A stretch of DNA of 64,000 bases, from contig JAJZNE010000106.1 of the NCBI GenBank assembly GCA_021847995.1, positions 1 to 64,000 of the forward strand, given 5' to 3'. This document shows, piece after piece, positions 1 to 64,000 of the stretch. This DNA is from Pseudomonadota bacterium (GTDB lineage: Bacteria > Pseudomonadota > Alphaproteobacteria > Acetobacterales > Acetobacteraceae). Below the pieces are notes generated by a model. It ran no database searches. It was not told the DNA's origin and was given only the letters and a program-made list of their open reading frames with translations. The translations under genes were made by a program, and so were the position numbers. The stretch's first letter is position 1. Every line of letters starts with the position of its first letter.

Positions 1-643
1 AGAACTCCGGCCCCCAGGGCGGGCGCGGGCCGGCGACGGCGACCAGGTGGGCCGCGTCCGGCCCGATCTCCTGCGCATCCAGGGCGCGCCCGATCGGGCC
101 GGCATAGCCGCTGCCCTGCACCGTCACCGGACGCCCCACCGCCAGCATGTCGGCAAGCCGCTGCGCTTCAGGCGGCGGCAGGTGGACGACCGTCCCGTCG
201 CTCAGCAGCACGCCGTTGAAATCCCCGCGCGGGCCATAGAGCGGGGCCTTCACGATGCCCTGGGCGTCCACTTCGGCGCCTTCCCGCATATGCGGCGGGC
301 CGCTCCAGGCGACCGTGACATGGGTTGCGTCGTTGGTGACGGAGGCGGCCTCCACCAGCCTGACGGCGCGGGCGCGCAGCCCGTGCACGGTGACGGCGTC
401 GCCCGGCTTGACCGCGAAGACGAGCTCGGTGGAAAGATGCGGCGGCACATGGACCTCGGTCCCGTCGCTCAGCAGCAGCCCATCGACATCACCGCGCGGC
501 GTCGGCAGGTACTGCGCGACGGTGCCGTGGACCGCGGGAAGCTGGTCGAGGTCGAAGGCGCTGTCCATCTGCGCCAGGGCAACCCCTCCGGCGCCGGCCG
601 CAAGCAGCGTCGCGGCGAGCAGGGTGGTTGTGAAGCGTGGCAT
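1..643 (-). CDS. Exported protein with two DGT-VH-PP modules (C-terminal part outside window)
   Basis: The reading frame is open from an ATG at 643 to the window edge (214 codons), with a GGAGGA ribosome-binding site a few bases upstream. The first 25 or so residues form a Sec signal peptide (MPRFTTTLLAATLLAAGAGG, ending near ALAQ), so the protein is periplasmic or secreted. Two homologous modules follow: GDVDGLLLSDGTEVHVPPHL near residues 50-70 and GDFNGVLLSDGTVVHLPPPE near 130-150, each followed by a G-x-x-V-T-V strand. This looks like a duplicated OB-like beta fold. I do not recognise a named family and no catalytic residues are evident. The window edge hides the C-terminus. Confidence 0.7.
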   Translation of the reverse strand, partial: MPRFTTTLLAATLLAAGAGGVALAQMDSAFDLDQLPAVHGTVAQYLPTPRGDVDGLLLSDGTEVHVPPHLSTELVFAVKPGDAVTVHGLRARAVRLVEAASVTNDATHVTVAWSGPPHMREGAEVDAQGIVKAPLYGPRGDFNGVLLSDGTVVHLPPPEAQRLADMLAVGRPVTVQGSGYAGPIGRALDAQEIGPDAAHLVAVAGPRPPWGPEF

Positions 644-730
644 GATATCCTCCTGCAACACGGGCCGAACGGCCCGCGCCGATGCACCGCAACCCGTGTG
701 CCAGGGGACGGGGCAGGGACGGGGCAGGGG

Positions 731-750
731 ATTGCGGCAATTCCCGCAAT
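731..750. repeat. Perfect 7-bp inverted repeat between two minus-strand genes
   Basis: ATTGCGG-CAATTC-CCGCAAT is a perfect inverted repeat with a 6-bp spacer. It lies in the 178-bp gap between the SDR stop (822) and the exported-protein start (643). A second, smaller hairpin (GGGCCGAACGGCCC, 662-675) sits just upstream of the ribosome-binding site of the exported protein. The first repeat could be a terminator of the SDR gene or an operator. No T-run follows it. Confidence 0.4.
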
Positions 751-821
751 GGAATGCGGCGCCGGATGTCGCCGCCGCCGACGCCCCTGTCCGCTTGCCG
801 GACGGAGGGTGCGGGGCGGCG

Positions 822-1577
822 TCAGGCGCGGATGCTGTAGCCGCCGTCGGCGGGGATTGACGTGCCGGTGATCCAGTCGGATGCGGGGGCGGAGAGAAAG
901 ACCGCCAGCCCGGCCAGATCGCGCGGTTGCCCCCAGCGGCCCGCCGGCGTGCGGGCCACCACCGACTCCGCAAGCCCGGCGACATGCGCCCTGGCGCCGG
1001 CGCTCATCTCGGTCTCGATCCAGCCGGGCAGGATGGCGTTGACCTGGATGTTGGCCCCGGCCCACGCCGTCGCCAGCCCGCGGGTCATCGCCGCCATGCC
1101 GCCCTTGCTCGCGGCATAGGGCACGTTGTGGGGCGCGCCAAGAAGGGCGTTCATCGAGGCGACGTTGATGATCTTGCCGCGGCCGGCGCGAACGAACTGC
1201 GGATAGGCCGCCTGCGCGAGCAGGAAGGCGCCGGTCAGGTTGGTGTCGAGCACCGTGTGCCATTCCGCCTCGGTGAAATCCTCCGGCGGCTTGCGCACCG
1301 AGGTGCCGGCATTGTTCACCAGGATATCGAGCCGCCCGAACCGTGCCACCGCGTCCGCCACCAATTGCCCGCACGCCTGCCTGTCCGCCACGTCGGCCAC
1401 GGCGAAGGCGGCGCGCGGGCCGAGCCCGGCGGCGGCGGCGGCGCCTTTCGCCGCGTTGCGCCCGGCCAGCAGCACCGAGGCGCCGCAGGCCATCAGCCCC
1501 TCGGCAATGCCGAGACCGATGCCGCCATTGCCGCCGGTGACGATGGCGACGCGGCCGGTCAGGTCGAACATCTGCAT
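822..1577 (-). CDS. Short-chain dehydrogenase/reductase (gluconate 5-dehydrogenase/FabG-like)
   Basis: This is a 251-aa classical SDR that oxidises or reduces an unknown alcohol or ketone with NAD(P)(H) in the cytoplasm. The N-terminal nucleotide-binding motif is TGGNGGIG, followed by NNAG near residue 90. The catalytic Ser sits in NVASMNALLGA and the Tyr-Lys pair in PYAASKGGM. The C-terminus carries the usual GWIETEM and PADGGY segments. The start at 1577 is preceded by GGGAG at a good distance; a second Met two codons later is possible. Sequence flavour is closest to gluconate 5-dehydrogenase or 2-deoxy-D-gluconate 3-dehydrogenase types, but the substrate cannot be assigned. It ends 26 bp from the Nudix gene stop, on the same strand. 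Confidence 0.85.
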   Translation of the reverse strand: MQMFDLTGRVAIVTGGNGGIGLGIAEGLMACGASVLLAGRNAAKGAAAAAGLGPRAAFAVADVADRQACGQLVADAVARFGRLDILVNNAGTSVRKPPEDFTEAEWHTVLDTNLTGAFLLAQAAYPQFVRAGRGKIINVASMNALLGAPHNVPYAASKGGMAAMTRGLATAWAGANIQVNAILPGWIETEMSAGARAHVAGLAESVVARTPAGRWGQPRDLAGLAVFLSAPASDWITGTSIPADGGYSIRA

Positions 1578-1602
1578 GGCGTGCTCCCGATTGCGATGGC
1601 GT

Positions 1603-2232
1603 TCAGTCGAACTCGGTCGGCAGTTCCGGCTGCTGCCAATGGACGAACATCCGCCGCAACTGGCGCGCCAGCACGCGGCCGGTGGACAGGTCGGCGGGCA
1701 GGGAGGGGAGGGGGAAGAACGCCACCTCCGACGTCTCCAGGCTCGCCGCCGCGGCGCCACCGGTTATCTCACATATGAAGAAGAACTTGTAGGCCGCGAA
1801 CGGCGAGGGGCCGTGCCCCTGCCGGGTGCGGTCCCACACGGCGGCCAGCTTGCTCACGCGGACGGTGAATCCCGACTCTTCGGCGATTTCTTTGGCGACA
1901 TTCTGGGCCGGCGTGAGATTGACGTCGGCCCAGCCGCCGGGCAGCGTCCAGCGTCCGGCGTCCAGCACCTCCCGCACCATCAGGATTTCGCCGGCCGCGT
2001 TGAAGGCTGCGCCGCGCACGTCGATCTTGGGCGTGGCATAGCCCTCCTGCGCGGCGAACAGGGCGGCGATGGGTGCCGGGTCGGCGCCGGCCGCCTCCGC
2101 CATGGCGCGCGCCGCCAGCGCCTGCAACTGGAGATAGCGTTCGCGGTCATACGGGTCGCGGGTGAAGGCGAGGCCGGATTGGGCGATCGCCTGCATCTCC
2201 CGCGCCCAGGCCAGCCATTGCGGCTCCGTCAT
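1603..2232 (-). CDS. Nudix hydrolase with N-terminal helical domain (ADP-ribose pyrophosphatase-like)
   Basis: This 209-aa protein hydrolyses a nucleoside diphosphate linked to another moiety. Residues 1-60 form the alpha-helical domain found in the two-domain Nudix group (WLAWAREMQAIAQSGLAFTR, then DRERYLQLQALAARAMAE). The Nudix box follows LPGGWADVNLTPAQN and reads KEIAEESGF, with Lys in place of the usual Arg and Thr where the first box Glu is common; both occur in this subgroup. The start ATG overlaps the stop of the upstream thioesterase gene by 4 bp (ATGA), so the two are translationally coupled. Substrate is unknown; ADP-ribose or a CoA-like nucleotide is plausible. Confidence 0.8.
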   Translation of the reverse strand: MTEPQWLAWAREMQAIAQSGLAFTRDPYDRERYLQLQALAARAMAEAAGADPAPIAALFAAQEGYATPKIDVRGAAFNAAGEILMVREVLDAGRWTLPGGWADVNLTPAQNVAKEIAEESGFTVRVSKLAAVWDRTRQGHGPSPFAAYKFFFICEITGGAAAASLETSEVAFFPLPSLPADLSTGRVLARQLRRMFVHWQQPELPTEFD

Positions 2233-2615
2233 GCCGGATCGACCGGGCGCGGGCGGCCATCGGGACCGATCGCGACGAAGATGAAGGTGGCCGACGTGAC
2301 CTTGCTCATCTCGCCCTGGCGGGAGCGGCGCCAGGCCTCCACGAAGATGCGGATCGAACTGCGCCCGATGCCGACGACGCGTGTGTAGATGCTGACCTCA
2401 TCGCCAACTTTCACCGGGCGGTGGAAGGTCATGGAATCGACCGCAACGGTCGCGGTGCGCCCGCCGGCGCGCCGCCATGCCGTGACGCCGCCGGCGAGAT
2501 CCATCTGGGCCATCAGCCAGCCGCCGAAGATGTCGCCGTTTGGGTTGGTGTCGGCCGGCATGGCGACGGTGCGGATCGCCGGCTCGCCCTCCGGCCTGGT
2601 CTCGGTTTCGTTCAT
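2229..2615 (-). CDS. yciA: Acyl-CoA thioesterase, YciA family
   Basis: This is a 128-aa single-hotdog acyl-CoA thioesterase. It shows the family signature MPADTNPNGDIFGGWLMAQM, with the catalytic Asn-Asp region and the glycine-rich helix start, then VDSMTFHRPVKVGDEVSIY and a C-terminal TFIFVAIGPDGRPRPV. YciA proteins cleave a broad range of acyl-CoAs in the cytoplasm. The gene overlaps era upstream (4 bp) and the Nudix gene downstream (4 bp), so it is part of the lepB-rnc-era transcription unit. YciA in this position is not a universal arrangement. Confidence 0.88.
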   Translation of the reverse strand: MNETETRPEGEPAIRTVAMPADTNPNGDIFGGWLMAQMDLAGGVTAWRRAGGRTATVAVDSMTFHRPVKVGDEVSIYTRVVGIGRSSIRIFVEAWRRSRQGEMSKVTSATFIFVAIGPDGRPRPVDPA

Positions 2616-3505
2616 GGGGGATCCTCCAGGCCGAGCGCGCGCAGGCGGGCGATCTCCTCGTCCCAGCCGGCACGTTCCTTGACATTGAGGAACAGATGCA
2701 CCGGACGTTCCAGGAGCTGCGCCAGTTCGGCGCGCGCCCGCGCCCCGATCTGACGGATGCGGGCGCCGCGTTCGCCGATCAGGATCGCCTTGTGGCCGGG
2801 CCGCGCGACATAGACGGTCGCCTCGATCCGCAGCGAGCCGTCGGGCCGCTCCTGCCAGGACTCGGTTTCCACCGTCGCCCCATAGGGCACTTCCTCGTGG
2901 GTCTGGAGGAAGATCTGCTCGCGCACCAGTTCGGCGGCGAGCAGCCGGTCGGGCAGGTCGGTCAGCGCGTCGTCGGGATAGAGATGCGGCCCCTCCGGCA
3001 TTGCCTCGCCGAGCCGTTCCAGCAGCCGGTTGACGCCGTCGGCGGTCGCGGCCGAGATCATGAAGGTCTCGGCGAACGGGGCGAGGCGGCCCAGCGCGGC
3101 GGCCAGCGGCAGCAGGCGCGGGGGGGAGACGAGATCGATCTTGTTCAGCACGAGCCACAGCACGCCCCCGCGCTGTGCCAGCCGCGCCGCGATTGCGGCC
3201 ACCGGGTCGGTCACCCCCGCCCTGGCATCGACCAGCAGCAGCACGAGATCGGCGTCGGCCGCCCCGGTCCAGGCGGCATGGACCATGGCGCGGTCGAGCC
3301 GGCGTCGCGGGCGGAAGATGCCGGGCGTATCGACCAGCAGAACCTGGCTGTTGCCCTGCATCAGCACGCCGAGCACCCGCAGGCGCGTCGTTTGTGCCTT
3401 GGGCGAGACGATCGACAGCTTGGCGCCGGTCAGCCGGTTCAGCAGCGTCGATTTGCCGGCGTTCGGCGCGCCCAGGATGGCAGCGAAGCCACAGCGGCTG
3501 GTCAT
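2612..3505 (-). CDS. era: GTPase Era
   Basis: Era is a 297-aa Ras-like GTPase that binds the 3' end of 16S rRNA and is needed for 30S maturation. G1 is GAPNAGKS (residues 12-19), the switch I Thr lies in KAQTTR, G3 is DTPG, and G4 is NKID near 125. A C-terminal KH domain is seen in HKAILIGERGARIRQIGARAR, followed by LFLNVKERAGWDEE. The length is normal. The gene overlaps rnc by 4 bp, the classic rnc-era coupling. Confidence 0.96.
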   Translation of the reverse strand: MTSRCGFAAILGAPNAGKSTLLNRLTGAKLSIVSPKAQTTRLRVLGVLMQGNSQVLLVDTPGIFRPRRRLDRAMVHAAWTGAADADLVLLLVDARAGVTDPVAAIAARLAQRGGVLWLVLNKIDLVSPPRLLPLAAALGRLAPFAETFMISAATADGVNRLLERLGEAMPEGPHLYPDDALTDLPDRLLAAELVREQIFLQTHEEVPYGATVETESWQERPDGSLRIEATVYVARPGHKAILIGERGARIRQIGARARAELAQLLERPVHLFLNVKERAGWDEEIARLRALGLEDPP

Positions 3506-4254
3506 GCCCGCCGTCCCGGTTCCAGGGCTGCCAGGAGGGCGGCCGCGGCCAGCCGTTCGGCGGCGCGCTTGCTGCCCGCCCGCCCTTCGGCGCGCGCGCC
3601 GCCGGCGGTGACGGCGATGACGAACACCGGCGCGTGCGGCGGCCCCTCCGTGCTGACCAGTTCGTAGTGCGGCAGCTTCATCCCGCGCGCCAGCACCAGC
3701 TCCTGCAACATGGTCTTGGCATCCTTGGGCGGCACCGTCAGGTCGCGCAGCGACCCTTCCCAGGCGCGGCGCACGAAGTGACGGGCGGGGTCCAGCCCGG
3801 CATCGAGATAGAGCGCGCCGATCAGCGCCTCCGTCGCATCGGCGAGCACGGTGGCGCGGTTGCGCACCCCGGCCCGCGCCTCCCCCTCCGCGACATCGAG
3901 CAGCGCCGGCAGGCCGAGACGTTCGGCGATCATGGCGATCACAGATTGCGACACGAGATGGCCGAAGCGCGGGCCAAGCTGTCCTTCCTGCTCATCGGGG
4001 AAGCGTTCGGCGAGCCATTCGGCGATCAGCAGGCCGAGCACGCGGTCGCCGATGAATTCCAGCCGCTCGTTCGATCCGGCACCGGTCGCAGGCGCGGTGC
4101 GGCCACGCGGCAGACGCCGGCCGGGGACGGCGGAGCGATGGGTGAGGGCCTCGCGCAGCAGCTCCTTGCGGGTGAAGACATGGCCGAGGATCGCCTCGGC
4201 CGCGCTCAGTGAATCCCGGTGAACAGGCGCGACCAGCGGATCTCGAACGGCCAC
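3502..4254 (-). CDS. rnc: Ribonuclease III
   Basis: RNase III cleaves double-stranded RNA in rRNA precursors and some mRNAs. The catalytic motif is ERLEFIGDRVLGLLIAEWL, and the second acidic cluster is DATEALIGALYLD. A double-stranded RNA-binding domain closes the protein (KTMLQELVLARGMKLPHYEL through GSKRAAERLAAAALL). The chosen start is a GTG at 4254, because GGAGG lies 7 nt upstream; an in-frame ATG at 4269 is possible. The gene overlaps the 3' end of lepB by about 49 bp. Product length is 250 aa, normal for the family. Confidence 0.94.
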   Translation of the reverse strand: MAVRDPLVAPVHRDSLSAAEAILGHVFTRKELLREALTHRSAVPGRRLPRGRTAPATGAGSNERLEFIGDRVLGLLIAEWLAERFPDEQEGQLGPRFGHLVSQSVIAMIAERLGLPALLDVAEGEARAGVRNRATVLADATEALIGALYLDAGLDPARHFVRRAWEGSLRDLTVPPKDAKTMLQELVLARGMKLPHYELVSTEGPPHAPVFVIAVTAGGARAEGRAGSKRAAERLAAAALLAALEPGRRA

Positions 4255-4961
4255 TCCCACACCTCCCACCAGGGCGCCGTGGCGTCGATGGAGAAGAATA
4301 TGAATTCGGCGCGGCCGACGAGGTTCTCGACCGGCACGAATCCGACCGCGTTCAGCACCCGGCTGTCGAGGCTGTTGTCGCGATTGTCGCCCATCGCGAA
4401 GACGTAGCCGTCCGGTACCTTGTATTCCTGGGTGTTGTCGAGCGGCTGGTCGTCGGATGCCTTGAGGATGAAATGGGTGGCCCCATCGGGCAGCGATTCG
4501 ATATAGCGTTTCAGCAGCATCTTCGGCCCGTCGCCCTCGGCGACATAGTCGCCGTCCGGCTTGCGCGGTACTTCGGTGCCGTTGATGTAGAGCTGCCCGT
4601 GGATCATCTGGATGCGGTCGCCGGGCAGGCCGACGATGCGCTTGATGTAGTCGGTGGAATTGTCGCGCGGCAGCTTGAACACGGCGACATCGCCGCGGTG
4701 CGGCAGGGTGGCGAAGATACGGCCGTGGAACGGCACCTCCAGAAAGCTCGGCAGCGAGAAGCGGGAGTAGCCGTAGGAGAATTTGGAGACGAACAGATAG
4801 TCGCCGACCAGCAGGGTCGGGATCATGGAGCCGGAGGGGATGTTGAACGGCTCGAACGCAACGGTGCGGATCACGACTGCGATGACCACCGCATAGACGA
4901 TGGTCTTGACGGTCTCAAGAACGCCGCCCGACTTGCGCTTGGCCATGCTGGACTGGGACAT
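4206..4961 (-). CDS. lepB: Signal peptidase I
   Basis: LepB removes signal peptides from exported preproteins at the periplasmic face of the inner membrane. One membrane anchor lies at about residues 15-38 (VKTIVYAVVIAVVIRTVAF). The catalytic Ser is in PSGSMIPTLLVGD and the general-base Lys in DYIKRIVGLPGD; the box FAMGDNRDNSLDSR is intact. The 251-aa length is normal. The start at 4961 (MSQSSMAKRK) has no strong Shine-Dalgarno sequence, and Met6 (4946) is an alternative. It heads the unit lepB-rnc-era-yciA-Nudix. Confidence 0.94.
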   Translation of the reverse strand: MSQSSMAKRKSGGVLETVKTIVYAVVIAVVIRTVAFEPFNIPSGSMIPTLLVGDYLFVSKFSYGYSRFSLPSFLEVPFHGRIFATLPHRGDVAVFKLPRDNSTDYIKRIVGLPGDRIQMIHGQLYINGTEVPRKPDGDYVAEGDGPKMLLKRYIESLPDGATHFILKASDDQPLDNTQEYKVPDGYVFAMGDNRDNSLDSRVLNAVGFVPVENLVGRAEFIFFSIDATAPWWEVWEWPFEIRWSRLFTGIH

Positions 4962-5025
4962 GAGGTGCTTGGGAATGCGTCGGTGCTCGGCGGTGCGGGT
5001 GGCGGGAAGCGTCGTCCGGAGCCGG

Positions 5026-5054
5026 CATGAAGCCCACCCCGGCCCCGGAGTCAA
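5026..5054 (-). promoter_or_regulatory. Candidate sigma-70 promoter of the lepB operon
   Basis: On the minus strand a TTGACT -35 element (5049-5054) is spaced 17 bp from TTCATG (5026-5031). The -10 match is weak, so this is only a candidate. It sits between the clpA terminator-like hairpin and lepB, where an operon promoter is expected. Confidence 0.35.
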
Positions 5055-5057
5055 GGA

Positions 5058-5076
5058 AGGCCGCTCGGGCCGGCCT
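5058..5076 (-). terminator. Terminator-like hairpin after clpA
   Basis: AGGCCG and CGGCCT form a perfect 6-bp stem around a 7-nt loop, followed on the minus strand by TCCTT. It lies about 85 bp downstream of the clpA stop. The T-run is poor, so Rho-independent action is uncertain. Confidence 0.4.
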
Positions 5077-5161
5077 CCCCGACTGCGGGACCGGGCGCAT
5101 TCTCTCTGACGGCCCGCCGCGATGAGGGCCGGGCAGAGTGCCGGGTGGATAGCGGCCGACG

Positions 5162-7486
<2,325 letters not shown>

Positions 7487-7789
7487 GAGGTTCGACGCTC
7501 CTTGTCGTCAGGTCGGAGGCTTCAGGGCCAACAATCCCGCACCGGCGGTCGCCGGCCGGTCGCACGCGCAGTCGTCGCACGCGCAGTCTACGCGCAGGAT
7601 GGCATGGCGGCCGACGCGGGCCCGGTCACGATCCCACGCCGTGCCCACGCACCCCATTCTTTCCCCATCATCACCCGCGCGCATCAGGATTCTTGTCCCT
7701 CCAGGCATTAAAATGCGGAGAGCCGCCGCCGCATCCCGGTCGGGTGGCCGGGCTTGCCGGGCCGCGTGCCCGACACCAAGCCGCGCCGT
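7487..7789. other. 303-bp gap between clpS and clpA
   Basis: No convincing gene is present. A 66-codon frame (7508-7708, minus) has no family resemblance and is rich in Cys-Asp repeats from low-complexity DNA. A 12-bp palindrome, GCATTTTAATGC, lies near 7706-7717 and may be an operator or part of a clpA promoter. The rest shows nothing I can name. Confidence 0.4.
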
Positions 7790-8140
7790 TCATTCCTTCT
7801 CGATCGTGCATTGCAACGGGTGCTGGTTCTGGCGCGCGAGGTCCATCACCTGCGTCACCTTGGTTTCGGCCACCTCGTAGGTGAACACGCCGCACACGCC
7901 GACGCCGCGGCGGTGCACGTGCAGCATGATGCGCGTCGCCTCCTCGCGCGATTTCTGGAAGAACCGTTCCAGGACGTGGACGACGAACTCCATCGGCGTG
8001 TAATCGTCGTTCAGCATCAGAACCTTGTACATCGCCGGCTTGCGGGTTCTGGGGCGCGTCCGGACGACGACGCCGGTATTCGGCCCCTCGCCGCCGCTGT
8101 CGTTGCGCCCGTCGTCCTTGCGCCTGTCACCGTCGCTCAT
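7790..8140 (-). CDS. clpS: ATP-dependent Clp protease adaptor ClpS
   Basis: ClpS binds N-degron substrates and hands them to ClpA. The core [20 protein letters not shown] contains the N-degron pocket residues (NDD, T, M), followed by the [21 protein letters not shown] segment and the C-terminal helix with [11 protein letters not shown]. The N-terminal 30 residues are a disordered, Asp/Arg/Gly-rich extension. The 116-aa length is normal for alphaproteobacterial ClpS. The start at 8140 (MSDGDRR) has only a weak ribosome-binding site. Confidence 0.95.
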
Positions 8141-8445
8141 CGCCGCGCCTGCTCGTCCCTGGCCGCACCACGCCCTCCGCCCCTCCGCCGGACCCGGACC
8201 CGCTGGGGCGGGCGCGGCCGGGGCGACAAGGATATCGAAAACCGGGGGCCGGGGAAAAGGGCATCGCGCGACGTTTGCGATCGCGGCGGATCGCCCGTGG
8301 CGACGACGGCATCTCCGGCCATCCCATGCCCAGCACCTTGGTCCGCGGGCGGCGGCGCGCAAGGCCGGAAACGAACACCGCCGGCACGGGTGGCCCCGGC
8401 CGGCGGAGATCTGTCTGCCAGCGCCCGGATGCGGGCGCGGCCACT
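8141..8445. other. 305-bp gap between phasin gene and clpS
   Basis: No coding sequence with family resemblance is seen on either strand. The stretch is GC-rich and should hold the clpS promoter; TTTTCGATATCC on the minus strand near 8232-8243 is the only AT-rich spot, and it is not a clear promoter. No strong terminator follows the phasin stop. Confidence 0.4.
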
Positions 8446-8985
8446 TCAGACGGCGCGGCCGAACCGCTCGGCGGCGAGAGAGACGCGCGCGGTCAGCGGC
8501 GCCAGGGTCTGCTCGGCGAGCTTCATGGAGGCGTCGGTCAGCTTGCCGGTCTCGGCCACCGCCTTCTCCACCGCGGTGCGCGCCAGGCTCGATTGCAGCT
8601 CGATCGCTTCCTTGAGCGACTTCGCCGTCGCCAGCGCCTTCAGCGTCGCCATCGTCTGATCGACCTGCGCCTGCGCGCTCGCCGCCACCTGCTTGCCGAT
8701 GTCCTGCATGCCGGCCGCCCAGATCTGGCTGGACTTGACCACCGCCTCCAGGTTGCCCTGGCCGAACGACATCAGATCTTCCGCCGTCTTGATCGCCTTG
8801 TCCATGTTGGTTCTCACCTCCTTAGTTGCTGTTTCGAAATGTGCCGTGAAGCCGGCCTGCTCCGGCGCGGGCAGGCTGCCCGCCTGCTCCGGCGCGGGCA
8901 GGGCTTCGACCTGCACGGGCGTCTCGATGACCGCCGGCACTGTCTCCGGCACGGCCATGTCACTTGCCTTCCTTGTCGCCACCAT
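8446..8985 (-). CDS. phaP: Phasin (PHA granule-associated protein)
   Basis: This 179-aa phasin-family protein coats polyhydroxyalkanoate granules. The phasin core runs from about residue 60: [37 protein letters not shown], then a long amphipathic helix and [20 protein letters not shown]. An Ala/Pro-rich N-terminal tail includes a perfect 8-residue tandem repeat, LPAPEQAG twice. The start at 8985 has an ideal AGGAGG ribosome-binding site; upstream in-frame Mets are not used because the promoter lies at 9085-9113. No PHA synthase is in the window. Control by a PhaR-type repressor is likely from the operators described separately. Confidence 0.88.
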
Positions 8986-9061
8986 TGCCTCCTGCTTCGT
9001 TGTCACGTCGCGGACGGAACGGCGACGCTTCCGGTGCGGCGCGCCCGTTCGCCTGCGACGG

Positions 9062-9136
9062 TTTTGCTGCACTGCACAAAACGGAACATAGGCGCTGTCC
9101 CGTGTCGGGTCAAGCATAACTTTGTGCAGCGCAAAA
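9062..9136 (-). promoter_or_regulatory. phaP promoter flanked by two PhaR-like operators
   Basis: On the minus strand a TTGACC -35 (9108-9113) is separated by exactly 17 bp from a TATGTT -10 (9085-9090). One TGC-rich palindromic element, TTTTGCTGCACTGCACAAAA as read on the plus strand (9062-9081), covers the expected transcription start. A related element, TTTGTGCAGCGCAAAA (9121-9136), lies just upstream of the -35. Such CTGC/GCAG palindromes are the known binding sites of PhaR, which senses PHA and represses phasin genes. Assignment to PhaR is inferred, but the geometry is what a repressor site should look like. Confidence 0.8.
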
Positions 9137-9307
9137 AAGCTCGGGGCAACGGCGCCACGGCGCGGATGCTGCGCGAGGGGAATGGTTCCCTGTCGCAGCG
9201 CCGGCGCATAACCCGTTCAGCCCGCGCGGTTTCTCGCGCATTCCGACTGGACAGCCACGTCGGTATGCGGCTAAGTAGCCGCCAGCACGAGGCGGGAAGG
9301 TTCGGCG

Positions 9308-10552
9308 ATGGAAGCGTTTCGCGCGCGAATTCGCGCAGGCGTGATGCGGTTTCTGCATGTCGTCGCAGTCGGCCCTGCGTTGGGTGCGATTCTCGTCCTC
9401 ACGGTACTGGCCACCGCCAGCAGGGCGCAGGCGCAGATCGGCTCGGACCGCTACAGTTCCATCGTCATGGATGCGGCGACCGGCAATGTCCTGATCGCCG
9501 CCAGTGCGGATGAGCCGCGCTATCCCGCCAGCCTGACCAAGATGATGACCCTCTATATGGTGTTCGAGGCGCTGCGCGACCGGCGGCTGACGCTCGATAC
9601 CCCGGTGCCAGTGTCGGTACATGCCGCGTCGATGGCGCCCTCCAAGCTCGGGCTGACGCCGGCGACCCGGCTGACGCTGGAGCAGGCGATCCTCGGCCTC
9701 GTCACCAAATCGGCCAACGATGCCGCGGCGGCGCTCGGCGAACTGCTCGGCGGGGACGAGGAGCGGTTCGCCCAGATGATGACCCTGCGCGCGCGCGCGC
9801 TCGGCATGAGCCGCACCACGTTCCGCAACGCCTCCGGCCTGCCCGATCCCGGGCAGGTGACGACGGCGCGCGACCTCGCCGTGCTGGCGCGTCATCTGGT
9901 GCAGGATTTCCCCGGGGAGTACCACTATTTCAGTACCCCCTCCTTCGTGTTCCATGGCCGCACCATCCTCAACCACGACCATTTGCTGACCAGCTATCCC
10001 GGCGCCGACGGCATCAAGACCGGCTATATCGCCGCCGCCGGCTTCAACCTCGTCACCTCCGCCGTGCGCGGGGAGGTGCGGCTGATCGGCGTGGTGCTGG
10101 GGGCGGCGCGGCCGGGGGAGCGCGATCTGCACATGGCGGCCCTGCTCGATCAGGGGTTCGCGCAAATGAACGTGCCGGTGGGGCCGCCGCGCCACGACTG
10201 GCTGGCGCACGGCACCGGCTTGGTGGGGAGTGCGCAGGCCGCCGCCCTGGACGCGGCGGACATGGCGCCGGCCGCCGCGGTGCGCGAGCATCCCGCCCGG
10301 CAATGGACGGTCGCCACCGGCAGCTTCCCGACCGAGGCGGGCGCCCGGGCCGCCGCCGCCCTGGCGCGCCATGGCCTCGATGCCGGGGATCTGCGCATCG
10401 AGCCGGCCGGCACGCGCCATCATCCGCAATACCGCGCGGTGCTGGTGGGACTGAGCCAGGCCGAGGCGCGTGGCTTCTGCGCCGCGCTGCAACGCCACCA
10501 TTATGCCTGCGCCGTCGCCCGTGGCGATGCGGGGCAGCTTGCCAGCCGCTGA
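9308..10552 (+). CDS. D-alanyl-D-alanine carboxypeptidase (DacA/PBP5-type) with SPOR domain
   Basis: This periplasmic serine peptidase trims the terminal D-Ala from peptidoglycan pentapeptides. A signal sequence with a long hydrophobic run (LGAILVLTVLATASRAQAQ) occupies residues 1-44. The active-site motifs are SLTK (Ser75), SAN (Ser135) and KTG (Lys237), in the right order and spacing. The C-terminal 75 residues (WTVATGSFPTEAGARAAAAL onward) form a SPOR domain that binds denuded glycan at division sites. The 414-aa length fits the SPOR-containing alphaproteobacterial group. The start has GGGAAGG upstream. Confidence 0.93.
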   Translation: MEAFRARIRAGVMRFLHVVAVGPALGAILVLTVLATASRAQAQIGSDRYSSIVMDAATGNVLIAASADEPRYPASLTKMMTLYMVFEALRDRRLTLDTPVPVSVHAASMAPSKLGLTPATRLTLEQAILGLVTKSANDAAAALGELLGGDEERFAQMMTLRARALGMSRTTFRNASGLPDPGQVTTARDLAVLARHLVQDFPGEYHYFSTPSFVFHGRTILNHDHLLTSYPGADGIKTGYIAAAGFNLVTSAVRGEVRLIGVVLGAARPGERDLHMAALLDQGFAQMNVPVGPPRHDWLAHGTGLVGSAQAAALDAADMAPAAAVREHPARQWTVATGSFPTEAGARAAAALARHGLDAGDLRIEPAGTRHHPQYRAVLVGLSQAEARGFCAALQRHHYACAVARGDAGQLASR

Positions 10553-10678
10553 CGGCGCGGCCCTGCCGCGCGCCCGCCGCATCGGTCTTGCGCCGGGCAG
10601 GGCGCTTGCGCATGTTGGCGGCATGTCGGCTGTCGCCGCGGCATAGGCCGCAGGGCGCCGCAGGGACGGAGCGGATGG

Positions 10679-11482
10679 ATGGACGGCGGCGCCGACGCGA
10701 GACGGATCACGATCTACCGGCCTGAAGACTTTGCCGGGATGCGGGAAGCGGGCCGGCTTGCCGCCGAGACCCTCGACATGATCACCCCCCATGTCCGTCC
10801 CGGCGTCAGCACCGCGACGCTCGACCGGCTGTGTCACGAGTTCATCACCGCCCACGGCGCGGTGCCGGCGCCGCTCAACTACCGCGGCTTCCCGAAGTCG
10901 ATCTGCACCTCGATCAACCACGTCGTCTGCCACGGCATCCCGGGCGAGCGGCGGCTGGAGGCGGGGGATGTGCTCAATATCGACGTGACGGTGGTGCTGA
11001 ACGGCTGGCATGGCGACACCAGCCGGATGTTCTGCGCCGGCGCCCCCTCCACCCGCGCGCGCAACCTGATCGACGTGACGCATGCGGCGCTGATGCACGG
11101 CGTGCGGGCGGTGCGGCCGGGCGCCACGCTGGGCGATGTCGGCCACGCCATCCAGAGCTTCGTCGAATCGCACCGTTTTTCGGTGGTGCGCGATTTCTGC
11201 GGCCACGGCATCGGCCGGCGCTTCCACGAGGCGCCGAACGTGCTGCATTTCGGCCGCCCCGGCGACGGCCCGCTGCTGCGCCCGGGCATGTTCTTCACCA
11301 TCGAGCCGATGGTGAACGCCGGCCGGCCGGAGGTGAAGGTGCTGGACGACGGCTGGACCGCGGTGACGCGCGACCGCAGCCTGTCGGCCCAGTTCGAGCA
11401 CATGGTCGGCGTGACCGAGGAGGGTGTGGAGGTCTTCACCCTCTCCCCCGCCGGCCTGCACCAGCCGCCCTATTCCGCCTGA
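10679..11482 (+). CDS. map: Methionine aminopeptidase, type I
   Basis: Map removes the initiator Met from nascent proteins. The 267-aa protein has the pita-bread metal ligands: Asp in DVLNIDVTVVLNGWHGDTSR (two Asp), His in FCGHGIGRRFHEAPNVLHF, Glu in FTIEPMV, and Glu in QFEHMVGVTE. It also has the substrate-pocket segment SINHVVCHGIP. The first 10 residues are an extension relative to minimal type I enzymes. It is followed 5 bp later by the thioesterase gene and likely cotranscribed with it and radC. Confidence 0.95.
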   Translation: MDGGADARRITIYRPEDFAGMREAGRLAAETLDMITPHVRPGVSTATLDRLCHEFITAHGAVPAPLNYRGFPKSICTSINHVVCHGIPGERRLEAGDVLNIDVTVVLNGWHGDTSRMFCAGAPSTRARNLIDVTHAALMHGVRAVRPGATLGDVGHAIQSFVESHRFSVVRDFCGHGIGRRFHEAPNVLHFGRPGDGPLLRPGMFFTIEPMVNAGRPEVKVLDDGWTAVTRDRSLSAQFEHMVGVTEEGVEVFTLSPAGLHQPPYSA

Positions 11483-11487
11483 CGCCG

Positions 11488-11895
11488 GTGGGCGAGCCTT
11501 TCGTCACCACGCAGAGGCTGCGCTTCTGCGACACCGACCAGGTCGGCCACGTCAACAATGCCGTCTATGCCGTGATGTGCGAGGCGGGGCGGGCGGAACT
11601 CGGCGCCGCCAGCGGCCTGATCGCGCCGGAACGGGGCTGGACGCTGGTGATCGCGCGCCTCGAACTCGATTTCCTGCGCGAGATGAACTGGCCCGGCGAG
11701 GTGCGGATCGAGACCTGGGTGGCGCGCCTCGGCACCAAATCTTTCACCCTGCGCCAGCGCCTGCTCCAGGACGGGGCGTTGACGGCACAGGCGCTGACCG
11801 TGCTGGCGGTACTCGACACCGCGACGCGCCGGGCGCTGGTGCTGCGCGAGGAGTGGCGGGCGGCGCTTGCGCCCTATGTCGTCGCTGCCGATTAG
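11488..11895 (+). CDS. 4-hydroxybenzoyl-CoA thioesterase-like hotdog protein
   Basis: This 135-aa thioesterase of the 4HBT/FadM group starts at a GTG 5 bp after the map stop. The motif FCDTDQVGHVNNAVYAVMCE holds the catalytic Asp and the turn that starts the hotdog helix. The later strands RLELDFLREMNWPGEVRIET and TKSFTLRQRLLQDG are typical of the fold. It probably hydrolyses an acyl-CoA in the cytoplasm; the substrate is unknown. Tight spacing after map suggests cotranscription. Confidence 0.85.
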   Translation: MGEPFVTTQRLRFCDTDQVGHVNNAVYAVMCEAGRAELGAASGLIAPERGWTLVIARLELDFLREMNWPGEVRIETWVARLGTKSFTLRQRLLQDGALTAQALTVLAVLDTATRRALVLREEWRAALAPYVVAAD

Positions 11896-11940
11896 CAACC
11901 GGCTTCACGCCGGGATGGTTGCGTGGCAGGCTTGTCGCGC

Positions 11941-12684
11941 ATGGCAAAACGACGCGGATTGGCCGAACAGCCCGGATTGCTCGACCCGCCGGGCGCGACC
12001 GTGCCGGCGCCGGCCGCGGGCGCGGAGGGGCATCGGGAACGCCTGCGCACCCGGCTGCTGACCGTGGGGGCGGAGGCGCTGGCCGATCATGAGCTGCTGG
12101 AGGCGGTGCTGTTCCTCGCCATCCTGCGGCGCGACACGAAGCCGGTGGCGCGGGCGCTGATCGCCCGCTTCGGCAGCTTCGCCGCCGTCATCGCGGCACC
12201 CCCCGCGGAACTCGCGACGGTGCCGGAGGTCGGACCCTCCGCTGTCGCCGCGATCAAGACGGTGCAGGCGGCGGCGCTGCGCCTCGCGCGGGCCGAGGTG
12301 ATGCAGCGCCCGGTGCTGAACAATTGGGACCGGCTGATGGACTATCTCAATGCGGTGCTGGCGCGCGAGCGGATCGAGCATTTCCGCGTCCTGTTCCTCG
12401 ACGCCCGCAACCGCCTGCTGGCCGATGAGGCCCAGTCGCGCGGCACGGTCAACCACACGCCCGTCTATCCGCGCGAAGTGGTAAAGCGCGCGCTCGAACT
12501 GCACGCGACGGCGCTGATCCTGGTCCACAACCATCCGAGCGGCGATCCCACGCCCTCGGCCGAGGATGTCGCCATGACGCGCGAAATCCGCGACGCGGCG
12601 CGCCCGCTCTCGGTGATGCTGCACGATCACGTGGTGATCGGCAACGGACGCTGGCTCAGCTTCCGGCGGGAGGGGCTGCTCTAG
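11941..12684 (+). CDS. radC: RadC-family (JAB/MPN domain) protein
   Basis: This 247-aa protein has the RadC layout: an N-terminal helix-hairpin-helix domain (LADHELLEAVLFLAILRRDT, then VPEVGPSAVAAIKT) and a C-terminal JAB1/MPN metalloprotease-like domain with the zinc motif HNHPSGDPTPSAED. The upstream Glu ligand is in VYPREVVKRALELHA. RadC was named for DNA repair but its biochemical role is still unsettled. An upstream in-frame GTG at 11923 could be the start; neither start has a strong ribosome-binding site. The stop is directly followed by the AAA+ pseudogene. Confidence 0.9.
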   Translation: MAKRRGLAEQPGLLDPPGATVPAPAAGAEGHRERLRTRLLTVGAEALADHELLEAVLFLAILRRDTKPVARALIARFGSFAAVIAAPPAELATVPEVGPSAVAAIKTVQAAALRLARAEVMQRPVLNNWDRLMDYLNAVLARERIEHFRVLFLDARNRLLADEAQSRGTVNHTPVYPREVVKRALELHATALILVHNHPSGDPTPSAEDVAMTREIRDAARPLSVMLHDHVVIGNGRWLSFRREGLL

Positions 12685-14562
12685 GAGGCGCAGGCCCTAT
12701 CCGACTGGCTCAACAGGAGCGCCGGCGGGCTGAATCTGGGCGACATCGATCTGCCGGAATACAATTTTTTTCAATGACGACGAAGACCGGATCCTCACGG
12801 CGCCGGAGTGGGATGCCATAGGTGCCGCGATCACTATCGCCTCGGCCGGCCTGCCCGCCGGCGGCCGCAGCCCGGGCGACCTCTGGGGCGCGGCGAGAGC
12901 GCGTACCCTGGGCCTCGATCCGATCGAGAGGGCGATTCTCCGTCTGGCGCTGCAATATAATCTCGATCGGCTGGTGGAGAGTCTGTTCGACCGGCTCAGC
13001 GCCGCGCGGGGCGGCCTGACCTGCCTTCACCGCGACCCGGTGCTGATCGGCCTGCTGCTGGGCAAAGATCCCGACGCGATCGCCGCCCGGCTCACCGCCA
13101 GGGCGACGCTGCCTGCGAGCGGCCTTTTCCATTTCGGGTCCGACGGCAGGCTCCATCTGCACCGCCGGCTGGTCGTGCTGAGCCGCGCCGGCACGCGGCC
13201 GGCCAGGAATTTCTACGACCAGTTGCTCGGCATCGCGGCAGGCTCTCCGCCGCCGTGGGAAGCCTTCGCCCATCTGGGCCGCGAGGCGGAGATCGTTGCA
13301 GCCCTGCTGCGAGAGGCGATGACCCGCGGTGAGAGCGGGGTCCATGTCCTGCTCCATGGTGCACCCGGTACCGGCAAGACCTCCTTCGCCATGGCTCTCG
13401 CGCTGCATCTCGGCGTGCGGCTCCGCCCGGTCACCGAGGCGGATGACCATGACGATGAGCCTTCTCGCGCGGAACGCCTCTCCGGGCTGCGCCTGGCCGC
13501 GAGGATCGCGCCGCGAGGCAGGACGCTGCTGCTGTTCGACGAGGCGGAGGATCTCTTCGTGCCATTTCAGGGCGGGGCGGGGGGCTGAACGGGTGGTCAC
13601 GTGTGTTCATGCACCGGCTGCTGGAAACCCTGCCGGTGCCGGTGATCTGGACTGTCAACGACATCGGCCCGCTCGGCCCGGCGGTCGTGCGCCGCATGAC
13701 GATGTGCCTGGAGATGAAGGTGCCCAACGTCGCCATCCGCACGCGGCTGTGGCGGCGCAAGGCTCGCCGGCGGTGGGGCGGATACGGCGCGGCTGATCGT
13801 CGCGGGCATGGCGCGCGCGGTGAATGGCGGGGCCTTGCCTGCCCCCGAGCCGGAACCGGCCGCGCTCTATGACCCCGGCCTGATCAACGCCGACGACGAT
13901 TTGGCTGCGCTGACGGCGAAGCTGTTGCGCCCGGAGGCGTCGCGCGACGTCTCCTTCCTGCTGTCCGGGCCGTCCGGCGCGGGCAACACGCCTGGGTGCG
14001 GCATCCGGCCGCGCTGATGGGGCTGCCGGTGCTGCAGAAGCGGGCGTCCGATCTGCTCGACCCCTATGTCGGCGGCACCGAGCAGAGCCTTGCCGGGGCA
14101 TTCGCCGAGGCGCGGGAGGCGCAGGCCTTCCTGGTGTTCGACGAAGCCGACAGCCTGCTGCTGGAGCGCGGCAACGCCGTGCGCGGCTGGGAGATCACCC
14201 AAGTGAACGAAATGCTGACCTGTATGGAGGCCCATAAGCTGCCCTTCGCCTGCACCACCAATCTCGCCGAACGGCTGGACCGGGCGAGCCTGCGGCGGTT
14301 CCTGGTCAAGCTGCGCTTCGACTGGGTTACCGCAGCGCAGGCGTGCCGTGCGTTCCGGCGCTTCTTCGCGCTGGAGGCGCCGGCGGGGCTGGGCGGGCTG
14401 CTGTGCCTGACGCCGGCGGATTTCGCCCTGGTCGCGCGGCGGGCAACGCTGTGCGGGGCGGCGGGCGATGCCGCGGCGCTGCTGCGGCTGCTGGCGGCGG
14501 AGAGCGCGGATTGCACCGGCGGGGGCAGGGCGATCGGCTTCATCGGCGCGGCGGCGGCATGA
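12685..14562 (+). pseudogene. Degraded AAA+ ATPase (two AAA modules, four frameshifts)
   Basis: Continuous homology to a large SpoVK-like AAA+ ATPase can be read only by switching frame four times, each a single-base change. (1) The T7 run at 12765-12771 has one extra base; six Ts would give NFFNDDED. (2) The G-run at 13579-13584 lacks one base; restoring it continues GGAGGLNGWSRVF. (3) A shift near 13755-13775 brings in GGADTARLIVAGM. (4) A base is missing after 13986, exactly in the Walker A Lys codon of the second module (GPSGAG, then AA for AAG). The first Walker A (GAPGTGKT, about 13363) and Walker B (LLLFDEAED) are intact, as are FLVFDEADSLL and NEMLTCMEAH of the second module. No N-terminal start is visible. 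All four changes in one raw assembly could partly be sequencing error, but decay is more likely. Confidence 0.8.
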
Positions 14563-14748
14563 GAGCGGGTTCGCGCCGGGGCGGGCGGCATCGTGCCATG
14601 CGCTATGGGGTCGTCGCGGCATTCCCCGCCATGACGGCGAGCCGGCCGGGCGGCGGTCCTGGTTGCGCCGCTTCAGCCCGCCCTTGCCCGGCGGCGGTAA
14701 CCGCGCCATGGACTGGCGAAGGACGGCGGCAACAGGAAGGAAACCGAA

Positions 14749-15951
14749 ATGCGTGAGGCCGTGATCGTCAGCACCGCTCGTACTCCGATCGGCAAAGCCT
14801 ATCGGGGCGCGTTCAACAATACCCAGGCACAAGCGCTCGGCGGGCACGCGATCGCCGCCGCGGTCGGGCGTGCCGGGGTCGATCCGGCGGAGATCGGCGA
14901 TGTCGTCATCGGCGCCGCCCTGCAACAGGGATCAACCGGCACCAACGTCGCACGGCAATGCGCCCTCAGCGCCGGGCTGCCGACCCGCATCGCCGGCATG
15001 AGCATCGATCGCCAATGCGCCTCCGGCCTGATGGCGGCGGCGACCGCGGCCAAGGAGATCATGGTCGATGGCATCGATGTCGCCGTCGCCGGCGGTCTCG
15101 AATCCGTCTCGCTGGTGCAGAACGAGCACATGAACCGCTGGCGTGCGCAGGACCCGGTGCTCACCGCCCGCGTGCCGGCGATCTACATGACGATGCTGGA
15201 AACCGCCGAAATCGTCGCCGACCGCTACGGCATCAGCCGCGAGGCGCAGGACGATTACGCGCTGCGCTCCCAGGCGCGCACCGCGGCGGCGCAGGCGGGC
15301 GGCCGCTATGCCGCTGAGATCGCGCCGATGACCACGACCATGCTGATCACCGACAAGGCGAGCGGCGCCGTTTCGGAACGGACGGTGACGCTGGCACAGG
15401 ACGAGGGCAACCGGCCGCAGACGCGGCGCGAGGATCTGGCGGCCCTGAAGCCGGTGTTCCGGGACGGGCAGCGCGTGCAGGAAGGCCGGTTCATCACCGC
15501 CGGCAACGCGAGCCAGCTTTCCGACGGGGCGGCGGCGCTCGTGCTGATGGAGGCGCGGGAGGCGGAACGGCGTGGGCTTGCCCCGCTCGGCGCCTATCGC
15601 GGCATGGCGGTCGCCGGGTGCGATCCCGACGAAATGGGCATCGGCCCGGTGTTCGCGGTGCCGAAGCTGCTGCACGCCCACGGCCTGCGCATGGACGATA
15701 TCGGGCTCTGGGAACTGAACGAGGCGTTCGCCTGCCAAGTCGTCTATTGCCGCGACCGGCTCGGCATTCCCGACGACATTCTCAACGTCGATGGCGGCGC
15801 GATCGCGATCGGGCATCCCTACGGCATGTCAGGCGCGCGCATGATCGGACACCTGCTGCTGGAGGGAAAGCGCCGCGGCGTGCGCCATGGCGTGGTCACC
15901 ATGTGCGTCGGCGGCGGCATGGGCGCCGCCGGGCTGTTCGAGATCTTCTGA
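14749..15951 (+). CDS. Acetyl-CoA C-acyltransferase (thiolase)
   Basis: This 400-aa thiolase cleaves 3-ketoacyl-CoA to acetyl-CoA and a shortened acyl-CoA, or runs in reverse. The nucleophilic Cys is in [12 protein letters not shown] (about residue 90). The catalytic His is in [11 protein letters not shown] and the second catalytic Cys in [21 protein letters not shown] is also present. The gene faces the FadJ-like gene with only 12 bp between their stops, so the two beta-oxidation genes are convergent rather than in one operon. A ribosome-binding site (AGGAAGG) lies about 10 bp before the ATG. Confidence 0.93.
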
Positions 15952-15963
15952 CCGCGCCGCCGC

Positions 15964-18015
15964 CTAGGGGCCGGCCGCCGCACGTTGCAGCGCCGCGGAC
16001 GGGCGCAACTGCCCGTCCCCGGTCGCCGCCGCGAGCGCGGCCAGCCGGTCGCGCACCCGGGCGAGGCCGACCTGCGCGCCGTACCACATCGGGCCGCCGC
16101 GCCAGACCGGCCAGTTGTAGCCGTAAATCCAGATGACATCGATGTCGCCCGGCCGCGCCGCGATCCCTTCCTCAAGGATGGAAGCGCCCTCGTCGATCAT
16201 CGGATAGATCAGCCGCTCCAGGATCTCGTCCTGGCCGATGCCGCGGCGGGTGATCCCCTCGGCCGCCGAGACCCGTTCGATCAGCGCCGCCACGTCGGGA
16301 TCGGGCACCGCCTCCCGCCCCTGATAGAGGTAGTAGCCGCTTCCGGTCTTCTGGCCGAACCGTCCGGCCTCGCACAGCGCATCGGACACCGGGGCGCGCA
16401 GGCCCATCGCCTTGCGGATGCGCCAGCCGACATCGAGTCCGGCAAGGTCGCCCATCGCGCACGGCCCCATGCGGAAGCCGAAATCGGTCAGCGCGCGGTC
16501 CACGTCCTGCGGCAGCGCGCCTTCCAGCAGCAGACGCTCGGTCTGTTCGCTGCGGCGGGCGAGCATGCGGTTGCCGACGAAGCCGTGGCAGACGCCGACC
16601 ACCACCGGCACCTTGCCGATCGCCCGCCCGACCGCGAGCGCGGTCGCCAGCGCGGGCGCCGCGGTGGCCGCGCCGCGCACCACCTCCAGCAGCTTCATCA
16701 CGTTGGCAGGGCTGAAGAAATGCATGCCCAGCACGTCGCCGGGGCGGGACGTGCCGGCCGCGATCTCGTCCACGTTGAGATAGGAGGTGTTGGTGGCGAG
16801 CACGGTGCCGGGGCGGGCGTGGCGATCGAGTTCGGCGAACACCTGCTTCTTGATCGGCATCTCCTCGAACGCCGCCTCGATCACGATGTCGGCCTCGGCG
16901 ACCGGGGCGAAGTCCAGCGCGCCCGCGATCAGGGCGAGGCGCCGCGCGCTTTCCGCCGCGTCCAGGCTGCCGCGCCGGACGGAGGTTTCGTAGTTGGCGG
17001 CGATCCGCGCCCGTCCGCGCTCCAGCGCCTCGGCACCGATTTCGATCACCGTCACCGGAATGCCGGCGTCGGCGAAGCACATGGCGATGCCGCCGCCCAT
17101 CGTCCCGGCGCCGACGACGACGGCGCGGCGCACCGGGCGCGGGGCGATCTCCGGCCCCAGACCGGCGACCTTCGCCACCTCGCGCTCGGCGAAGAAGGCG
17201 TGGCGCTGGGCCTGCGATTCCGGGCTGGCGCGGCGTTCCAGGAACAGCCGCAGCTCCTCCGCGTCGCCCTCGGCGAACGGGCGGGTGACGGCGGCCCGCA
17301 CGGCCTCGACACAGGCGCGGGCGGCCAGCCCATCGCGGGCGCGGCGCAGCAGCGGGGCGGCGGCGCGCGCGATCAGATCGGGATCGGCCTTCGCCTCGGC
17401 GAGCCGCGCGTCACGGTCGCGCACGCGCGGGCCGCGCACCGCGGTCGCGGCATAGGCGAGGGCAGCTTCGGGGAACGCCCCCTCGATCAGGGCATCGACA
17501 ATACCGTCCTGCCGGGCACGGGCGGCCGGCACCATGTCGCCCGAGAGGATGATCTCCAGCGCCCGCGCCACCCCGGCGAGGCGCGGCAGGCGTTGCGTGC
17601 CGCCGGCGCCGGGCAGCAGGCCGAGCCGGATCTCCGGCAGGCCGACGCGCGCATCCGGCCAGGCGATGCGGGCGTGGCAGGCAAGGGCCAGTTCCAGCCC
17701 CCCGCCGAGTGCGATGCCGCGCAGCGCCGCCACCACCGGCTTGTCGAAATCCTCGATCACGGCGATCAGGTCGCGCAGCGACGGAGCACGCGGCGGCAGC
17801 CCGAACTCCCCGATATCGGCGCCGGCCGAGAAGGCGCGGGCGCTGCCGGCGAGCACCACGGCGCGCAGAGCGGCATCGCGCGCCACCGCATCGAGCGCGC
17901 GCATCACTCCCTCGCGCAGCGCGAAGCCGAGCGCGTTGACGGGTGGGTTCTGCATCACGATCAGGGCCACGTCGCCGTGCCGGGTCAGTTCGACCGTCTC
18001 GTTCGCCGCCGCCAT
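15964..18015 (-). CDS. Fused enoyl-CoA hydratase / 3-hydroxyacyl-CoA dehydrogenase (FadJ/FadB-like)
   Basis: This 683-aa protein performs steps two and three of fatty acid beta-oxidation. Residues 1-190 are an enoyl-CoA hydratase/isomerase fold: NPPVNALG, then [10 protein letters not shown] and [21 protein letters not shown]. From about 285 follows a Rossmann dehydrogenase with [20 protein letters not shown], the catalytic His in [17 protein letters not shown], and a C-terminal duplicated helical domain. The start ATG at 18015 has AAAGGA upstream. It is shorter than E. coli FadB (729 aa). The matching thiolase is the convergent neighbour. Confidence 0.92.
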
Positions 18016-18072
18016 GACCGTCCTTTCGCTCGCCCCGATGAGCGTGCAGCACAACAGGCGGGCGCGGCGCCG

Positions 18073-19944
18073 TCAACCGGGGATGCGCGGCATCCGCCGG
18101 CCGTGCTGGTCCACGTCGCGCACCGCGCCGCGGGCGGCGCTGGTGGTGAGGGCGGCATAGGCGCGCAGCGCGGCCGACACCTTGCGCTTGCGGCCCACCG
18201 GTTGCCACGCCTCGGTCCCGCGCGCCTCCATCGCCGCGCGGCGCCGTTGCAGCTCCGCGTCCTCGACCACGACCCGGATGGCGCGGGCGGGGATGTCGAT
18301 CTCAATCCGGTCGCCTTCCTCCACCAGCCCGATCGCCCCGCCCTCCGCCGCTTCCGGCGAGACATGGCCGATCGACAGGCCGGACGTGCCGCCGGAGAAT
18401 CGGCCGTCGGTCACCAGCGCGCAGGCTTTGCCCAGCCCCTTCGATTTCAGGTAGCTGGTCGGATACAGCATCTCCTGCATCCCCGGCCCGCCCTTCGGGC
18501 CTTCGTAGCGGATCAGCACCACGTCGCCCGCCGCGACCCGGCCGCCCAGAATGCCCTCCACCGCCGCGTCCTGGCTCTCGAAGAGGCGGGCGGGGCCGGC
18601 GAATTTCAGGATGCTCGCATCCACGCCGGCGGTCTTCACGATGCAGCCGTCCCCGGCAAGGTTGCCGTACAGCACCGCCAGCCCGCCATCCTTCGAGAAG
18701 GCATGCGCGGCATCGCGGATCACGCCCCGCTCGCGGTCCAGGTCCAGCGACTCCCAGCGCGCCGACTGGCTGAACGCCTCGGTGGTCGGGACGCCACCCG
18801 GCGCGGCGCGGAAGAACTCCGCGCTGCTGCGACTCCCGCTGCGCCGCACGTCCCAGCGCCCCAGCGCATCGGCCAGGGTCGCGGTGTGAACGGTGGCAAC
18901 GCTGGTGTCGATCAGCCCGCCGCGGTCCAGCTCGCCCAGGATGCCCATGATGCCGCCGGCGCGGTGCACGTCCTCGACATGGACATCCGGCACCGACGGG
19001 GCCACCTTGCACAGCACCGGCACGCGGCGCGACAGCCGGTCGATGTCGCGCATGGTGAAGCCGACCTGCCCCTCATGCGCCGCCGCCAGCAGATGCAGCA
19101 CGGTGTTGGTCGAGCCGCCCATGGCGATGTCGAGCGTCATCGCGTTCTCGAACGCGGTGAAGCTCGCGATGCTGCGCGGCAGCACCGAGGCGTCGTCCTG
19201 CTCGTAATAGCGCCGGGCGAGATCGACGATCAGCCGCCCCGCCTCGACGAACAGGCCGCGGCGGTCGGCATGGGTTGCCACCACCGTGCCGTTGCCCGGC
19301 AGCGCGAGGCCCAGCGCCTCGGTCAGGCAGTTCATCGAATTGGCGGTGAACATGCCGGAGCAGGAGCCGCAGGTCGGGCAGGCCGAGCGCTCGATCACCT
19401 GCACTTCCTCATCGGTCATCGTGCTGTCGGCGGCGGCGACCATCGCGTCGATCAGATCGACCGCGCGCTGCGTGCCGCGATGCACCACCTTGCCCGCCTC
19501 CATCGGTCCGCCGGAGACGAACACCACCGGAATGTTGAGCCGCAGCGCCGCCATCAGCATGCCCGGCGTGATCTTATCGCAGTTGGAGATGCACACCAGC
19601 GCGTCGGCGCAATGCGCATTGACCATGTATTCGACGCTGTCGGCGATCAGCTCGCGCGAGGGCAGGCTGTAGAGCATCCCGGCATGGCCCATGGCGATGC
19701 CGTCATCGACCGCAATGGTGTTGAATTCCCTGGCGACGCCGCCCGCCGCCGCGATCTCGCGCACGACCAGCTGGCCGAGATCCTTCAGGTGGACATGGCC
19801 GGGGACGAACTGGGTGAAGGAGTTGGCGACGGCGATGATCGGCTTGCCGAAGTCGCTGTCCGTCATCCCGGTGGCCCGCCATAGCCCGCGGGCACCCGCC
19901 ATGTTGCGGCCGTGGGTCGTGGTGTGCGAGCGATAGCTGGGCAT
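18073..19944 (-). CDS. ilvD: Dihydroxy-acid dehydratase
   Basis: IlvD dehydrates 2,3-dihydroxy-isovalerate and 2,3-dihydroxy-3-methylvalerate, the third step of valine and isoleucine synthesis. The 623-aa protein opens with [20 protein letters not shown]. The Fe-S cluster Cys residues are seen in [10 protein letters not shown] and [30 protein letters not shown] and the C-terminal [20 protein letters not shown] are also present. Length and Cys pattern match the E. coli-type enzyme. AAGGA lies about 12 bp before the ATG. Confidence 0.96.
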
Positions 19945-20172
19945 GATCTGGCGTCCTTCACCGTGGCGGGTGCCGGCCCGACCGGGCTTGCCGATGCACC
20001 GGCGGGCTGGCACAGGGAACGACGCTTTAGCCCTTCGCCTTCGCTTCGGCCATCACCTGGCCGGGGGAGAGCGACGCCGCGCGATTTCGGCGCCCGCGTG
20101 CGCCACCCCTGCGCGGGGGTGGTGCGCGCGATCCGTGACCGCCGCACCGCTCAGCCGCGGCCTTGGATCGGC

Positions 20173-20664
20173 TCAGCCGCTGCTGATCGGGATGCGCTTC
20201 ACCTGGCTCTGCGCCTCGGGGCGCTTGGCCAGGGTGACGGTCAGGACGCCATTGCGGAAGGCGGCGTTGACCTGCCCGGGGTCCACGTCCGGACCGAGTT
20301 GCAGCGAGCGTTGGAACCGTCCTTCCCAGCGCTCGCTGTAGAGCGCGCCCTTGCTCTCCGACTTCTTCTCACCCTTGATCGTCAGCACGCCGTCGGCCAG
20401 GGAAAGTTCGACGTCGTTCTGCTCCACACCGGGTAGTTCGGCGACCACCCGCACCTCCTTCTCGGTCTCGCTGACCTCGACATGCGGCCAGCCGCCGGAA
20501 AGTCCGAAGCGCGCCGGCTGCGTCAGGCCGAAACCGCGGGCGAAGTCATCGAACATGCGGTTCATCTCCCGGTGCAGGGCAAGGAAGGGATCGCCCTCAT
20601 CGGAAAAGCGCTGCGGCGCGACGGAGCGGTTGCGCGCCCACGGAACGAGATCGGTCAGTGCCAT
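20173..20664 (-). CDS. Small heat-shock protein (Hsp20/alpha-crystallin)
   Basis: This 163-aa ATP-independent holdase keeps unfolded proteins soluble. The N-terminal region ends near GFGLTQPARFG; the alpha-crystallin domain spans about residues 58-155 with PHVEVSETEKEVRVVAELPG, GVLTIKGEKKSESK and AAFRNGVLTVTLAKR. A C-terminal I-x-I anchor appears as RIPISSG. The start has a GGAGGT ribosome-binding site locked in a perfect 6-bp hairpin, described separately. It is downstream of the second hsp20 gene (91 bp gap) and probably shares its heat-shock promoter. Confidence 0.94.
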   Translation of the reverse strand: MALTDLVPWARNRSVAPQRFSDEGDPFLALHREMNRMFDDFARGFGLTQPARFGLSGGWPHVEVSETEKEVRVVAELPGVEQNDVELSLADGVLTIKGEKKSESKGALYSERWEGRFQRSLQLGPDVDPGQVNAAFRNGVLTVTLAKRPEAQSQVKRIPISSG

Positions 20665-20671
20665 GATACTA

Positions 20672-20687
20672 CCTCCATCGGTGGAGG
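20672..20687 (-). promoter_or_regulatory. Hairpin masking the Shine-Dalgarno of the downstream hsp20
   Basis: On the mRNA CCUCCA-CCGA-UGGAGG folds into a perfect 6-bp stem with a 4-nt loop. The 3' arm UGGAGG is the ribosome-binding site, 7 to 8 nt from the ATG at 20664. A stem this short should open on warming, so it could act as an RNA thermometer. This is inferred from base pairing only. Confidence 0.6.
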
Positions 20688-20755
20688 CGGGCGCGGACCA
20701 CCGCACGGCGCGGCGCCGTGCCCGCCGGATGGTTGCAGGAACCCTGGCGCCCGGC

Positions 20756-21229
20756 TCAGGTCGCCGCAGCCTGCAATTGCCGCCGTGCCGACCCTTCAAA
20801 CCGGGCGGGCGTGCCGGCGGCAATCTCGATGCGGCGCGGCTTCAGCGCCTCGGGCACCTCGCGCGCGAGCTCGATCGACAGCATGCCGTTCTTCAGTTCG
20901 GCGCCGACCACCTTGACAAAATCGGCAAGGTTGAACTGCCGCTGGAACGCGCGTCCGGCAATGCCGCGATAGAGGTACTCGCCGGACTCCTCGCCCGCCT
21001 TCCTGCCGGAGACGATGAGCTGGTTGGCTTGCGCGGTGATCGACAGTTCCTCGGGCGTGAAGCCGGCAACCGCGAGTGTCACCCGATAGCCGTCCTCGCC
21101 GGTTCGCTCGATATTGTACGGCGGATAGTTCTCCGCCGGGTCGAACTGCACCGCGTTCTCCAGCATGTCGAACAGACGGTCGAAGCCTACGGTCGAGCGG
21201 GTGAGCGGGGTGAAATCGACAACCCTCAT
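20756..21229 (-). CDS. Small heat-shock protein IbpA-like (Hsp20)
   Basis: This 157-aa class A Hsp20 resembles IbpA/HspA of alphaproteobacteria. The N-terminal segment TPLTRSTVGFDRLFDMLENA and YPPYNIERTGEDGYRVTLAV are typical. The alpha-crystallin domain continues with GFTPEELSITAQANQLIVSG, YLYRGIAGRAFQRQFNLADF and LKNGMLSIELAREVPE. The C-terminal anchor is RRIEI. A strong AAGGAGG ribosome-binding site precedes the ATG at 21229. The leader carries a ROSE-like element and an RpoH-type promoter. Confidence 0.94.
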   Translation of the reverse strand: MRVVDFTPLTRSTVGFDRLFDMLENAVQFDPAENYPPYNIERTGEDGYRVTLAVAGFTPEELSITAQANQLIVSGRKAGEESGEYLYRGIAGRAFQRQFNLADFVKVVGAELKNGMLSIELAREVPEALKPRRIEIAAGTPARFEGSARRQLQAAAT

Positions 21230-21345
21230 AGCCGTGTCCTCCTTGAGCAACATGGATACGAGCAGCAGGGCCTTTCGGCCCATCGCCAGGCCCGGTCCTG
21301 GCACCTGGCTGCACAGAACCTAGGTAAATTCCCGGAGCGTTCAAG
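21230..21345 (-). promoter_or_regulatory. RpoH-type promoter and ROSE-like RNA thermometer leader
   Basis: On the minus strand CTTGAA (21340-21345), a 15-bp spacer and CCTAGGT (21318-21324) fit the alphaproteobacterial heat-shock consensus CTTG-N17-CyTATnT with one mismatch. The roughly 80-nt leader contains a GGGCC-GAAA-GGCCC hairpin (21268-21281) and ends in GUUGCUCAAGGAGGAC (21236-21251). In that last element UUGCUC can pair with the Shine-Dalgarno GGAGG, including the G-G mismatch typical of ROSE elements. ROSE leaders are common upstream of this Hsp20 class. The fold is inferred by eye. Confidence 0.65.
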
Positions 21346-21371
21346 CCAGCCCGCGCTTGCGGCGGCAATCC

Positions 21372-21815
21372 TCAGCGCCGGTACGGCAGCGGCAGCAGCA
21401 CGCGCGCCGGCAGCTTCAGCGGCGCCAGCGGGCCGGGGACGAGGACCAGCGCTTCGGCGTCGTAATCGACGATCAGCTCGCGGCAGGCGCCGCACGGCGT
21501 GACGACGGCAAGGCTGCGGTCGTGTTCCTCGGGCTTGGGATGGCGCACCGCGACCACGGCCGCAATGCTGCCATCGCCCTCCAGAATGGCGCGCCCGACC
21601 GCGATCGCCTCCGCACAGACCGACAGGCGGCCGACCGTGGTGCCGAGATGCAGGCCGGTCCAGATGCGCCCGTCGCGCCCGCGCAGCGCCGCCGCCACCA
21701 TGTGCCAGAACGGCCGGTAATGACGCCGCAGCACATCGCGCGCCGCCGCCAGCAGCGTGCGGTCATCATCGTCCAGCGGCAACCCCGGCGGCAGCTCGGA
21801 CGATAGGTCCGGCAC
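21372..21815 (-). CDS. Cytidine deaminase-like protein
   Basis: This 147-aa protein belongs to the cytidine/deoxycytidylate deaminase fold. The zinc and catalytic motif is SVCAEAIAVG (Cys-Ala-Glu) and the second half is TPCGACRELI (PCxxC). Upstream, HMVAAALRGRDGRIWTGLHL is the substrate-binding strand-loop. Related proteins deaminate cytidine or blasticidin S; the substrate here is uncertain. The gene lies 4 bp downstream of the recA stop, so it may be cotranscribed with recA. Confidence 0.85.
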   Translation of the reverse strand: MPDLSSELPPGLPLDDDDRTLLAAARDVLRRHYRPFWHMVAAALRGRDGRIWTGLHLGTTVGRLSVCAEAIAVGRAILEGDGSIAAVVAVRHPKPEEHDRSLAVVTPCGACRELIVDYDAEALVLVPGPLAPLKLPARVLLPLPYRR

Positions 21816-21819
21816 CCCG

Positions 21820-22851
<1,032 letters not shown>

Positions 22852-22942
22852 GCCGGTCCCCCGTCGCGGCAGCCCGCCGCGGAAAATTCTCTCACGCCGG
22901 GAACGCAGCCGCAACCCGTGTGGAAGAGGTGGTTAAGGATTT

Positions 22943-22962
22943 GTTCGTTATATGTTCGTCAA
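22943..22962 (-). promoter_or_regulatory. LexA (SOS) box and -35 element upstream of recA
   Basis: GTTC-GTTATAT-GTTC (22943-22957) matches the alphaproteobacterial LexA site GTTC-N7-GTTC exactly. On the recA strand TTGACG (22957-22962) overlaps its edge and serves as a -35 element, a layout seen in other alphaproteobacterial recA promoters. A clear -10 was not found by eye. Confidence 0.85.
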
Positions 22963-22998
22963 ACACCGAACGCAAGGGGAACCGGAGGCCGGCCGCCA

Positions 22999-24666
22999 TC
23001 ACGGCTCGGTATGCCCGTGCCTGTCGGCACGCCGGGCCGCCACCGCCTGCAGGCCCGCCAGCAGCTCGTCGATCTCGTACGGCTTGGCCAGAAAGGCGGT
23101 GGCCTCCGCCCCCGGCGCCGCCAGCAGCTCGCGCCGCACCTCCTCCGCGGCGTAGCCGGAGGCGAGAATGGCCGGCAAGTCCGGGCGGCGGAGTCGGGCG
23201 CGCAGCGTCCGCACCAGCGCCGCCCCGTCCTGCCCCGGCATCACCAGGTCCGTCACCACCGCGGCCAGCGGGGGCAAGGCGCCGTCCAGCAGCGCCAGCG
23301 CCGCCTCCGCGCTCTCTGCCGCCAGCACCTGCCAGCCGTGCCGCGTCAGCGCCCGCTCCGCGACCCGGCGTACCGACGGCTCGTCATCGACCAGCAGCAC
23401 CACCCCCGCCGCCGTCCCGGGCAGGCGGGGCGGGGCAGGTTTCGCCGCCGGCGCGGCGGCCGCGCCGGGCAGGGCGGGGATCGCCGTCTCCTCCGCGTCG
23501 CGCCGCGGCAGATAGACGCGCATCCGCGTGCCCACCGCCGGCGTGCTCTCCACCCCGAGGAACCCGTCCGACTGGCGCACGATGCCGTGCACGGTGGCGA
23601 GGCCGAGGCCGCTGCCGCCCTGCTCGCGCCGGGTGGTGAAGAACGGCTCGAAGATATGCGGCAGGATGTCCGGCGCGATGCCGGTTCCCGTGTCCTGCAC
23701 CTCGATCATCACGTAGCGGCCGGGCGGGATCGTCTCCGCCCCGCGCAGCAGCGGCCGGTGCAGCGTGATGTGGCCGCTGCGCAGCGTCAGCGTGCCGCCG
23801 TCCGGCATCGCATCGCGCGCATTCACCGCCAGATTGAGCAGGACCTGATCGAGCGCCGTCGGGTCGGCGCGCACCGTCGGCCCCGGTGCTTCCAGCACCA
23901 GATCGAGTCGTACCCGGCTGCCGAGCAGCCGGCGCAGCAGCCCCGCCATGCCGGTCAGCACCTCATTGACCGAGAGCGCCCGCGGCTGGAGCATCTGCTG
24001 GCGTCCGAAGGCGAGCAGATGGCGCGTCAGCGCGCTGCCGCGGGCGGCGCTGGCACGGATCTGGGCGATATCCTCCCGCGCCTCCGCCGCCAGCCCGTCC
24101 AGGGCGGCCAGCGCGTCGGCCGCGCCGAGGATCGCGGTGAGCAGGTTGTTGAAATCATGCGCCACCCCGCCCGCCAGCTGCCCGGCCGCCTGGAGCCGCT
24201 GCGCATGGGCGAGCTGCGCCTCCAGCCGCGTCTGCGCCGAAACGTCGCGCAGGCTGAGCAGGCCGCCGCTCGCCGCCCCGTTCGCTTCGCGGATCGCAGC
24301 GGCGGTCACCGCCACCGTCGCCGGCTCCGGCGCCCCGGCGGCGAGCTGCGCGGTGACGCCGCGACCGGGGCTGCCGCCCGCCTGGCCGCGCAGCACCGGC
24401 CCCAGCGCCGCCCATGCCGCATCGCGCTCGGCCGCGGCGAACAGCAGCAGCAGCGGCGTGCCGGGCGACAGGTCCAGCGTCGGTCCGGCCATCTGGCGCA
24501 GCATCGCGCTCGCGCGCAGGATGCGCCCGTGCCGGTCGGCGATCAGGCGTCCTGCCGACGGCTCCTCGAACAGCAGCGCCACCGGCCCCTCCAGCGGGCC
24601 GGCGAACCGCTCGATCAGCCGCGGCGGCGGGGGTGGCGCGGGGCGGCGGCGCAGCAGGCGGATCAC
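22999..24666 (-). CDS. cckA: CckA-type hybrid sensor histidine kinase
   Basis: This 555-aa kinase/phosphatase probably acts through ChpT on CtrA. It has a poorly conserved PAS-like region (about 30-145), a HisKA domain with the phospho-acceptor His170 in GGVAHDFNNLLTAI, a HATPase domain with N-box NLAVNARDAM (Asn282) and G-boxes DTGTGIAPDIL and GGSGLGLATVHG, and a C-terminal receiver domain with DDEP and phospho-Asp473 in VVTDLVMPGQDG. It starts at a GTG that overlaps the flhB stop by 4 bp. No N-terminal membrane segments are evident, unlike Caulobacter CckA (691 aa). The CckA call rests on sequence style and context; a generic hybrid kinase is the alternative. Confidence 0.8.
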   Translation of the reverse strand: MIRLLRRRPAPPPPPRLIERFAGPLEGPVALLFEEPSAGRLIADRHGRILRASAMLRQMAGPTLDLSPGTPLLLLFAAAERDAAWAALGPVLRGQAGGSPGRGVTAQLAAGAPEPATVAVTAAAIREANGAASGGLLSLRDVSAQTRLEAQLAHAQRLQAAGQLAGGVAHDFNNLLTAILGAADALAALDGLAAEAREDIAQIRASAARGSALTRHLLAFGRQQMLQPRALSVNEVLTGMAGLLRRLLGSRVRLDLVLEAPGPTVRADPTALDQVLLNLAVNARDAMPDGGTLTLRSGHITLHRPLLRGAETIPPGRYVMIEVQDTGTGIAPDILPHIFEPFFTTRREQGGSGLGLATVHGIVRQSDGFLGVESTPAVGTRMRVYLPRRDAEETAIPALPGAAAAPAAKPAPPRLPGTAAGVVLLVDDEPSVRRVAERALTRHGWQVLAAESAEAALALLDGALPPLAAVVTDLVMPGQDGAALVRTLRARLRRPDLPAILASGYAAEEVRRELLAAPGAEATAFLAKPYEIDELLAGLQAVAARRADRHGHTEP

Positions 24667-25709
24667 AGCGCCCGCGTCCGCAGCCGCCAGACGAAGGCGA
24701 TCAGTTCCGCCACCGCTTGATAGAGTTCGCGCGGAATCTCCGCGTCCAGCGGCACCCCGTGCAGTGCGCGGGCGAGCGGGGGGTTGGCGACCACGGGCAC
24801 GCCGCTCTGGCGCGCGAGGTCACGGATGCGCGCGGCGACCTCTTCGGTGCCCTTCGCCACCACCCGCGGCGCCGCCGCCGAGCCGCGCTGATAGGCCAGC
24901 GCCACCGCGTAGTGCGTCGGATTGGTCACCACCACCGCTGCCTTCGGTACCGCCGCCATCATGCGCCGCCGCGCCCGTTGCAGGCGCAGCCGGCGGATGC
25001 GGGCGCGGATATGCGGATTGCCCTCGGTCTCCTTGTGCTCCTCGCGCAGTTCGTGGCGGCTCATGCGCAGGGAAGCGGCGTGGCGGGCGCGGGCGCGCAG
25101 GATGTCGGCGCCGGCTACCGCCGCCTGCACCGCGAGCAACGCCAGCAGCAGGTGGCGCGTCGCGAGGCCGGTCTGCCCGATCAGCAGCGCCGGCGTCCAG
25201 CCGGACGCCGCCGGCAGTTGCGGCCACGCGCCGGCCAGCGCCGCCCAGCAGGCGGCGCCCGCCAGGGCGAGTTTCAGCAGCGACTTGCCCGCCTCGGCCA
25301 GCGCCGCCGCGGAGAACACGCGGGCGAAGCCGCGGCGGGGATCGAGCCGCGCGAAATCGGGTTGCAGCGCCGGCCAGTGCACCAGGAATCCGGTCTGCCC
25401 CAGCACGGAAGCGGCGCCGGCGAGCGGGCCGGCAAGCAGAAAGGGCAGGGCGGCGAGCAGCGCCGCCACGCCGGCCAGCCGCAAACCCTGAATGGGTGAG
25501 AGCGCATTTGCCTGCGCGAGCAGCCGCGCCAGCCGCGCCGCCACGTCGCGCGCCACCGCCGGGGCCGCCAGGATCAGCAGCGCCGTTGCCGCGGCCAGCG
25601 CCGCCAGCGGCGCAACCTCCCGCGACAGCGGCGCCTGTCCCTCCTCACGCGCCCGTGCGCGGCGACGGGCGGTTGCCGCTTCGGTGCGGTCCTCCTGCGC
25701 GCCGGACAC
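24663..25709 (-). CDS. flhB: Flagellar export apparatus protein FlhB
   Basis: FlhB is the self-cleaving switch of the flagellar type III export gate. It has the N-terminal EDRTEAATARRRARAREEGQ, four hydrophobic segments (about 30-210), the HELREEHKETEGNPHIRARI linker and the autocleavage site NPTHYAVALAY. The C-terminal cytoplasmic domain ends with ELYQAVAELIAFVWRL. Start is a GTG 2 bp downstream of the fliR stop. The 348-aa length is normal. The gene is translationally coupled to cckA downstream. Confidence 0.95.
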   Translation of the reverse strand: MSGAQEDRTEAATARRRARAREEGQAPLSREVAPLAALAAATALLILAAPAVARDVAARLARLLAQANALSPIQGLRLAGVAALLAALPFLLAGPLAGAASVLGQTGFLVHWPALQPDFARLDPRRGFARVFSAAALAEAGKSLLKLALAGAACWAALAGAWPQLPAASGWTPALLIGQTGLATRHLLLALLAVQAAVAGADILRARARHAASLRMSRHELREEHKETEGNPHIRARIRRLRLQRARRRMMAAVPKAAVVVTNPTHYAVALAYQRGSAAAPRVVAKGTEEVAARIRDLARQSGVPVVANPPLARALHGVPLDAEIPRELYQAVAELIAFVWRLRTRAL

Positions 25710-25711
25710 CG

Positions 25712-26491
25712 CTAGCCGCCCGGCAGCGAAGCAAGGGCGGCGGCCATCTCCCGCCCCCAGACCGTGAGCAGGCCGCCGGCCAGCAGCCCGAGCAGCAGCA
25801 GGCCGCCGAGCAGATGCGCCGGGGCGGCGAGGAAGAACACCGGCAGTTGCGGCGCGAGCCGCCCCAGCCCCGCCAGGGCCGCGTGCCAGACGATGCCGGC
25901 GAGCAGGAACGGCGCGGCCAGCCGCAGCCCGAGCGCGAAACAGGCGGCGACCGCGGCCACCGCCTGCGAAGCCGTGTCCGCCGCCGGCAGCAGCACGCCG
26001 GCCGGCAGCACATCATAGCTGCCGGCCAGCGCCTGCAACGGCAGCGCATGCAGGCCGGAGCCGAGCAGCAGCACCGGCCCCGCCAGCCCGAGCAGCCGCC
26101 CGATCGCCGCCCCCTGCGGGCCGAGCACCTCATCGGGTTGCAGCACGCTCGCCTGGCCGCCGAACAGCGCAATGAACTCGCCCGCCACCGACAACGCCGT
26201 CATGGCCATCCGTGCCAGCCAGCCGAGCAGCAGCCCGACGGCAAGCTCCGCCGCCACCATGCGCAGCCCGTGCCAGACATCCGCCGGCGGTGCCGGCAGT
26301 GCCGGCGCCAGCACGGGCAGCAGCACGGCGGTCAGCGCCAGCGCGAAACCGGCCCGGATCATCGCCGGAAGGGCCGCCTCGCCGAGGCCGGGCAGCAGCA
26401 TGCAGGCCGCGCCGACCCGGGCGAGCAGCAGCGCGAACGCGAAGGCGAGGCCGGGCAGGCGGGCGAGCAGGGCCGCGTCGTCGGCGCTCAC
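25712..26491 (-). CDS. fliR: Flagellar export apparatus protein FliR
   Basis: FliR is a polytopic component of the flagellar export gate. The 259-aa chain has six or more hydrophobic segments, starting with LAFAFALLLARVGAACMLLP. It also contains GLGEAALPAMIRAGFALAL and the hallmark stretch near LLLGWLARMAMTALSVAGEF. The start is a GTG at 26491, since an ATG just upstream runs into a stop in its frame; the GAGGGCGG ribosome-binding site overlaps the end of fliQ. fliQ lies 7 bp upstream and flhB 2 bp downstream. Confidence 0.92.
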   Translation of the reverse strand: MSADDAALLARLPGLAFAFALLLARVGAACMLLPGLGEAALPAMIRAGFALALTAVLLPVLAPALPAPPADVWHGLRMVAAELAVGLLLGWLARMAMTALSVAGEFIALFGGQASVLQPDEVLGPQGAAIGRLLGLAGPVLLLGSGLHALPLQALAGSYDVLPAGVLLPAADTASQAVAAVAACFALGLRLAAPFLLAGIVWHAALAGLGRLAPQLPVFFLAAPAHLLGGLLLLGLLAGGLLTVWGREMAAALASLPGG

Positions 26492-26498
26492 GCCGCCC

Positions 26499-26771
26499 TC
26501 ATGGCGCGCCGGCGAGCACCAGGCGGTCGAACACCAGCCGCGCGAACTCATCCAGCGTGCGCTGCATGTAGGGGCCGAGCACCAGCAGCGCCACGACCAC
26601 CACGACCACCTTGGGCACGAACGCCACCGCCTGCTCGTTGATCTGCGTCACCGCCTGCACCAGCGACATCACCAGCCCTGCCACGAGACCGGCGAGCAGC
26701 GGCGGACCGCCCAGCTTCGCCACCACCAGCACCGTCTCCCGCAGGAAGGCACCGATTTCCTGTTCACTCAT
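26499..26771 (-). CDS. fliQ: Flagellar export apparatus protein FliQ
   Basis: FliQ is a 90-aa export-gate protein with two membrane helices, LLAGLVAGLVMSLVQAVTQI and VVVVVVALLVLGPYMQRTL. The TQINEQAVAFVPK linker between them is the most conserved part of the family. The length is standard. It is followed by fliR with a 7-bp gap. FliP, the usual partner upstream, is here on the opposite strand 1.5 kb away. Confidence 0.93.
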   Translation of the reverse strand: MSEQEIGAFLRETVLVVAKLGGPPLLAGLVAGLVMSLVQAVTQINEQAVAFVPKVVVVVVALLVLGPYMQRTLDEFARLVFDRLVLAGAP

Positions 26772-26795
26772 GTTCCCGGTCCGCTCCGAGTCGGG

Positions 26796-27122
26796 TCAAA
26801 TCGGCATCTTCATGATGTCCTGATAGGCCTGCACCACGCGGTCACGGATCGCCGTCACCGTCTGAAGGGTCAGTTCGGCGCGCGAAACCGCCTGCACCAC
26901 CGCGGTCAGATCGCCGCCGCCGGCGATTGCCTGCATCGCCTGCCGTTCCGCCGCCGTCCCGGTCGCCACCCCGTCCTGCATCGCGCGGGCCAGGGCCCCG
27001 CCGAAATCGCCGGCCGTGCCGCCGGCGGGGGCGCTGCCCTCGGCCGTGCTGCGATAGGCTGCCGCCGCCTGAAGCGGTGATACGCCGGCCCCGCCCGGCA
27101 GCACCGGCAGGCCCACGGTCAT
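26796..27122 (-). CDS. fliE: Flagellar hook-basal body protein FliE
   Basis: FliE forms the junction between the MS ring and the proximal rod. The 108-aa protein has a variable Ala/Gly-rich N-terminus and the conserved C-terminal part AVVQAVSRAELTLQTVTAIR, then DRVVQAYQDIMKMPI. The start lies next to the flgC stop (1 bp gap), as in many flgBC-fliE operons. Length is normal. Confidence 0.92.
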   Translation of the reverse strand: MTVGLPVLPGGAGVSPLQAAAAYRSTAEGSAPAGGTAGDFGGALARAMQDGVATGTAAERQAMQAIAGGGDLTAVVQAVSRAELTLQTVTAIRDRVVQAYQDIMKMPI

Positions 27123-27123
27123 G

Positions 27124-27531
27124 CTATTTCAGCAGGCCGATGGTGCGCACCAGCATCCCGCGCGTCGCCTGCAGCACCGCGAGGTTGGCGCTGTAGCTGC
27201 GCTCCGCCTCCCGCATGTCCATCAGCTCGATGAAGCTGTTGACATTGGGGATGCGGACATAGCCGTTGGCATCGGCGGCGGGATGGCCGGGGTCGTAGCG
27301 CTGCGGAAACGCCGTCGCGTCGCGGCCGACATGCGCGAGCTGGACCGTCGGCAGACCGAGCGCGCGGTCCATGCGGGTGGCGAAGGTGACGGTCTTGCGC
27401 CGGTACGGATCGGCGCCCGGCGTGCTTCCCGTGGTGTCCTGGTTGGCCAGATTCTCCGCGATCACGCGCAGCCGTCCCGACTGCGCCACCATGCCCGCCG
27501 CCGAAATGTCGAGTGCGCGTGCCAGATCCAT
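27124..27531 (-). CDS. flgC: Flagellar basal-body rod protein FlgC
   Basis: FlgC is a proximal rod subunit exported by the flagellar type III system. The N-terminal ALDISAAGMVAQSGRLRVIA with ENLANQDTT is the flagellar rod signature. The internal GYVRIPNVNSFIELMDMREA and the C-terminal SYSANLAVLQATRGMLVRTI complete the family pattern. The 135-aa length is normal. It sits between flgB and fliE. Confidence 0.94.
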   Translation of the reverse strand: MDLARALDISAAGMVAQSGRLRVIAENLANQDTTGSTPGADPYRRKTVTFATRMDRALGLPTVQLAHVGRDATAFPQRYDPGHPAADANGYVRIPNVNSFIELMDMREAERSYSANLAVLQATRGMLVRTIGLLK

Positions 27532-27555
27532 CGCTTCGGCCCCTTCCCGCCGCTG

Positions 27556-27939
27556 CTAGCGGCCGATCGCGGTACGGAACATGCCGAGCCAGGTGCGGGT
27601 GAGTTCCGTCGTCACCGCATGCGCCATGTCGCTATCCGCGACCTTCATCATTTCATGGTCCAGCGCGACGCCGTTGCCGTCCGGCGCGCGCTCCGCCGTT
27701 GCCGCGGCGGCCTCGTCCGTCGCGGCATTGACGGTGCCCGGCAGATGCGCCGGATCAGTCGCCGCCAGCGCCACCGGCGGTGCCGCCAGCAGCGCCTGGA
27801 ACGGCTTGAGGTCGCGCGCACGCCAGCCCGGCGTATCGGCATTGGCGAGATTCTGCGCGAGCACCTGCTGGCGCTGGTCGATCCAGGCGAAGCGCCGGTC
27901 GGCGAGCGCGAACAGGGGAACCTGGGCGAAATCGAACAT
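27556..27939 (-). CDS. flgB: Flagellar basal-body rod protein FlgB
   Basis: FlgB is the second proximal rod subunit. The 127-aa protein has QRQQVLAQNLANADTPGWRA, the rod signature, followed by RDLKPFQALL. The C-terminal part HEMMKVADSDMAHAVTTELT is less typical but matches the D-x-E-M-x-K-x-x pattern. The start at 27939 has an AGGA ribosome-binding site. It is the first gene of the minus-strand flagellar run and diverges from the plus-strand fliP unit. Confidence 0.9.
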   Translation of the reverse strand: MFDFAQVPLFALADRRFAWIDQRQQVLAQNLANADTPGWRARDLKPFQALLAAPPVALAATDPAHLPGTVNAATDEAAAATAERAPDGNGVALDHEMMKVADSDMAHAVTTELTRTWLGMFRTAIGR

Positions 27940-28038
27940 GGCCGCATCCTGCGCGGGGAAGCTGAATCGCGGATGAATCGGCCGGCGGGCGGGCGGGCAA
28001 TGTTTTGTTAAGCCGCGCCTGCGCCAACTCGGCCGGTG

Positions 28039-28296
28039 ATGCTCGCTTCCGACACGCCGGCCGTGCGTCTGCTCGAACACCTGGCTGGCGTGGTGCGGCT
28101 CGCCCGCGTGCTAGCGTCGGCGCACCGGCCGCTCGATCTCGCCGGCCTCGATGATCTGGCGGGCCGGCTCTGTGCCGCGGCACTCGATCTGCCGCCGGAG
28201 CAGGGACGGGCGCTGTGCCCGGACCTCGTCGCCCTGCTCGGCGAACTCGATGCGCTGGCGGCGGCCTGCGGCGGACCGGAAAGGGCAGGGGCGTGA
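28039..28296 (+). CDS. Uncharacterised small helical protein coupled to fliP
   Basis: This 85-aa protein of unknown family starts at an ATG (28039) with a preceding in-frame GTG, and ends in the sequence GTGA that starts fliP, so it is translationally coupled. It is rich in Leu and Ala and predicted all-helical (RLLEHLAGVVRLARVLASAH, then LVALLGELDALAAACG), with no membrane segment or signal peptide. Its position is where fliO often sits, but FliO has an N-terminal membrane helix that this lacks. A flagellar assembly or regulatory role is inferred from context only. Confidence 0.6.
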   Translation: MLASDTPAVRLLEHLAGVVRLARVLASAHRPLDLAGLDDLAGRLCAAALDLPPEQGRALCPDLVALLGELDALAAACGGPERAGA

Positions 28297-29018
28297 TCCG
28301 CCTGATCGGGCTGCTGCTGCTGCTGCCGGGACGTGCGGCGGCGCAGTCGCTTGCCATCGATCTCGGCGCCGCCGGGCCGGGCGCCACCTCGCGGCTGGTG
28401 CAGCTCACCGCGCTCATCACCGTGCTTGCCCTGGCGCCGAGCCTGCTGGTGATGGCAACCGCGTTCACCCGCATCGTCATCGTTCTGTCGCTGCTGCGCA
28501 GCGCGCTCGGCGCGGCATCGACACCGCCCAACACGGTGCTGATCGGGCTGGCCCTGTTCCTGACCTATTTCGTCATGCAGCCGGTGCTGGACGAAGCGTG
28601 GCGCACCGGCATCCTGCCGATGACGGAAGGGCGCGTCGGCGATCTGGAGGGCTTGCGTCTGGCGGCGGAGCCGTTCCGCAAGTTCATGACGGCGAGCGCA
28701 AGGGCGGACGACGTGCGGCTGTTCCTCGGGCTTGCGCATCTGCCCGATCCGCCGCCCGGTCAGGCGCTGCCGTGGCGCGCATTGCTGCCGGCGTTCCTGG
28801 TCGGCGAACTGCGGCGCGGCTTCACCATGGGGTTCCTGCTCTATCTGCCGTTCCTGGTGATCGACATGGTGGCGGCGAGTGTGCTGATGGGTCTCGGCAT
28901 GATGATGCTGCCGCCCAATGTCGTATCGCTGCCGTTCAAGCTGATTTTTTTCGTCCTCGTCGATGGCTGGCGGCTGGTCGGCGGCAGTCTGGTGGAAAGC
29001 TTCGCGCAGCCGCCGTAG
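28293..29018 (+). CDS. fliP: Flagellar export apparatus protein FliP
   Basis: FliP forms the core of the export gate. The GTG start at 28293 follows AAGGGCAGG and overlaps the small gene stop. A signal peptide (LIGLLLLLPGRAAAQ) is followed by the family blocks LAPSLLVMATAFTRIVIVLS, LLRSALGAASTPPNTVLIGL and the C-terminal FTMGFLLYLPFLVIDMVAAS, MMMLPPNVVSLPFKLIFFVL. The 241-aa length is normal. Separation from fliQ/fliR/flhB onto the opposite strand is unusual. Confidence 0.95.
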   Translation: MIRLIGLLLLLPGRAAAQSLAIDLGAAGPGATSRLVQLTALITVLALAPSLLVMATAFTRIVIVLSLLRSALGAASTPPNTVLIGLALFLTYFVMQPVLDEAWRTGILPMTEGRVGDLEGLRLAAEPFRKFMTASARADDVRLFLGLAHLPDPPPGQALPWRALLPAFLVGELRRGFTMGFLLYLPFLVIDMVAASVLMGLGMMMLPPNVVSLPFKLIFFVLVDGWRLVGGSLVESFAQPP

Positions 29019-29024
29019 CCGCCG

Positions 29025-30860
29025 TCAGGCCGCCGCCGTCGCCGGCTCCTGCTCCGCCTGCATCGCCCACATGCGGGCATAGATGCCGCCCTGCGCCACC
29101 AGCTCGGCGTGCTGCCCGCGCTCGGCGACGTGGCCTTCCACCAGCACCAGGATCTCATCGGCCTCGATCACGGTGGACAGGCGGTGCGCGATGGTCAGCG
29201 TGGTGCGGTCGCGGGCGACCGTGCGCAGCGCCGTCTGAATCTCCTGCTCGGTGCGGGTATCCAGCGCACTGGTCGCTTCGTCCAGGATCAGCAGAGGCGG
29301 ATCCTTGAGCAGCGTGCGCGCGATCGCCACGCGCTGCTTCTCCCCGCCGGAAAGCTTGAGGCCGCGTTCGCCGACACGGGTGTCGTAGCCGTCGGGCAGG
29401 CGCAGCACGAAGTCATGCACCTGCGCGAGCTTCGCCGCCCGCACGATCTCCGCGCCGGTCGCGTCCGGCCTGCCGTAGCCGATATTGTAGCGGATCGTGT
29501 CGTTGAACAGCACGGTGTCCTGCGGCACTACGCCGATCGCGGCGCGCAGGCTGTCCTGCGTGATGTCGCGCAGATCTCTGCCGTCCAGCAGGATGCGTCC
29601 GCCGGTCACGTCATAGAAGCGGAACAGCAGACGGCTGATCGTCGATTTTCCCGCCCCCGTCGGCCCGACGATCGCCACCGATCCACCCGCCGGCACGCGG
29701 AAGCTGAGTCCGGTCAGAATCGGACGGTCGGGGCGATAGCCGAACCGCACATCCTCGAATACCAGTTCGCTGGCGCGGTCCGCCCCGCTGCGGCGGGGCA
29801 GGGGGCGGGCGCCGGGCCGGTCCTTCACCTCCTGCTCGGTCGCCAGCAGGCGGAACATCTGCTCCATATCGACCAGCCCCTGCTTGATCTCCCGATAGAC
29901 GAAGCCGAGGAAATTGAGCGGCTGCTGGAGCTGCATCAGATAGGTGTTGGCGAGCACGAAGCGGCCGACCGAGAACCGCCCCGCCGCAACCTCATCGGCC
30001 GCCATCAGCATCACCAATGCCAGCCCGGCGGCGATGATGACGGCCTGGCCCAGGTTCAGCATGTTCAGCGTAACCTGGTTGCGCACCGCAGCCCGCTCGT
30101 AGCGTGCCAGGGCGGCATCGAAGCGCCGCACCTCGTGCGCCTCGTTGCCGAAATACTTGACCGTCTCGAAGTTCAGCAGGCTGTCGAGCGCCTTGGTCTG
30201 CGCATCGTTCTCCACCTCGTTCATCGAGCGGCGGATGCGCACGCGGACATTGGTGAAGCCGAGCGTGAAGCCGACATAGATGCCGATCGCGCCCAGGGTG
30301 AGTGCGGCATAGCGCCAGTCGAACAGGTGCCAGAACATCGCCGCCACCAGCACCACTTCCAGCAGCGTCGGGATGGTGTTGAACACGGCGAGCCGCAGCA
30401 CGTTCTCGATGCCCTTGGTGCCGCGGTCGATGTTGCGCGACAGGCCGCCGGTCTGCCGGTCGAGATGGAAGCGCAGCGACAGCCGGTGCAGATGCTCGAA
30501 GGTGGCGCGCGCGATGCGGCGCACGGCGCGCTGCTGCACGGCGGCGAACACCGCATCGCGCAGCTCGCCGAAGCCGGCGGCGGCGACGCGCAGCAGCCCA
30601 TAGCCCACGATCAGCGCCAGCGGCACCGCCAGCACCCCGTGCTCCCCCTTCGGCGCCAGCACATCGACGACGCGGGCATAGAGCACCGGCACCAGCACCG
30701 TCGCCGTCTTGGCGGCGAGCAGGAACAGGAGGGCGGCCAGCACGCGCACCCGCGCGCCGCGATCGCCGCGGGGCCAGAGATAGGGCAGCAGCGTGCGCAC
30801 GGTGCGCCACGCCGGGCGAGGCGGCGGGACCGCGGGCGCGGCGGATGACGACGGGTTCAT
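29025..30860 (-). CDS. Atm1/AtmA-type ABC exporter (half-transporter)
   Basis: This 611-aa half-transporter belongs to the Atm1/ABCB7 group, which exports glutathione-linked sulfur or metal-thiol species. The membrane domain (about 20-330) has six helices and the group signature NFETVKYFGNEAHEVRRFD. The ATPase domain has Walker A GPTGAGKST, Q-loop VVPQDTVLFNDTIRYNIGYG, signature LSGGEKQRVAIARTL and Walker B LLILDEATSALD. Met1 is placed at 30860, because GGGCGG lies just upstream; 30869 is an alternative. The stop faces fliP with a 6-bp gap. The Fe-S or heavy-metal role is inferred from the subgroup. Confidence 0.9.
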   Translation of the reverse strand: MNPSSSAAPAVPPPRPAWRTVRTLLPYLWPRGDRGARVRVLAALLFLLAAKTATVLVPVLYARVVDVLAPKGEHGVLAVPLALIVGYGLLRVAAAGFGELRDAVFAAVQQRAVRRIARATFEHLHRLSLRFHLDRQTGGLSRNIDRGTKGIENVLRLAVFNTIPTLLEVVLVAAMFWHLFDWRYAALTLGAIGIYVGFTLGFTNVRVRIRRSMNEVENDAQTKALDSLLNFETVKYFGNEAHEVRRFDAALARYERAAVRNQVTLNMLNLGQAVIIAAGLALVMLMAADEVAAGRFSVGRFVLANTYLMQLQQPLNFLGFVYREIKQGLVDMEQMFRLLATEQEVKDRPGARPLPRRSGADRASELVFEDVRFGYRPDRPILTGLSFRVPAGGSVAIVGPTGAGKSTISRLLFRFYDVTGGRILLDGRDLRDITQDSLRAAIGVVPQDTVLFNDTIRYNIGYGRPDATGAEIVRAAKLAQVHDFVLRLPDGYDTRVGERGLKLSGGEKQRVAIARTLLKDPPLLILDEATSALDTRTEQEIQTALRTVARDRTTLTIAHRLSTVIEADEILVLVEGHVAERGQHAELVAQGGIYARMWAMQAEQEPATAAA

Positions 30861-30955
30861 ACCGCCCATGTGGCGCGCGGCGGCAGCGTTGCCAACGGTG
30901 GCGAAGCGGGTCCGCCGTGCTTGTGGCGCGCCGCCGCCGGCCCACATCGGCAGCA

Positions 30956-31804
30956 ATGGACAAGCTGCTGCGCCACATCGCCGCCTGCAACACCGCCCGC
31001 CTGCCCGGCGCGCGGCTGAGGCTCTGCATCGGTCACGAGACCGTCGGCTACGTCGCCGCCGACCTTGTGCCTGCCCTGCTCGTCTTCCCGGCGATGCGCG
31101 CTGAAGGCGACGCGATCCGGTTGACGCAGCCGGCGGCCCTGCCCGGCATCATCCGGGCGCTCGCCGAAGCCGGGCATATCCGCTGGCGCAACGAGGCATT
31201 CGATGTCCGCGCCGACCCAGATGGCCCGGCGCTCGCCGAGGTGGATCGCGGCGCACTGCCGGCGTTCGGCATCATGTCGCTTGGCGTCCATGTCAACGGG
31301 CTGGTACGCCAGGGCGACGATCTAGGCATCTGGGTCGCGGTGCGCTCGGCGAGCAAGCATCTCGACCCCGGCAAGCTCGACCATCTGGTCGCCGGTGGCG
31401 TCCCGGCTGGCCTCACGCCCGCCGAAACCCTGATCAAGGAAGCCGCCGAAGAAGCCGACATCCCCGCCGCCATCGCCGCGCGCGCGCAGCCGGTGGCGCG
31501 CATCGCCTACGCCGCCGACCGGCCGGAAGGGCTGCGGCGGGATTTGCTGATCTGCTACGACCTTTTTCTGCCCGCCGGCCTGATGCCGCGCCCGGCCGAT
31601 GGAGAAGTGGCGCGGTTCGAGCTGTGGCCGGCGTCGCGGGTGCTGGCCGCGATGTGCGACGGCGACGCGTTCAAGTTCAACGTCACCCTGGTCCTGATCG
31701 ACCTGTTCCTGCGTCAGGGAAGGATCGCCGGGGCGGACGCCGCGCGGCTGCGGGCGGCGCTGGCGCACCCGGCCGCCGGCGCCCCCGGCCATCCGCTCGG
31801 CTGA
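30956..31804 (+). CDS. Nudix hydrolase with DUF4743 domain (Tnr3-like)
   Basis: This 282-aa protein combines an N-terminal DUF4743 domain (about 1-110) with a Nudix domain. The Nudix box is GGVPAGLTPAETLIKEAAEE, followed by ADIP. Relatives include the fungal Tnr3 N-terminal region, which converts damaged thiamine diphosphate (oxy- or oxo-thiamine diphosphate) to the monophosphate. FGIMSLGVHVNGLVRQG and DAFKFNVTLVLIDLFLRQG are typical of the group. It diverges from the ABC exporter with a 95-bp gap. Substrate is inferred from family. Confidence 0.85.
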   Translation: MDKLLRHIAACNTARLPGARLRLCIGHETVGYVAADLVPALLVFPAMRAEGDAIRLTQPAALPGIIRALAEAGHIRWRNEAFDVRADPDGPALAEVDRGALPAFGIMSLGVHVNGLVRQGDDLGIWVAVRSASKHLDPGKLDHLVAGGVPAGLTPAETLIKEAAEEADIPAAIAARAQPVARIAYAADRPEGLRRDLLICYDLFLPAGLMPRPADGEVARFELWPASRVLAAMCDGDAFKFNVTLVLIDLFLRQGRIAGADAARLRAALAHPAAGAPGHPLG

Positions 31805-31826
31805 TGCCCCGCCTGCCGGCGACGCC

Positions 31827-32300
31827 TTAGCTGCCCGGCGGCGCCGCGGCGATCGGGATGTCGCGCCCCTCCGCCCCGCCGGGCTGATCGCCCATGCCGG
31901 CCGGCGGCGCCTCCGTCTCCTCCGCGTCGGCCTCGCCGTTGCCGTCGGCGGCCATGCCCTCCTGCATCGTCGGACGACGCTGGCCGTTCTGCTGGCTCTG
32001 CTGTTGCTGCTGCGCCTGCGCCATGGCGTTCAGGATGCGGAAATAGTGCTCCGCATGCTGAAAATAGCTCTCCGCCATCACGCGGTCGCCGCCGCTGGTC
32101 GCGTCGCGTCCGAGTTGCAGGTACTTCTCGAACAATTGCTGCGCCGTGCCGCGGATGCGCAGATCCGGGCCGTTGCTGTCGAAGACATGGTTGCGGTTGA
32201 GCGGGATGCCGCCGCCGTGATGGCGGATGCCGCCGCCGCCGCCGCCGCCACCACCCCCGCCGCTGCGGTGATTCCGTCCGCGCATACGTTTCATGTTCAT
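31827..32300 (-). CDS. DUF4167 protein with long poly-Gly tract
   Basis: This 157-aa protein has the DUF4167 domain common downstream of prmC in alphaproteobacteria: NHVFDSNGPDLRIRGTAQQL with FEKYLQLGRDATSGGDRVMA and ESYFQHAEHYFRILNAM. The N-terminal tail (RMRGRNHRSG then eleven Gly) looks RNA-binding. The C-terminal half is low-complexity and acidic. Its function is unknown. A start at 32300 is used; Met3 at 32294 is an alternative. The gene is 308 bp from prmC, on the same strand, and the space between holds no clear gene. Confidence 0.88.
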   Translation of the reverse strand: MNMKRMRGRNHRSGGGGGGGGGGGIRHHGGGIPLNRNHVFDSNGPDLRIRGTAQQLFEKYLQLGRDATSGGDRVMAESYFQHAEHYFRILNAMAQAQQQQQSQQNGQRRPTMQEGMAADGNGEADAEETEAPPAGMGDQPGGAEGRDIPIAAAPPGS

Positions 32301-32608
32301 GCGTGTGCCAATACGCCTTCCTGCCTTAATGGCCCGCCGCCTGCCGGCGCCGGGACGCGCCGTTATGACGCAGGGTTCCGGACCGGGACCGAGGAGCGGA
32401 CCATCGCCGCACCCTCAACCCACGAATGTTTCGTTCCGTTGGCTTCCGCGCGCGCCCCCGCCATTCATCCGCCGGCACGCCCGGGCATCCTGCCCGCCGG
32501 CCGGCGACACGATCTGAAGGAGGCGCCAGGGTCGTCCCCGGTTGCCGGGCGGACCCTGCCGCGCGGGCGAAAGCTAGCCTTCCTTGTCCGGCCCGCCAAA
32601 CGGTTTTT

Positions 32609-33415
32609 TCACCGCACTGCCGCCCGCAGTACCAGTGCCCGCGCAACTCCGCCCAGATCGCACCGCAGGGCGACCGGCGCCAGCCCCGCCGCACGCGAAA
32701 GTGTCACCACGCTTTCCGCCTGTCCGGCGCCCAGCTCCAGCACCGCAACCCCGCCGGGTGCGAGCAGCCGCGGCAGGTCGGGCAGGATAGCGCGATAGGC
32801 CGCCAGCCCGTCGGCCCCGCCATCGAGCGCCGAGCGCGGCTCATGCCCCGCCACCTCCGGCATCAGGAATGCGATTTCCGCCGACGGGATATAGGGCGGA
32901 TTGGCAAGGATCAGATCGAACTGCCCCGCCAGCGACGCAGCCCAGCTACCCACGACGAACATTGCCCGCGCGCCGAAACCGCAGGCGGCGGCATTCGCCG
33001 CTGCCAGTGCTGCGGCCGCCGCGATCCGGTCGCTGCCGAGTCCCGTGGCCTGCGGAAACTCCGCCAGGGCCGCCAGCAGCAGCGCGCCGGTGCCGGTGCC
33101 GAGATCGAGGACGCGGTGAACCGCCGCCCGCGCCGCCCGCGCCGCCAGCGCCGCCTCGATCACCGTTTCGCTGTCGGGGCGCGGGATCAGGGTGGCCGGC
33201 GAGACGGCGAGATCGAGGGTCCAGAACCCCTGCCGGCCGCGCAGATGCGCCATCGGCTCGCGCGCCGCCCGGCGGGCGAGAAGGGCTGCGAAGCGGGCTG
33301 GGTCCGCATCGTCCCCGCCGGCCAGCCGCCACAGCAGCCGCGCCTCCCGCGCCGGCTGCTCGATGCCGGCGGCGGCAAGCCTCGCCACGGCGGCGCGGAG
33401 CGCCTCCCCCATCAT
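32609..33415 (-). CDS. prmC: Peptide chain release factor N5-glutamine methyltransferase PrmC
   Basis: PrmC methylates the GGQ glutamine of release factors 1 and 2. The 268-aa protein has an N-terminal helical domain, the strand LIPRPDSETVIEAAL, the AdoMet-binding VLDLGTGTGALLLAAL and the catalytic NPPYIPS, then EPRSALDGGADGLAAYRAIL. The start at 33415 overlaps the stop of the upstream MFS gene by 4 bp (ATGA). In many relatives prfA precedes prmC; here prfA is not present and an MFS gene holds its place. Confidence 0.93.
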   Translation of the reverse strand: MMGEALRAAVARLAAAGIEQPAREARLLWRLAGGDDADPARFAALLARRAAREPMAHLRGRQGFWTLDLAVSPATLIPRPDSETVIEAALAARAARAAVHRVLDLGTGTGALLLAALAEFPQATGLGSDRIAAAAALAAANAAACGFGARAMFVVGSWAASLAGQFDLILANPPYIPSAEIAFLMPEVAGHEPRSALDGGADGLAAYRAILPDLPRLLAPGGVAVLELGAGQAESVVTLSRAAGLAPVALRCDLGGVARALVLRAAVR

Positions 33416-34821
33416 TGCGCGGCCGCGCGACGTGTGGCATCCGGCAGGCGCCGGATCGCCAGTGCCGCCAGCAGCGGCGCCACCATGAAGCCGCCGAACA
33501 GCCACGACGCGGCCGACTCGGCGCCGGCCGCACCGCCGGGGACGGACAGGCCGGCCAGTCCCGTCACCATGCCGCCCAGGGCCGCGCCGGCGGCGTTGCC
33601 GACCATCACCACCATGGTGATGGAGGCGCCGGCCAGATCACGGTCGGCCTCGGACGCGAAGCCGAACACGCGCGCCCCGAGATGCGGCCAGGTCATGCCG
33701 ATGCCGCCGCCGACCGCCAGCAGGGCGGGCGCGATCACCACGAGATCGGCCAGCGACGCGCCCGGATGCGGCATGCGGAGCGCCAGGGCGGCAAGCCCGG
33801 CGGCCAGCACCGCCGGCCCGGCAATAAGGGCGGCGCGTGCCGCGGCCGACGTGACACTGGCGGCTCCCACCGCCGCCAGCGTCCAGCCCATTGACATCAA
33901 TGCCGAGACATAGCCGGCATGCAGCGGGCGAAGGCCATGCAGCGTCTGGAGGAAATAGGGCACGAAGATTTCCGGTGTGGTGCCGGCGAGCAGCAGGATC
34001 ATGGCGGCATAGGTCGCCGCCAGCGGCGCGCCCGGGCGCGTCGCACCGTCCGGGAACAGCCGCGCCCCGCCGCGTGCCTCGCGCCGCGCGAACCAGGCAA
34101 AGCCGCCCAGCGCCGCCGCCAGACAGGCGCCGGTGACCGCAACCTCGGCCGACATGCTGCCGGCCGAGACCGCCAGCACGCTGCCGCCGAGCAGCAGCAG
34201 GTTGCCGACCGGCAGGGCGGTGCGCGGCGCCGACGGGGTGGGGAGGCGGCGCGGCAGGGCGGTTTCCACCAGCGCCAGCAGCAGCGGCGCGACCGCCGCA
34301 ACGCCCCAGAACGCCGCACGCCATGCCCCGAACTCGGCAAACACGCCGCCCGTCGCCGGTCCGAGCAGGGTTGCCGCACCCCATGCGATGGAGGCGACGC
34401 TGAGCGCGCGCGGCCACAGCGCCGGCGGGAACAGCGTGCGGACCATGGTGAAGCCGAGGGCGGAGAGCGTGCCGGCGCCGAGACCCTGCACCGCCCGCCC
34501 GGCCAGCAGCGCCGGCATCGACGGCGCCAGCGCACAGGCCGCGGACCCGAGCACGAAGGCGGTGAGCGCCACACGATAGGCGCCGCGCCCGCCGGCGGCA
34601 CGCAGCAGCCGCGCGCACAACCCGCCGCCGAGCAGGGAGGCGACGATATAAAGCACCGTGCTCCAGGCGAACCAGCGCAGGCCGCCGATGTCGCGCACCA
34701 CCGAGGGCAGGATGGTGGCGACGATGAAGGTGTTCAGCGCGTGCAGCACCAGGCTGCCGCCGACCACCGCACTGCGGGCCGCGTTGCCGCCGCGCAGCAG
34801 TTCCGCCCAGCCTGGCTGCAT
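33412..34821 (-). CDS. MFS permease (drug:H+ antiporter-like)
   Basis: This 469-aa major facilitator has about 14 hydrophobic segments, as in the DHA2/EmrB-QacA group. The N-terminal half includes HALNTFIVATILPSVVRDIG, LLAGRAVQGLGAGTLSALGF (motif C region) and ATLLGPATGGVFAEFGAW. A GGGGAGC ribosome-binding site precedes the ATG at 34821. It lies 65 bp downstream of the DMSP-lyase-like gene and overlaps prmC by 4 bp, so these three may be one transcript. The substrate is unknown; an efflux role is typical of the group. Confidence 0.85.
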   Translation of the reverse strand: MQPGWAELLRGGNAARSAVVGGSLVLHALNTFIVATILPSVVRDIGGLRWFAWSTVLYIVASLLGGGLCARLLRAAGGRGAYRVALTAFVLGSAACALAPSMPALLAGRAVQGLGAGTLSALGFTMVRTLFPPALWPRALSVASIAWGAATLLGPATGGVFAEFGAWRAAFWGVAAVAPLLLALVETALPRRLPTPSAPRTALPVGNLLLLGGSVLAVSAGSMSAEVAVTGACLAAALGGFAWFARREARGGARLFPDGATRPGAPLAATYAAMILLLAGTTPEIFVPYFLQTLHGLRPLHAGYVSALMSMGWTLAAVGAASVTSAAARAALIAGPAVLAAGLAALALRMPHPGASLADLVVIAPALLAVGGGIGMTWPHLGARVFGFASEADRDLAGASITMVVMVGNAAGAALGGMVTGLAGLSVPGGAAGAESAASWLFGGFMVAPLLAALAIRRLPDATRRAAAQ

Positions 34822-34886
34822 GAAGCTCCCCGGAATGAAGGCCCCCGTTCTTGCCACAGAGGCCGCGAAAGGGAAGGCCGCGGCTT

Positions 34887-35465
34887 TCACCCGAACCGCG
34901 AGCGCGCCGCGAGCTCGCCGCCGCACCAGAGATAGAGCGCCAGCAGCGGTGACCCGGCGGTGCGCATGCCGTGGCGCTGCCAGGGCGCGTGATGGATCGG
35001 GCTGCCCGCCGGCCGGTCGCGCCACGGTTCCGCCCCGCGTTGCCACGACGCCGGAGCGAACGGCAGATAGATCTCCTCGGCGGCATGGCGGTGCGGCGGA
35101 TAGGTGGTGTGCGGCCCGAGCAACAGGAAGCCGACGGCGAGCTGCGTCGCCGGCACCGGGCCGCGAAGCCCGATCAGCTCGGTCCAGCCGTAACGGTCGA
35201 GGAACCCCGGCGGTGCCTCGGTCGCGCCGTAGGTCTGGCGCCATGCCAGCGCCGGCGCGAGGGCCAGCAGCCGTGCCAGCACCGGGGCAGCGGCCGGCGG
35301 CCCCTCGGCGCAGGCCGGCGCCAGCGAGCGCAGCACCGGCAGGGAGGACGGCTCGACCGGGCGGACGGGCAGGGCCGGCTCCGGCCAGCGCGCGAGGAAC
35401 CGATCCACGGTCGCATCGCCGAGATCGCGCAGCAGGTTCGCGACCGCCGCCGCAAGATGCTCCAT
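34887..35465 (-). CDS. Cupin protein of the DMSP-lyase (DddQ/DddL) family
   Basis: This 192-aa protein has a cupin core with the metal-binding motif TYPPHRHAAEEIYLPF (His, His, Glu, Tyr) and a later His in SPIHHAPWQRHGMRT. That pattern, with HTTYP before it, matches the family of dimethylsulfoniopropionate lyases DddQ/DddL. Many members have unknown substrates, so lyase activity is not proven. GGGAGGAT precedes the chosen Met at 35465; Met at 35489 is an alternative. The downstream MFS permease is a plausible partner for moving the substrate or product. Confidence 0.6.
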   Translation of the reverse strand: MEHLAAAVANLLRDLGDATVDRFLARWPEPALPVRPVEPSSLPVLRSLAPACAEGPPAAAPVLARLLALAPALAWRQTYGATEAPPGFLDRYGWTELIGLRGPVPATQLAVGFLLLGPHTTYPPHRHAAEEIYLPFAPASWQRGAEPWRDRPAGSPIHHAPWQRHGMRTAGSPLLALYLWCGGELAARSRFG

Positions 35466-35587
35466 CCGCCATCCTCCCGCCCGCGCCATGATCGCGCTGC
35501 AACGCTGCCGATGATTGTGCCATGCGCAGCACACGTTGCGCGGCGGCGTGATTGATCGGCGGCACAAACCGCCCCATTGATGCCGCG

Positions 35588-37534
35588 ATGACCCCTTACC
35601 CGAAAGCGCACGGGCGCATTCGGGCGGGGTTCGATTCGGACGTGAAGATGGCGGGGTTCCTGGGCGGCGCCAGCCTGCCGGCAGCTTCCGGCAAGGGGCG
35701 CCGACGCTTCCTTGAGCGGCTGCGCGCGTCGGGCACCGCCCGGCGTGTCGGCGAAGCCGCGCCCGGCCGTCACCGCCGTCCGTTCGGCGAAATGGTGCTG
35801 CACGCTCCGCAGACGCTGCGGGCGCTGGTACGCGCGGACGAGATCGGGCTGGTCGTGCTGGCCGGCCTGATCGGCGTCGCCGCCGGCCTCAGTGTCACCG
35901 CCATGGGCGTGATCGCGCAGTTGCTGCACGAATTGTTCTACAACGTCGCCCCCGGTGAGCGGCTGAGCGGGGAGATCGCGGTCGATCCCTGGCGGGCCGC
36001 GCTGTCGCTCGTCCTCGGCGGGCTGGCGATGGGTCTGTCGGGCCTCGTCATCCTGCGCTTCTGGCCGCGCCGCGCGATCGACCCGATCGAGGCGAATGCG
36101 CTCTACGGCGGGCGCATGTCGCTCAACGACAGCCTGATCGTGGTCGCACAGACGCTGCTGTCGAACGGCGTCGGCGCCTCGGTGGGGCTGGAGGCGGGAT
36201 ATACGCAGATCGGCTCGGCGCTCGCCTCCCGCCTCGGGCGCAGCTTCCGGGTGCGGCGCAACGATCTGCGCGTGCTGGTCGGCTGCGGCGCCGCCGGCGC
36301 CATCGCCGCCGCCTTCAACGCGCCGCTGACCGGCGCGTTCTATGCCTACGAACTGGTGATCGGCACCTATTCGCTGGCGACCCTGGCGCCCGTGGTCTGT
36401 GCCGCCATCGTCGCCGTCGTCATCACGCGGCTGCTGACGCCGGAGCTCTATGGTTTCGAGGTGCAGTTGCCGACGGCGATCGCACCGGTGGATTACCTGC
36501 CGGTGCTGGCGCTGGGCATGCTCGCGGCGCTGATGGGCATTGCCATCATGCGCGGCGTGACGCTGACCGAGGACATCTTCCGCCGCAGCGGCGTGCCCCC
36601 CTGGCTGCGTCCGGCGATCGGCGGGCTGGCGGTCGCCGGCCTCGCGATGATTTCCCCGCAGGTGCTGTCCTCGGGTCATGCGGCGTTGCAGGTGACGATG
36701 GATGCGCCGTATCCGCTGCGCCATCTGGCGCTGCTGATCGTGCTGAAATCGCTTGCCTCCGCCATTTCGATCGGCTCCGGCTTCCGCGGCGGGCTGTTCT
36801 TCGCCTCGCTGTTCCTCGGCGCCCTGCTCGGCAAGCTGTTCACCGGGGCACTGGCGCTGGTCGCGGCGACGCAGGCGGTGCCGCCGGTGGTCGGCGCCCT
36901 GGTCGGCATGAGCGCGCTCGCCGTCGCCGTGGTCGGCGGGCCGCTGACGATGGCGTTCCTGGCGCTGGAGAGCACCGGCAGCCTGCCGCTCACGGTCGCG
37001 GTGGTGATGGCGGCGGCGGTGTCGGCGCTGACCGTGCGGCGCACCTTCGGCTACAGCTTCGCCACCTGGCGCTTCCACCTGCGCGGCGAGGCGATCCGCA
37101 GCGCCGTCGATATCGGCTGGATGCGCAACCTGACGGTCGCCCGCATGATGCGCCGCGAGGTGCGGACGACGCGGCTCGACACCACGCTCGCCGCCTTCCG
37201 GCGCGATTTCCCGCTCGGCGCCACCACCCGCGTCGTCGTCATCGACGGCTCGGACCGCTATGCCGGCATCGTGCTGGTGCCGGAAGCCCACGCCCCGGAC
37301 GCCGAGGAGGAGGCGAAACTCGCCACCATCCTGCACAATGCCAACGACATGCTGCTGCCGCAGATGACCATCAAGGAGGCAGTGAGCGCGTTCGAACAGG
37401 CCGAGGCGGACGCGCTGGCGGTGGTGGACGGCACCGATAGCCGCCGCGTCATCGGCCTGCTGACGGAGGCGCACGCCCTGCGCCGCTACAGCGAGGAACT
37501 CGACCGCCGGCGGCGGGAACTGTCCGGGGAGTGA
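35588..37534 (+). CDS. ClC-type chloride channel/transporter with CBS domains
   Basis: This 648-aa protein has a ClC membrane domain (about 70-470) and a C-terminal CBS pair (about 510-640: MMRREVRTTRLDTTLAAFRR; LPQMTIKEAVSAFEQAEADA). The pore motif reads GVGASVGLEAGYTQ where the usual text is GxGxxxGREGP; the gating Glu (about E202) is kept but the GREGP arginine, glycine and proline are not. The second pore motif is GSGFRGGLFFASLFLGA, again with Ala where Pro is usual. The changes may alter ion selectivity. The start at 35588 lacks a clear ribosome-binding site. Confidence 0.88.
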   Translation: MTPYPKAHGRIRAGFDSDVKMAGFLGGASLPAASGKGRRRFLERLRASGTARRVGEAAPGRHRRPFGEMVLHAPQTLRALVRADEIGLVVLAGLIGVAAGLSVTAMGVIAQLLHELFYNVAPGERLSGEIAVDPWRAALSLVLGGLAMGLSGLVILRFWPRRAIDPIEANALYGGRMSLNDSLIVVAQTLLSNGVGASVGLEAGYTQIGSALASRLGRSFRVRRNDLRVLVGCGAAGAIAAAFNAPLTGAFYAYELVIGTYSLATLAPVVCAAIVAVVITRLLTPELYGFEVQLPTAIAPVDYLPVLALGMLAALMGIAIMRGVTLTEDIFRRSGVPPWLRPAIGGLAVAGLAMISPQVLSSGHAALQVTMDAPYPLRHLALLIVLKSLASAISIGSGFRGGLFFASLFLGALLGKLFTGALALVAATQAVPPVVGALVGMSALAVAVVGGPLTMAFLALESTGSLPLTVAVVMAAAVSALTVRRTFGYSFATWRFHLRGEAIRSAVDIGWMRNLTVARMMRREVRTTRLDTTLAAFRRDFPLGATTRVVVIDGSDRYAGIVLVPEAHAPDAEEEAKLATILHNANDMLLPQMTIKEAVSAFEQAEADALAVVDGTDSRRVIGLLTEAHALRRYSEELDRRRRELSGE

Positions 37535-37537
37535 GGG

Positions 37538-37726
37538 TCACGCATCGCGCGGCTCGTCCTTCCGCGCGCCGTCGAGGGCGCGGCGTGCCCGCACCTGTTC
37601 CAGCCGCTCTGCCTCCCGCTCGGCGCGGGTGCGCCCATGGCGTGCCCGGTTCGCCTGCGCCTCGGCCTCCGCCGCCGTCCGGGCGCGTTGCCGGCGTGCC
37701 CGGCGCAGATTGACGATCTCACCCAT
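37538..37726 (-). CDS. DUF4169 family small basic protein
   Basis: This 62-aa protein shows the DUF4169 pattern: MGEIVNLRRARRQRARTAAE, then ANRARHGRTRAEREAERLEQ and RARRALDGARK. It is Arg/Ala-rich and predicted to form a long helix. The function is unknown. It lies convergent with the ClC gene (3-bp gap) and diverges from the dienelactone hydrolase gene. Confidence 0.8.
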   Translation of the reverse strand: MGEIVNLRRARRQRARTAAEAEAQANRARHGRTRAEREAERLEQVRARRALDGARKDEPRDA

Positions 37727-37837
37727 GGCACCATGCTGCCGCGCCCGTCCGCCCGGCACAAGCACCCCGCCCGGCGGTTGACGAACGCGCCCGGCCGGCC
37801 ATTCTGCCCCGGCGCAGGACGCAAGGGAGAGCACGAC

Positions 37838-38506
37838 ATGGGCACCGCGATCACCATCATCGCTTCCGACGGCCACACCCTGTCCGCCTGGCGCACCGGG
37901 CCGGAGGACGCGAGGCGCGGTCTCGTCGTCGTGCAGGAGATTTTCGGAGTCAATCATCACATTCGTGCGGTCTGCGAACGCTTTGCCGCGCAAGGTTTCG
38001 CGGTGGTCGCCCCGGCGCTGTTCGACCGCGTGCAGCCGGGAACTGAACTCGGCTATACGCCCGAGGACATCGCCGCCGGTCGCGATCTGCGTGCCAAAGT
38101 GCCGGAGGCCGGCACGATGGCCGACATCGATGCTGCCGCGCGCGCATTGGGCGGCAGGGCGCTCGGCATCGTCGGCTATTGCTGGGGTGGCACGGTGAGC
38201 TGGTGGGGGGCGACGCGCACCGGGCACTTCAAGGCTGCCTCCTGCTGGTACGGCGGCGGCATCGCGGCCACGCGCACCGCGACGCCGCGCTGCCCGGTGC
38301 AGATGCATTTCGGCGATCAGGACGGCTCGATCCCGATTGCCGATGTCGAGGCGATCCGTGCCGCGCAACCGGGGGTGGAGATTTACCTCTACGAAGGCGC
38401 CGGCCACGGCTTCGGCTGCGATGAGCGGGGCAGTTTCAACCCGGCGGCCTTTGAACTGGCGCAACGCCGCACGCTGGCGCTGTTCGACGCCCATCTGACC
38501 GGCTGA
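37838..38506 (+). CDS. Dienelactone hydrolase family protein
   Basis: This 222-aa alpha/beta hydrolase has the Cys-Asp-His triad of dienelactone hydrolases: the nucleophile in IVGYCWGGTVSWWG, Asp in HFGDQDGSIP and His in YEGAGHGFGCDERGSFN. VVVQEIFGVNHHIRAVCERF is also typical. Family members hydrolyse lactones or esters in aromatic degradation and detoxification. GGGAGAG lies a few bases before the ATG. Substrate is not determined by context. Confidence 0.9.
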   Translation: MGTAITIIASDGHTLSAWRTGPEDARRGLVVVQEIFGVNHHIRAVCERFAAQGFAVVAPALFDRVQPGTELGYTPEDIAAGRDLRAKVPEAGTMADIDAAARALGGRALGIVGYCWGGTVSWWGATRTGHFKAASCWYGGGIAATRTATPRCPVQMHFGDQDGSIPIADVEAIRAAQPGVEIYLYEGAGHGFGCDERGSFNPAAFELAQRRTLALFDAHLTG

Positions 38507-38615
38507 TACCCGGCCCTCACCGTCCCCGGCCCACACCCGGCCCGGCCACATAACGAACCCGCGGACTGACCCGGCGTTCCTGCTGTCGTTCAGCAATCGC
38601 AAAGGTCACGCCGGC

Positions 38616-38768
38616 ATGGGCACCATCCTGCTCATCATTCTGATTGTCCTTCTGTTGGGGGCGTTGCCGACTTGGCCGTACAGCGCCGCCTGGGGCTACT
38701 ACCCCTCGGGCGGGCTCGGGCTGCTGCTGCTGATCGTGATCGTGCTGCTGGTGCTCGGACGGATCTGA
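38616..38768 (+). CDS. DUF3309 small membrane protein
   Basis: This 50-aa protein is MGTILLIILIVLLLGALPTW at the N-terminus, then PYSAAWGYYPSGGLGLLLLI. The two hydrophobic helices with a WGYYPSGG linker define DUF3309, a small inner-membrane protein family of unknown function common in alpha- and betaproteobacteria. AAAGG lies about 13 bp before the ATG. It is too short for typical length cut-offs, but the family match is clear. Confidence 0.85.
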   Translation: MGTILLIILIVLLLGALPTWPYSAAWGYYPSGGLGLLLLIVIVLLVLGRI

Positions 38769-38823
38769 CGGCCATCGTGCGGTCCGCGCGGTTGGCCAGG
38801 CTCACGCCGCTCCGGCGAACGCT

Positions 38824-39729
38824 TCAGTCCGCCTCCAGCATCCGCCCCGCTACCGCGTCCAGCTTCGCCATCAGGTCCGGATCGCGCCGGCCGGGCGCGG
38901 TGATGATGGCGTATTCCAGCGCGCGGTCGCACCCAGCCGGGCAGGGCGCGCGCGGGGGCCCCAGCGCCGGCACCAGTGCGCGCACCAGCGTGCGCGCATG
39001 GGCCGCATTCTGGAACAGCACCTTCACCACCTGATCGACAGTGACGGCATCATGTTCGGGATGCCAGCAATCATAGTCCGTCACCATTGCGACGGTCGCG
39101 TAACAGAGCTCCGCCTCTCGCGCCAGCTTCGCCTCCGGCATGTTGGTCATGCCGATGACGCTGCATCCCCAGGCGCGGTAGAGTTCGCTCTCCGCCATGG
39201 TGGAGAATTGCGGGCCTTCCATGACCAGATAGGTGCCGCCCCGCGTCACCGGCAGGCCGACGCTCCGCGCCGCCGCCTCCGCCGCCGCGCCGAGGCGCCG
39301 GCACACCGGATGCGCCAGCGAGACATGAGCGACGCAGCCTTCGCCGAAGAAGCTCTTTTCGCGCGCGAAGCTGCGGTCGATGAACTGATCGACGATGACG
39401 AAATGGCCGGGCGGCAGGTCGGCGTTGAGGCTGCCGACCGCCGACAGCGAGATCACGTCGGTGCAGCCGAGGCGCTTCAGCGCATCGATATTGGCGCGAT
39501 AGTTGAGGTGCGTCGGCGACAGCCGGTGCCCGCGCCCGTGTCGCGGCAGGAATACACAGCGTATGCCGTCGAGCCAGCCCTCCAGCAATTCGTCGGACGG
39601 GTCGCCCCACGGCGTATGTACGCGCCGCCATGCCATGCGCTCCAGCCCCTCGATATCATAGAGGCCGGAGCCGCCGATGATGCCGATGACCGGCTGGATC
39701 GCTTCCTCCGGCGGCGCAACCGCCGCCAT
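38824..39729 (-). CDS. mtnP: S-methyl-5'-thioadenosine phosphorylase
   Basis: MtnP splits methylthioadenosine, a by-product of polyamine synthesis, into adenine and methylthioribose-1-phosphate. The 301-aa trimeric-type phosphorylase has IGIIGGSGLYDIEGLERM, PRHGRGHRLSPTHLNYRANI, VEGPQFSTMAESELYRAW-like text as VMEGPQFSTMAESELYR, GMTNMPEAKLAREAELCYAT and TDYDCWH. It begins 1 bp after the petC stop, so it is the last gene of the pet operon. Neighbouring methionine salvage genes were not seen. Confidence 0.93.
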   Translation of the reverse strand: MAAVAPPEEAIQPVIGIIGGSGLYDIEGLERMAWRRVHTPWGDPSDELLEGWLDGIRCVFLPRHGRGHRLSPTHLNYRANIDALKRLGCTDVISLSAVGSLNADLPPGHFVIVDQFIDRSFAREKSFFGEGCVAHVSLAHPVCRRLGAAAEAAARSVGLPVTRGGTYLVMEGPQFSTMAESELYRAWGCSVIGMTNMPEAKLAREAELCYATVAMVTDYDCWHPEHDAVTVDQVVKVLFQNAAHARTLVRALVPALGPPRAPCPAGCDRALEYAIITAPGRRDPDLMAKLDAVAGRMLEAD

Positions 39730-39730
39730 C

Positions 39731-40507
39731 TCAGTGCACGTCCGACCAGACCCTGCGCTTCACCACATAAGTGATGCCGGTCAGCATCGCCAGGAACAGG
39801 ATGATCTTGACGCCGATCTGCTTGCGGCTCTCCATCTCCGGGTTGGCGATGAAGGTCAGGAACGTGACCACGTCGTGCGCTTCCTGATCCAGGGTCGGCT
39901 TGGTGCCGTCGCTGTACTGCACCTGGTCGGCCTGGAGCGGCTGCGGCATGGCGATCTGGTGGCCGGGGAAAACTCTGTTGTAGTTCATCCCGTCGCCCAT
40001 CTTCATGCCCGCCGGCGGTTCGCCATAGCCGGTGAGCACGCCGTAGACATAGTCCGGCCCGCCCTCCCGCGCCTTCACGATCACCGACAGGTCGGGTGGC
40101 AGGGCACCGTTCAGCGCGGCGCGGGCCGCCTTGTCGTTGGCAAAGGGTGACTTGAAATGGTCCGATGGCAGCGCCGGCCGCTCGGCCGGCTGGCCGTCGT
40201 CGCCGATCGTGGGCACGGTGACGCTGGCTGCGACCGCCTTCACCTGCTCCTCCGACAGGCCGATGCCTTCGAGGTTGCGGTAATAGGCTTCCTTCAGCGA
40301 ATGGCAGTTCGAGCAGACTTCCTTGTAGATCTGGAAGCCGCGCTGCGCGGCGGCCCGGTCGAAGGTGCCGAACGGGCCGGAGAAGCTCCAGCCGGGATGC
40401 GGCAACTGGCCTTCCTGTGCGATCGCCGGCGCGGCGAGCAGGGTGGCGGCGAGCAGGGTGGCGGCGAACTGGCCGCCGGCGCGTGCGGTGGACAGGGCAG
40501 GGCGCAT
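39731..40507 (-). CDS. petC: Cytochrome c1 (bc1 complex)
   Basis: Cytochrome c1 passes electrons from the Rieske protein to cytochrome c. The 258-aa protein has a signal peptide (ATLLAATLLAAPAIAQ), the heme site CSNCH with the KEVCSNCHSLKEAYYRNL context, and the Met ligand in HQIAMPQPL. A C-terminal membrane anchor lies in IILFLAMLTGITYVV with a KRRVW tail. The start overlaps the petB stop by 1 bp (TGATG). Length fits alphaproteobacteria. Confidence 0.95.
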   Translation of the reverse strand: MRPALSTARAGGQFAATLLAATLLAAPAIAQEGQLPHPGWSFSGPFGTFDRAAAQRGFQIYKEVCSNCHSLKEAYYRNLEGIGLSEEQVKAVAASVTVPTIGDDGQPAERPALPSDHFKSPFANDKAARAALNGALPPDLSVIVKAREGGPDYVYGVLTGYGEPPAGMKMGDGMNYNRVFPGHQIAMPQPLQADQVQYSDGTKPTLDQEAHDVVTFLTFIANPEMESRKQIGVKIILFLAMLTGITYVVKRRVWSDVH

Positions 40508-41784
40508 CACGGCTTCTCCATCGGCTTGGCCGGTGCGCCGCCGGGCAGCGGTCCTCCGCCCCCGCGTGGCGGGATGACCGGGCGGCTGATGCTCTCCGGC
40601 AGCGGCAGCGGCCGCTCCAGCTTGCCGATGATCGGCAGCAGCACGAGGAAGTGCAGGAAATAATAGGTCGTGGCGACGCGGCCCAGAACCACCCACCACC
40701 CTTCCGGCCGGTGTGCGCCGACGAAACCGAGGGCGATGCACGCCACCACATGCACCCAGAACAGCGCGCGGTAGATCGGACGGAAGCGGGCGCTGCGCAC
40801 CGGGCTGGTGTCGAGCCAGGGCAGCACGAACAGCACCAGGATGGAGCCGAACATCATGCACACGCCGCCGAGCTTGTTCGGCACCGAGCGCAGGATCGCG
40901 TAGTACGGCAGGAAATACCATTCCGGCACGATTTCCGAAGGCGTCTGCAACGGATTGGCCGGAATGTAGTTGTCCGGGTCGCCGAAGAAGTTGGGCGCGA
41001 AGAACACGAACGCCGCCCACACCATGAAAAACACGCACAGCCCCACGCTGTCCTTGATGGTGTAGTAGGGATGGAAGGGCAGCGTGTCCTGCGGCGACTT
41101 CACGTCGATGCCGAGCGGGTTGTTCGACCCGGTGATGTGCAGCGCGACGACGTGGAAGAACACCACGCCGATGAGCACGAACGGCAGCAGATAGTGCAGC
41201 GAGAAGAAGCGGTGCAGCGTCGGGTCGCCGACCGCGAAGCCGCCCCACAGCCAGGTGACGATGGCGTTGCCGACCAGCGGGAAGGCCGAGAACAGGTTGG
41301 TGATGACGGTGGCGCCCCAGAACGACATCTGGCCCCAGGGCAGCACATAGCCCATGAACGCCGTCGCCATCATCAGCAGCAGGATGACGACGCCGAGCAT
41401 CCACAGCAGCTCCCGCGGCGTCTTGTAGGAGCCGTAGTAGAGGCCGCGGAAGATGTGGATGTAGACGACGATGAAGAACATCGACGCGCCGTTGGCGTGG
41501 GCGTAGCGCAGCAGCCAGCCATAATTCACGTCGCGCATGATACGCTCGACCGAGTCGAACGCCATGTTGCTGTCCGGCGTGTAGTTCATGGCGAGGAACA
41601 CGCCGGTCGCGATCATCAGCAGCAGCGTCACCGTCGCCAGCGCGCCGAAATTCCAAAAGTAGTTGAAGTTCTTCGGCGTCGGAAAGACCGCGTATTCCTT
41701 GTTCATCATCGTGAACAGCGGAAGGCGCGTGTCGATCCAGTTCACCACCGGATTCTTGTAGTCGCTCTTGTGCAGGCCGGCCAT
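40507..41784 (-). CDS. petB: Cytochrome b (bc1 complex)
   Basis: Cytochrome b carries the quinone sites of the bc1 complex. The 425-aa protein has eight membrane helices; the heme ligands are seen in [20 protein letters not shown] (two His) and [19 protein letters not shown]. The Qo-site motif is [16 protein letters not shown] (PEWY intact). Other blocks are [19 protein letters not shown]. It is the middle gene of petABC, with 25 bp to petA. Confidence 0.97.
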
Positions 41785-41809
41785 GTCTCGTGCTCCGGTG
41801 TGCGCGGCG

Positions 41810-42379
41810 TCAGCCGATCTTGATCTTGCTGTCGGACTCGAAGGCGTATTGCGGCAGATAGAGATTGAGCGGCGCCGGCCCGTGCCGCACGCGCCCCGAG
41901 GTGTCATACTGGCTGCCATGGCAGGGGCAGAACCAGCCGCCCCAGTCGCCGCGCGGGTCGGTCGGCTTGTTGCCGAGCGGGATGCAGCCCAGATGCGTGC
42001 AGATGCCGATCACCACGATCCACTGGTCGTGGCCGGCCTTGACCCGTTCCGAGTCGGGCTGCGGCTCGATCAGCTCCGACAGTTTCACGTCCTGCGCTTC
42101 CTTGATCTCCTTCTCCGTGCGGTGACGCACGAAGACCGGCTTGCCGCGCCAGGCGACGGTGATGCCCTGACCGGCCGGCACCGGCGTCAGATCGACCTCC
42201 ACCGAGGACAGGGCGAGCACGTCGGCCGAAGGGTTCATGCTGTCGATCAGCGGCCAGGCAATGGCGCCCACGCCGATCGCCGCCGCCGCGCCGGAGACCA
42301 GTTTGAGGAAGTCCCGCTTCCCCTGGTCCGCTGCGTGGGGATGGCCCGGGCCGTGGCTCGCTGGGGCAGTCGCGGACAT
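41810..42379 (-). CDS. petA: Rieske iron-sulfur subunit (bc1 complex)
   Basis: The Rieske protein oxidises quinol at the Qo site. The 189-aa protein has a membrane helix/Tat-like N-terminal segment ([20 protein letters not shown]), the cluster motifs [10 protein letters not shown] and [13 protein letters not shown], and the hinge near [14 protein letters not shown]. The twin-Arg is replaced by GKRDF, so Tat dependence is uncertain by eye. AGAGAGGAAG precedes the ATG. It heads the pet operon. Confidence 0.95.
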
Positions 42380-42465
42380 CGTATCGGCTTCCTCTCTTCC
42401 GTTCCGCCGGGCACGCGCGGCGCCGCAAACTGCCGCGGCCAGCCGCGTCTGGCAAGCCGGCCCGC

Positions 42466-42525
42466 ATCCTGGCGCACCCAATCCTGGCGCACCCCGCATT
42501 ATAGGCACGGCGTTCGCCCCTGCAA
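42466..42525 (-). promoter_or_regulatory. petABC promoter with 14-bp direct repeats in the leader
   Basis: On the minus strand TTGCAG (42520-42525), a 16-bp spacer and a perfect TATAAT (42498-42503) form a strong sigma-70 promoter. Just downstream two copies of a 14-bp direct repeat, ATCCTGGCGCACCC as read on the plus strand (42466-42479 and 42481-42494), cover the expected start and the first 25 nt of the transcript. The 5' leader is about 110 nt. The repeats could bind a regulator; this is inferred. Confidence 0.75.
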
Positions 42526-42574
42526 CATGACCGCCCGATCCTTATGATGCGCCGGCACCGTCGGAGCACCCGCC

Positions 42575-43462
42575 ATGTCCGCATCCGTTCCGCCCCACAC
42601 CGCCCTGCGCGCCGCCGCCCGCGCCTGGTTCGAGTCGCTGCGCGACCGTCTCTGCGCGGCCTTCGAGGCGATCGAGGATGACGCGGACAGCGCCCCCGCC
42701 GCCGATCCGCCCGGCCGCTTCGCCGCCACGCCCTGGCGCCGCCCGACCGAGGACGGTTCGGACGGCGGCGGCGGCGAGATGCGGGTGCTGCGCGGGCGCG
42801 TGTTCGAGAAGGTGGGGGTCAACGTCTCCACCGTCAGCGGCAGTTTCAGCCCCGAATTCCGTGCCCAGATCCCCGGTGCCGCCGAGGATCCGCGCTTCTG
42901 GGCGAGCGGCATCAGCCTCGTTGCGCATCTTCGCTCGCCGCGCGTGCCGGCGGCGCATTTCAACACCCGGATGCTGGTGACGACGGCAGGCTGGTTCGGC
43001 GGCGGCGGCGACCTGACGCCGATGTTTCCCGATACGCCGGCGGCGGCGGCGGACGCGGCGGACTTCCACGCCGCCCTGCGCGCCGCCTGCGACCGTCACG
43101 ATCCGGCCTATTATCCGCGCTTCAAGGCGTGGTGCGACCGCTATTTCTTCCTGCCGCACCGCGACGAGCCGCGCGGCGCCGGCGGCATCTTCTTCGATCA
43201 TCACTTCACCGGCGACGCCGCGGCGGATTTCGCCTTCACCCAGGACGTGGGCCGCGCCTTCCTCGATGTCTATCCCCGTCTCGTGCGTCGCCGCATGGCC
43301 GAGAAGTGGACCGCGGCGGAACGCGAACAGCAGCTGATCCGCCGCGGGCGTTACGTTGAGTTCAATCTGCTCTATGACCGCGGCACCCTGTTCGGCCTGC
43401 GCACCGGCGGCAACGTGGAGGCGATCCTGATGAGCCTGCCGCCGGAGGTGCGCTGGCCGTAG
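42575..43462 (+). CDS. hemF: Oxygen-dependent coproporphyrinogen III oxidase
   Basis: HemF converts coproporphyrinogen III to protoporphyrinogen IX with O2. The 295-aa protein has [40 protein letters not shown] with [38 protein letters not shown] and [20 protein letters not shown], all in the family order. It diverges from petA with a 195-bp gap that holds the pet promoter. An aerobic heme gene next to the bc1 operon fits respiratory function. Confidence 0.96.
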
Positions 43463-43512
43463 CCGGCCGACCCGCCTTGCGCCGCCGCCGCGCGCGGCCG
43501 ATGCTGCATCGC

Positions 43513-44631
43513 ATGGACATGCACAGTTTCGATGCTCTCGTGGTTGGCGCCGGCATTGCCGGGGCGACCGCCGCCGCCCATCTCGCCGCCGACCGGCGCG
43601 TCGCCCTGATCGAGGCGGAGGATGCCGCCGGCTATCACAGCACCGGCCGCTCCGCCGCGATGTGGATCCAGAACTACGGCCCGGCCACCGCCCGCCTGAT
43701 GACCGGCCTGTCGCGCCCGTTCTTCGAAGCACCGCCGGACGGCTTCGCCGAGGTGCCGCTGATCCTGCACCGGCCGGTGCTGTTCCTGGCGCCGGAAGAG
43801 CAGATGGAGCAGTTCCGCGCCATGCTGTCGGCCGGTCTCGGCCTGGCCGAAATCCCCCCGGCGGCGGCGGCGGCGATGGTGCCGGCGCTGCGGCCCGGCT
43901 GGGTGCACGGCGCGGCCACCGAACGCGATGCCTTCGACATCGACGTGGCGGCGCTGCACCAGGGTTTTCTGCGCCAGCTCCGCGTGCGCGGCGGCGTGCT
44001 CGCGCTGCGCAGCCGGGCCGGGCGGATCGAACGGTCCGGCGGGCGCTGGCAGGTCACCGTCACCGGCGGCGACGTGTTCGCCGCCCCCGTCCTGGTCAAT
44101 GCCGCCGGCGCCTGGGGCGATGAGGTGGCGCGGCTGGCCGGCGTCGCCCCGCTCGGCCTGCAGCCGAAACGGCGCACCGGCGTCATCATCGATCCCGCGC
44201 CGTGGGCGGTCGCCGACTGGCCGATGATCAATGACGTGGGACACACCTGGTACGCGCGGCCGGAGGCACGCACCCGGATGATGGTCTCGCCCGCCGACGA
44301 GACCGATCTCGCCCCGCAGGACGTGCAGCCGGACGAGTTGGACATCGCGCTCGCGATCGACCGCATGCAGCAGGCGCTGGCGATCGAGGTGCGGCGGGTC
44401 GAACGGGCGTGGGCGGGCCTGCGCACCTTCACGCCGGACCGCGAACTCGCGATCGGGCGGGACGGCGCGGCGGAGGGGTACTTCTGGTCGGTGGGGCAGG
44501 GCGGCTACGGCATCCAGACCTCGCCCGCGGCCGGGCGACTGGTCGCCGACCTGGTCGCCGGGCGCGATCCCGGGCCGCTTGGCCGGGTTCTTGCGACCCT
44601 CGACCCGAATCGCTTCCCCCGCCCCCGCTGA
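43513..44631 (+). CDS. FAD-dependent amino acid oxidase/dehydrogenase (DAO family)
   Basis: This 372-aa flavoprotein oxidises an amino acid or related amine; the substrate is unknown. The FAD motif is VVGAGIAGATAAAHLA with the acidic end of strand 2 in VALIEAED. HSTGRSAAMWIQNYG and the C-terminal VGQGGYGIQTSPAAGRLVAD are typical DAO-family blocks. There is no signal peptide. The gene is 51 bp after hemF on the same strand. Several in-frame Mets (43501, 43513, 43519) could be the start; 43513 is used here. Confidence 0.85.
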   Translation: MDMHSFDALVVGAGIAGATAAAHLAADRRVALIEAEDAAGYHSTGRSAAMWIQNYGPATARLMTGLSRPFFEAPPDGFAEVPLILHRPVLFLAPEEQMEQFRAMLSAGLGLAEIPPAAAAAMVPALRPGWVHGAATERDAFDIDVAALHQGFLRQLRVRGGVLALRSRAGRIERSGGRWQVTVTGGDVFAAPVLVNAAGAWGDEVARLAGVAPLGLQPKRRTGVIIDPAPWAVADWPMINDVGHTWYARPEARTRMMVSPADETDLAPQDVQPDELDIALAIDRMQQALAIEVRRVERAWAGLRTFTPDRELAIGRDGAAEGYFWSVGQGGYGIQTSPAAGRLVADLVAGRDPGPLGRVLATLDPNRFPRPR

Positions 44632-45274
44632 CCGGGCAGGCGGCACCGTCGGCGGCCTGCGACGCCCGCGCGCGCCGGGGGCATGGGTCGCCGTCCTGCG
44701 CGTGACGGCCCTGCCGCCGCCGGGCGCTGCATCCCACCTGCGCGGCGCAATCGCCGCTGATGTCCGGCCGGCCTGACCGCCGGGGCGGGGACGGCCACGA
44801 TCACTTCCTGGTGAACGCTCGGGCGGCGGACACGCGCCGCCACGCCCGTTGTCACCTCTCCGGCGACCCGCCCGGCCCGGCGCCTTTGCCCGACCCGGCG
44901 CGGTTCCCGGAAAGTCCACGCGCCCGCGATCCGCACCGCGCCGCCCGACCCGCCCCCCTTCCGCCCGAGTCCCGGCCCGGCCCGGCCACTCCCGAGAATT
45001 TTTTGCGCCCGGGGGGCCGGGCCGCGCGCAAACAGTATGGACTCGATAGCACCTTTCTGCTAACAAACTCGTATCGATAACCGTATGGCGACCCGACAGT
45101 TCTGCGGGCCGCCGTTGGTCGTTCCATAAAGTATTTTGGAACGTGGTCGGATAGAAAATTAAATCCGCGGAGCGGCTCACTTGCCCTCTTGACGCGGATA
45201 CGCAATTACAACCTAAATCATACAAACAGACGTGCGCAGGCGAATATTGCTCCGGCTTCGAAAGGACACAACCT
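44632..45274. other. 643-bp gene-free stretch with a base-composition switch
   Basis: The first 380 bp are very GC-rich, with no credible gene. After about 45001 the composition drops (an AT-rich stretch with TTTTTT, TATCGATA and ATAGAAAATTAAAT). The second half holds a perfect 7-bp inverted repeat (45120-45143) and TTGACG at 45189-45194, which could be the -35 of a promoter for the acyltransferase; a -10 such as TAAATC is only a weak match. No tRNA or IS end was seen at the boundary. Confidence 0.5.
45120..45143. repeat. Perfect inverted repeat CGTTCCA-N10-TGGAACG upstream of FeeM-like gene
   Basis: Two perfect 7-bp arms (45120-45126 and 45137-45143) are separated by a 10-bp AT-rich spacer. 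The centre is 143 bp upstream of the start codon. The spacing resembles an operator for a dimeric regulator. Classic lux boxes are different in sequence, so no regulator is named. Confidence 0.5.
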
Positions 45275-46141
45275 ATGGATGGTTCGATTTACAGCGGATT
45301 CGACCGCAAGTTGGAAAGGGACTTGGAGTCGAACATCTTTGACGCGCCAAAGATAACGGCGCGGCTAGCGCTCAATGAAGAAGTCTTGCGAGAGGCTTGG
45401 ACCGTTCGGCACGCGGCGTATGCCGCACAGGGGCTGATCGTTCCAAATGAAACCGGAATGCTTCGCGATGACTGGGACTTTTCGCCGGCCACCAGGGTTA
45501 TTGTGATCTACAAAGACGGAGACCCGGTCGCAACTGCACGGACTTCGCTCTACGCGCCACAGAGTGGTATCGAAGGCGCAGATGCTGTGCCTTCAATGGC
45601 GATGTTTGAATCCGAAATTCCGTCGATTTATCAAACACTGCCGTATGATGATGGTTTCGCTCGGGTTATCGACATCTCCCGGCTTGGCCGCCATCCATCG
45701 CTCGGAACAGACTGCGAACCCGTGTTCGCCATGTACCGCATGATCTCCTATCTCGTGCTGCACTACAAGGCGGACGCGCTGATTTCGGCAGTCCAGAGGC
45801 ACCATATTCCCTTCTACCGGCGTATGGGCTATCGACAAGTGGCGGAGCCGAAAGCACACCCGAGGTTGAATCTGGCAGCGGCCCTGATGGCATGCGTGCG
45901 CCCCAAGGACGGTCACTTGCGCGAATCCATACCTGTTCTTGGTCTGGTCGCCGAGAGTGATAGCAATTATGCTGGATTCATTCGCGGTGACCTCGTTCCC
46001 GTTTTCGGCACCGGTACGTCACCGGCAGAATTGAACGGAACCTTCGGCGGCCGCATGGTGGGGGTTCGTGGAGGATCGCGCGCTCGCCAGGAGCGAAGCG
46101 CGGCTTTGCCGCAGCAGAGCGATATGTCGGTTGCCGCATGA
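45275..46141 (+). CDS. N-acyl amino acid synthase FeeM-like / LuxI-fold GNAT protein
   Basis: This 288-aa protein has the FeeM catalytic-core type of the GNAT/LuxI fold: LREAWTVRHAAYAAQGLI, an acidic stretch LRDDWDFSP, VIVIYKDGDPVATARTSLYA, and ARVIDISRLGRHPS. Members make N-acyl amino acids or related signals from acyl-ACP. A 70-residue C-terminal tail is low in order. The start has AAAGGA upstream. Codon usage and GC are lower than in neighbours (mid-50s percent versus about 70), consistent with transfer. It precedes a GGDEF-EAL gene by 151 bp. The activity is a family inference; acyl-homoserine lactone synthesis is an alternative. Confidence 0.65.
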   Translation: MDGSIYSGFDRKLERDLESNIFDAPKITARLALNEEVLREAWTVRHAAYAAQGLIVPNETGMLRDDWDFSPATRVIVIYKDGDPVATARTSLYAPQSGIEGADAVPSMAMFESEIPSIYQTLPYDDGFARVIDISRLGRHPSLGTDCEPVFAMYRMISYLVLHYKADALISAVQRHHIPFYRRMGYRQVAEPKAHPRLNLAAALMACVRPKDGHLRESIPVLGLVAESDSNYAGFIRGDLVPVFGTGTSPAELNGTFGGRMVGVRGGSRARQERSAALPQQSDMSVAA

Positions 46142-46292
46142 GCGGCAGGCCGGCCCCGTTGCCGGCGTCGAAAGCGCAAAGTGACGACGCGCTTTCGACG
46201 CGGCAAGGTTTTTAGTTTGGCGCTGACCTTCCGGCCGCGGTATGATGTGGGGTGAGACCACGCCCGTCTTCGAGGCCATCCCGGAAGGTCTA

Positions 46293-48734
46293 ATGGTTGC
46301 GATTCGTCACGTCAGGATCAGGAATATCCTCGGATCCTGGCACACATCGCCGGCCGATCCGCTGCATCAACTGGTGCAGCAGCGCATTCGTGCGACGCTG
46401 CTGAGCGGATGGCTCAAGGTCGGGCTGCTCAACGTACCCGTGGGCATTGTGGTCGCCACGATCCTGTTTGCAAGCCAATGGCGCCAAATGGGCAATCCAT
46501 GGCTGCTCACGGGCTTCGCTGCCATCGTCGCAAGCTATGCCGCGCTTCTTTGGCTGTGTCTCAGCTGGGCACATCGAAGCCCTGCGGCGGATGATGTCGG
46601 GCCACGGTTCCGGCGGCTTCTTGCCGTTCGCTTCATTCTGACGAGTTCCTGGGCATTCGGACTGGTTGCGCTGTGCGCAGTTTCGGGACCGCCCGGCGGC
46701 GGCATTCTTTTCGGCGTTTCCGGCGCGCTGATGTCGATGTCCGTCTTCAGCAGCCCGATTGCGTTCGCGATGTCGGCATGGATCCCGGCAACGATCGGGG
46801 CAATTGGCACCGCCATGCTTATCGGCACTGCGCCGACAGTATGCGCCATCGCCTACACGATTCTGACCTATTTCGCCATTCTTTCGTTCGACAAGCAAAT
46901 GATCGAACGAACCCGCAACACCATCCGCATCGAGCGGTACGCCGAAACCGTCCGCATCCTGCTGCGCGATTTCGAGGAAAACGCGAGCGACTGGCTGTGG
47001 GAGGCCGATGGCGACCTGATCCTGCGCCATGTCTCGGCACGCTTTGCCCAGGTGGCGCAGCGTCCCGCCGAGCAGATGGAAATCGGGCTGGTCGCCCTGC
47101 TCGCCGGCAACGCCGCCGACCCCCCCGATCGCAGCCTCGAGCTGCTTCAGTATCGTCTCCAGGCCCACGCCGCCTTCCGCGAACTCGTCGTGCCCGCCAT
47201 GGTCGGGGCGGAACGGCGCTGGTGGGCGCTGACTGGCAAGCCGCTGTTCAACGCCGACGGCAGCTTCGGCGGCTATCGCGGCGTCGGCTCCGATGTCACC
47301 ACCGCCCACCGCTCGCGCGAACGCATCGCCTATCTCGCCCGCCACGACACGCTCACCGACCTCGCCAACCGCGCCGGCTTCAACGACGCCATCACCCAGG
47401 CCGTCGCCGCCTGCCGCACCCAGGCCGCCGCCCTGTTCTGCCTCGATCTCGACGACTTCAAGACCATCAACGACAGCTACGGCCACGACGTGGGCGATTC
47501 GGTGCTGCGCGCCGTCGGCCAGCGCATCCGCGGCGTGCTGCGCGAACACGACATGGCCGCGCGCCTCGGCGGCGACGAATTCGCCGTCCTGCTCAGCGTC
47601 ACCGGCCGCGATGAGGCCGCCGCCGTCGCCGCCCGCCTGATCGAGGCGCTCACGCCGCCCTTCGCCTGCGGCGACCTCGACATCAAGATCGGCAGCAGCG
47701 TCGGCATCGCGCTCGCGCCCGATGACGGCGACGATCCGGAAATTCTCTACCGCAACGCCGATCTCGCCCTCTATCGCGCCAAGGCGGCGGGGCGCGGCAC
47801 CTGGCGGCTGTTCGACCCCGACATGGACCGCCTCCTGCACGATCAGCGCCTGCTCCAGCGCGACGTGCGCGAGGCGCTGCCCAAGGGCGAACTCTTCGTC
47901 GCCTATCAGCCGATCGTCGATCTGCGCAGCCGCGAACTCGTCTCGCTGGAGGCGCTGGTGCGCTGGCGCCATCCCGAGCGCGGCACCGTCCCGCCCGCCA
48001 CCTTCGTCCCCGTCGCCGAACAGAGCGGACTGATCGGCGCGATCGGCATGTTCGTGCTGACCGAGGCGGTTCATCTCGCACTGCAACTGCCGCCGCCGAT
48101 CCGCATCGCCGTCAATCTGTCGCCGCTGCAACTGCGCGACGAATCGCTGCTCGATCGCGTGCGCGCCGTGATCGAGCCGACCGGCCTGCCGCACGAGCGC
48201 ATCGAGTTCGAGATCACCGAATCGGTGGTGCTGGAAACCAGCGGCCGGTCGCTCGAGAATCTGCGCGGCCTGCGCGCGATCGGCCACCGCGTCGCCATCG
48301 ACGATTTCGGCACCGGCTATTCCTCGCTCGCCGTGCTGCGCGACTTCCCGTTCGACCGCCTGAAGATCGACCGCAGCTTCATCACCGATCTCGATGCCGA
48401 TCACGGCGACGGGCCGATCGTCAAGGCGATCATCGGTCTCGGCCGCGCCCTCGGCATCTCCGTCACCGCAGAGGGCGTGGAATACGAGCGGCAGGTCAAC
48501 CTGCTCGCCGAATACCGCTGCAACAATGCCCAGGGCTACTATTTCGCCCGGCCGCTGACGCCGGCCCAGGTGCTCGCCCTGCTCGCACCCGTCGCCGGCC
48601 AGGCCGCGCATGGCACCGTGGCGCTGCCCCTGCCGGCCCAGCAGCGGTGGGAGGACGCACCGCGCGAGGTGATCGAGCCGGCCGCCGTGGTGCGGCTGCC
48701 CCGGTCGCGCCCGCGTCTCGTCCGCAATGCCTGA
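46293..48734 (+). CDS. Membrane GGDEF-EAL c-di-GMP protein
   Basis: This 813-aa protein could both make and degrade c-di-GMP. Five or six membrane segments lie at about 30-200 (GLLNVPVGIVVATILFA and following). A PAS-like region (about 225-345) leads to a GGDEF domain with intact GGDEF (426-430) and an I-site RxxD (REHD) five residues before it, so it is probably product-inhibited. The EAL domain follows with EAL at 553-555, NLSPLQLRDESLLDRV, DDFGTGYSSLAVLRDFPFDR and KIDRSF. The start at 46293 has GGAAGG 7 bases upstream; an upstream ATG at 46242 lacks this. The 5' third has lower GC than the rest. Confidence 0.93.
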   Translation: MVAIRHVRIRNILGSWHTSPADPLHQLVQQRIRATLLSGWLKVGLLNVPVGIVVATILFASQWRQMGNPWLLTGFAAIVASYAALLWLCLSWAHRSPAADDVGPRFRRLLAVRFILTSSWAFGLVALCAVSGPPGGGILFGVSGALMSMSVFSSPIAFAMSAWIPATIGAIGTAMLIGTAPTVCAIAYTILTYFAILSFDKQMIERTRNTIRIERYAETVRILLRDFEENASDWLWEADGDLILRHVSARFAQVAQRPAEQMEIGLVALLAGNAADPPDRSLELLQYRLQAHAAFRELVVPAMVGAERRWWALTGKPLFNADGSFGGYRGVGSDVTTAHRSRERIAYLARHDTLTDLANRAGFNDAITQAVAACRTQAAALFCLDLDDFKTINDSYGHDVGDSVLRAVGQRIRGVLREHDMAARLGGDEFAVLLSVTGRDEAAAVAARLIEALTPPFACGDLDIKIGSSVGIALAPDDGDDPEILYRNADLALYRAKAAGRGTWRLFDPDMDRLLHDQRLLQRDVREALPKGELFVAYQPIVDLRSRELVSLEALVRWRHPERGTVPPATFVPVAEQSGLIGAIGMFVLTEAVHLALQLPPPIRIAVNLSPLQLRDESLLDRVRAVIEPTGLPHERIEFEITESVVLETSGRSLENLRGLRAIGHRVAIDDFGTGYSSLAVLRDFPFDRLKIDRSFITDLDADHGDGPIVKAIIGLGRALGISVTAEGVEYERQVNLLAEYRCNNAQGYYFARPLTPAQVLALLAPVAGQAAHGTVALPLPAQQRWEDAPREVIEPAAVVRLPRSRPRLVRNA

Positions 48735-48761
48735 TCCGGCGTGGTGCGGACCGCGGCCGGC

Positions 48762-49220
48762 CTATTGCGCGCACTGCGCCGCCGCCGCCTCGCGCAGCCG
48801 CCGCGCCATCGCCACCACGCCATTGCCGCGATTGGTGGACAACGCCTCGATCAGGCCGAGATCCTTGAGGAACCGCGGATCGGTCGCCACGATCTCCTCG
48901 GGCGTGCGGCCGGAATAGACGCGCAGCAGCAGCGCCACCAGCCCCGACACGATCGCCGCGTCCGAGGCGCCGGCGAAATACATCCGCCCTGCGCGCGGCG
49001 CCGCCTCCATCCACACGCGGCTCTGGCAGCCCGGCACCCGGTGCGCATCATCGGCCCAGGCGGCAGGAAACGGCGGCAGCCTGCGGCCGAGTTCGATGAT
49101 GTGCTGATAGCGGTCCATCCAGTCATCGAACACGCCCAGTTCCTCGCCGATCGCGGCGATCGCCTCGGCGGCGGTGGCGTCCTCGGGCATCACGAACGGG
49201 TCCGGCTGCATGCCCGGCAT
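48762..49220 (-). CDS. sufE: SufE-type cysteine desulfurase sulfur acceptor
   Basis: SufE accepts persulfide sulfur from SufS for Fe-S cluster assembly. The 152-aa protein has DDWMDRYQHIIELGRRLPPF, VPGCQSRVWMEA with the acceptor Cys, and SDAAIVSGLVALLLRVYSGR, followed by LGLIEALSTNRGNGVVAMAR. The length is normal. Met at 49220 is used; 49211 and 49190 are alternatives. No sufS is adjacent. Confidence 0.92.
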   Translation of the reverse strand: MPGMQPDPFVMPEDATAAEAIAAIGEELGVFDDWMDRYQHIIELGRRLPPFPAAWADDAHRVPGCQSRVWMEAAPRAGRMYFAGASDAAIVSGLVALLLRVYSGRTPEEIVATDPRFLKDLGLIEALSTNRGNGVVAMARRLREAAAAQCAQ

Positions 49221-49514
49221 GTGCGCAGGCCCCACTGCGTCGTCAACCCATCCCGGGCACCGACCATCCCCGGCACCGGCGCGGACAGCGCCGGATGCAG
49301 GCGGCAGCCGCCGACATCGCGGTGACTGGCCGCACCGGGGCCGCGCCTGGGCCGCGCGCCGTCGCGCCGGCCGGCCGGCCGCCTCGCGCTCGCCGCCGCC
49401 CCTGTCATAGCGAGCGCAGCGACGCAATCCAGGCCAGTGCAACCAGGGCGGTCCGCACCCCGCTTGCCCCTGCGCGGACAGGCCCGTGATGCGGCGCTTC
49501 GCCGCCCGGCCCGA

Positions 49515-49943
49515 TCAGGACGCGCTCTCCTCCGTCCGCGTCTGCGCGATGCGCAGCTCGCCGGCATTGATGCGCATCGCCGTGGCGTGGCCGAGGGCGA
49601 CCGCGCCCAGGCACAGCGTGACCGAAAACACGATGTTGGCAAAGGCGCGGCCGGGCGCGCCGACGCGCAGCAGATCGAGCGTTTGCAGGCTGAAGGACGA
49701 GAAGGTGGTGAACCCGCCGCACACTCCGACCATGAAGAACAGCCGCGCCGTTTCCGGCAGCGGATGGCGGCCGGTCGCCGTCGTCATGGTGCCGAAGAAG
49801 CCGATGGCGAAGGAGCCGATGATGTTGATGGCGATGGTGCCCCACGGCAGATCGCGGCTGAACGGCCCGGCCCATACCGCGAACCAGTAACGCGCCACGC
49901 TGCCCAGCGCGCCGCCGAGTGCAATCCAGAGGGTTGCCGCCAT
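49515..49943 (-). CDS. crcB: Fluoride ion channel CrcB (Fluc)
   Basis: CrcB exports fluoride as a dual-topology dimer. The 142-aa protein has four membrane helices and the family signatures [27 protein letters not shown] and [18 protein letters not shown]. The start ATG at 49943 has AAAGGACGG upstream. A fluoride riboswitch lies about 70 bp further upstream, confirming the role. Confidence 0.94.
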
Positions 49944-50011
49944 CCCGCCACCGTCCTTTCCGTTGTCGTGCGGCGGGGCGGGACACGCATCCCCCACTGC
50001 GCACGGGTCAC

Positions 50012-50066
50012 GCAGCAGGAGTCATCAGCCCGTCCGGGCGGTTTTGGGGGACTCCATCCCCATGCG
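50012..50066 (-). ncRNA. Fluoride riboswitch (crcB motif)
   Basis: On the minus strand the segment begins GGGGATGGAGTCCCCC, continues AAAACCGCCCGG and ACGGGCTGATGACTCCTGC. This matches the crcB-motif layout: a GATGG-containing 5' stem, the AACCGCC pseudoknot partner and the conserved CTGATGACTCCT block. It sits in the leader of crcB, about 70 nt before the start codon. Its presence means that crcB is likely switched on by fluoride. Exact ends are estimated. Confidence 0.9.
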
Positions 50067-50117
50067 CGTGTCGCGGGGCGGAATAGGGCAGGGCAGGCCG
50101 GGTTGGCAAGAACCCGG

Positions 50118-50786
50118 CTAGAAATCGAGGTCGGCGTAATGCGCCGGCGGCGTGAAGCCGGCGATGCGGTCGGCGAGCAGGGGGCGGAAGCTCGGCCGCG
50201 ACTTCATCCGGGCATACCAGTCGCGCGCCGCGGGGCTTACGCTCCAGTCCACGTCGCCCTGGTAATCGAGCACCGACAGATGCGCCGCCGCCGCCAGATC
50301 GGCGAGCGAGAGCACGTTGCCGGCAAGCCATTTCCGCGTCTCCGCAAGCCAGCCGAGATACTCCAGATGGGGGCGCAGATTGGCATAGCCGGCGCGCAGC
50401 GCGCGGGCATCGGGATGGCCGAGGCCGGAGATGCGCTTGTAGTATTTCTCGCCGTTGAGGTTGCGCGTCACCTCGCGGTCGAAGCGGTCGTCCCACCACG
50501 CCACCAGGCGCCGCACCTCCACCCGCTCGCCGAGCGTGGTGCCGATCAGGCCGGTATCGGGATAGGCTTCGTCGAGATATTCGCAGATGACGCCGGAATC
50601 GGCGACGGCGAGGCCGTTGTCCTCCTCCAGCACCGGCACGCTGGCGGCGGGATTGAGGGCCAGGAATCCCTCCCGCCGCTCCCACACCCGCTCGATCTTC
50701 AGCTCGAACGGCAGCCGCTTTTCCGCCAGCACAAGGCGCACCTTGCGACAATAGGGCGACAGGGGCAGGTGATAGAGCAGGCGCAT
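50118..50786 (-). CDS. Glutathione S-transferase
   Basis: This 222-aa GST has the thioredoxin-like N-terminal domain with HLPLSPYCRKVRLVLAEKRL and the cis-Pro context SVPVLEEDNGLAVADSGVI, then the all-helical domain with LSLADLAAAAHLSVLDY. SPYCRK is the usual active-site stretch of the bacterial group. It could detoxify electrophiles; the substrate is unknown. The gene ends at a perfect 8-bp inverted repeat, GCCGGGTT-N6-AACCCGGC (50097-50118), which could terminate it before the crcB riboswitch but lacks a T-run. Confidence 0.9.
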   Translation of the reverse strand: MRLLYHLPLSPYCRKVRLVLAEKRLPFELKIERVWERREGFLALNPAASVPVLEEDNGLAVADSGVICEYLDEAYPDTGLIGTTLGERVEVRRLVAWWDDRFDREVTRNLNGEKYYKRISGLGHPDARALRAGYANLRPHLEYLGWLAETRKWLAGNVLSLADLAAAAHLSVLDYQGDVDWSVSPAARDWYARMKSRPSFRPLLADRIAGFTPPAHYADLDF

Positions 50787-50832
50787 CGGCGCCGATTATG
50801 GCACCGCCGCGGCGGTCCGCAACCGGGACCGC

Positions 50833-52710
50833 TCAGCGATGCGCCCGCCGCTGCGCCTGGGCGGCCATGCGCACGCCGGCATTGGCGGCGCCGAAGCCGG
50901 CATAGCGGCGGCGTTCGGTCAGTTCAAAGAAGAACCGTTCCTCGAACGGGTCGGTATAGGCGTGGCGGAACGTACCACCCTCGTCCTCGTCATACAGCAG
51001 ATCGAGGCCGCGCAGGGCCGAAAGCGTTGCCTCGTCAAGCCCCCAGCGCGCCGCCAGGTCATCGTAGTAGTTGGCGGGAATCGGCAGCATCGGCGCACCG
51101 GCTTCGCGCACCGCGGCGGCGCTGCGCGCGATGTCGGCACAGGCGAAGGCGATGTGATGCACGCCCGCGCCGGCATAGGCCGACACGAAGCGTCCGGTCG
51201 CGGTCTTGCCGGATTCGGAGATGTTGAGCGGCAGCCGCACGCTGCCGTCGGCGCTGGTCATGGCGCGGCTGCGGATCAGGCCGAACGGGTCGGGCAGCTC
51301 GTGCAGCGCCTCCGGCAGCAGGCCGAGCAGCGCGCGGTAGAACAGCACGAAACTGTCCATCCGTCCCGAAGGCAGCGCCTGCGCCACATGGTCGATGCGC
51401 TCGATGCCGGCCGCTGTCACGTCGGCGCCGGTATCGGGCGCGGGTGCGGTCAGGTGGAAATCGTCCTCCCAGATGCTGCGTCCGTGCGGGTCCGGCTCGA
51501 CCAGATGGATCATCGTGCCGTCCGGTGCGCGCAGCGCCGGCAGACGGCGCTCGCCGGGGCCGGTGTTCTCCTGCCAGGCGGGGCACAGCAGGGCGGCGGC
51601 GCGGGCGAGCGTGCGTGCCGTGTCATCGACGCGCAGGGCCATCGCGCACACCGACGGGCCGTGCATGTGGAAATGCTCCGCCGCCGCGCTGTCGGGTTCG
51701 GCATTCAGCACCAGATTGACACGTCCCTGCCGCCACAGCTGCACCGCCTTCGACCGGTGCGTGCCGGCATGGCGGAAGCCGAGCGTGCCGAGGAATGCAG
51801 CGAGCGCCGCACCGCTCGGCTCATCGACGGCGAATTCCAGGAACTCGAACCCGTCCAGCACCGGCGGCGCCGGCAGCGTCCGTCCGCCGGCCTCGGCCTC
51901 CACCATGACCAGCGAGCGCAGCCCGTCCCGCGCGATCAGGCGTGCCGGTGCGGCACGGAAATCGTCGTTGAAAACTTCGAGACTGAGCGGGCCGCGATAG
52001 CCGGCCGCCAGCACCGCCCGCACGAAGCCGGTGACGTCAAGGCTGCCCTGGAACGGAAAATTCCGATGATGCCGGCTCCACGACAGCATATCCATCGACA
52101 GGCGCGGCGCATCCGCCAGCTGCACGAAGAAGATCTTTTCCGCCGGCACCTCGCCGATCCCGTCGAGGTTGTCGCCGGGGGCGAGGGTGTGGAAACTGTC
52201 GAGCACGAGGCCGAGCGCCGGATGACCGGCCTCCCGCACGATCCGCCATGCCTGCCGCCAGCGGGAGACATGCCGCCCCCAGGCCAGGGCCTCATAGCCG
52301 ACGCGCAATCCGCGCCGCGCCGCGCGCTCCGCCATCGCCGCCAGATCGGCCGCGGCCCGCGCGGGATCATCCAGCGCCGCCGGATGGACATTGCTGCACA
52401 CCAGCAGGTCGGTCGCGCCCAGCGCCACCATCACGTCGAACTTGCGTTCCGCGCGGTCGAGGTTGCGGCTCTGCTGCGGCGCCGGCATCGCCTCGAAATC
52501 GCGGAACGGCTGGAACAGGACGATGGCAAGGCCGAGATCGGCGGCGATGCGCCGCACCTCGGCGGGCGTGCCGTCGAACGTGAGCAGGTCGTTCTCGAAG
52601 ATTTCCACTCCGTCGAAGCCGACCGCCGCCGCCGCCTCCAGCTTGTCGGGCAGGGTGCCGCTGAGCGAGACGGTGGCGATCGACTTTCGCAGCGGCGGCG
52701 CGTCGGACAT
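50833..52710 (-). CDS. quiC: 3-dehydroshikimate dehydratase, QuiC1-type (TIM barrel fused to HPPD-like domain)
   Basis: This 625-aa two-domain protein matches the Pseudomonas QuiC1 layout: an N-terminal xylose-isomerase-like TIM barrel and a C-terminal pair of VOC/hydroxyphenylpyruvate dioxygenase-like modules. The barrel metal ligands can be placed in VGYEALAWG (Glu), LVLDSFHTLAPGD (Asp), FVQLADAPRL (Gln) and LSLEVFNDDFR (Glu). The C-terminal half contains HIAFACADI and FFFELTERR, the metal-binding ends of HPPD. The enzyme dehydrates 3-dehydroshikimate to protocatechuate. An MFS permease and a shikimate dehydrogenase lie directly upstream on the same strand. Confidence 0.88.
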   Translation of the reverse strand: MSDAPPLRKSIATVSLSGTLPDKLEAAAAVGFDGVEIFENDLLTFDGTPAEVRRIAADLGLAIVLFQPFRDFEAMPAPQQSRNLDRAERKFDVMVALGATDLLVCSNVHPAALDDPARAAADLAAMAERAARRGLRVGYEALAWGRHVSRWRQAWRIVREAGHPALGLVLDSFHTLAPGDNLDGIGEVPAEKIFFVQLADAPRLSMDMLSWSRHHRNFPFQGSLDVTGFVRAVLAAGYRGPLSLEVFNDDFRAAPARLIARDGLRSLVMVEAEAGGRTLPAPPVLDGFEFLEFAVDEPSGAALAAFLGTLGFRHAGTHRSKAVQLWRQGRVNLVLNAEPDSAAAEHFHMHGPSVCAMALRVDDTARTLARAAALLCPAWQENTGPGERRLPALRAPDGTMIHLVEPDPHGRSIWEDDFHLTAPAPDTGADVTAAGIERIDHVAQALPSGRMDSFVLFYRALLGLLPEALHELPDPFGLIRSRAMTSADGSVRLPLNISESGKTATGRFVSAYAGAGVHHIAFACADIARSAAAVREAGAPMLPIPANYYDDLAARWGLDEATLSALRGLDLLYDEDEGGTFRHAYTDPFEERFFFELTERRRYAGFGAANAGVRMAAQAQRRAHR

Positions 52711-52754
52711 GGCGGGGACGTGCTCCGGAAAATGAGGCCGGCGCGCCGCTTCTA

Positions 52755-54089
52755 TCACGCCGCCACGGCGCGCGGCGAGACCTGCATGCGGTGGAGATCG
52801 CCGATCACGAAGATCCACGACAGCGCACCGACCAGCGCCACCGCGCCCACGAACGCCAGCGCCCAGACGAACGAGCCGGTCGCCTGCACGATGAAGCCGA
52901 TCACCAGCGGGATGACGATGCCGGAGAGATTGGCGGAGGCATTGAACAGCCCGCCGACCAGCCCGAGCAGGCCGGGCGGCGTCACCTCCGACAGCACCGA
53001 CCAGCCGGAGGACGACATCGATTGCGCGAAGAACGCCAGCGAAAGGATGGCGATGACCAGCGCATCGTTGGCGACCCAGTTGCACAGCACGATGGTCGAG
53101 GCGAACACGAGGCCGGTGATCACCGGCAGCTTGCGCGCCACATTCAGCGAAACGCCGCGGCGCAGCATGGCGTCGGACCACCAGCCGGCGAACAGGATGC
53201 CGAAGAAGCCGGCGATGTACGGGAGCGAGGTGAAGAAACCCACCTTGATCCAGCCCATGTGCCGCTCGGTCGCGAGATAGGTCGGGAACCATGTCAGGAA
53301 GAACACGAACGTCGAATAGACGCTGAACTGGCCGAGGCACAGGCCCCACATCTGGCGATGGCGGAACAGCTCGCCGATCAGCCGCCATTCGAACCTGGTC
53401 CCCCGCGTATCGCGCCCGACCAGGCCGCCGCCCTGCTGGATATAGGCGAGCTCGGCGGCATTCGCCGTCCGGCTCTCGTACGGCTCGCGATAGAAGAACC
53501 ACCAGACGATCGCGAACAGCAGCCCGACGGTGCCGGTGGTGAGGAACAGCGCGCGCCAGCCGGAAGCGGCCAGGAGCCAGAACAGCCCCGGCGTCAGGAA
53601 GCCGAGGCCGACATACTCGGCGGCGGTATAGACCCCGATCGCGCGCGCCCGCTCGCTGCGCGGGAACCACATTGCGACGACATTGCTGTTGGCCGGGAAA
53701 CACGGCGCCTCCGCCAGACCGAGGCCGAGGCGGAAGCCGACCAGCATGGCGAAGCCGCTGGCGAAGGCATGCAGCAGCGTGAACAGCGACCAGAAGGACA
53801 GCGCGAAGAAATAGATCAGCCGGTTGCCGAAGCGGTCGAGCAGCGCGCCGGCGGGGATCTGGACCAGAAAATAGCTCCACGAGAACGCCGAGAACACGAC
53901 GCCCATCAGCGCCGCATCCAGACCGAACTCCTGCCTGAGCGACGGGGCGGCGATGCCGAGCACGGCACGATCGAGATAGTTGGTCAGCACCGCGACCGAA
54001 AGCAGCGCCAGCATGGTCACGCGCACGCGCGTGCGCGGACCGGAAGCGGCGAGCGGCGGATCGGGCGGTACCTCAAGGGCAGCGGACAT
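52755..54089 (-). CDS. MFS transporter (anion:cation symporter type), probably shikimate/quinate uptake
   Basis: This 444-aa permease has 12 membrane segments and the ACS-family signature YLDRAVLGIAAPSLRQEFG, then GALLDRFGNRLIYF (motif A) and GLGLAEAPCFPANSNVVAMW. It is similar in style to the D-galactonate/hexuronate-type uniporters, which move acidic organic substrates with H+. Its place between quiC and the shikimate dehydrogenase gene points to shikimate or quinate import. Spacing is 44 bp to quiC and 30 bp to the dehydrogenase, consistent with one operon. Confidence 0.87.
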   Translation of the reverse strand: MSAALEVPPDPPLAASGPRTRVRVTMLALLSVAVLTNYLDRAVLGIAAPSLRQEFGLDAALMGVVFSAFSWSYFLVQIPAGALLDRFGNRLIYFFALSFWSLFTLLHAFASGFAMLVGFRLGLGLAEAPCFPANSNVVAMWFPRSERARAIGVYTAAEYVGLGFLTPGLFWLLAASGWRALFLTTGTVGLLFAIVWWFFYREPYESRTANAAELAYIQQGGGLVGRDTRGTRFEWRLIGELFRHRQMWGLCLGQFSVYSTFVFFLTWFPTYLATERHMGWIKVGFFTSLPYIAGFFGILFAGWWSDAMLRRGVSLNVARKLPVITGLVFASTIVLCNWVANDALVIAILSLAFFAQSMSSSGWSVLSEVTPPGLLGLVGGLFNASANLSGIVIPLVIGFIVQATGSFVWALAFVGAVALVGALSWIFVIGDLHRMQVSPRAVAA

Positions 54090-54119
54090 TTCTTTCTCCC
54101 GTTGGTGGATCGATGGATG

Positions 54120-54992
54120 TCAGGCGAAGTCGGCGAAGCGGCGCAGCATGCGGGCGATGTCGGGAGATGTGCCGGTGAACAGGCGCAGCGCCTCCGCCGC
54201 CTGCAACACCGCCATGCCGCCGCCGTCGAGCGTGCGGCAGCCGAGGGCACGGGCGCGGCGCAGCAATTCGGTCTCGAGCGGGAAGTAGATCACCTCCGCG
54301 ACCCACAGCGCCGGGTGCAGCGCCGCCGCCGGCACCGGCAGGCCGGGATGGCCCTGCATGCCGACCGGTGAGGTCTGCACCAGGCCCTGGGCGGCGGCGA
54401 GTTCGTCGGCGACCGGCCCGGCGAGGCGTGCCCGCCCGGCACCGAAGCGGGCCGCGAGGCTGGCGGCCAGGCCGCCCGCGCGGGCGGCATCGAGATCGTG
54501 CAGCACCAGTTGCTCGACCCCGAGCGTCAGCAGCGCATGCGCGACCGCGGCCCCGGCGCCGCCCGCCCCCACCTGCACCACCCGCCCGAGCGCCGCGCCC
54601 GGCAGCCCGCGGCGGAAATTCTCGGCGAATCCCCACCAGTCGGTGTTGTGGCCGATGCTGCGGCCGTCGCGGAACAGAACGGTGTTCACCGCCCCGATGG
54701 CGCGCGCATCGTCCGACACCTCATCGAGCAGCGGGATCACCGCCTGCTTGAACGGGTGCGTGACATTGAGCCCGTCGAAGCCGAACGCCGCCGCCTCGGC
54801 CAGCATGGCGGGCAGGGCCGCGGCATCGCGGCCGAGGCGCTCGAAATCGACCGGCCGATAGACGTAGCGCAGGCCGAGCGCCTCCCCTTCGGCCTCGTGC
54901 ATGGCGGGGCTGCGCGAGCCGCCGATGCCGCCGCCGAACAGGCCGCAGAGAAAGGATGTCCGGGGCGCCTCCGGCAGTGCGGTCTGGGTCAT
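54120..54992 (-). CDS. Shikimate (quinate) dehydrogenase, catabolic-cluster copy
   Basis: This 290-aa AroE-family enzyme interconverts shikimate and 3-dehydroshikimate. The N-terminal substrate domain has FGGGIGGSRSPAMHEAEGEA and LNVTHPFKQAVIPLLDEV (catalytic Lys) with NTVLF, NTDWWGF. The Rossmann motif is VGAGGAGAAVAHALL, followed by LVLHDLD; the Asp after strand 2 suggests NAD rather than NADP. A second AroE outside this window would be expected for the biosynthetic role. It is the first gene of the catabolic operon. Confidence 0.88.
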   Translation of the reverse strand: MTQTALPEAPRTSFLCGLFGGGIGGSRSPAMHEAEGEALGLRYVYRPVDFERLGRDAAALPAMLAEAAAFGFDGLNVTHPFKQAVIPLLDEVSDDARAIGAVNTVLFRDGRSIGHNTDWWGFAENFRRGLPGAALGRVVQVGAGGAGAAVAHALLTLGVEQLVLHDLDAARAGGLAASLAARFGAGRARLAGPVADELAAAQGLVQTSPVGMQGHPGLPVPAAALHPALWVAEVIYFPLETELLRRARALGCRTLDGGGMAVLQAAEALRLFTGTSPDIARMLRRFADFA

Positions 54993-55038
54993 GGCTCCTC
55001 CCGTGATGCGCGGCGCCTGGCTGGCCGGCGCGAGTTGG

Positions 55039-55092
55039 ACGGAATAGTCCGTTCACAAGTGCCGCCTTATCAGGCATGCTCGTCCCTGTCAA
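55039..55092. promoter_or_regulatory. Promoter and operator between the shikimate operon and the TetR gene
   Basis: On the minus strand TTGACA (55087-55092) followed 15-17 bp later by GATAAGG (about 55064-55070) gives a promoter for the catabolic operon. An inverted repeat ACGGA-ATAG-TCCGT (55039-55052) lies just downstream of it, where a repressor would block transcription. The divergent TetR gene is the obvious candidate regulator. Binding is inferred. Confidence 0.55.
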
Positions 55093-55137
55093 ACACAATC
55101 GCCGGCAACCGCAGCCGGCCAGCCCTGGGGGTCACCG

Positions 55138-55803
55138 ATGGACGCAGAGAGCGCGCCGCAGCTTCCGGCCGGGCAGGATCGCCGCCGGCTCGATCCGGAG
55201 CGCACGCGCCGCGAAATCCTCCGCGTCGCCCGCGCCGAGTTTGCCGAACACGGCTTCAGCGGCGCCCGCGTCGATCGCATCGGCGAACGCACCGCAACCG
55301 CGAAGCGCATGATCTATTACTATTTCGGCAGCAAGGAGGGGCTCTATCTCGCGGTGCTGGAGGATGTCTATGACGGCATCCGCAGCAGCGAAAACGCCCT
55401 CGACCTCGACCCTCTGCCGCCCGCCGAGGCGATCGGCCGGCTGGTCGATTTCAGCTTCGACTACGAACGCGCCAATGTCGATTTCGTCCGCATCATCAGC
55501 AACGAGAACATCAACGCGGCCCGTTTCCTGCGCCGCTCCCCGCGCATCCGCGACCTCAACTCGGGCGTCGTCGCGACGGTCGATCGCATCCTGGCGCGCG
55601 GCCTCGCCGACGGCAGCTTCCGCCGCCGCGTCGCCGCGGTCGATCTGCATTTCATGATCAGCGCGCTCTGCTTCTACCGCGTCTCCAACCGGCACACCTT
55701 CTCGGAAATCTTCGGCTGCGACCTCGGTGCGGAGGATGTGGCGGCGCGCCACCGGCAGATGACGCGCGAAACGATCCTCAGCTATCTCCGCCACGCCGAC
55801 TGA
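55138..55803 (+). CDS. TetR-family transcriptional regulator
   Basis: This 221-aa repressor has a TetR helix-turn-helix at about 20-65: TRREILRVARAEFAEHGFSG, ARVDRIGERTATAKRMIYYY and FGSKEGLYLAVLEDVYDGI. The C-terminal ligand domain contains FVRIISNENINAARFLRRSP, as in regulators of the RutR/QuiR-like group. It diverges from the shikimate cluster, so it probably controls it in response to an aromatic or hydroaromatic effector. Its end overlaps the nth gene by 26 bp (convergent). Confidence 0.9.
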   Translation: MDAESAPQLPAGQDRRRLDPERTRREILRVARAEFAEHGFSGARVDRIGERTATAKRMIYYYFGSKEGLYLAVLEDVYDGIRSSENALDLDPLPPAEAIGRLVDFSFDYERANVDFVRIISNENINAARFLRRSPRIRDLNSGVVATVDRILARGLADGSFRRRVAAVDLHFMISALCFYRVSNRHTFSEIFGCDLGAEDVAARHRQMTRETILSYLRHAD

Positions 55804-56491
55804 CCGGCGCGGGCGCGGGCGCGGGCGGCGGGGTCTTGTCCGGGTAGCGACAGCAGCGCGCACCGACGCAGCGCCAGCATTCCGGCCGGCGGGCCTTGCA
55901 GCAATGGCGGCCATGCAGAATGAGCCAGTGATGGGCAAGCCGCAGCCGCGCGGGCGGGATGCGCGCGAGCAGTGCCGTCTCCACCGCACGCGGTGTCGCG
56001 CCGCGGGCGAGGCCGCTGCGGTTGGCGACGCGGAAGACATGCGTATCGACCGCCATCGTCGCTTCGCCGAAGGCGACGTTCAGCACCACGTTGGCGGTCT
56101 TGCGCCCGACGCCGGGCAGGGCCTCCAGCGCCGCGCGGTCGCCCGGCACCTCTCCGCCATGGCGTTCCACCAGCAGGCGGGCGAGTTCGGCGAGGTTGCG
56201 GGCCTTCGCCTGCCACAGCCCGATCGAGCGGATATGCGCCGCGATCCCCTCCGCCCCCAGCGCCGCCATCGCCGCCGGTGTCGGCGCCGCCGCGAACAGG
56301 GCAGGGGTCGCCCGGTTGACGCTGGCGTCGGTCGCCTGCGCCGACAGCACCACCGCCACCAGCAGCTCGAACGTGGTGCGATAGACGAGTTCGCTGCGCG
56401 GGTCGGGATTCGCCGCCGCCAGCGCGTCCAGGAAGGCGCCCACCTCCGCACGGGTCATCGCCCGGGGGGCGCGGTCGGCCGGTTTCCCCAT
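55778..56491 (-). CDS. nth: Endonuclease III
   Basis: Nth is a DNA glycosylase/AP lyase for oxidised pyrimidines. The 237-aa protein has the helix-hairpin-helix ALPGVGRKTANVVLNVAFG, the catalytic Asp in VDTHVFRVANR, and a C-terminal [4Fe-4S] motif C-x6-C-x2-C-x5-C (CKARRPEC, then WRCVGARCC). The catalytic Lys lies in LVAVVLSAQATDASVN-proximal sequence as in relatives, but here the LLSAQT-type motif reads LSAQATD. The start at 56491 has GAGGAT upstream. A Pro/Ala-rich C-terminal tail follows the cluster. Confidence 0.93.
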   Translation of the reverse strand: MGKPADRAPRAMTRAEVGAFLDALAAANPDPRSELVYRTTFELLVAVVLSAQATDASVNRATPALFAAAPTPAAMAALGAEGIAAHIRSIGLWQAKARNLAELARLLVERHGGEVPGDRAALEALPGVGRKTANVVLNVAFGEATMAVDTHVFRVANRSGLARGATPRAVETALLARIPPARLRLAHHWLILHGRHCCKARRPECWRCVGARCCRYPDKTPPPAPAPAPVSRRGGDS

Positions 56492-56545
56492 CGGCCGATC
56501 CTCGCCCGCCGCTCCCCCCGCTGACAAGAGCGGCCGGCGCGCTAC

Positions 56546-57046
56546 ATGACATCGATGCCCGATGTGCTGTTCGAAGCGATGATCGTGCCGCACCGCAGCC
56601 TGTCGCGGCGCGGGCTGTGGTGGCTGCTGGGCGCGCTGGCGGCGGTGTGTGCCGCCAATCTGGCCATTTTCGCCCGCCTGCGCGCCTGGCCGGTGTGCGG
56701 CTTCGCCGGCGGGGAACTGCTGCTGGCGGCGCTGCTGCTGCGCCTCAACGTGCTCGGTGCCAGGGCCAGTGAGCTGCTGCTGCTCACCCCCGACTCGCTG
56801 CGCGTGATCCGCACCGACCCCAAAGGACGGCGTGCCGAGATCGTACTCCCGCCCTCCTGGCTCACGGTGCAGATGGAGGAGCGGGCGGGCCGTGTCCCCG
56901 CCCTGTTCGTCGCCGCGCGCGGCCGGCGCGAGGAACTCGGCCGCGAGCTCGGTGAGGAGGCGAAACGCGACCTCGCCCAGGCGCTGGCGGCGGCCCTCCA
57001 TCGCTGGCGCAACCCGGTGTTCGACAACCCGCAACTGGCCGAATAG
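56546..57046 (+). CDS. DUF2244 membrane protein
   Basis: This 166-aa protein has the DUF2244 pattern: FEAMIVPHRSLSRRGLWWLL, two membrane segments (about 25-72), then RVIRTDPKGRRAEIVLPPSW and LTVQMEERAGRVPALFVAAR. The function is unknown. It diverges from nth with a 54-bp gap, an arrangement seen in other alphaproteobacteria. A second Met (56555) could be the start. Confidence 0.85.
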   Translation: MTSMPDVLFEAMIVPHRSLSRRGLWWLLGALAAVCAANLAIFARLRAWPVCGFAGGELLLAALLLRLNVLGARASELLLLTPDSLRVIRTDPKGRRAEIVLPPSWLTVQMEERAGRVPALFVAARGRREELGRELGEEAKRDLAQALAAALHRWRNPVFDNPQLAE

Positions 57047-57056
57047 CCGCCGCCGG

Positions 57057-57638
57057 TCACGCCCGCTGGCAGCTTCCCGTCAGCGTGCCGAGGCCGAGCA
57101 TGGAGGCCCGCGCGGTCGCGAGCGCGAAGCGCCGGCCCGGCGGCCAGGCGAAGGGCGGCGGCGCGGACAGCGCGAACAGCTGGAACACGTACTGGTGCGG
57201 CCCATGTCCCGGCGGCGGCGCGGGCGGCGTCCAGCCGGTGCGGCCGAGGAAATTGCGGCCCATCGCGAACCCCTCCGGCGCATGCCCGCGCAGGCGCACC
57301 GGCAGCGCCCCTTCCTCCAGCCCGCCGCGGCCGGGGGCGATGTCATAGGCCAGGGCATGGACCAGCGGCACCGGGAACGGTGCGTCCGGATCCTCGACCA
57401 GCAGCAGCAGCGAAACCGTGCCCTCCGGCAGCCTCTCCCAGCGCAGCGGCGGCGACAGTCCGGCGCCGTCGGCGGTGTAGCGGGCGGGCAGCGCCCCGCC
57501 CTGGGTGAAGCCGGGGCTGCTGAGGCCGATGCCGCCCGGCACCCCGGCAAGCAGCCGACGGTTCACCGCCAGCGCCGCGCTGCCGGCGCGCACCCATTGC
57601 AGGCGCTGCCCGATCTGCCGGATCCGCTCGCTGTCCAT
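57057..57638 (-). CDS. YbhB/YbcL-type phosphatidylethanolamine-binding (PEBP) protein
   Basis: This 193-aa PEBP-family protein has LSSPGFTQGGALPARYTADG, LSPPLRWERLPEG, VEDPDAPFPVPLVHALAYDI, GHGPHQYVFQLFAL and a C-terminal LGTLTGSCQR-type end. The ligand-pocket residues (DPDAP, the His in VHAL, GPHQY) are present. The family's bacterial role is poorly defined. GGGGAGC precedes the Met at 57638. The protein has no signal peptide. Confidence 0.88.
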   Translation of the reverse strand: MDSERIRQIGQRLQWVRAGSAALAVNRRLLAGVPGGIGLSSPGFTQGGALPARYTADGAGLSPPLRWERLPEGTVSLLLLVEDPDAPFPVPLVHALAYDIAPGRGGLEEGALPVRLRGHAPEGFAMGRNFLGRTGWTPPAPPPGHGPHQYVFQLFALSAPPPFAWPPGRRFALATARASMLGLGTLTGSCQRA

Positions 57639-57695
57639 GCTCCCCGCCTTCACCCAGCCAATGTCCCCGACGCGGCAGACGGCGCCGGGTTCCGG

Positions 57696-58295
57696 CTACC
57701 CGACCAGCCGCCGCAGGGTCGCCAGCGCCGCCGGCGCCGCCCAGTCCGCTGCCCCTTCCAGCCGCCCCCGCTCGCGCCCCGCCGCGTCCACGATCAGCGT
57801 CGTCGGCAGGCCGCGCGCGCCCAGCGCTTCCACCGCCGCCCCCTTTGGGTCGAGTGCCACGGTCAGGTCAGTGATGCCGTGGTCGCGATAGAACCGCTCC
57901 ACCACGGCCGCCCCGCCATGATCGCTCGACAGCGGCAGCACCGCGACCTCGGCGCCGGCCGCGCGGGCCAATGCCGCGAGCGAGGGCATCTCGGCGACGC
58001 AGGGCGCGCACCAGGTCGCCCACAGATTGAGCACGACCATCCGCCCGCGCAGGTCGCGCAGGCCGTGCGGGGTGCCGTCGGCATCCGTATAGACGATCTC
58101 CGGCAGTGCGCGCGGCGGATCGACCCGGTGCAGCGCATCGAGGCTTTGCAGATGCACCGCTTCCGGCGCGGCATCCGGGCGCAGCGTCAGCACCGGCGGA
58201 CCCGCCGGTTTGCGGAGCAGCAGCACGGCGGCTAGGCTCGCCCCCGCCGCCACCCCCGCGCCCGCCAGAACCGCCCGCCGCGCGATCACTGCCAT
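57696..58295 (-). CDS. TlpA/ResA-like membrane-anchored thioredoxin
   Basis: This 199-aa protein has an N-terminal membrane anchor ([20 protein letters not shown]) and a periplasmic thioredoxin fold with the active site WCAPC in [17 protein letters not shown], and a cis-Pro in GLPTTLIVD. Such proteins reduce apocytochrome c heme sites or other periplasmic disulfides. It diverges from argH with a 15-bp gap, a conserved neighbourhood in alphaproteobacteria (tlpA-argH-lptM). Confidence 0.9.
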
Positions 58296-58310
58296 GAGGG
58301 TCAAGCTCCC

Positions 58311-59816
58311 GTGACCGAACCGCCCGCGCCGCCCGCCAACACGCTCTGGGGCGGACGCTTCGCCGCCGGTCCCGCCGGCGTGATGGAGGAGATCAACGCC
58401 TCCATCGACTTCGACCGCCGCCTGTGGCGCCAGGACATCCGCGGTTCGCGCGCGCATGCCGCCATGCTGGCGAAGTGCGGCATCCTCACGGCGGACGACC
58501 TGGCGGACATCGAGCGCGGTCTAGCCGCGATCGAGGCGGAGATCGAGTCCGGCCGCTTCGCCTTCAGCCGCGCGCTGGAGGACATCCACCTCAACATCGA
58601 GGCGCGGCTGACCGAACGCATCGGGGAGGCCGGCAAGCGCCTGCACACCGCGCGCAGCCGCAACGACCAGGTGGCGACCGATTTCCGCCTCTGGGTGCGC
58701 GATGCGATCGACGGGATCGACGCGCAGCTTGCCGACCTGATGCGCGCCCTGGCGACGCGGGCGGCACGGCACGCCGCCGATCCGATGCCGGGCATGACGC
58801 ACCTGCAGGCGGCGCAGCCGGTGACGTTCGGCCATCATCTGCTCGCCTATGTCGAGATGCTGGCGCGCGACCGCGGGCGGCTCGCCGATGCCCGCCGGCG
58901 GCTCAACGAATGTCCCCTGGGGGCAGCGGCGCTCGCCGGCACGTCCTTTCCGATCGACCGCAGCATGACGGCGGCGGCGCTCGGCTTCGACCGGCCGATG
59001 GCGAACTCGCTCGATGCCGTCTCCGATCGCGACTTCGCGCTGGAATTCCTCGCTGCCGCCGCGATCTCGGCGGTGCATCTCTCCCGCTTCGCCGAGGAGA
59101 TCGTGATCTGGTGCGCGGCACCGTTCCGCTTCGTCCGCCTGTCCGATGCCTTCACCACCGGCAGTTCGATCATGCCGCAGAAGCGCAACCCCGATGCCGC
59201 CGAACTGGTGCGCGCCAAGAGCGGGCGCATCGCCGGCGCCCTGGTCGGCCTGCTGACGGTGATGAAGGGCCTGCCGCTCGCCTACGCCAAGGACATGCAG
59301 GAGGACAAGGAGGGCGTGTTCGACGCCGCCGGCGCCTGGGCGCTCGCGCTGGCGGCGATGGCGGGGATGGTGCGCGACATGGTGCCCGACACCGCCCGGC
59401 TGCGTGCCGCGGCCGGGGAGGGGCATGCGACCGCCACCGATCTTGCCGACTGGCTGGTGCGCGTCCTGCGCCTGCCGTTCCGCACCGCGCACCACGTCAC
59501 CGGCCGCCTGGTCGCCCGGGCGGACGCGCGCGGCGTCGATCTCCCCGGCCTGACCCTGGACGAGATGCGGGCGGAGGAGCCGCGCATCACCGCCGACATC
59601 TTCACCGTGCTGACCGTCGATGCCTCGGTCGCGTCGCGCCTGAGCTACGGCGGCACCGCCCCGGCGCGGGTGGCGGCTGAAGCCGCACGCTGGCAGGAGA
59701 GGCTGGGGCAGGAGAGGCTGGGGCAGGAGAGGCTGGGGCAGGAGAGGCTGGGGCAGGAGAGGCTGGGGCAGGATCGGCCGGGGCACGAGCGGCCGGCGCA
59801 GGAGCGGCCGGAATGA
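58311..59816 (+). CDS. argH: Argininosuccinate lyase with C-terminal RLGQE repeats
   Basis: ArgH splits argininosuccinate to arginine and fumarate. The 501-aa protein starts at a GTG and has [20 protein letters not shown], the [12 protein letters not shown] block, [20 protein letters not shown] and the lyase signature [20 protein letters not shown]. Family members end near residue 460. Here a tail of five RLGQE-type repeats plus three degenerate copies adds about 40 residues. The stop overlaps the LptM-like start by 4 bp. argG is 1 kb downstream. Confidence 0.95.
59695..59811 (+). repeat. 15-bp tandem repeat at the 3' end of argH
   Basis: About five near-perfect copies of GGAGAGGCTGGGGCA are followed by three degenerate copies (for example GGATCGGCCGGGGCA). 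The unit is three times five bases, so each copy adds five residues (RLGQE) and does not shift the frame. Slippage at this site would change the length of ArgH but keep it in frame. Confidence 0.9.
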
Positions 59817-59944
59817 CTGCACGCACCGTCCTGCTGGCGCTGGCGCTGGCGCTCGGACTGGCCGGTTGCGGCAAGAAGAACGCCCCCGGCCCGCCCGGAC
59901 CGCCGGATCAGGTGACCTATCCGCGCAGCTATCCGGCCTATTGA
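59813..59944 (+). CDS. LptM-like small lipoprotein
   Basis: This 43-aa lipoprotein starts at an ATG that overlaps the argH stop by 4 bp. A signal peptide of about 18 residues ([20 protein letters not shown]) ends in the lipobox LAGC, and the mature part is [20 protein letters not shown]. The short GKK-x-P-PP-rich mature part is the LptM (YifL) pattern; LptM helps LptD fold. lysA usually follows in this neighbourhood but is absent. Confidence 0.8.
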
Positions 59945-59951
59945 GCGCCGG

Positions 59952-60503
59952 TCACGGCTTGCCGATACCGTTGGCGCCGGCGGTGCAGATCACTTCGTCC
60001 TGCGAGCCGGTGCCGCCCGAGCAGCCGATGGCGCCGATGATGTGGCCATCGGCGACCAGCGGAATGCCGCCGCGTGACGCGATCACGTCGTCGAGCGAGA
60101 GCACGTAGTTGAGGCCCGATTTCTGCACCCCGTCCTCGAACACGCGGGTCGGGCGGCGGTATTTGACCGCCACCCGCGCCTTGTGCTGGGCAACCGGGAT
60201 CGACCCGAGCTGCGCGCCGTCCATGCGCACGAAGGCGACGAGATTGCCGCCCGAATCGACCACCGCGACATTCACCGGCCAGCCGCGCCGCTCCGCCTCG
60301 GCCATCGCCGCGGTGATCGCCCGCTGCGCCTCGCCGAGCCCGATCGGCGCGCCATAGGGCTGGCTGAACGGCATCTTGTCCGGGACCGTGTCGAGCGGGC
60401 TGGCCGCCGGCTGCTGCGCCCGCGCGGCGCCGGCGGCCAGCAGGACGGCGCCCCCGAGCAGTCCGGCGGCGAGCAGACCGGTGGCAAGGTATGGACGGAT
60501 CAT
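59952..60503 (-). CDS. Exported GlcG/HbpS-family protein
   Basis: This 183-aa protein has a signal peptide (AAGLLGGAVLLAAGAARAQ) and the GlcG/HbpS/PduO-C fold: AITAAMAEAERRGWPVNVAV, VDSGGNLVAFVRMDGAQLGS and LVADGHIIGAIGCSGGTGSQ. Relatives bind heme or corrinoid, but members here vary. AAAGGA lies upstream of the ATG at 60503. It is convergent with the lptM-like gene (7-bp gap). A role in periplasmic heme binding is inferred. Confidence 0.85.
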   Translation of the reverse strand: MIRPYLATGLLAAGLLGGAVLLAAGAARAQQPAASPLDTVPDKMPFSQPYGAPIGLGEAQRAITAAMAEAERRGWPVNVAVVDSGGNLVAFVRMDGAQLGSIPVAQHKARVAVKYRRPTRVFEDGVQKSGLNYVLSLDDVIASRGGIPLVADGHIIGAIGCSGGTGSQDEVICTAGANGIGKP

Positions 60504-60590
60504 GGAGGTTTCCTTTCCCCTTGAGCGGACGACAACGCAGCTCATGCTATCCCGCACCCCGCCCGCGCGCCAGCTTGCACCCCGCTGCCC

Positions 60591-60773
60591 ATGCGCCATA
60601 TCCGCACCATGACCCCATCCCCACCCCCATCCCCCGGCCCGCCGCCGCCCGCCACCCCCGCCCCGCAGGCCGCCCCCGCCCCGAAGCGGCCGAAGGAGGT
60701 CGGCGGCCCGGACGGGCCGGAGCCGACCCGCTTCGGCGACTGGGAACGCAAGGGCCGCTGCATCGACTTCTGA
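60591..60773 (+). CDS. DUF1674 protein, succinate dehydrogenase assembly factor SdhAF4-like
   Basis: This 60-aa protein is Pro-rich at the N-terminus and ends in EVGGPDGPEPTRFGDWERKG, RCIDF. That C-terminal block is the DUF1674/SDHAF4 signature, a family that protects flavinated SdhA before assembly into complex II. The start could be ATG 60591 or 60609. No sdh genes are nearby. Confidence 0.88.
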   Translation: MRHIRTMTPSPPPSPGPPPPATPAPQAAPAPKRPKEVGGPDGPEPTRFGDWERKGRCIDF

Positions 60774-60860
60774 TCCCGGCTTGCGGCCACGGCTTGCGCA
60801 TCCGGCAGCTTCAGGCTAGCTGCGCCGCCTGCCCGAAATCTGCCCAGGGATGCCGCGCCG

Positions 60861-62090
60861 ATGCCAGGAAAGCCCGTCAACAAGGTCGTGCTCGCCTATT
60901 CCGGCGGGCTCGACACCAGCGTCATCCTGCGCTGGCTGCAAACCACCTATCGCTGCGAGGTGGTGACGTTCACCGCCGATCTCGGCCAGGGCGAGGAGCT
61001 GGAGCCGGCGCGGCGCAAGGCGGAGATGTTTGGCGTCCGGCAGATCTTCATCGAGGATCTGCGCGAAACCTTCGTTGCCGACTTCGTCTTTCCGATGTTC
61101 CGCGCCAATGCGCTGTACGAGGGACAGTATCTGCTCGGCACGTCGATCGCCCGCCCCCTGATCGCGCAGCGGCAGATCGAGATCGCCGAGGCGGTCGGCG
61201 CCGATGCGGTCGCGCATGGCGCAACCGGCAAGGGCAACGACCAGGTGCGGTTCGAGCTCAGCTATTACGCGCTCAAGCCCGATATCCGCATCATCGCGCC
61301 GTGGCGCGAATGGGATCTGACCAGCCGCACGAAGCTGCTGCAATTCGCCGAGGCGCATCAGATCCCGATCGCCCGCGACAAGCGGGGGGAGGCGCCGTTC
61401 TCGGTCGATGCCAACCTCCTGCACTCGTCCTCGGAGGGCAAGATCCTGGAGGATCCGGCCGTGGCGCCGGACGAGATGGTCTATCAGCGCACGATCCGGC
61501 CGGAGGATGCCCCCGACCGCGCCACCGAGATCGCGATCGACTTCATGCGCGGCGATCCGGTCGCGATCGACGGAGAGGCGCTGTCGCCGGCAGCACTGCT
61601 GGCCCGGCTGAACGCGCTCGGCCGCGCCAACGGCATCGGCCGGCTCGATCTGGTGGAGAACCGCTTCGTCGGCATGAAGTCCCGCGGCGTCTATGAGACG
61701 CCGGGCGGTACCATCCTGCTCGCCGCCCATCGCGGCATCGAGAGCATCACCCTTGATCGCGAGGCGGCGCATCTCAAGGACCAGCTCATGCCGCGCTATG
61801 CCGAGCTGATCTATTGCGGCTTCTGGTTCAGTCCGGAGCGGCGGATGTTGCAGGCCGCGATCGACGCCAGCCAGAACAGCGTCAGCGGCCGCGTGCGCCT
61901 CAAGCTCTACAAGGGCAATGTCAGCGTGACCGGGCGGGAGAGTCCGAACAGCCTCTATTCCATGAAGCACGTCACCTTCGAGGATGACCAGGGCGCCTAC
62001 GATCAGATCGACGCCCAGGGTTTCATCCGCCTCAACGCACTCCGCCTGCGCCTCGGCGCCCTGGCCGGGCGGCGCGGCGGCGCCCTTTAA
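60861..62090 (+). CDS. argG: Argininosuccinate synthase
   Basis: ArgG joins citrulline and aspartate with ATP to form argininosuccinate. The 409-aa protein has the P-loop [75 protein letters not shown] and [20 protein letters not shown]. Length and block order are normal. It lies 1 kb after argH, with three small genes between them. Confidence 0.96.
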
Positions 62091-62120
62091 CGCCGGCGCG
62101 CCCGGCCGCGCCGGCGGCGC

Positions 62121-62149
62121 TTGACACGGGAACGGTTATCTGATCTAAC
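62121..62149 (+). promoter_or_regulatory. Strong sigma-70 promoter before the hypothetical gene
   Basis: TTGACA (62121-62126) is followed after exactly 17 bp by TCTAAC (62144-62149). It lies 31 bp after the argG stop. The expected transcription start at about 62156 coincides with the GTG proposed for the next gene. Confidence 0.6.
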
Positions 62150-62156
62150 CGATCCC

Positions 62157-62828
62157 GTGAAAGTTGCCGCACCCCGTTCCCCGGCCGAACGCTTCGCGAC
62201 CCTCACGGAAGGCGTCGCCAAGGCCCTCGCCGCCGAGGCGTGGCGCTTGGGGCTGGTGGCGCCCTGGCTCGCCCTGGTGTGGAGCAGGCTCCGCAGCACC
62301 GGCGCCTGCATCCTGCGGATTGCCGCCGCCCTTGAGGCCGGCACACTCCGCCTCACCCCGCCTCGGCCCCTGCCGCCGCTGCCGCCCCGGATGGAGGATA
62401 CGGCACCCCGGCCGGACCACGCCAAACCCAAACGAAAAGCAATCCCGCAAGGCTTCGGCTGGCTGCTGCGGCGGGTGACGGCGCTCAGCTTCGGCCGCTC
62501 CCAGCTCCAATACCTCCTCAGTGAGCCGGACATGGCGGCGCTGATCACAGCCGCGCCGCAGGTCGCCCACCATATCCGTCCCATCTGCCGGATGCTCGGG
62601 GTCACACCCCCGCCCGGCCTCTTTCCCCCGCGCCGCCCACCGCGCCGGACCAGGCCGCCCGCGCCGCCGAAACCGGCGCCGGAGGCCGGGAAAGAAAAGC
62701 CGGCGGCGAAGACCAGAAGGCCGGACGGTCCCTTTCCCCCTTTCGTGCCGCGGAAGCGAAAAACACGCCGGCGCCCGATCCAACTGTTTCCGCTGCCTGC
62801 CGCGACCGGCCCGCCCTGGCGCGGCTGA
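62157..62828 (+). CDS. Hypothetical protein, possible leaderless start
   Basis: This 223-aa protein is Pro-, Ala- and Arg-rich and of unknown function. It starts at a GTG (62157) right after the promoter, so the mRNA may be leaderless; other in-frame starts are TTG 62121 and ATG 62391. The most ordered part is WLLRRVTALSFGRSQLQYLL and SEPDMAALITAAPQVAHHIR with PICRMLG, a pattern I recall from uncharacterised Acetobacteraceae proteins. The C-terminal third is basic and disordered. There is no signal peptide. Confidence 0.7.
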   Translation: MKVAAPRSPAERFATLTEGVAKALAAEAWRLGLVAPWLALVWSRLRSTGACILRIAAALEAGTLRLTPPRPLPPLPPRMEDTAPRPDHAKPKRKAIPQGFGWLLRRVTALSFGRSQLQYLLSEPDMAALITAAPQVAHHIRPICRMLGVTPPPGLFPPRRPPRRTRPPAPPKPAPEAGKEKPAAKTRRPDGPFPPFVPRKRKTRRRPIQLFPLPAATGPPWRG

Positions 62829-62854
62829 GACGGGCAGGGGGAGAAATGCGCCCG

Positions 62855-62874
62855 ATATCATTACGAAGTGATAT
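62855..62874. repeat. Inverted repeat ATATCA-N8-TGATAT upstream of ridA
   Basis: Two perfect 6-bp arms flank TTACGAAG, in a local AT-rich pocket within a GC-rich 189-bp gap. It lies about 145 bp before the ridA-like start. It could be a repressor site; the regulator is unknown. Confidence 0.45.
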
Positions 62875-63017
62875 GATAATGCCGGCTCAGACGGCGCCGA
62901 CCGTCTCGACAGGGCCGGGGATCCGTGGTCGGTTGCCGAACGCCGATGCGCGTTCCGCCCCCCGGGTGCGGCACCCGCCGTCGTGTCCAACGCCAGAGAG
63001 AGAGAAGGCCGCGCGCC

Positions 63018-63368
63018 ATGAGCAGGATCATCCGCACCGAACCGAACGACGTATTGGCGAAAGCCGTGGAATACCACGGCTTCGTCTATGTGCAGGGCGT
63101 CACCGCCCGCGACCTCGCGGCCGACATCACCGGGCAGACGCGCGACGTGCTGGCGCAGATCGACGCCATCCTGGAAACCCACGGCACCGACAACACCCGC
63201 CTGCTACAGGCCCAGATCTGGCTCAAGGACATCCGCGACCGGGAGGCGATGAACAAAGTCTGGTCGGCTTGGCTGCCCCCGTCCGGCGCACCGGCCCGCG
63301 CCTGCGTGCAGGCCCACATGGCCGATCCCCGGCACCTCGTCGAAATCATGGTCGTAACCTGTAAATAG
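63018..63368 (+). CDS. RidA-family (YjgF/UK114) protein
   Basis: This 116-aa protein belongs to the RidA fold, whose archetype deaminates reactive enamine/imine intermediates. VEYHGFVYVQGVTARDLAAD, DVLAQIDAILETHGTDNTRL, QAQIWLKDIRDREAMNKVWS and ARACVQAHMADPRHLVEIMV are family blocks. The catalytic Arg of the archetype (in RxCV) is here in ARACVQAHM. A subgroup other than RidA itself is likely. AGAGAGAAGG lies upstream of the ATG. Confidence 0.9.
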   Translation: MSRIIRTEPNDVLAKAVEYHGFVYVQGVTARDLAADITGQTRDVLAQIDAILETHGTDNTRLLQAQIWLKDIRDREAMNKVWSAWLPPSGAPARACVQAHMADPRHLVEIMVVTCK

Positions 63369-63663
63369 TCGCAACGGCACCGGCAGGGACGGGGCCGCGG
63401 GGCAGGGGCGACAGTGATCGCTCCTGCAACCGAACCCGTGCCGGTATGTTGCGTCCATGCAACACGCAAGAGCGAAATGCACTCTATTGCTATAACGGAT
63501 GCGTTATTAGGATAACTATCCTGATTTCATCGGTTGTCCACACCCCGATTTCGTGAATCTGCACCGCTCACGCCATCTCGGCCGTCTTGCCCGATTGTCA
63601 TGCCGCGGGAATCGGGTTGTTACCTGCGGATACAATACGCGATGGCGAGAAGGAGCGAACCAG
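63369..63663. other. 295-bp gap with three inverted repeats upstream of the CHAP gene
   Basis: TGTTGC-N6-GCAACA lies near 63448-63465 and could fold as a terminator-like stem after the ridA gene. ATAACG-GATG-CGTTAT (63492-63507) and AGGATA-AC-TATCCT (63509-63522) are two adjacent perfect inverted repeats in an AT-rich pocket. The CHAP start lies about 140 bp further on, with AAGGAG before the ATG. No gene is present in the gap. Confidence 0.55.
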
Positions 63664-64000
63664 ATGCGGGCAGGTGCGTGGGCACATCGGGGTCGGCTGA
63701 TCGGATCGGCTCTCACCCTTGCGGCGCTTGCTCTTGCTCCCTCGGTCGCCTTCGCCGACACCGCCAACACCGGCCCGAATAGCGGCTCCGTCCCGTCCTC
63801 CCCCCACCACGCCGCCTCGCCGCACCATGCCGCGCAGCATGTTGCGACGAAGCTGCGCTATGCCGCGGCCTCGTTGCAGTGCGTGCCGTATGCCCGGGCC
63901 CAGTCCGGCATCGTCATCAAGGGCAACGCGGCCAACTGGTGGGACGCCGCCGCCGGCGTCTATGCCCGCGGCAGCCGGCCGGAGACGGGGGCGGTGCTGA
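63664..64000 (+). CDS. Exported CHAP-domain protein (cut by window edge)
   Basis: The frame is open from ATG 63664 to the window edge (112 codons). A signal peptide (LIGSALTLAALALAPSVAFA) is followed by a His/Pro/Ser-rich linker and the start of a CHAP domain: LQCVPYARAQSGIVIKGNAA with the catalytic Cys, then NWWDAAAGVYARGSRPETGA. CHAP domains are amidases/endopeptidases of peptidoglycan. The His partner lies outside the window. AAGGAG precedes the ATG. Confidence 0.88.
   Translation, partial: MRAGAWAHRGRLIGSALTLAALALAPSVAFADTANTGPNSGSVPSSPHHAASPHHAAQHVATKLRYAAASLQCVPYARAQSGIVIKGNAANWWDAAAGVYARGSRPETGAVL

Follow-up and report, generated by a model that had tools for sequence, protein, structure and literature searches.

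Does a gene for an acyltransferase that adjoins a gene for a c-di-GMP enzyme in a member of the Acetobacteraceae merely happen to lie there, or do the two encoded proteins serve a common signaling process? A preliminary description of the window, i.e., the entire 64,000-nucleotide stretch of DNA analyzed here, had viewed the two genes as a possible small acquired unit that couples an acylated signal to c-di-GMP. In our assessment, the chances are about even that they encode a cognate signal synthase and a receptor acting on c-di-GMP, a synthase-receptor logic that rests on genome context.

The acyltransferase and its membrane-bound partner

The locus comprises the following features, given with their coordinates in the window and their strand.

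44724..44939, + strand: probably what is left, in decayed form, of the C-terminal part of a transglutaminase/DUF2126 gene (tblastn; weak evidence)
45189..45219, + strand: conserved promoter-like element TTGAC-N7-NGCAATTACAANCTAAATC, upstream of the FeeM gene (core also in congeners)
45275..46141, + strand: FeeM-family N-acyl amino acid synthase-like acyltransferase, 288 amino acids (PF21926; fold match 2g0b; Asp133 in the column of the catalytic Glu)
46159..46213, + strand: long hairpin plus TTTTT, terminator-like (gap fold z -2.9; missed by a simple scan)
46242..48734, + strand: 6TM-PAS-GGDEF-EAL c-di-GMP enzyme, 830 amino acids, putative cognate receptor (Pfam; orthologues in congeners)
46359..46982, + strand: six-helix membrane sensor region whose final helix continues into the PAS domain (AlphaFold2)
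46980..47312, + strand: PAS domain (PAS_4, E 1e-3; PAS/LOV fold matches)
47337..47798, + strand: GGDEF domain with RxxD I-site (PF00990, 3e-45; motif check)
47859..48554, + strand: EAL domain with catalytic signatures (PF00563, 3e-71; motif check)

The acyltransferase had been called FeeM/LuxI-like, and it is the FeeM half of this assignment that stands. The Pfam profile PF21926 (FeeM) matches the protein with an E-value of 1e-26 and 94 bits, the curated cut-off being 27, and the top PDB match to its predicted fold is FeeM (2g0b; TM-score of 0.82 on the target; E 1.8e-12). LuxI-type AHL synthases share a related GNAT-like fold, since LasI, BjaI and EsaI are among the structure matches, but their profile PF00765 fails to detect the window protein at E<=1; it gave a single weak match (E 0.005) among the 68 family FeeM proteins defined below, and NCBIfam returned no match to the window protein. 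The product is likely an N-acyl amino acid. Aligning one family member (L218) to 2g0b equates alignment column 133 with Glu95 of FeeM. This column holds Glu in 66 of the 68 family rows and Asp in the window protein and in L056; Asp is also found in 23 of 30 FeeM rows from outside the Acetobacteraceae. The window protein carries D133, Q174 and H195 where E, R and Y are near-invariant, and retains the other conserved residues. In the N-acyl amino acid synthase Nas354, exchange of Glu for Ala at the column of Asp133 abolishes activity, according to the excerpted text of PMC4897644.

The partner is, as previously described, a c-di-GMP enzyme with its RxxD (REHD), GGDEF and EAL signatures all intact, and its orthologues in the congeners G002 and G003 (64-65% identical) likewise adjoin FeeM genes. 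Its membrane region is predicted to form six long helices (mean pLDDT of 92.6); the earlier suggestion of reception through this part of the protein is plausible. The PAS_4 match falls below Pfam's cut-off, and the structure search matches PAS/LOV domains; since such matches filled the result lists and barely left the six-helix part probed, no structural relative can be named for it. Across 61 partner proteins, Pfam detected at E<=0.01 only PAS domains, methyltransferase-like domains in the long partners, and scattered weak DPM3 and DUF matches. The membrane half of the partners in families f171 and f174 has the same layout as that of the window protein, with non-significant homology (hhalign E 0.23).

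Recurrence and co-inheritance of the pair

That the two genes would co-occur in other genomes was borne out far beyond chance expectation, and we regard their pairing, as seen in genome sequences, as real and recurrent in Alphaproteobacteria. Of the 68 strong FeeM loci (those of at least 72 bits) within the Acetobacteraceae, 62 lie no more than 1.5 kb from a GGDEF(-EAL) gene; three arrangements occur, with the divergent one accounting for 36 of the 62. FeeM matches at 52-72 bits and below 32 bits lie outside this count, as do L022 (in genome G025; E 3e-4 in one search, no match in another), L020 and L114, the last two of which, one with a stop codon in FeeM and the other at 33 bits, have no partner. 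Outside the family, 24 of 35 FeeM loci are paired; these belong without exception to two families of Alphaproteobacteria (10/10 and 14/14), and the remaining 11 are without a partner. Among 20 weak FeeM-like controls not a single one is paired; in three of these the contig stops less than 1.5 kb away on one flank. Approached from the other partner, i.e., ascertained by the receptor membrane domain, FeeM is present in 59 of 67 loci, the comparison covering the 80 best-matching of 186 relatives; the 13 loci with receptor relatives below 170 bits, mostly from Methylobacterium, Methylorubrum and Aurantimonas, are all devoid of FeeM. As four gene arrangements exist overall, the adjacency survives rearrangement.

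The association has exceptions on both sides: L134, L146 and L168 are solo receptors with room upstream, and the family FeeM genes without a partner include L056, L113 and L115. None of three plasmid-borne FeeM genes (three of four matches, with H2 left out) has a complete partner, and Acidiphilium plasmids carry FeeM near an integrase. FeeM is rare in a sample of the class, being found at E<=1e-12 in 4 of 385 genomes, two of them from the Acetobacteraceae. A search for related loci with the single window FeeM protein as the query confirmed nothing.

Many of the pairs have a third member. An ICMT-like methyltransferase gene is present at 41 of the 67 receptor-ascertained loci (drawn from the 80 best-matching of 186 relatives) and is fused to the receptor in six. 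The PEMT and ICMT profiles both hit every one of 22 scanned members (E<=0.1), and comparison with the ICMT structure 4a2n gave 5e-8. We rejected this gene as a required part of the system, as none was found in the genome of the window (G000), in G002, or at the loci of genus g136.

The two partners are inherited together as a whole, and they are kept together among paralogous pairs within genomes. Distances of FeeM and of the membrane domain correlate with r = 0.83 over 83 nonredundant pairs (38 of 121 were dropped as redundant or unusable), a value reached in 0 of 999 permutations in which FeeM was exchanged only among pairs of the same genome, and nearest neighbors agree between FeeM and receptor in 26 of 28 cases. 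Several parallel pairs can reside in one genome, each FeeM with its own partner. A partial correlation of 0.69 between FeeM and the membrane domain given GGDEF hinted at co-evolution specific to the sensor; we dropped this idea, as FeeM distances correlate equally well with those of EAL (0.85, against 0.83 for the membrane domain and 0.64 each for PAS and GGDEF), and co-evolution thus does not single out the sensor. Mean pairwise identity over 74 pairs is 0.37 for FeeM and 0.27 for the membrane domain.

Composition, transcription and history of the locus

The lower GC content that had been ascribed to the acyltransferase gene is evident: at 0.57 it is below that of every other ORF selected along the window (next, 0.64), and its GC3 is 0.62, the lowest and median values being 0.78 and 0.87 among 50 window ORFs that had been pre-filtered for a coding-like GC3 excess. 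The GGDEF-EAL gene shares the lower GC3 in the half that encodes the membrane part (0.71 vs 0.90 in the catalytic half). Low GC of FeeM is, however, general across the Acetobacteraceae and lies below that of its own partner in 48 of 62 loci; the neighbor comparison considered only ORFs of more than 200 amino acids with GC3 excess, and this filter favors high-GC neighbors.

A gene-free stretch of about 640 bp with a switch in composition had been noted upstream; it measures 643 bp (44632-45274) with a GC drop near 45000, and roughly one third shows weak similarity to the C-terminal end of a DUF2126 protein. This probable remnant lies at the expected place and strand, with 37-39% identity over 57-87 amino acids in tblastn, and for two queries it is the only match in the whole window at E<=0.01 (0.006 and 0.008); a third query, from L014, found no whole-window match at 0.01 and reached E 2e-4 when the 800-bp gap was searched alone. 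An intact DUF2126 gene (PF09899, E 0) precedes FeeM at L254 (in G002) and L014 (in G003), and the pair together with the promoter-like element lies behind it in these congeners. The core of this element recurs upstream of FeeM at both loci, and when up to 3 mismatches are allowed, the window's genome contains the element once and its reversed control nowhere.

Because the promoter element, the DUF2126 neighbor and the low GC of FeeM are common to congeners or to the wider family, we rejected a recent import, and the notion of a small acquired unit is not supported. Not every member of the genus shows the pair, as judged from the genome sequences: in the congeners G001 and G004, searching with the window FeeM protein turned up no FeeM, and no orthologue of the receptor reached E<=1e-150. 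The idea that the pair occupies a different place in the congeners is true of the downstream flank only. We did not find a clean empty site in the congeners, in which the SufE-like gene and the oxidoreductase gene lie on separate contigs.

The spacing of 151 bp reported for the two genes applies if the GGDEF-EAL gene starts at the ATG at 46293; its first ATG, at 46242, shortens the gap to 100 bp. The whole gap folds at -52.7 kcal/mol (z -2.9), and 0 of 200 shuffled versions were as stable. The simple terminator scan did not call the hairpin at 46159-46213, as it allows loops of 3-8 only, and no Rfam element scored above the gathering threshold upstream of or between the two genes. Cotranscription of the window pair is doubtful given the hairpin between the genes and an own promoter-like element, and the divergent arrangement excludes it in 36 of the 62 paired family loci.

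A putative synthase-receptor pair among known systems

The model that we favor would operate as follows. FeeM would take a fatty acyl chain from acyl-ACP, the donor known for FeeM, and join it to an amino acid or a similar amine; the lipid product would remain in or cross the membrane, and it may pass between cells. It would act on the six-helix membrane domain of the partner, or on its PAS domain, and shift the balance between diguanylate cyclase and phosphodiesterase and with it cellular c-di-GMP. In many relatives the ICMT-like enzyme probably methylates the lipid carboxyl group, so that the product would be the methyl ester of an N-acyl amino acid; the version lacking this enzyme is that of the window's genome. 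A bolder extension, which we put forward only tentatively, is that N-acyl amino acids, in many lineages probably as methyl esters, are autoinducers perceived by a dedicated six-helix intramembrane sensor wired directly to cyclase and phosphodiesterase, that no transcription factor serves as receptor, that a single acidophile genome can hold as many as three complete, specific channels, and that they would form an alphaproteobacterial signaling class of their own.

Other readings of the locus have to be weighed against this model. Control might run in the reverse direction, with the GGDEF-EAL protein sensing another cue and governing FeeM via c-di-GMP, so that the N-acyl amino acid would be an end product such as a surfactant, membrane lipid or antibiotic. 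As excerpted, Thies et al. (PMC4897644) describe two FeeM-type synthases (Nas343 and Nas354) whose C-terminal part is a PilZ-like domain that binds c-di-GMP, propose regulation by c-di-GMP and report a surface-active product. None of the 68 family FeeM proteins, however, contains a PilZ domain at E<=0.01 (a PilZ tail suspected by eye in L223 found no support from Pfam), and parallel partner-specific pairs within a genome are more easily reconciled with separate signals than with one second messenger that drives several synthases; we consider this direction unlikely. Somewhat less probable still is self-monitoring, in which the six-helix domain would gauge an aminolipid that FeeM, alone or together with the methyltransferase, contributes to the membrane of the same cell, with no cell-to-cell signal involved: in keeping with this, both the sensor of the receptor and the ICMT-like enzyme reside in the membrane, but the low conservation of FeeM and membrane domain and the parallel paralogues look more like signal specificity.

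The window copy might also be decaying, with its catalytic Glu lost, its neighbor gene probably lost and the receptor possibly acting alone. The three substitutions at near-invariant positions and the probable DUF2126 remnant directly upstream speak for this; the frame is nevertheless open, the promoter-like element is conserved, the other conserved residues are retained and Asp at column 133 is common outside the family, which leaves decay improbable in our view. Chance neighborhood, or a shared mobile island with no functional link, could draw on the compositional difference and on FeeM near an integrase on Acidiphilium plasmids. It appears refuted in the main, and we hold it to be highly improbable, in view of the frequency of pairing, the several arrangements, the cognate partners, the unpaired controls and the plasmid FeeM genes examined, which lack the pair.

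If the synthase-receptor model is true, the poorly understood fatty-acid-linked amino acids would gain a job as signals. It can be tested, as the conserved pair occurs in genera with named strains (Acidiphilium, Acidocella, Roseomonas, Rhodopila and Aureimonas). Since some Acidiphilium are described in the excerpted part of PMC9040811 as having no capacity for AHL production, the pair may provide the cell-cell signal of Acidiphilium, and it may be relevant to the biofilms of acid mine drainage and of bioleaching.

With the FeeM/NasY N-acyl amino acid synthases the window protein shares the Pfam family and the fold. Such enzymes are described, in the consulted section of PMC4897644, as producers of surfactants or antibiotics or as linked to PEP-CTERM/exosortase; unlike the latter, the window's genome (94% complete) has no match to exosortase PF09721, nor has G002, and the one match each in G003, G139, G272 and G327 lies on another contig or more than 600 kb from FeeM. 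In the surveyed Acetobacteraceae type strains, NasY homologues were seen solely in three of Acidiphilium, as stated in the portion of PMC8776678 at hand, whereas FeeM is far wider in the family here. Nas343 and Nas354 likewise tie a FeeM-type synthase to c-di-GMP, but there, so the excerpt of PMC4897644 indicates, the second messenger is thought to bind the synthase itself through the fused PilZ domain, whereas here the partner would make or break it. The autoinducer synthase gene nspI of Nitrospira adjoins, divergently, a GGDEF/EAL gene, and it differs in encoding an AHL synthase with the LuxR-type receiver NspR1 and a shared lux box (PMC8553950, in excerpt). A pairing of FeeM or an N-acyl amino acid synthase with GGDEF or a diguanylate cyclase was not found described in the open-licence literature, to which our survey was confined.

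RpfF is a crotonase-type enzyme that makes an unsaturated fatty acid, whereas the synthase here belongs to the FeeM/GNAT family and fold, and the FeeM pair is often joined by an ICMT-like methyltransferase. In BDSF quorum sensing of Burkholderia and Cronobacter, the gene for this acyl-ACP-using synthase of a fatty signal adjoins, in convergent orientation, that of the PAS-GGDEF-EAL receptor RpfR, which links the signal to c-di-GMP and whose soluble FI domain binds RpfF (PMC6361424, as excerpted); the window, too, has a synthase gene, though not of the RpfF type, beside a PAS-GGDEF-EAL gene, and its receptor has six membrane helices in place of the FI domain. The best reading by analogy to this working precedent is that the pair would be a counterpart of RpfF/RpfR with other chemistry and another sensor.

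The two genes and the history of their locus

The window belongs to a 4.27 Mb genome (94% complete) of the Acetobacteraceae, the family with Acidiphilium, Acidocella and Rhodopila. Three of its features, all on the + strand, are central here:

44724-44939, +, probable remnant of the C-terminus of a DUF2126 gene (weak similarity)
45275-46141, +, FeeM-family acyltransferase (Pfam FeeM; 2g0b fold)
46242-48734, +, protein with six membrane helices, PAS, GGDEF and EAL domains (AlphaFold2, Pfam, motif check), the putative receptor

The FeeM-family membership proposed in the preliminary description is borne out, as Pfam FeeM (E 1e-26) is the single match of this open reading frame at E<=1, and the closest solved structure is FeeM itself (2g0b), with GNAT enzymes and AHL synthases ranking next; AlphaFold2 predicts the core with high confidence. 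The neighbouring c-di-GMP enzyme was likewise described correctly: Pfam and a motif check recover a GGDEF domain with intact I-site and then an EAL domain with its signatures, downstream of six membrane helices, the last of which extends into the PAS domain (mean pLDDT 92.6). Residue 133 of the window's FeeM is Asp, and 66/68 family members carry Glu at this column, which we equated, via locus L218, with the FeeM Glu named catalytic in the available part of PMC4897644. Since Asp occupies the same column in 23/30 FeeM rows from outside the family, catalytic activity of the window's protein is possible. Between the two genes lies a strong hairpin followed by T5, which argues against their simple cotranscription.

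The low GC content from which an acquired unit had been proposed is real; at 0.57, FeeM is lowest among the ORFs picked in the window. Recent acquisition was not supported, however. FeeM has a GC content lower than the neighbours' mean in 57/57 family loci where this was computable (of 62 paired loci; the GC3-excess filter on neighbour ORFs favours high-GC neighbours) and below its own partner in 48/62, and low GC is therefore a family trait, not a sign of recent arrival in this genome. The promoter-like element and the DUF2126 neighbour in congeners point the same way. A single contig of congener G003 carries, in this order, a DUF2126/transglutaminase gene, FeeM and the GGDEF-EAL gene. In G002, one contig end holds a FAD oxidoreductase like that of the window, DUF2126 and the promoter element together with the opening codons of FeeM, and a second the remaining FeeM and the GGDEF-EAL gene; the ends are similar by eye, and no exact overlap between them was found. 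In the window, the stretch behind the oxidoreductase contains no intact gene; within it, 44724-44939 shows weak similarity to the C-terminus of DUF2126 (E 0.006 and 0.008 over the whole window, 2/3 queries) and is probably a remnant of the gene that congeners keep intact. The surrounding 44632-45000 is very GC-rich (up to 0.79). The promoter-like element upstream of FeeM is common to the window's genome, where it occurs once, G002 and G003. Neither congener G001 nor congener G004 gave a receptor orthologue at E<=1e-150, and the window's FeeM protein, used as query, retrieved no FeeM from them. A weak FeeM-like gene of G004 (33 bits) sits on a contig of 3.2 kb that lacks a GGDEF gene.

Pairing of FeeM with GGDEF-EAL genes

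From 397 Acetobacteraceae genomes we took all 68 FeeM places listed at >=72 bits and two weaker ones (L020, L114). The proposed co-occurrence recurs: a GGDEF(-EAL) gene lies within 1.5 kb, our pairing distance, in 62/68 loci (23 same strand downstream, 36 divergent, 3 opposite strand downstream), against 0/20 in a control of lower-scoring FeeM-like genes (32-52 bits) from the Acetobacteraceae; on one side, three of these 20 have less than 1.5 kb before their contig ends. Because genomes carry about 20 GGDEF/EAL candidates, we estimate chance adjacency at a few per cent. Three unpaired loci (L021, L084, L088) end at contig ends at the partner's expected position; L056, L113 and L115 are true exceptions, and neither weaker place has a GGDEF partner. 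Beside five FeeM genes (L017, L095, L097, L098, L104) stand shorter receptors (508-568 aa) that match GGDEF but not EAL; they may be truncated frames or versions with cyclase activity only.

Named genomes were also queried with the receptor's membrane domain alone, and the best 80 of 186 relatives were kept. Among the 67 of these that score >=170 bits with the membrane-domain profile, FeeM lies no more than 1.5 kb away in 59 (on the same strand in 22, divergent in 37); the other eight comprise contig ends (L133, L138, L145), a locus keeping the methyltransferase discussed below (L137), a FeeM remnant (L176) and solo receptors (L134, L146, L168). None of the 13 receptor-like loci below 170 bits among the best 80 has FeeM. 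The two ascertained sets overlap in many loci, 121 pairs reducing to 84 nonredundant ones. At five loci from Methylobacterium, Methylorubrum and Aurantimonas (L170, L180, L182, L187, L188), a receptor relative without FeeM lies tail-to-tail with a ~600-aa protein; these proteins resemble each other by eye and are possibly a second kind of receptor partner.

Two or three pairs coexist in 13 genomes of the set. Over 83 nonredundant pairs, the distance matrix of FeeM is correlated with that of the membrane domain at r 0.83 (0/999 free permutations), the correlation falls in 999/999 trials when FeeM is permuted among same-genome pairs alone, and for 26/28 FeeM the nearest foreign relative is among the three nearest of its own receptor. 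As the EAL domain correlates with FeeM like the membrane domain does (0.85 in the 74 pairs having EAL; PAS and GGDEF 0.64), these comparisons favour co-inheritance of the whole pair and do not single out a binding domain.

FeeM is rare in the class sample (4/385 genomes at E<=1e-12, including two from the family) and commoner in the phylum sample (36/398 at E<=1e-15). At the 35 loci examined outside the family (34 from the phylum sample, one from the class sample), 24 have a GGDEF-EAL neighbour, namely 10/10 in f171 and 14/14 in f174, two other alphaproteobacterial families, and 11 have none. In 23/24 the GGDEF-EAL gene comes first, with FeeM on the same strand; these receptors carry PAS_7 in 3/3 scanned, and their membrane part has no recognisable relationship to that of the window's receptor. 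The remaining locus, L245, has the order FeeM, methyltransferase, receptor. Four FeeM genes were found on plasmids; no complete receptor accompanies any of the three examined (two Acidiphilium, one Rhizobium), and one of these lies opposite a helix-turn-helix protein. On Acidiphilium cryptum pACRY02 (L257, 3734-5762), FeeM and the gene of a 383-aa protein that weakly matches a helix-turn-helix domain point away from each other, and an integrase comes after FeeM; L256 has a similar layout, the helix-turn-helix match coming from the L257 protein alone. This plasmid FeeM is perhaps paired with a transcription-factor receiver.

A methyltransferase as third gene

A membrane protein of 180-200 residues with ICMT/PEMT motifs, matching solved ICMT structures in a structure search, is present in 35/70 family loci. 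It follows FeeM on the same strand in 31/35 (four of these fused to the receptor N-terminus), directly precedes the receptor on its far side in three (L060, L067, L068) and overlaps the 5' side of FeeM in L056. It occurs in 18/23 same-strand pairs vs 11/36 divergent pairs, and in 41/67 loci of the receptor-ascertained set (>=170 bits, among the best 80 of 186), fused in six. Outside the family, Tianweitania, Fulvimarina and Aureimonas show the same order of FeeM, methyltransferase and receptor. The gene is absent from the loci of the window, G002, G003, G047 and genus g136, and no ICMT-like gene was found anywhere in the window's genome or G002 at E<=0.001. Outside the count of 35, the methyltransferase gene of L104 (6656-7233), located between FeeM and an EAL-less receptor, is split over several frames. 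In Acidocella facilis (L137, 5708-9544), methyltransferase and receptor are kept, FeeM was not found at the locus, and the ORF after the receptor is transposase-like by eye.

Because ICMT methylates carboxyl groups, the natural guess is that methyltransferase-bearing loci would make an N-acyl amino acid methyl ester. N-acyl alanine methyl esters are known from Roseovarius, their synthase not being known according to excerpts of PMC11580390.

Proposed function and known systems

FeeM and the GGDEF-EAL gene are arranged like the genes of a synthase and the receptor for its product. RpfF/RpfR offers the best precedent and shares a synthase gene next to a PAS-GGDEF-EAL gene; there, as the accessible text of PMC6361424 has it, an acyl-ACP-derived fatty-acid signal binds the PAS domain of the protein encoded by the adjacent gene and stimulates c-di-GMP breakdown. 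By analogy, the target of the FeeM product would be the receptor's six-helix domain or its PAS domain; alternatively, FeeM and receptor may be in direct contact, as RpfF is with the RpfR FI domain. The main rival reverses the direction, with c-di-GMP controlling the FeeM synthase, as proposed for FeeM-PilZ fusions in the part of PMC4897644 available; in the 68 family FeeM proteins we found no PilZ domain at E<=0.01. A synthase with its receptor and such reverse control are not mutually exclusive.

We found no description of the FeeM-GGDEF-EAL pair in a literature search of partial coverage; NasY homologues have already been noted in three Acidiphilium type strains (PMC8776678, in excerpt). A signal synthase paired with a PAS-GGDEF-EAL receptor is a known kind of system, from which the present pairs would differ by their chemistry, their membrane sensor and the methyltransferase.
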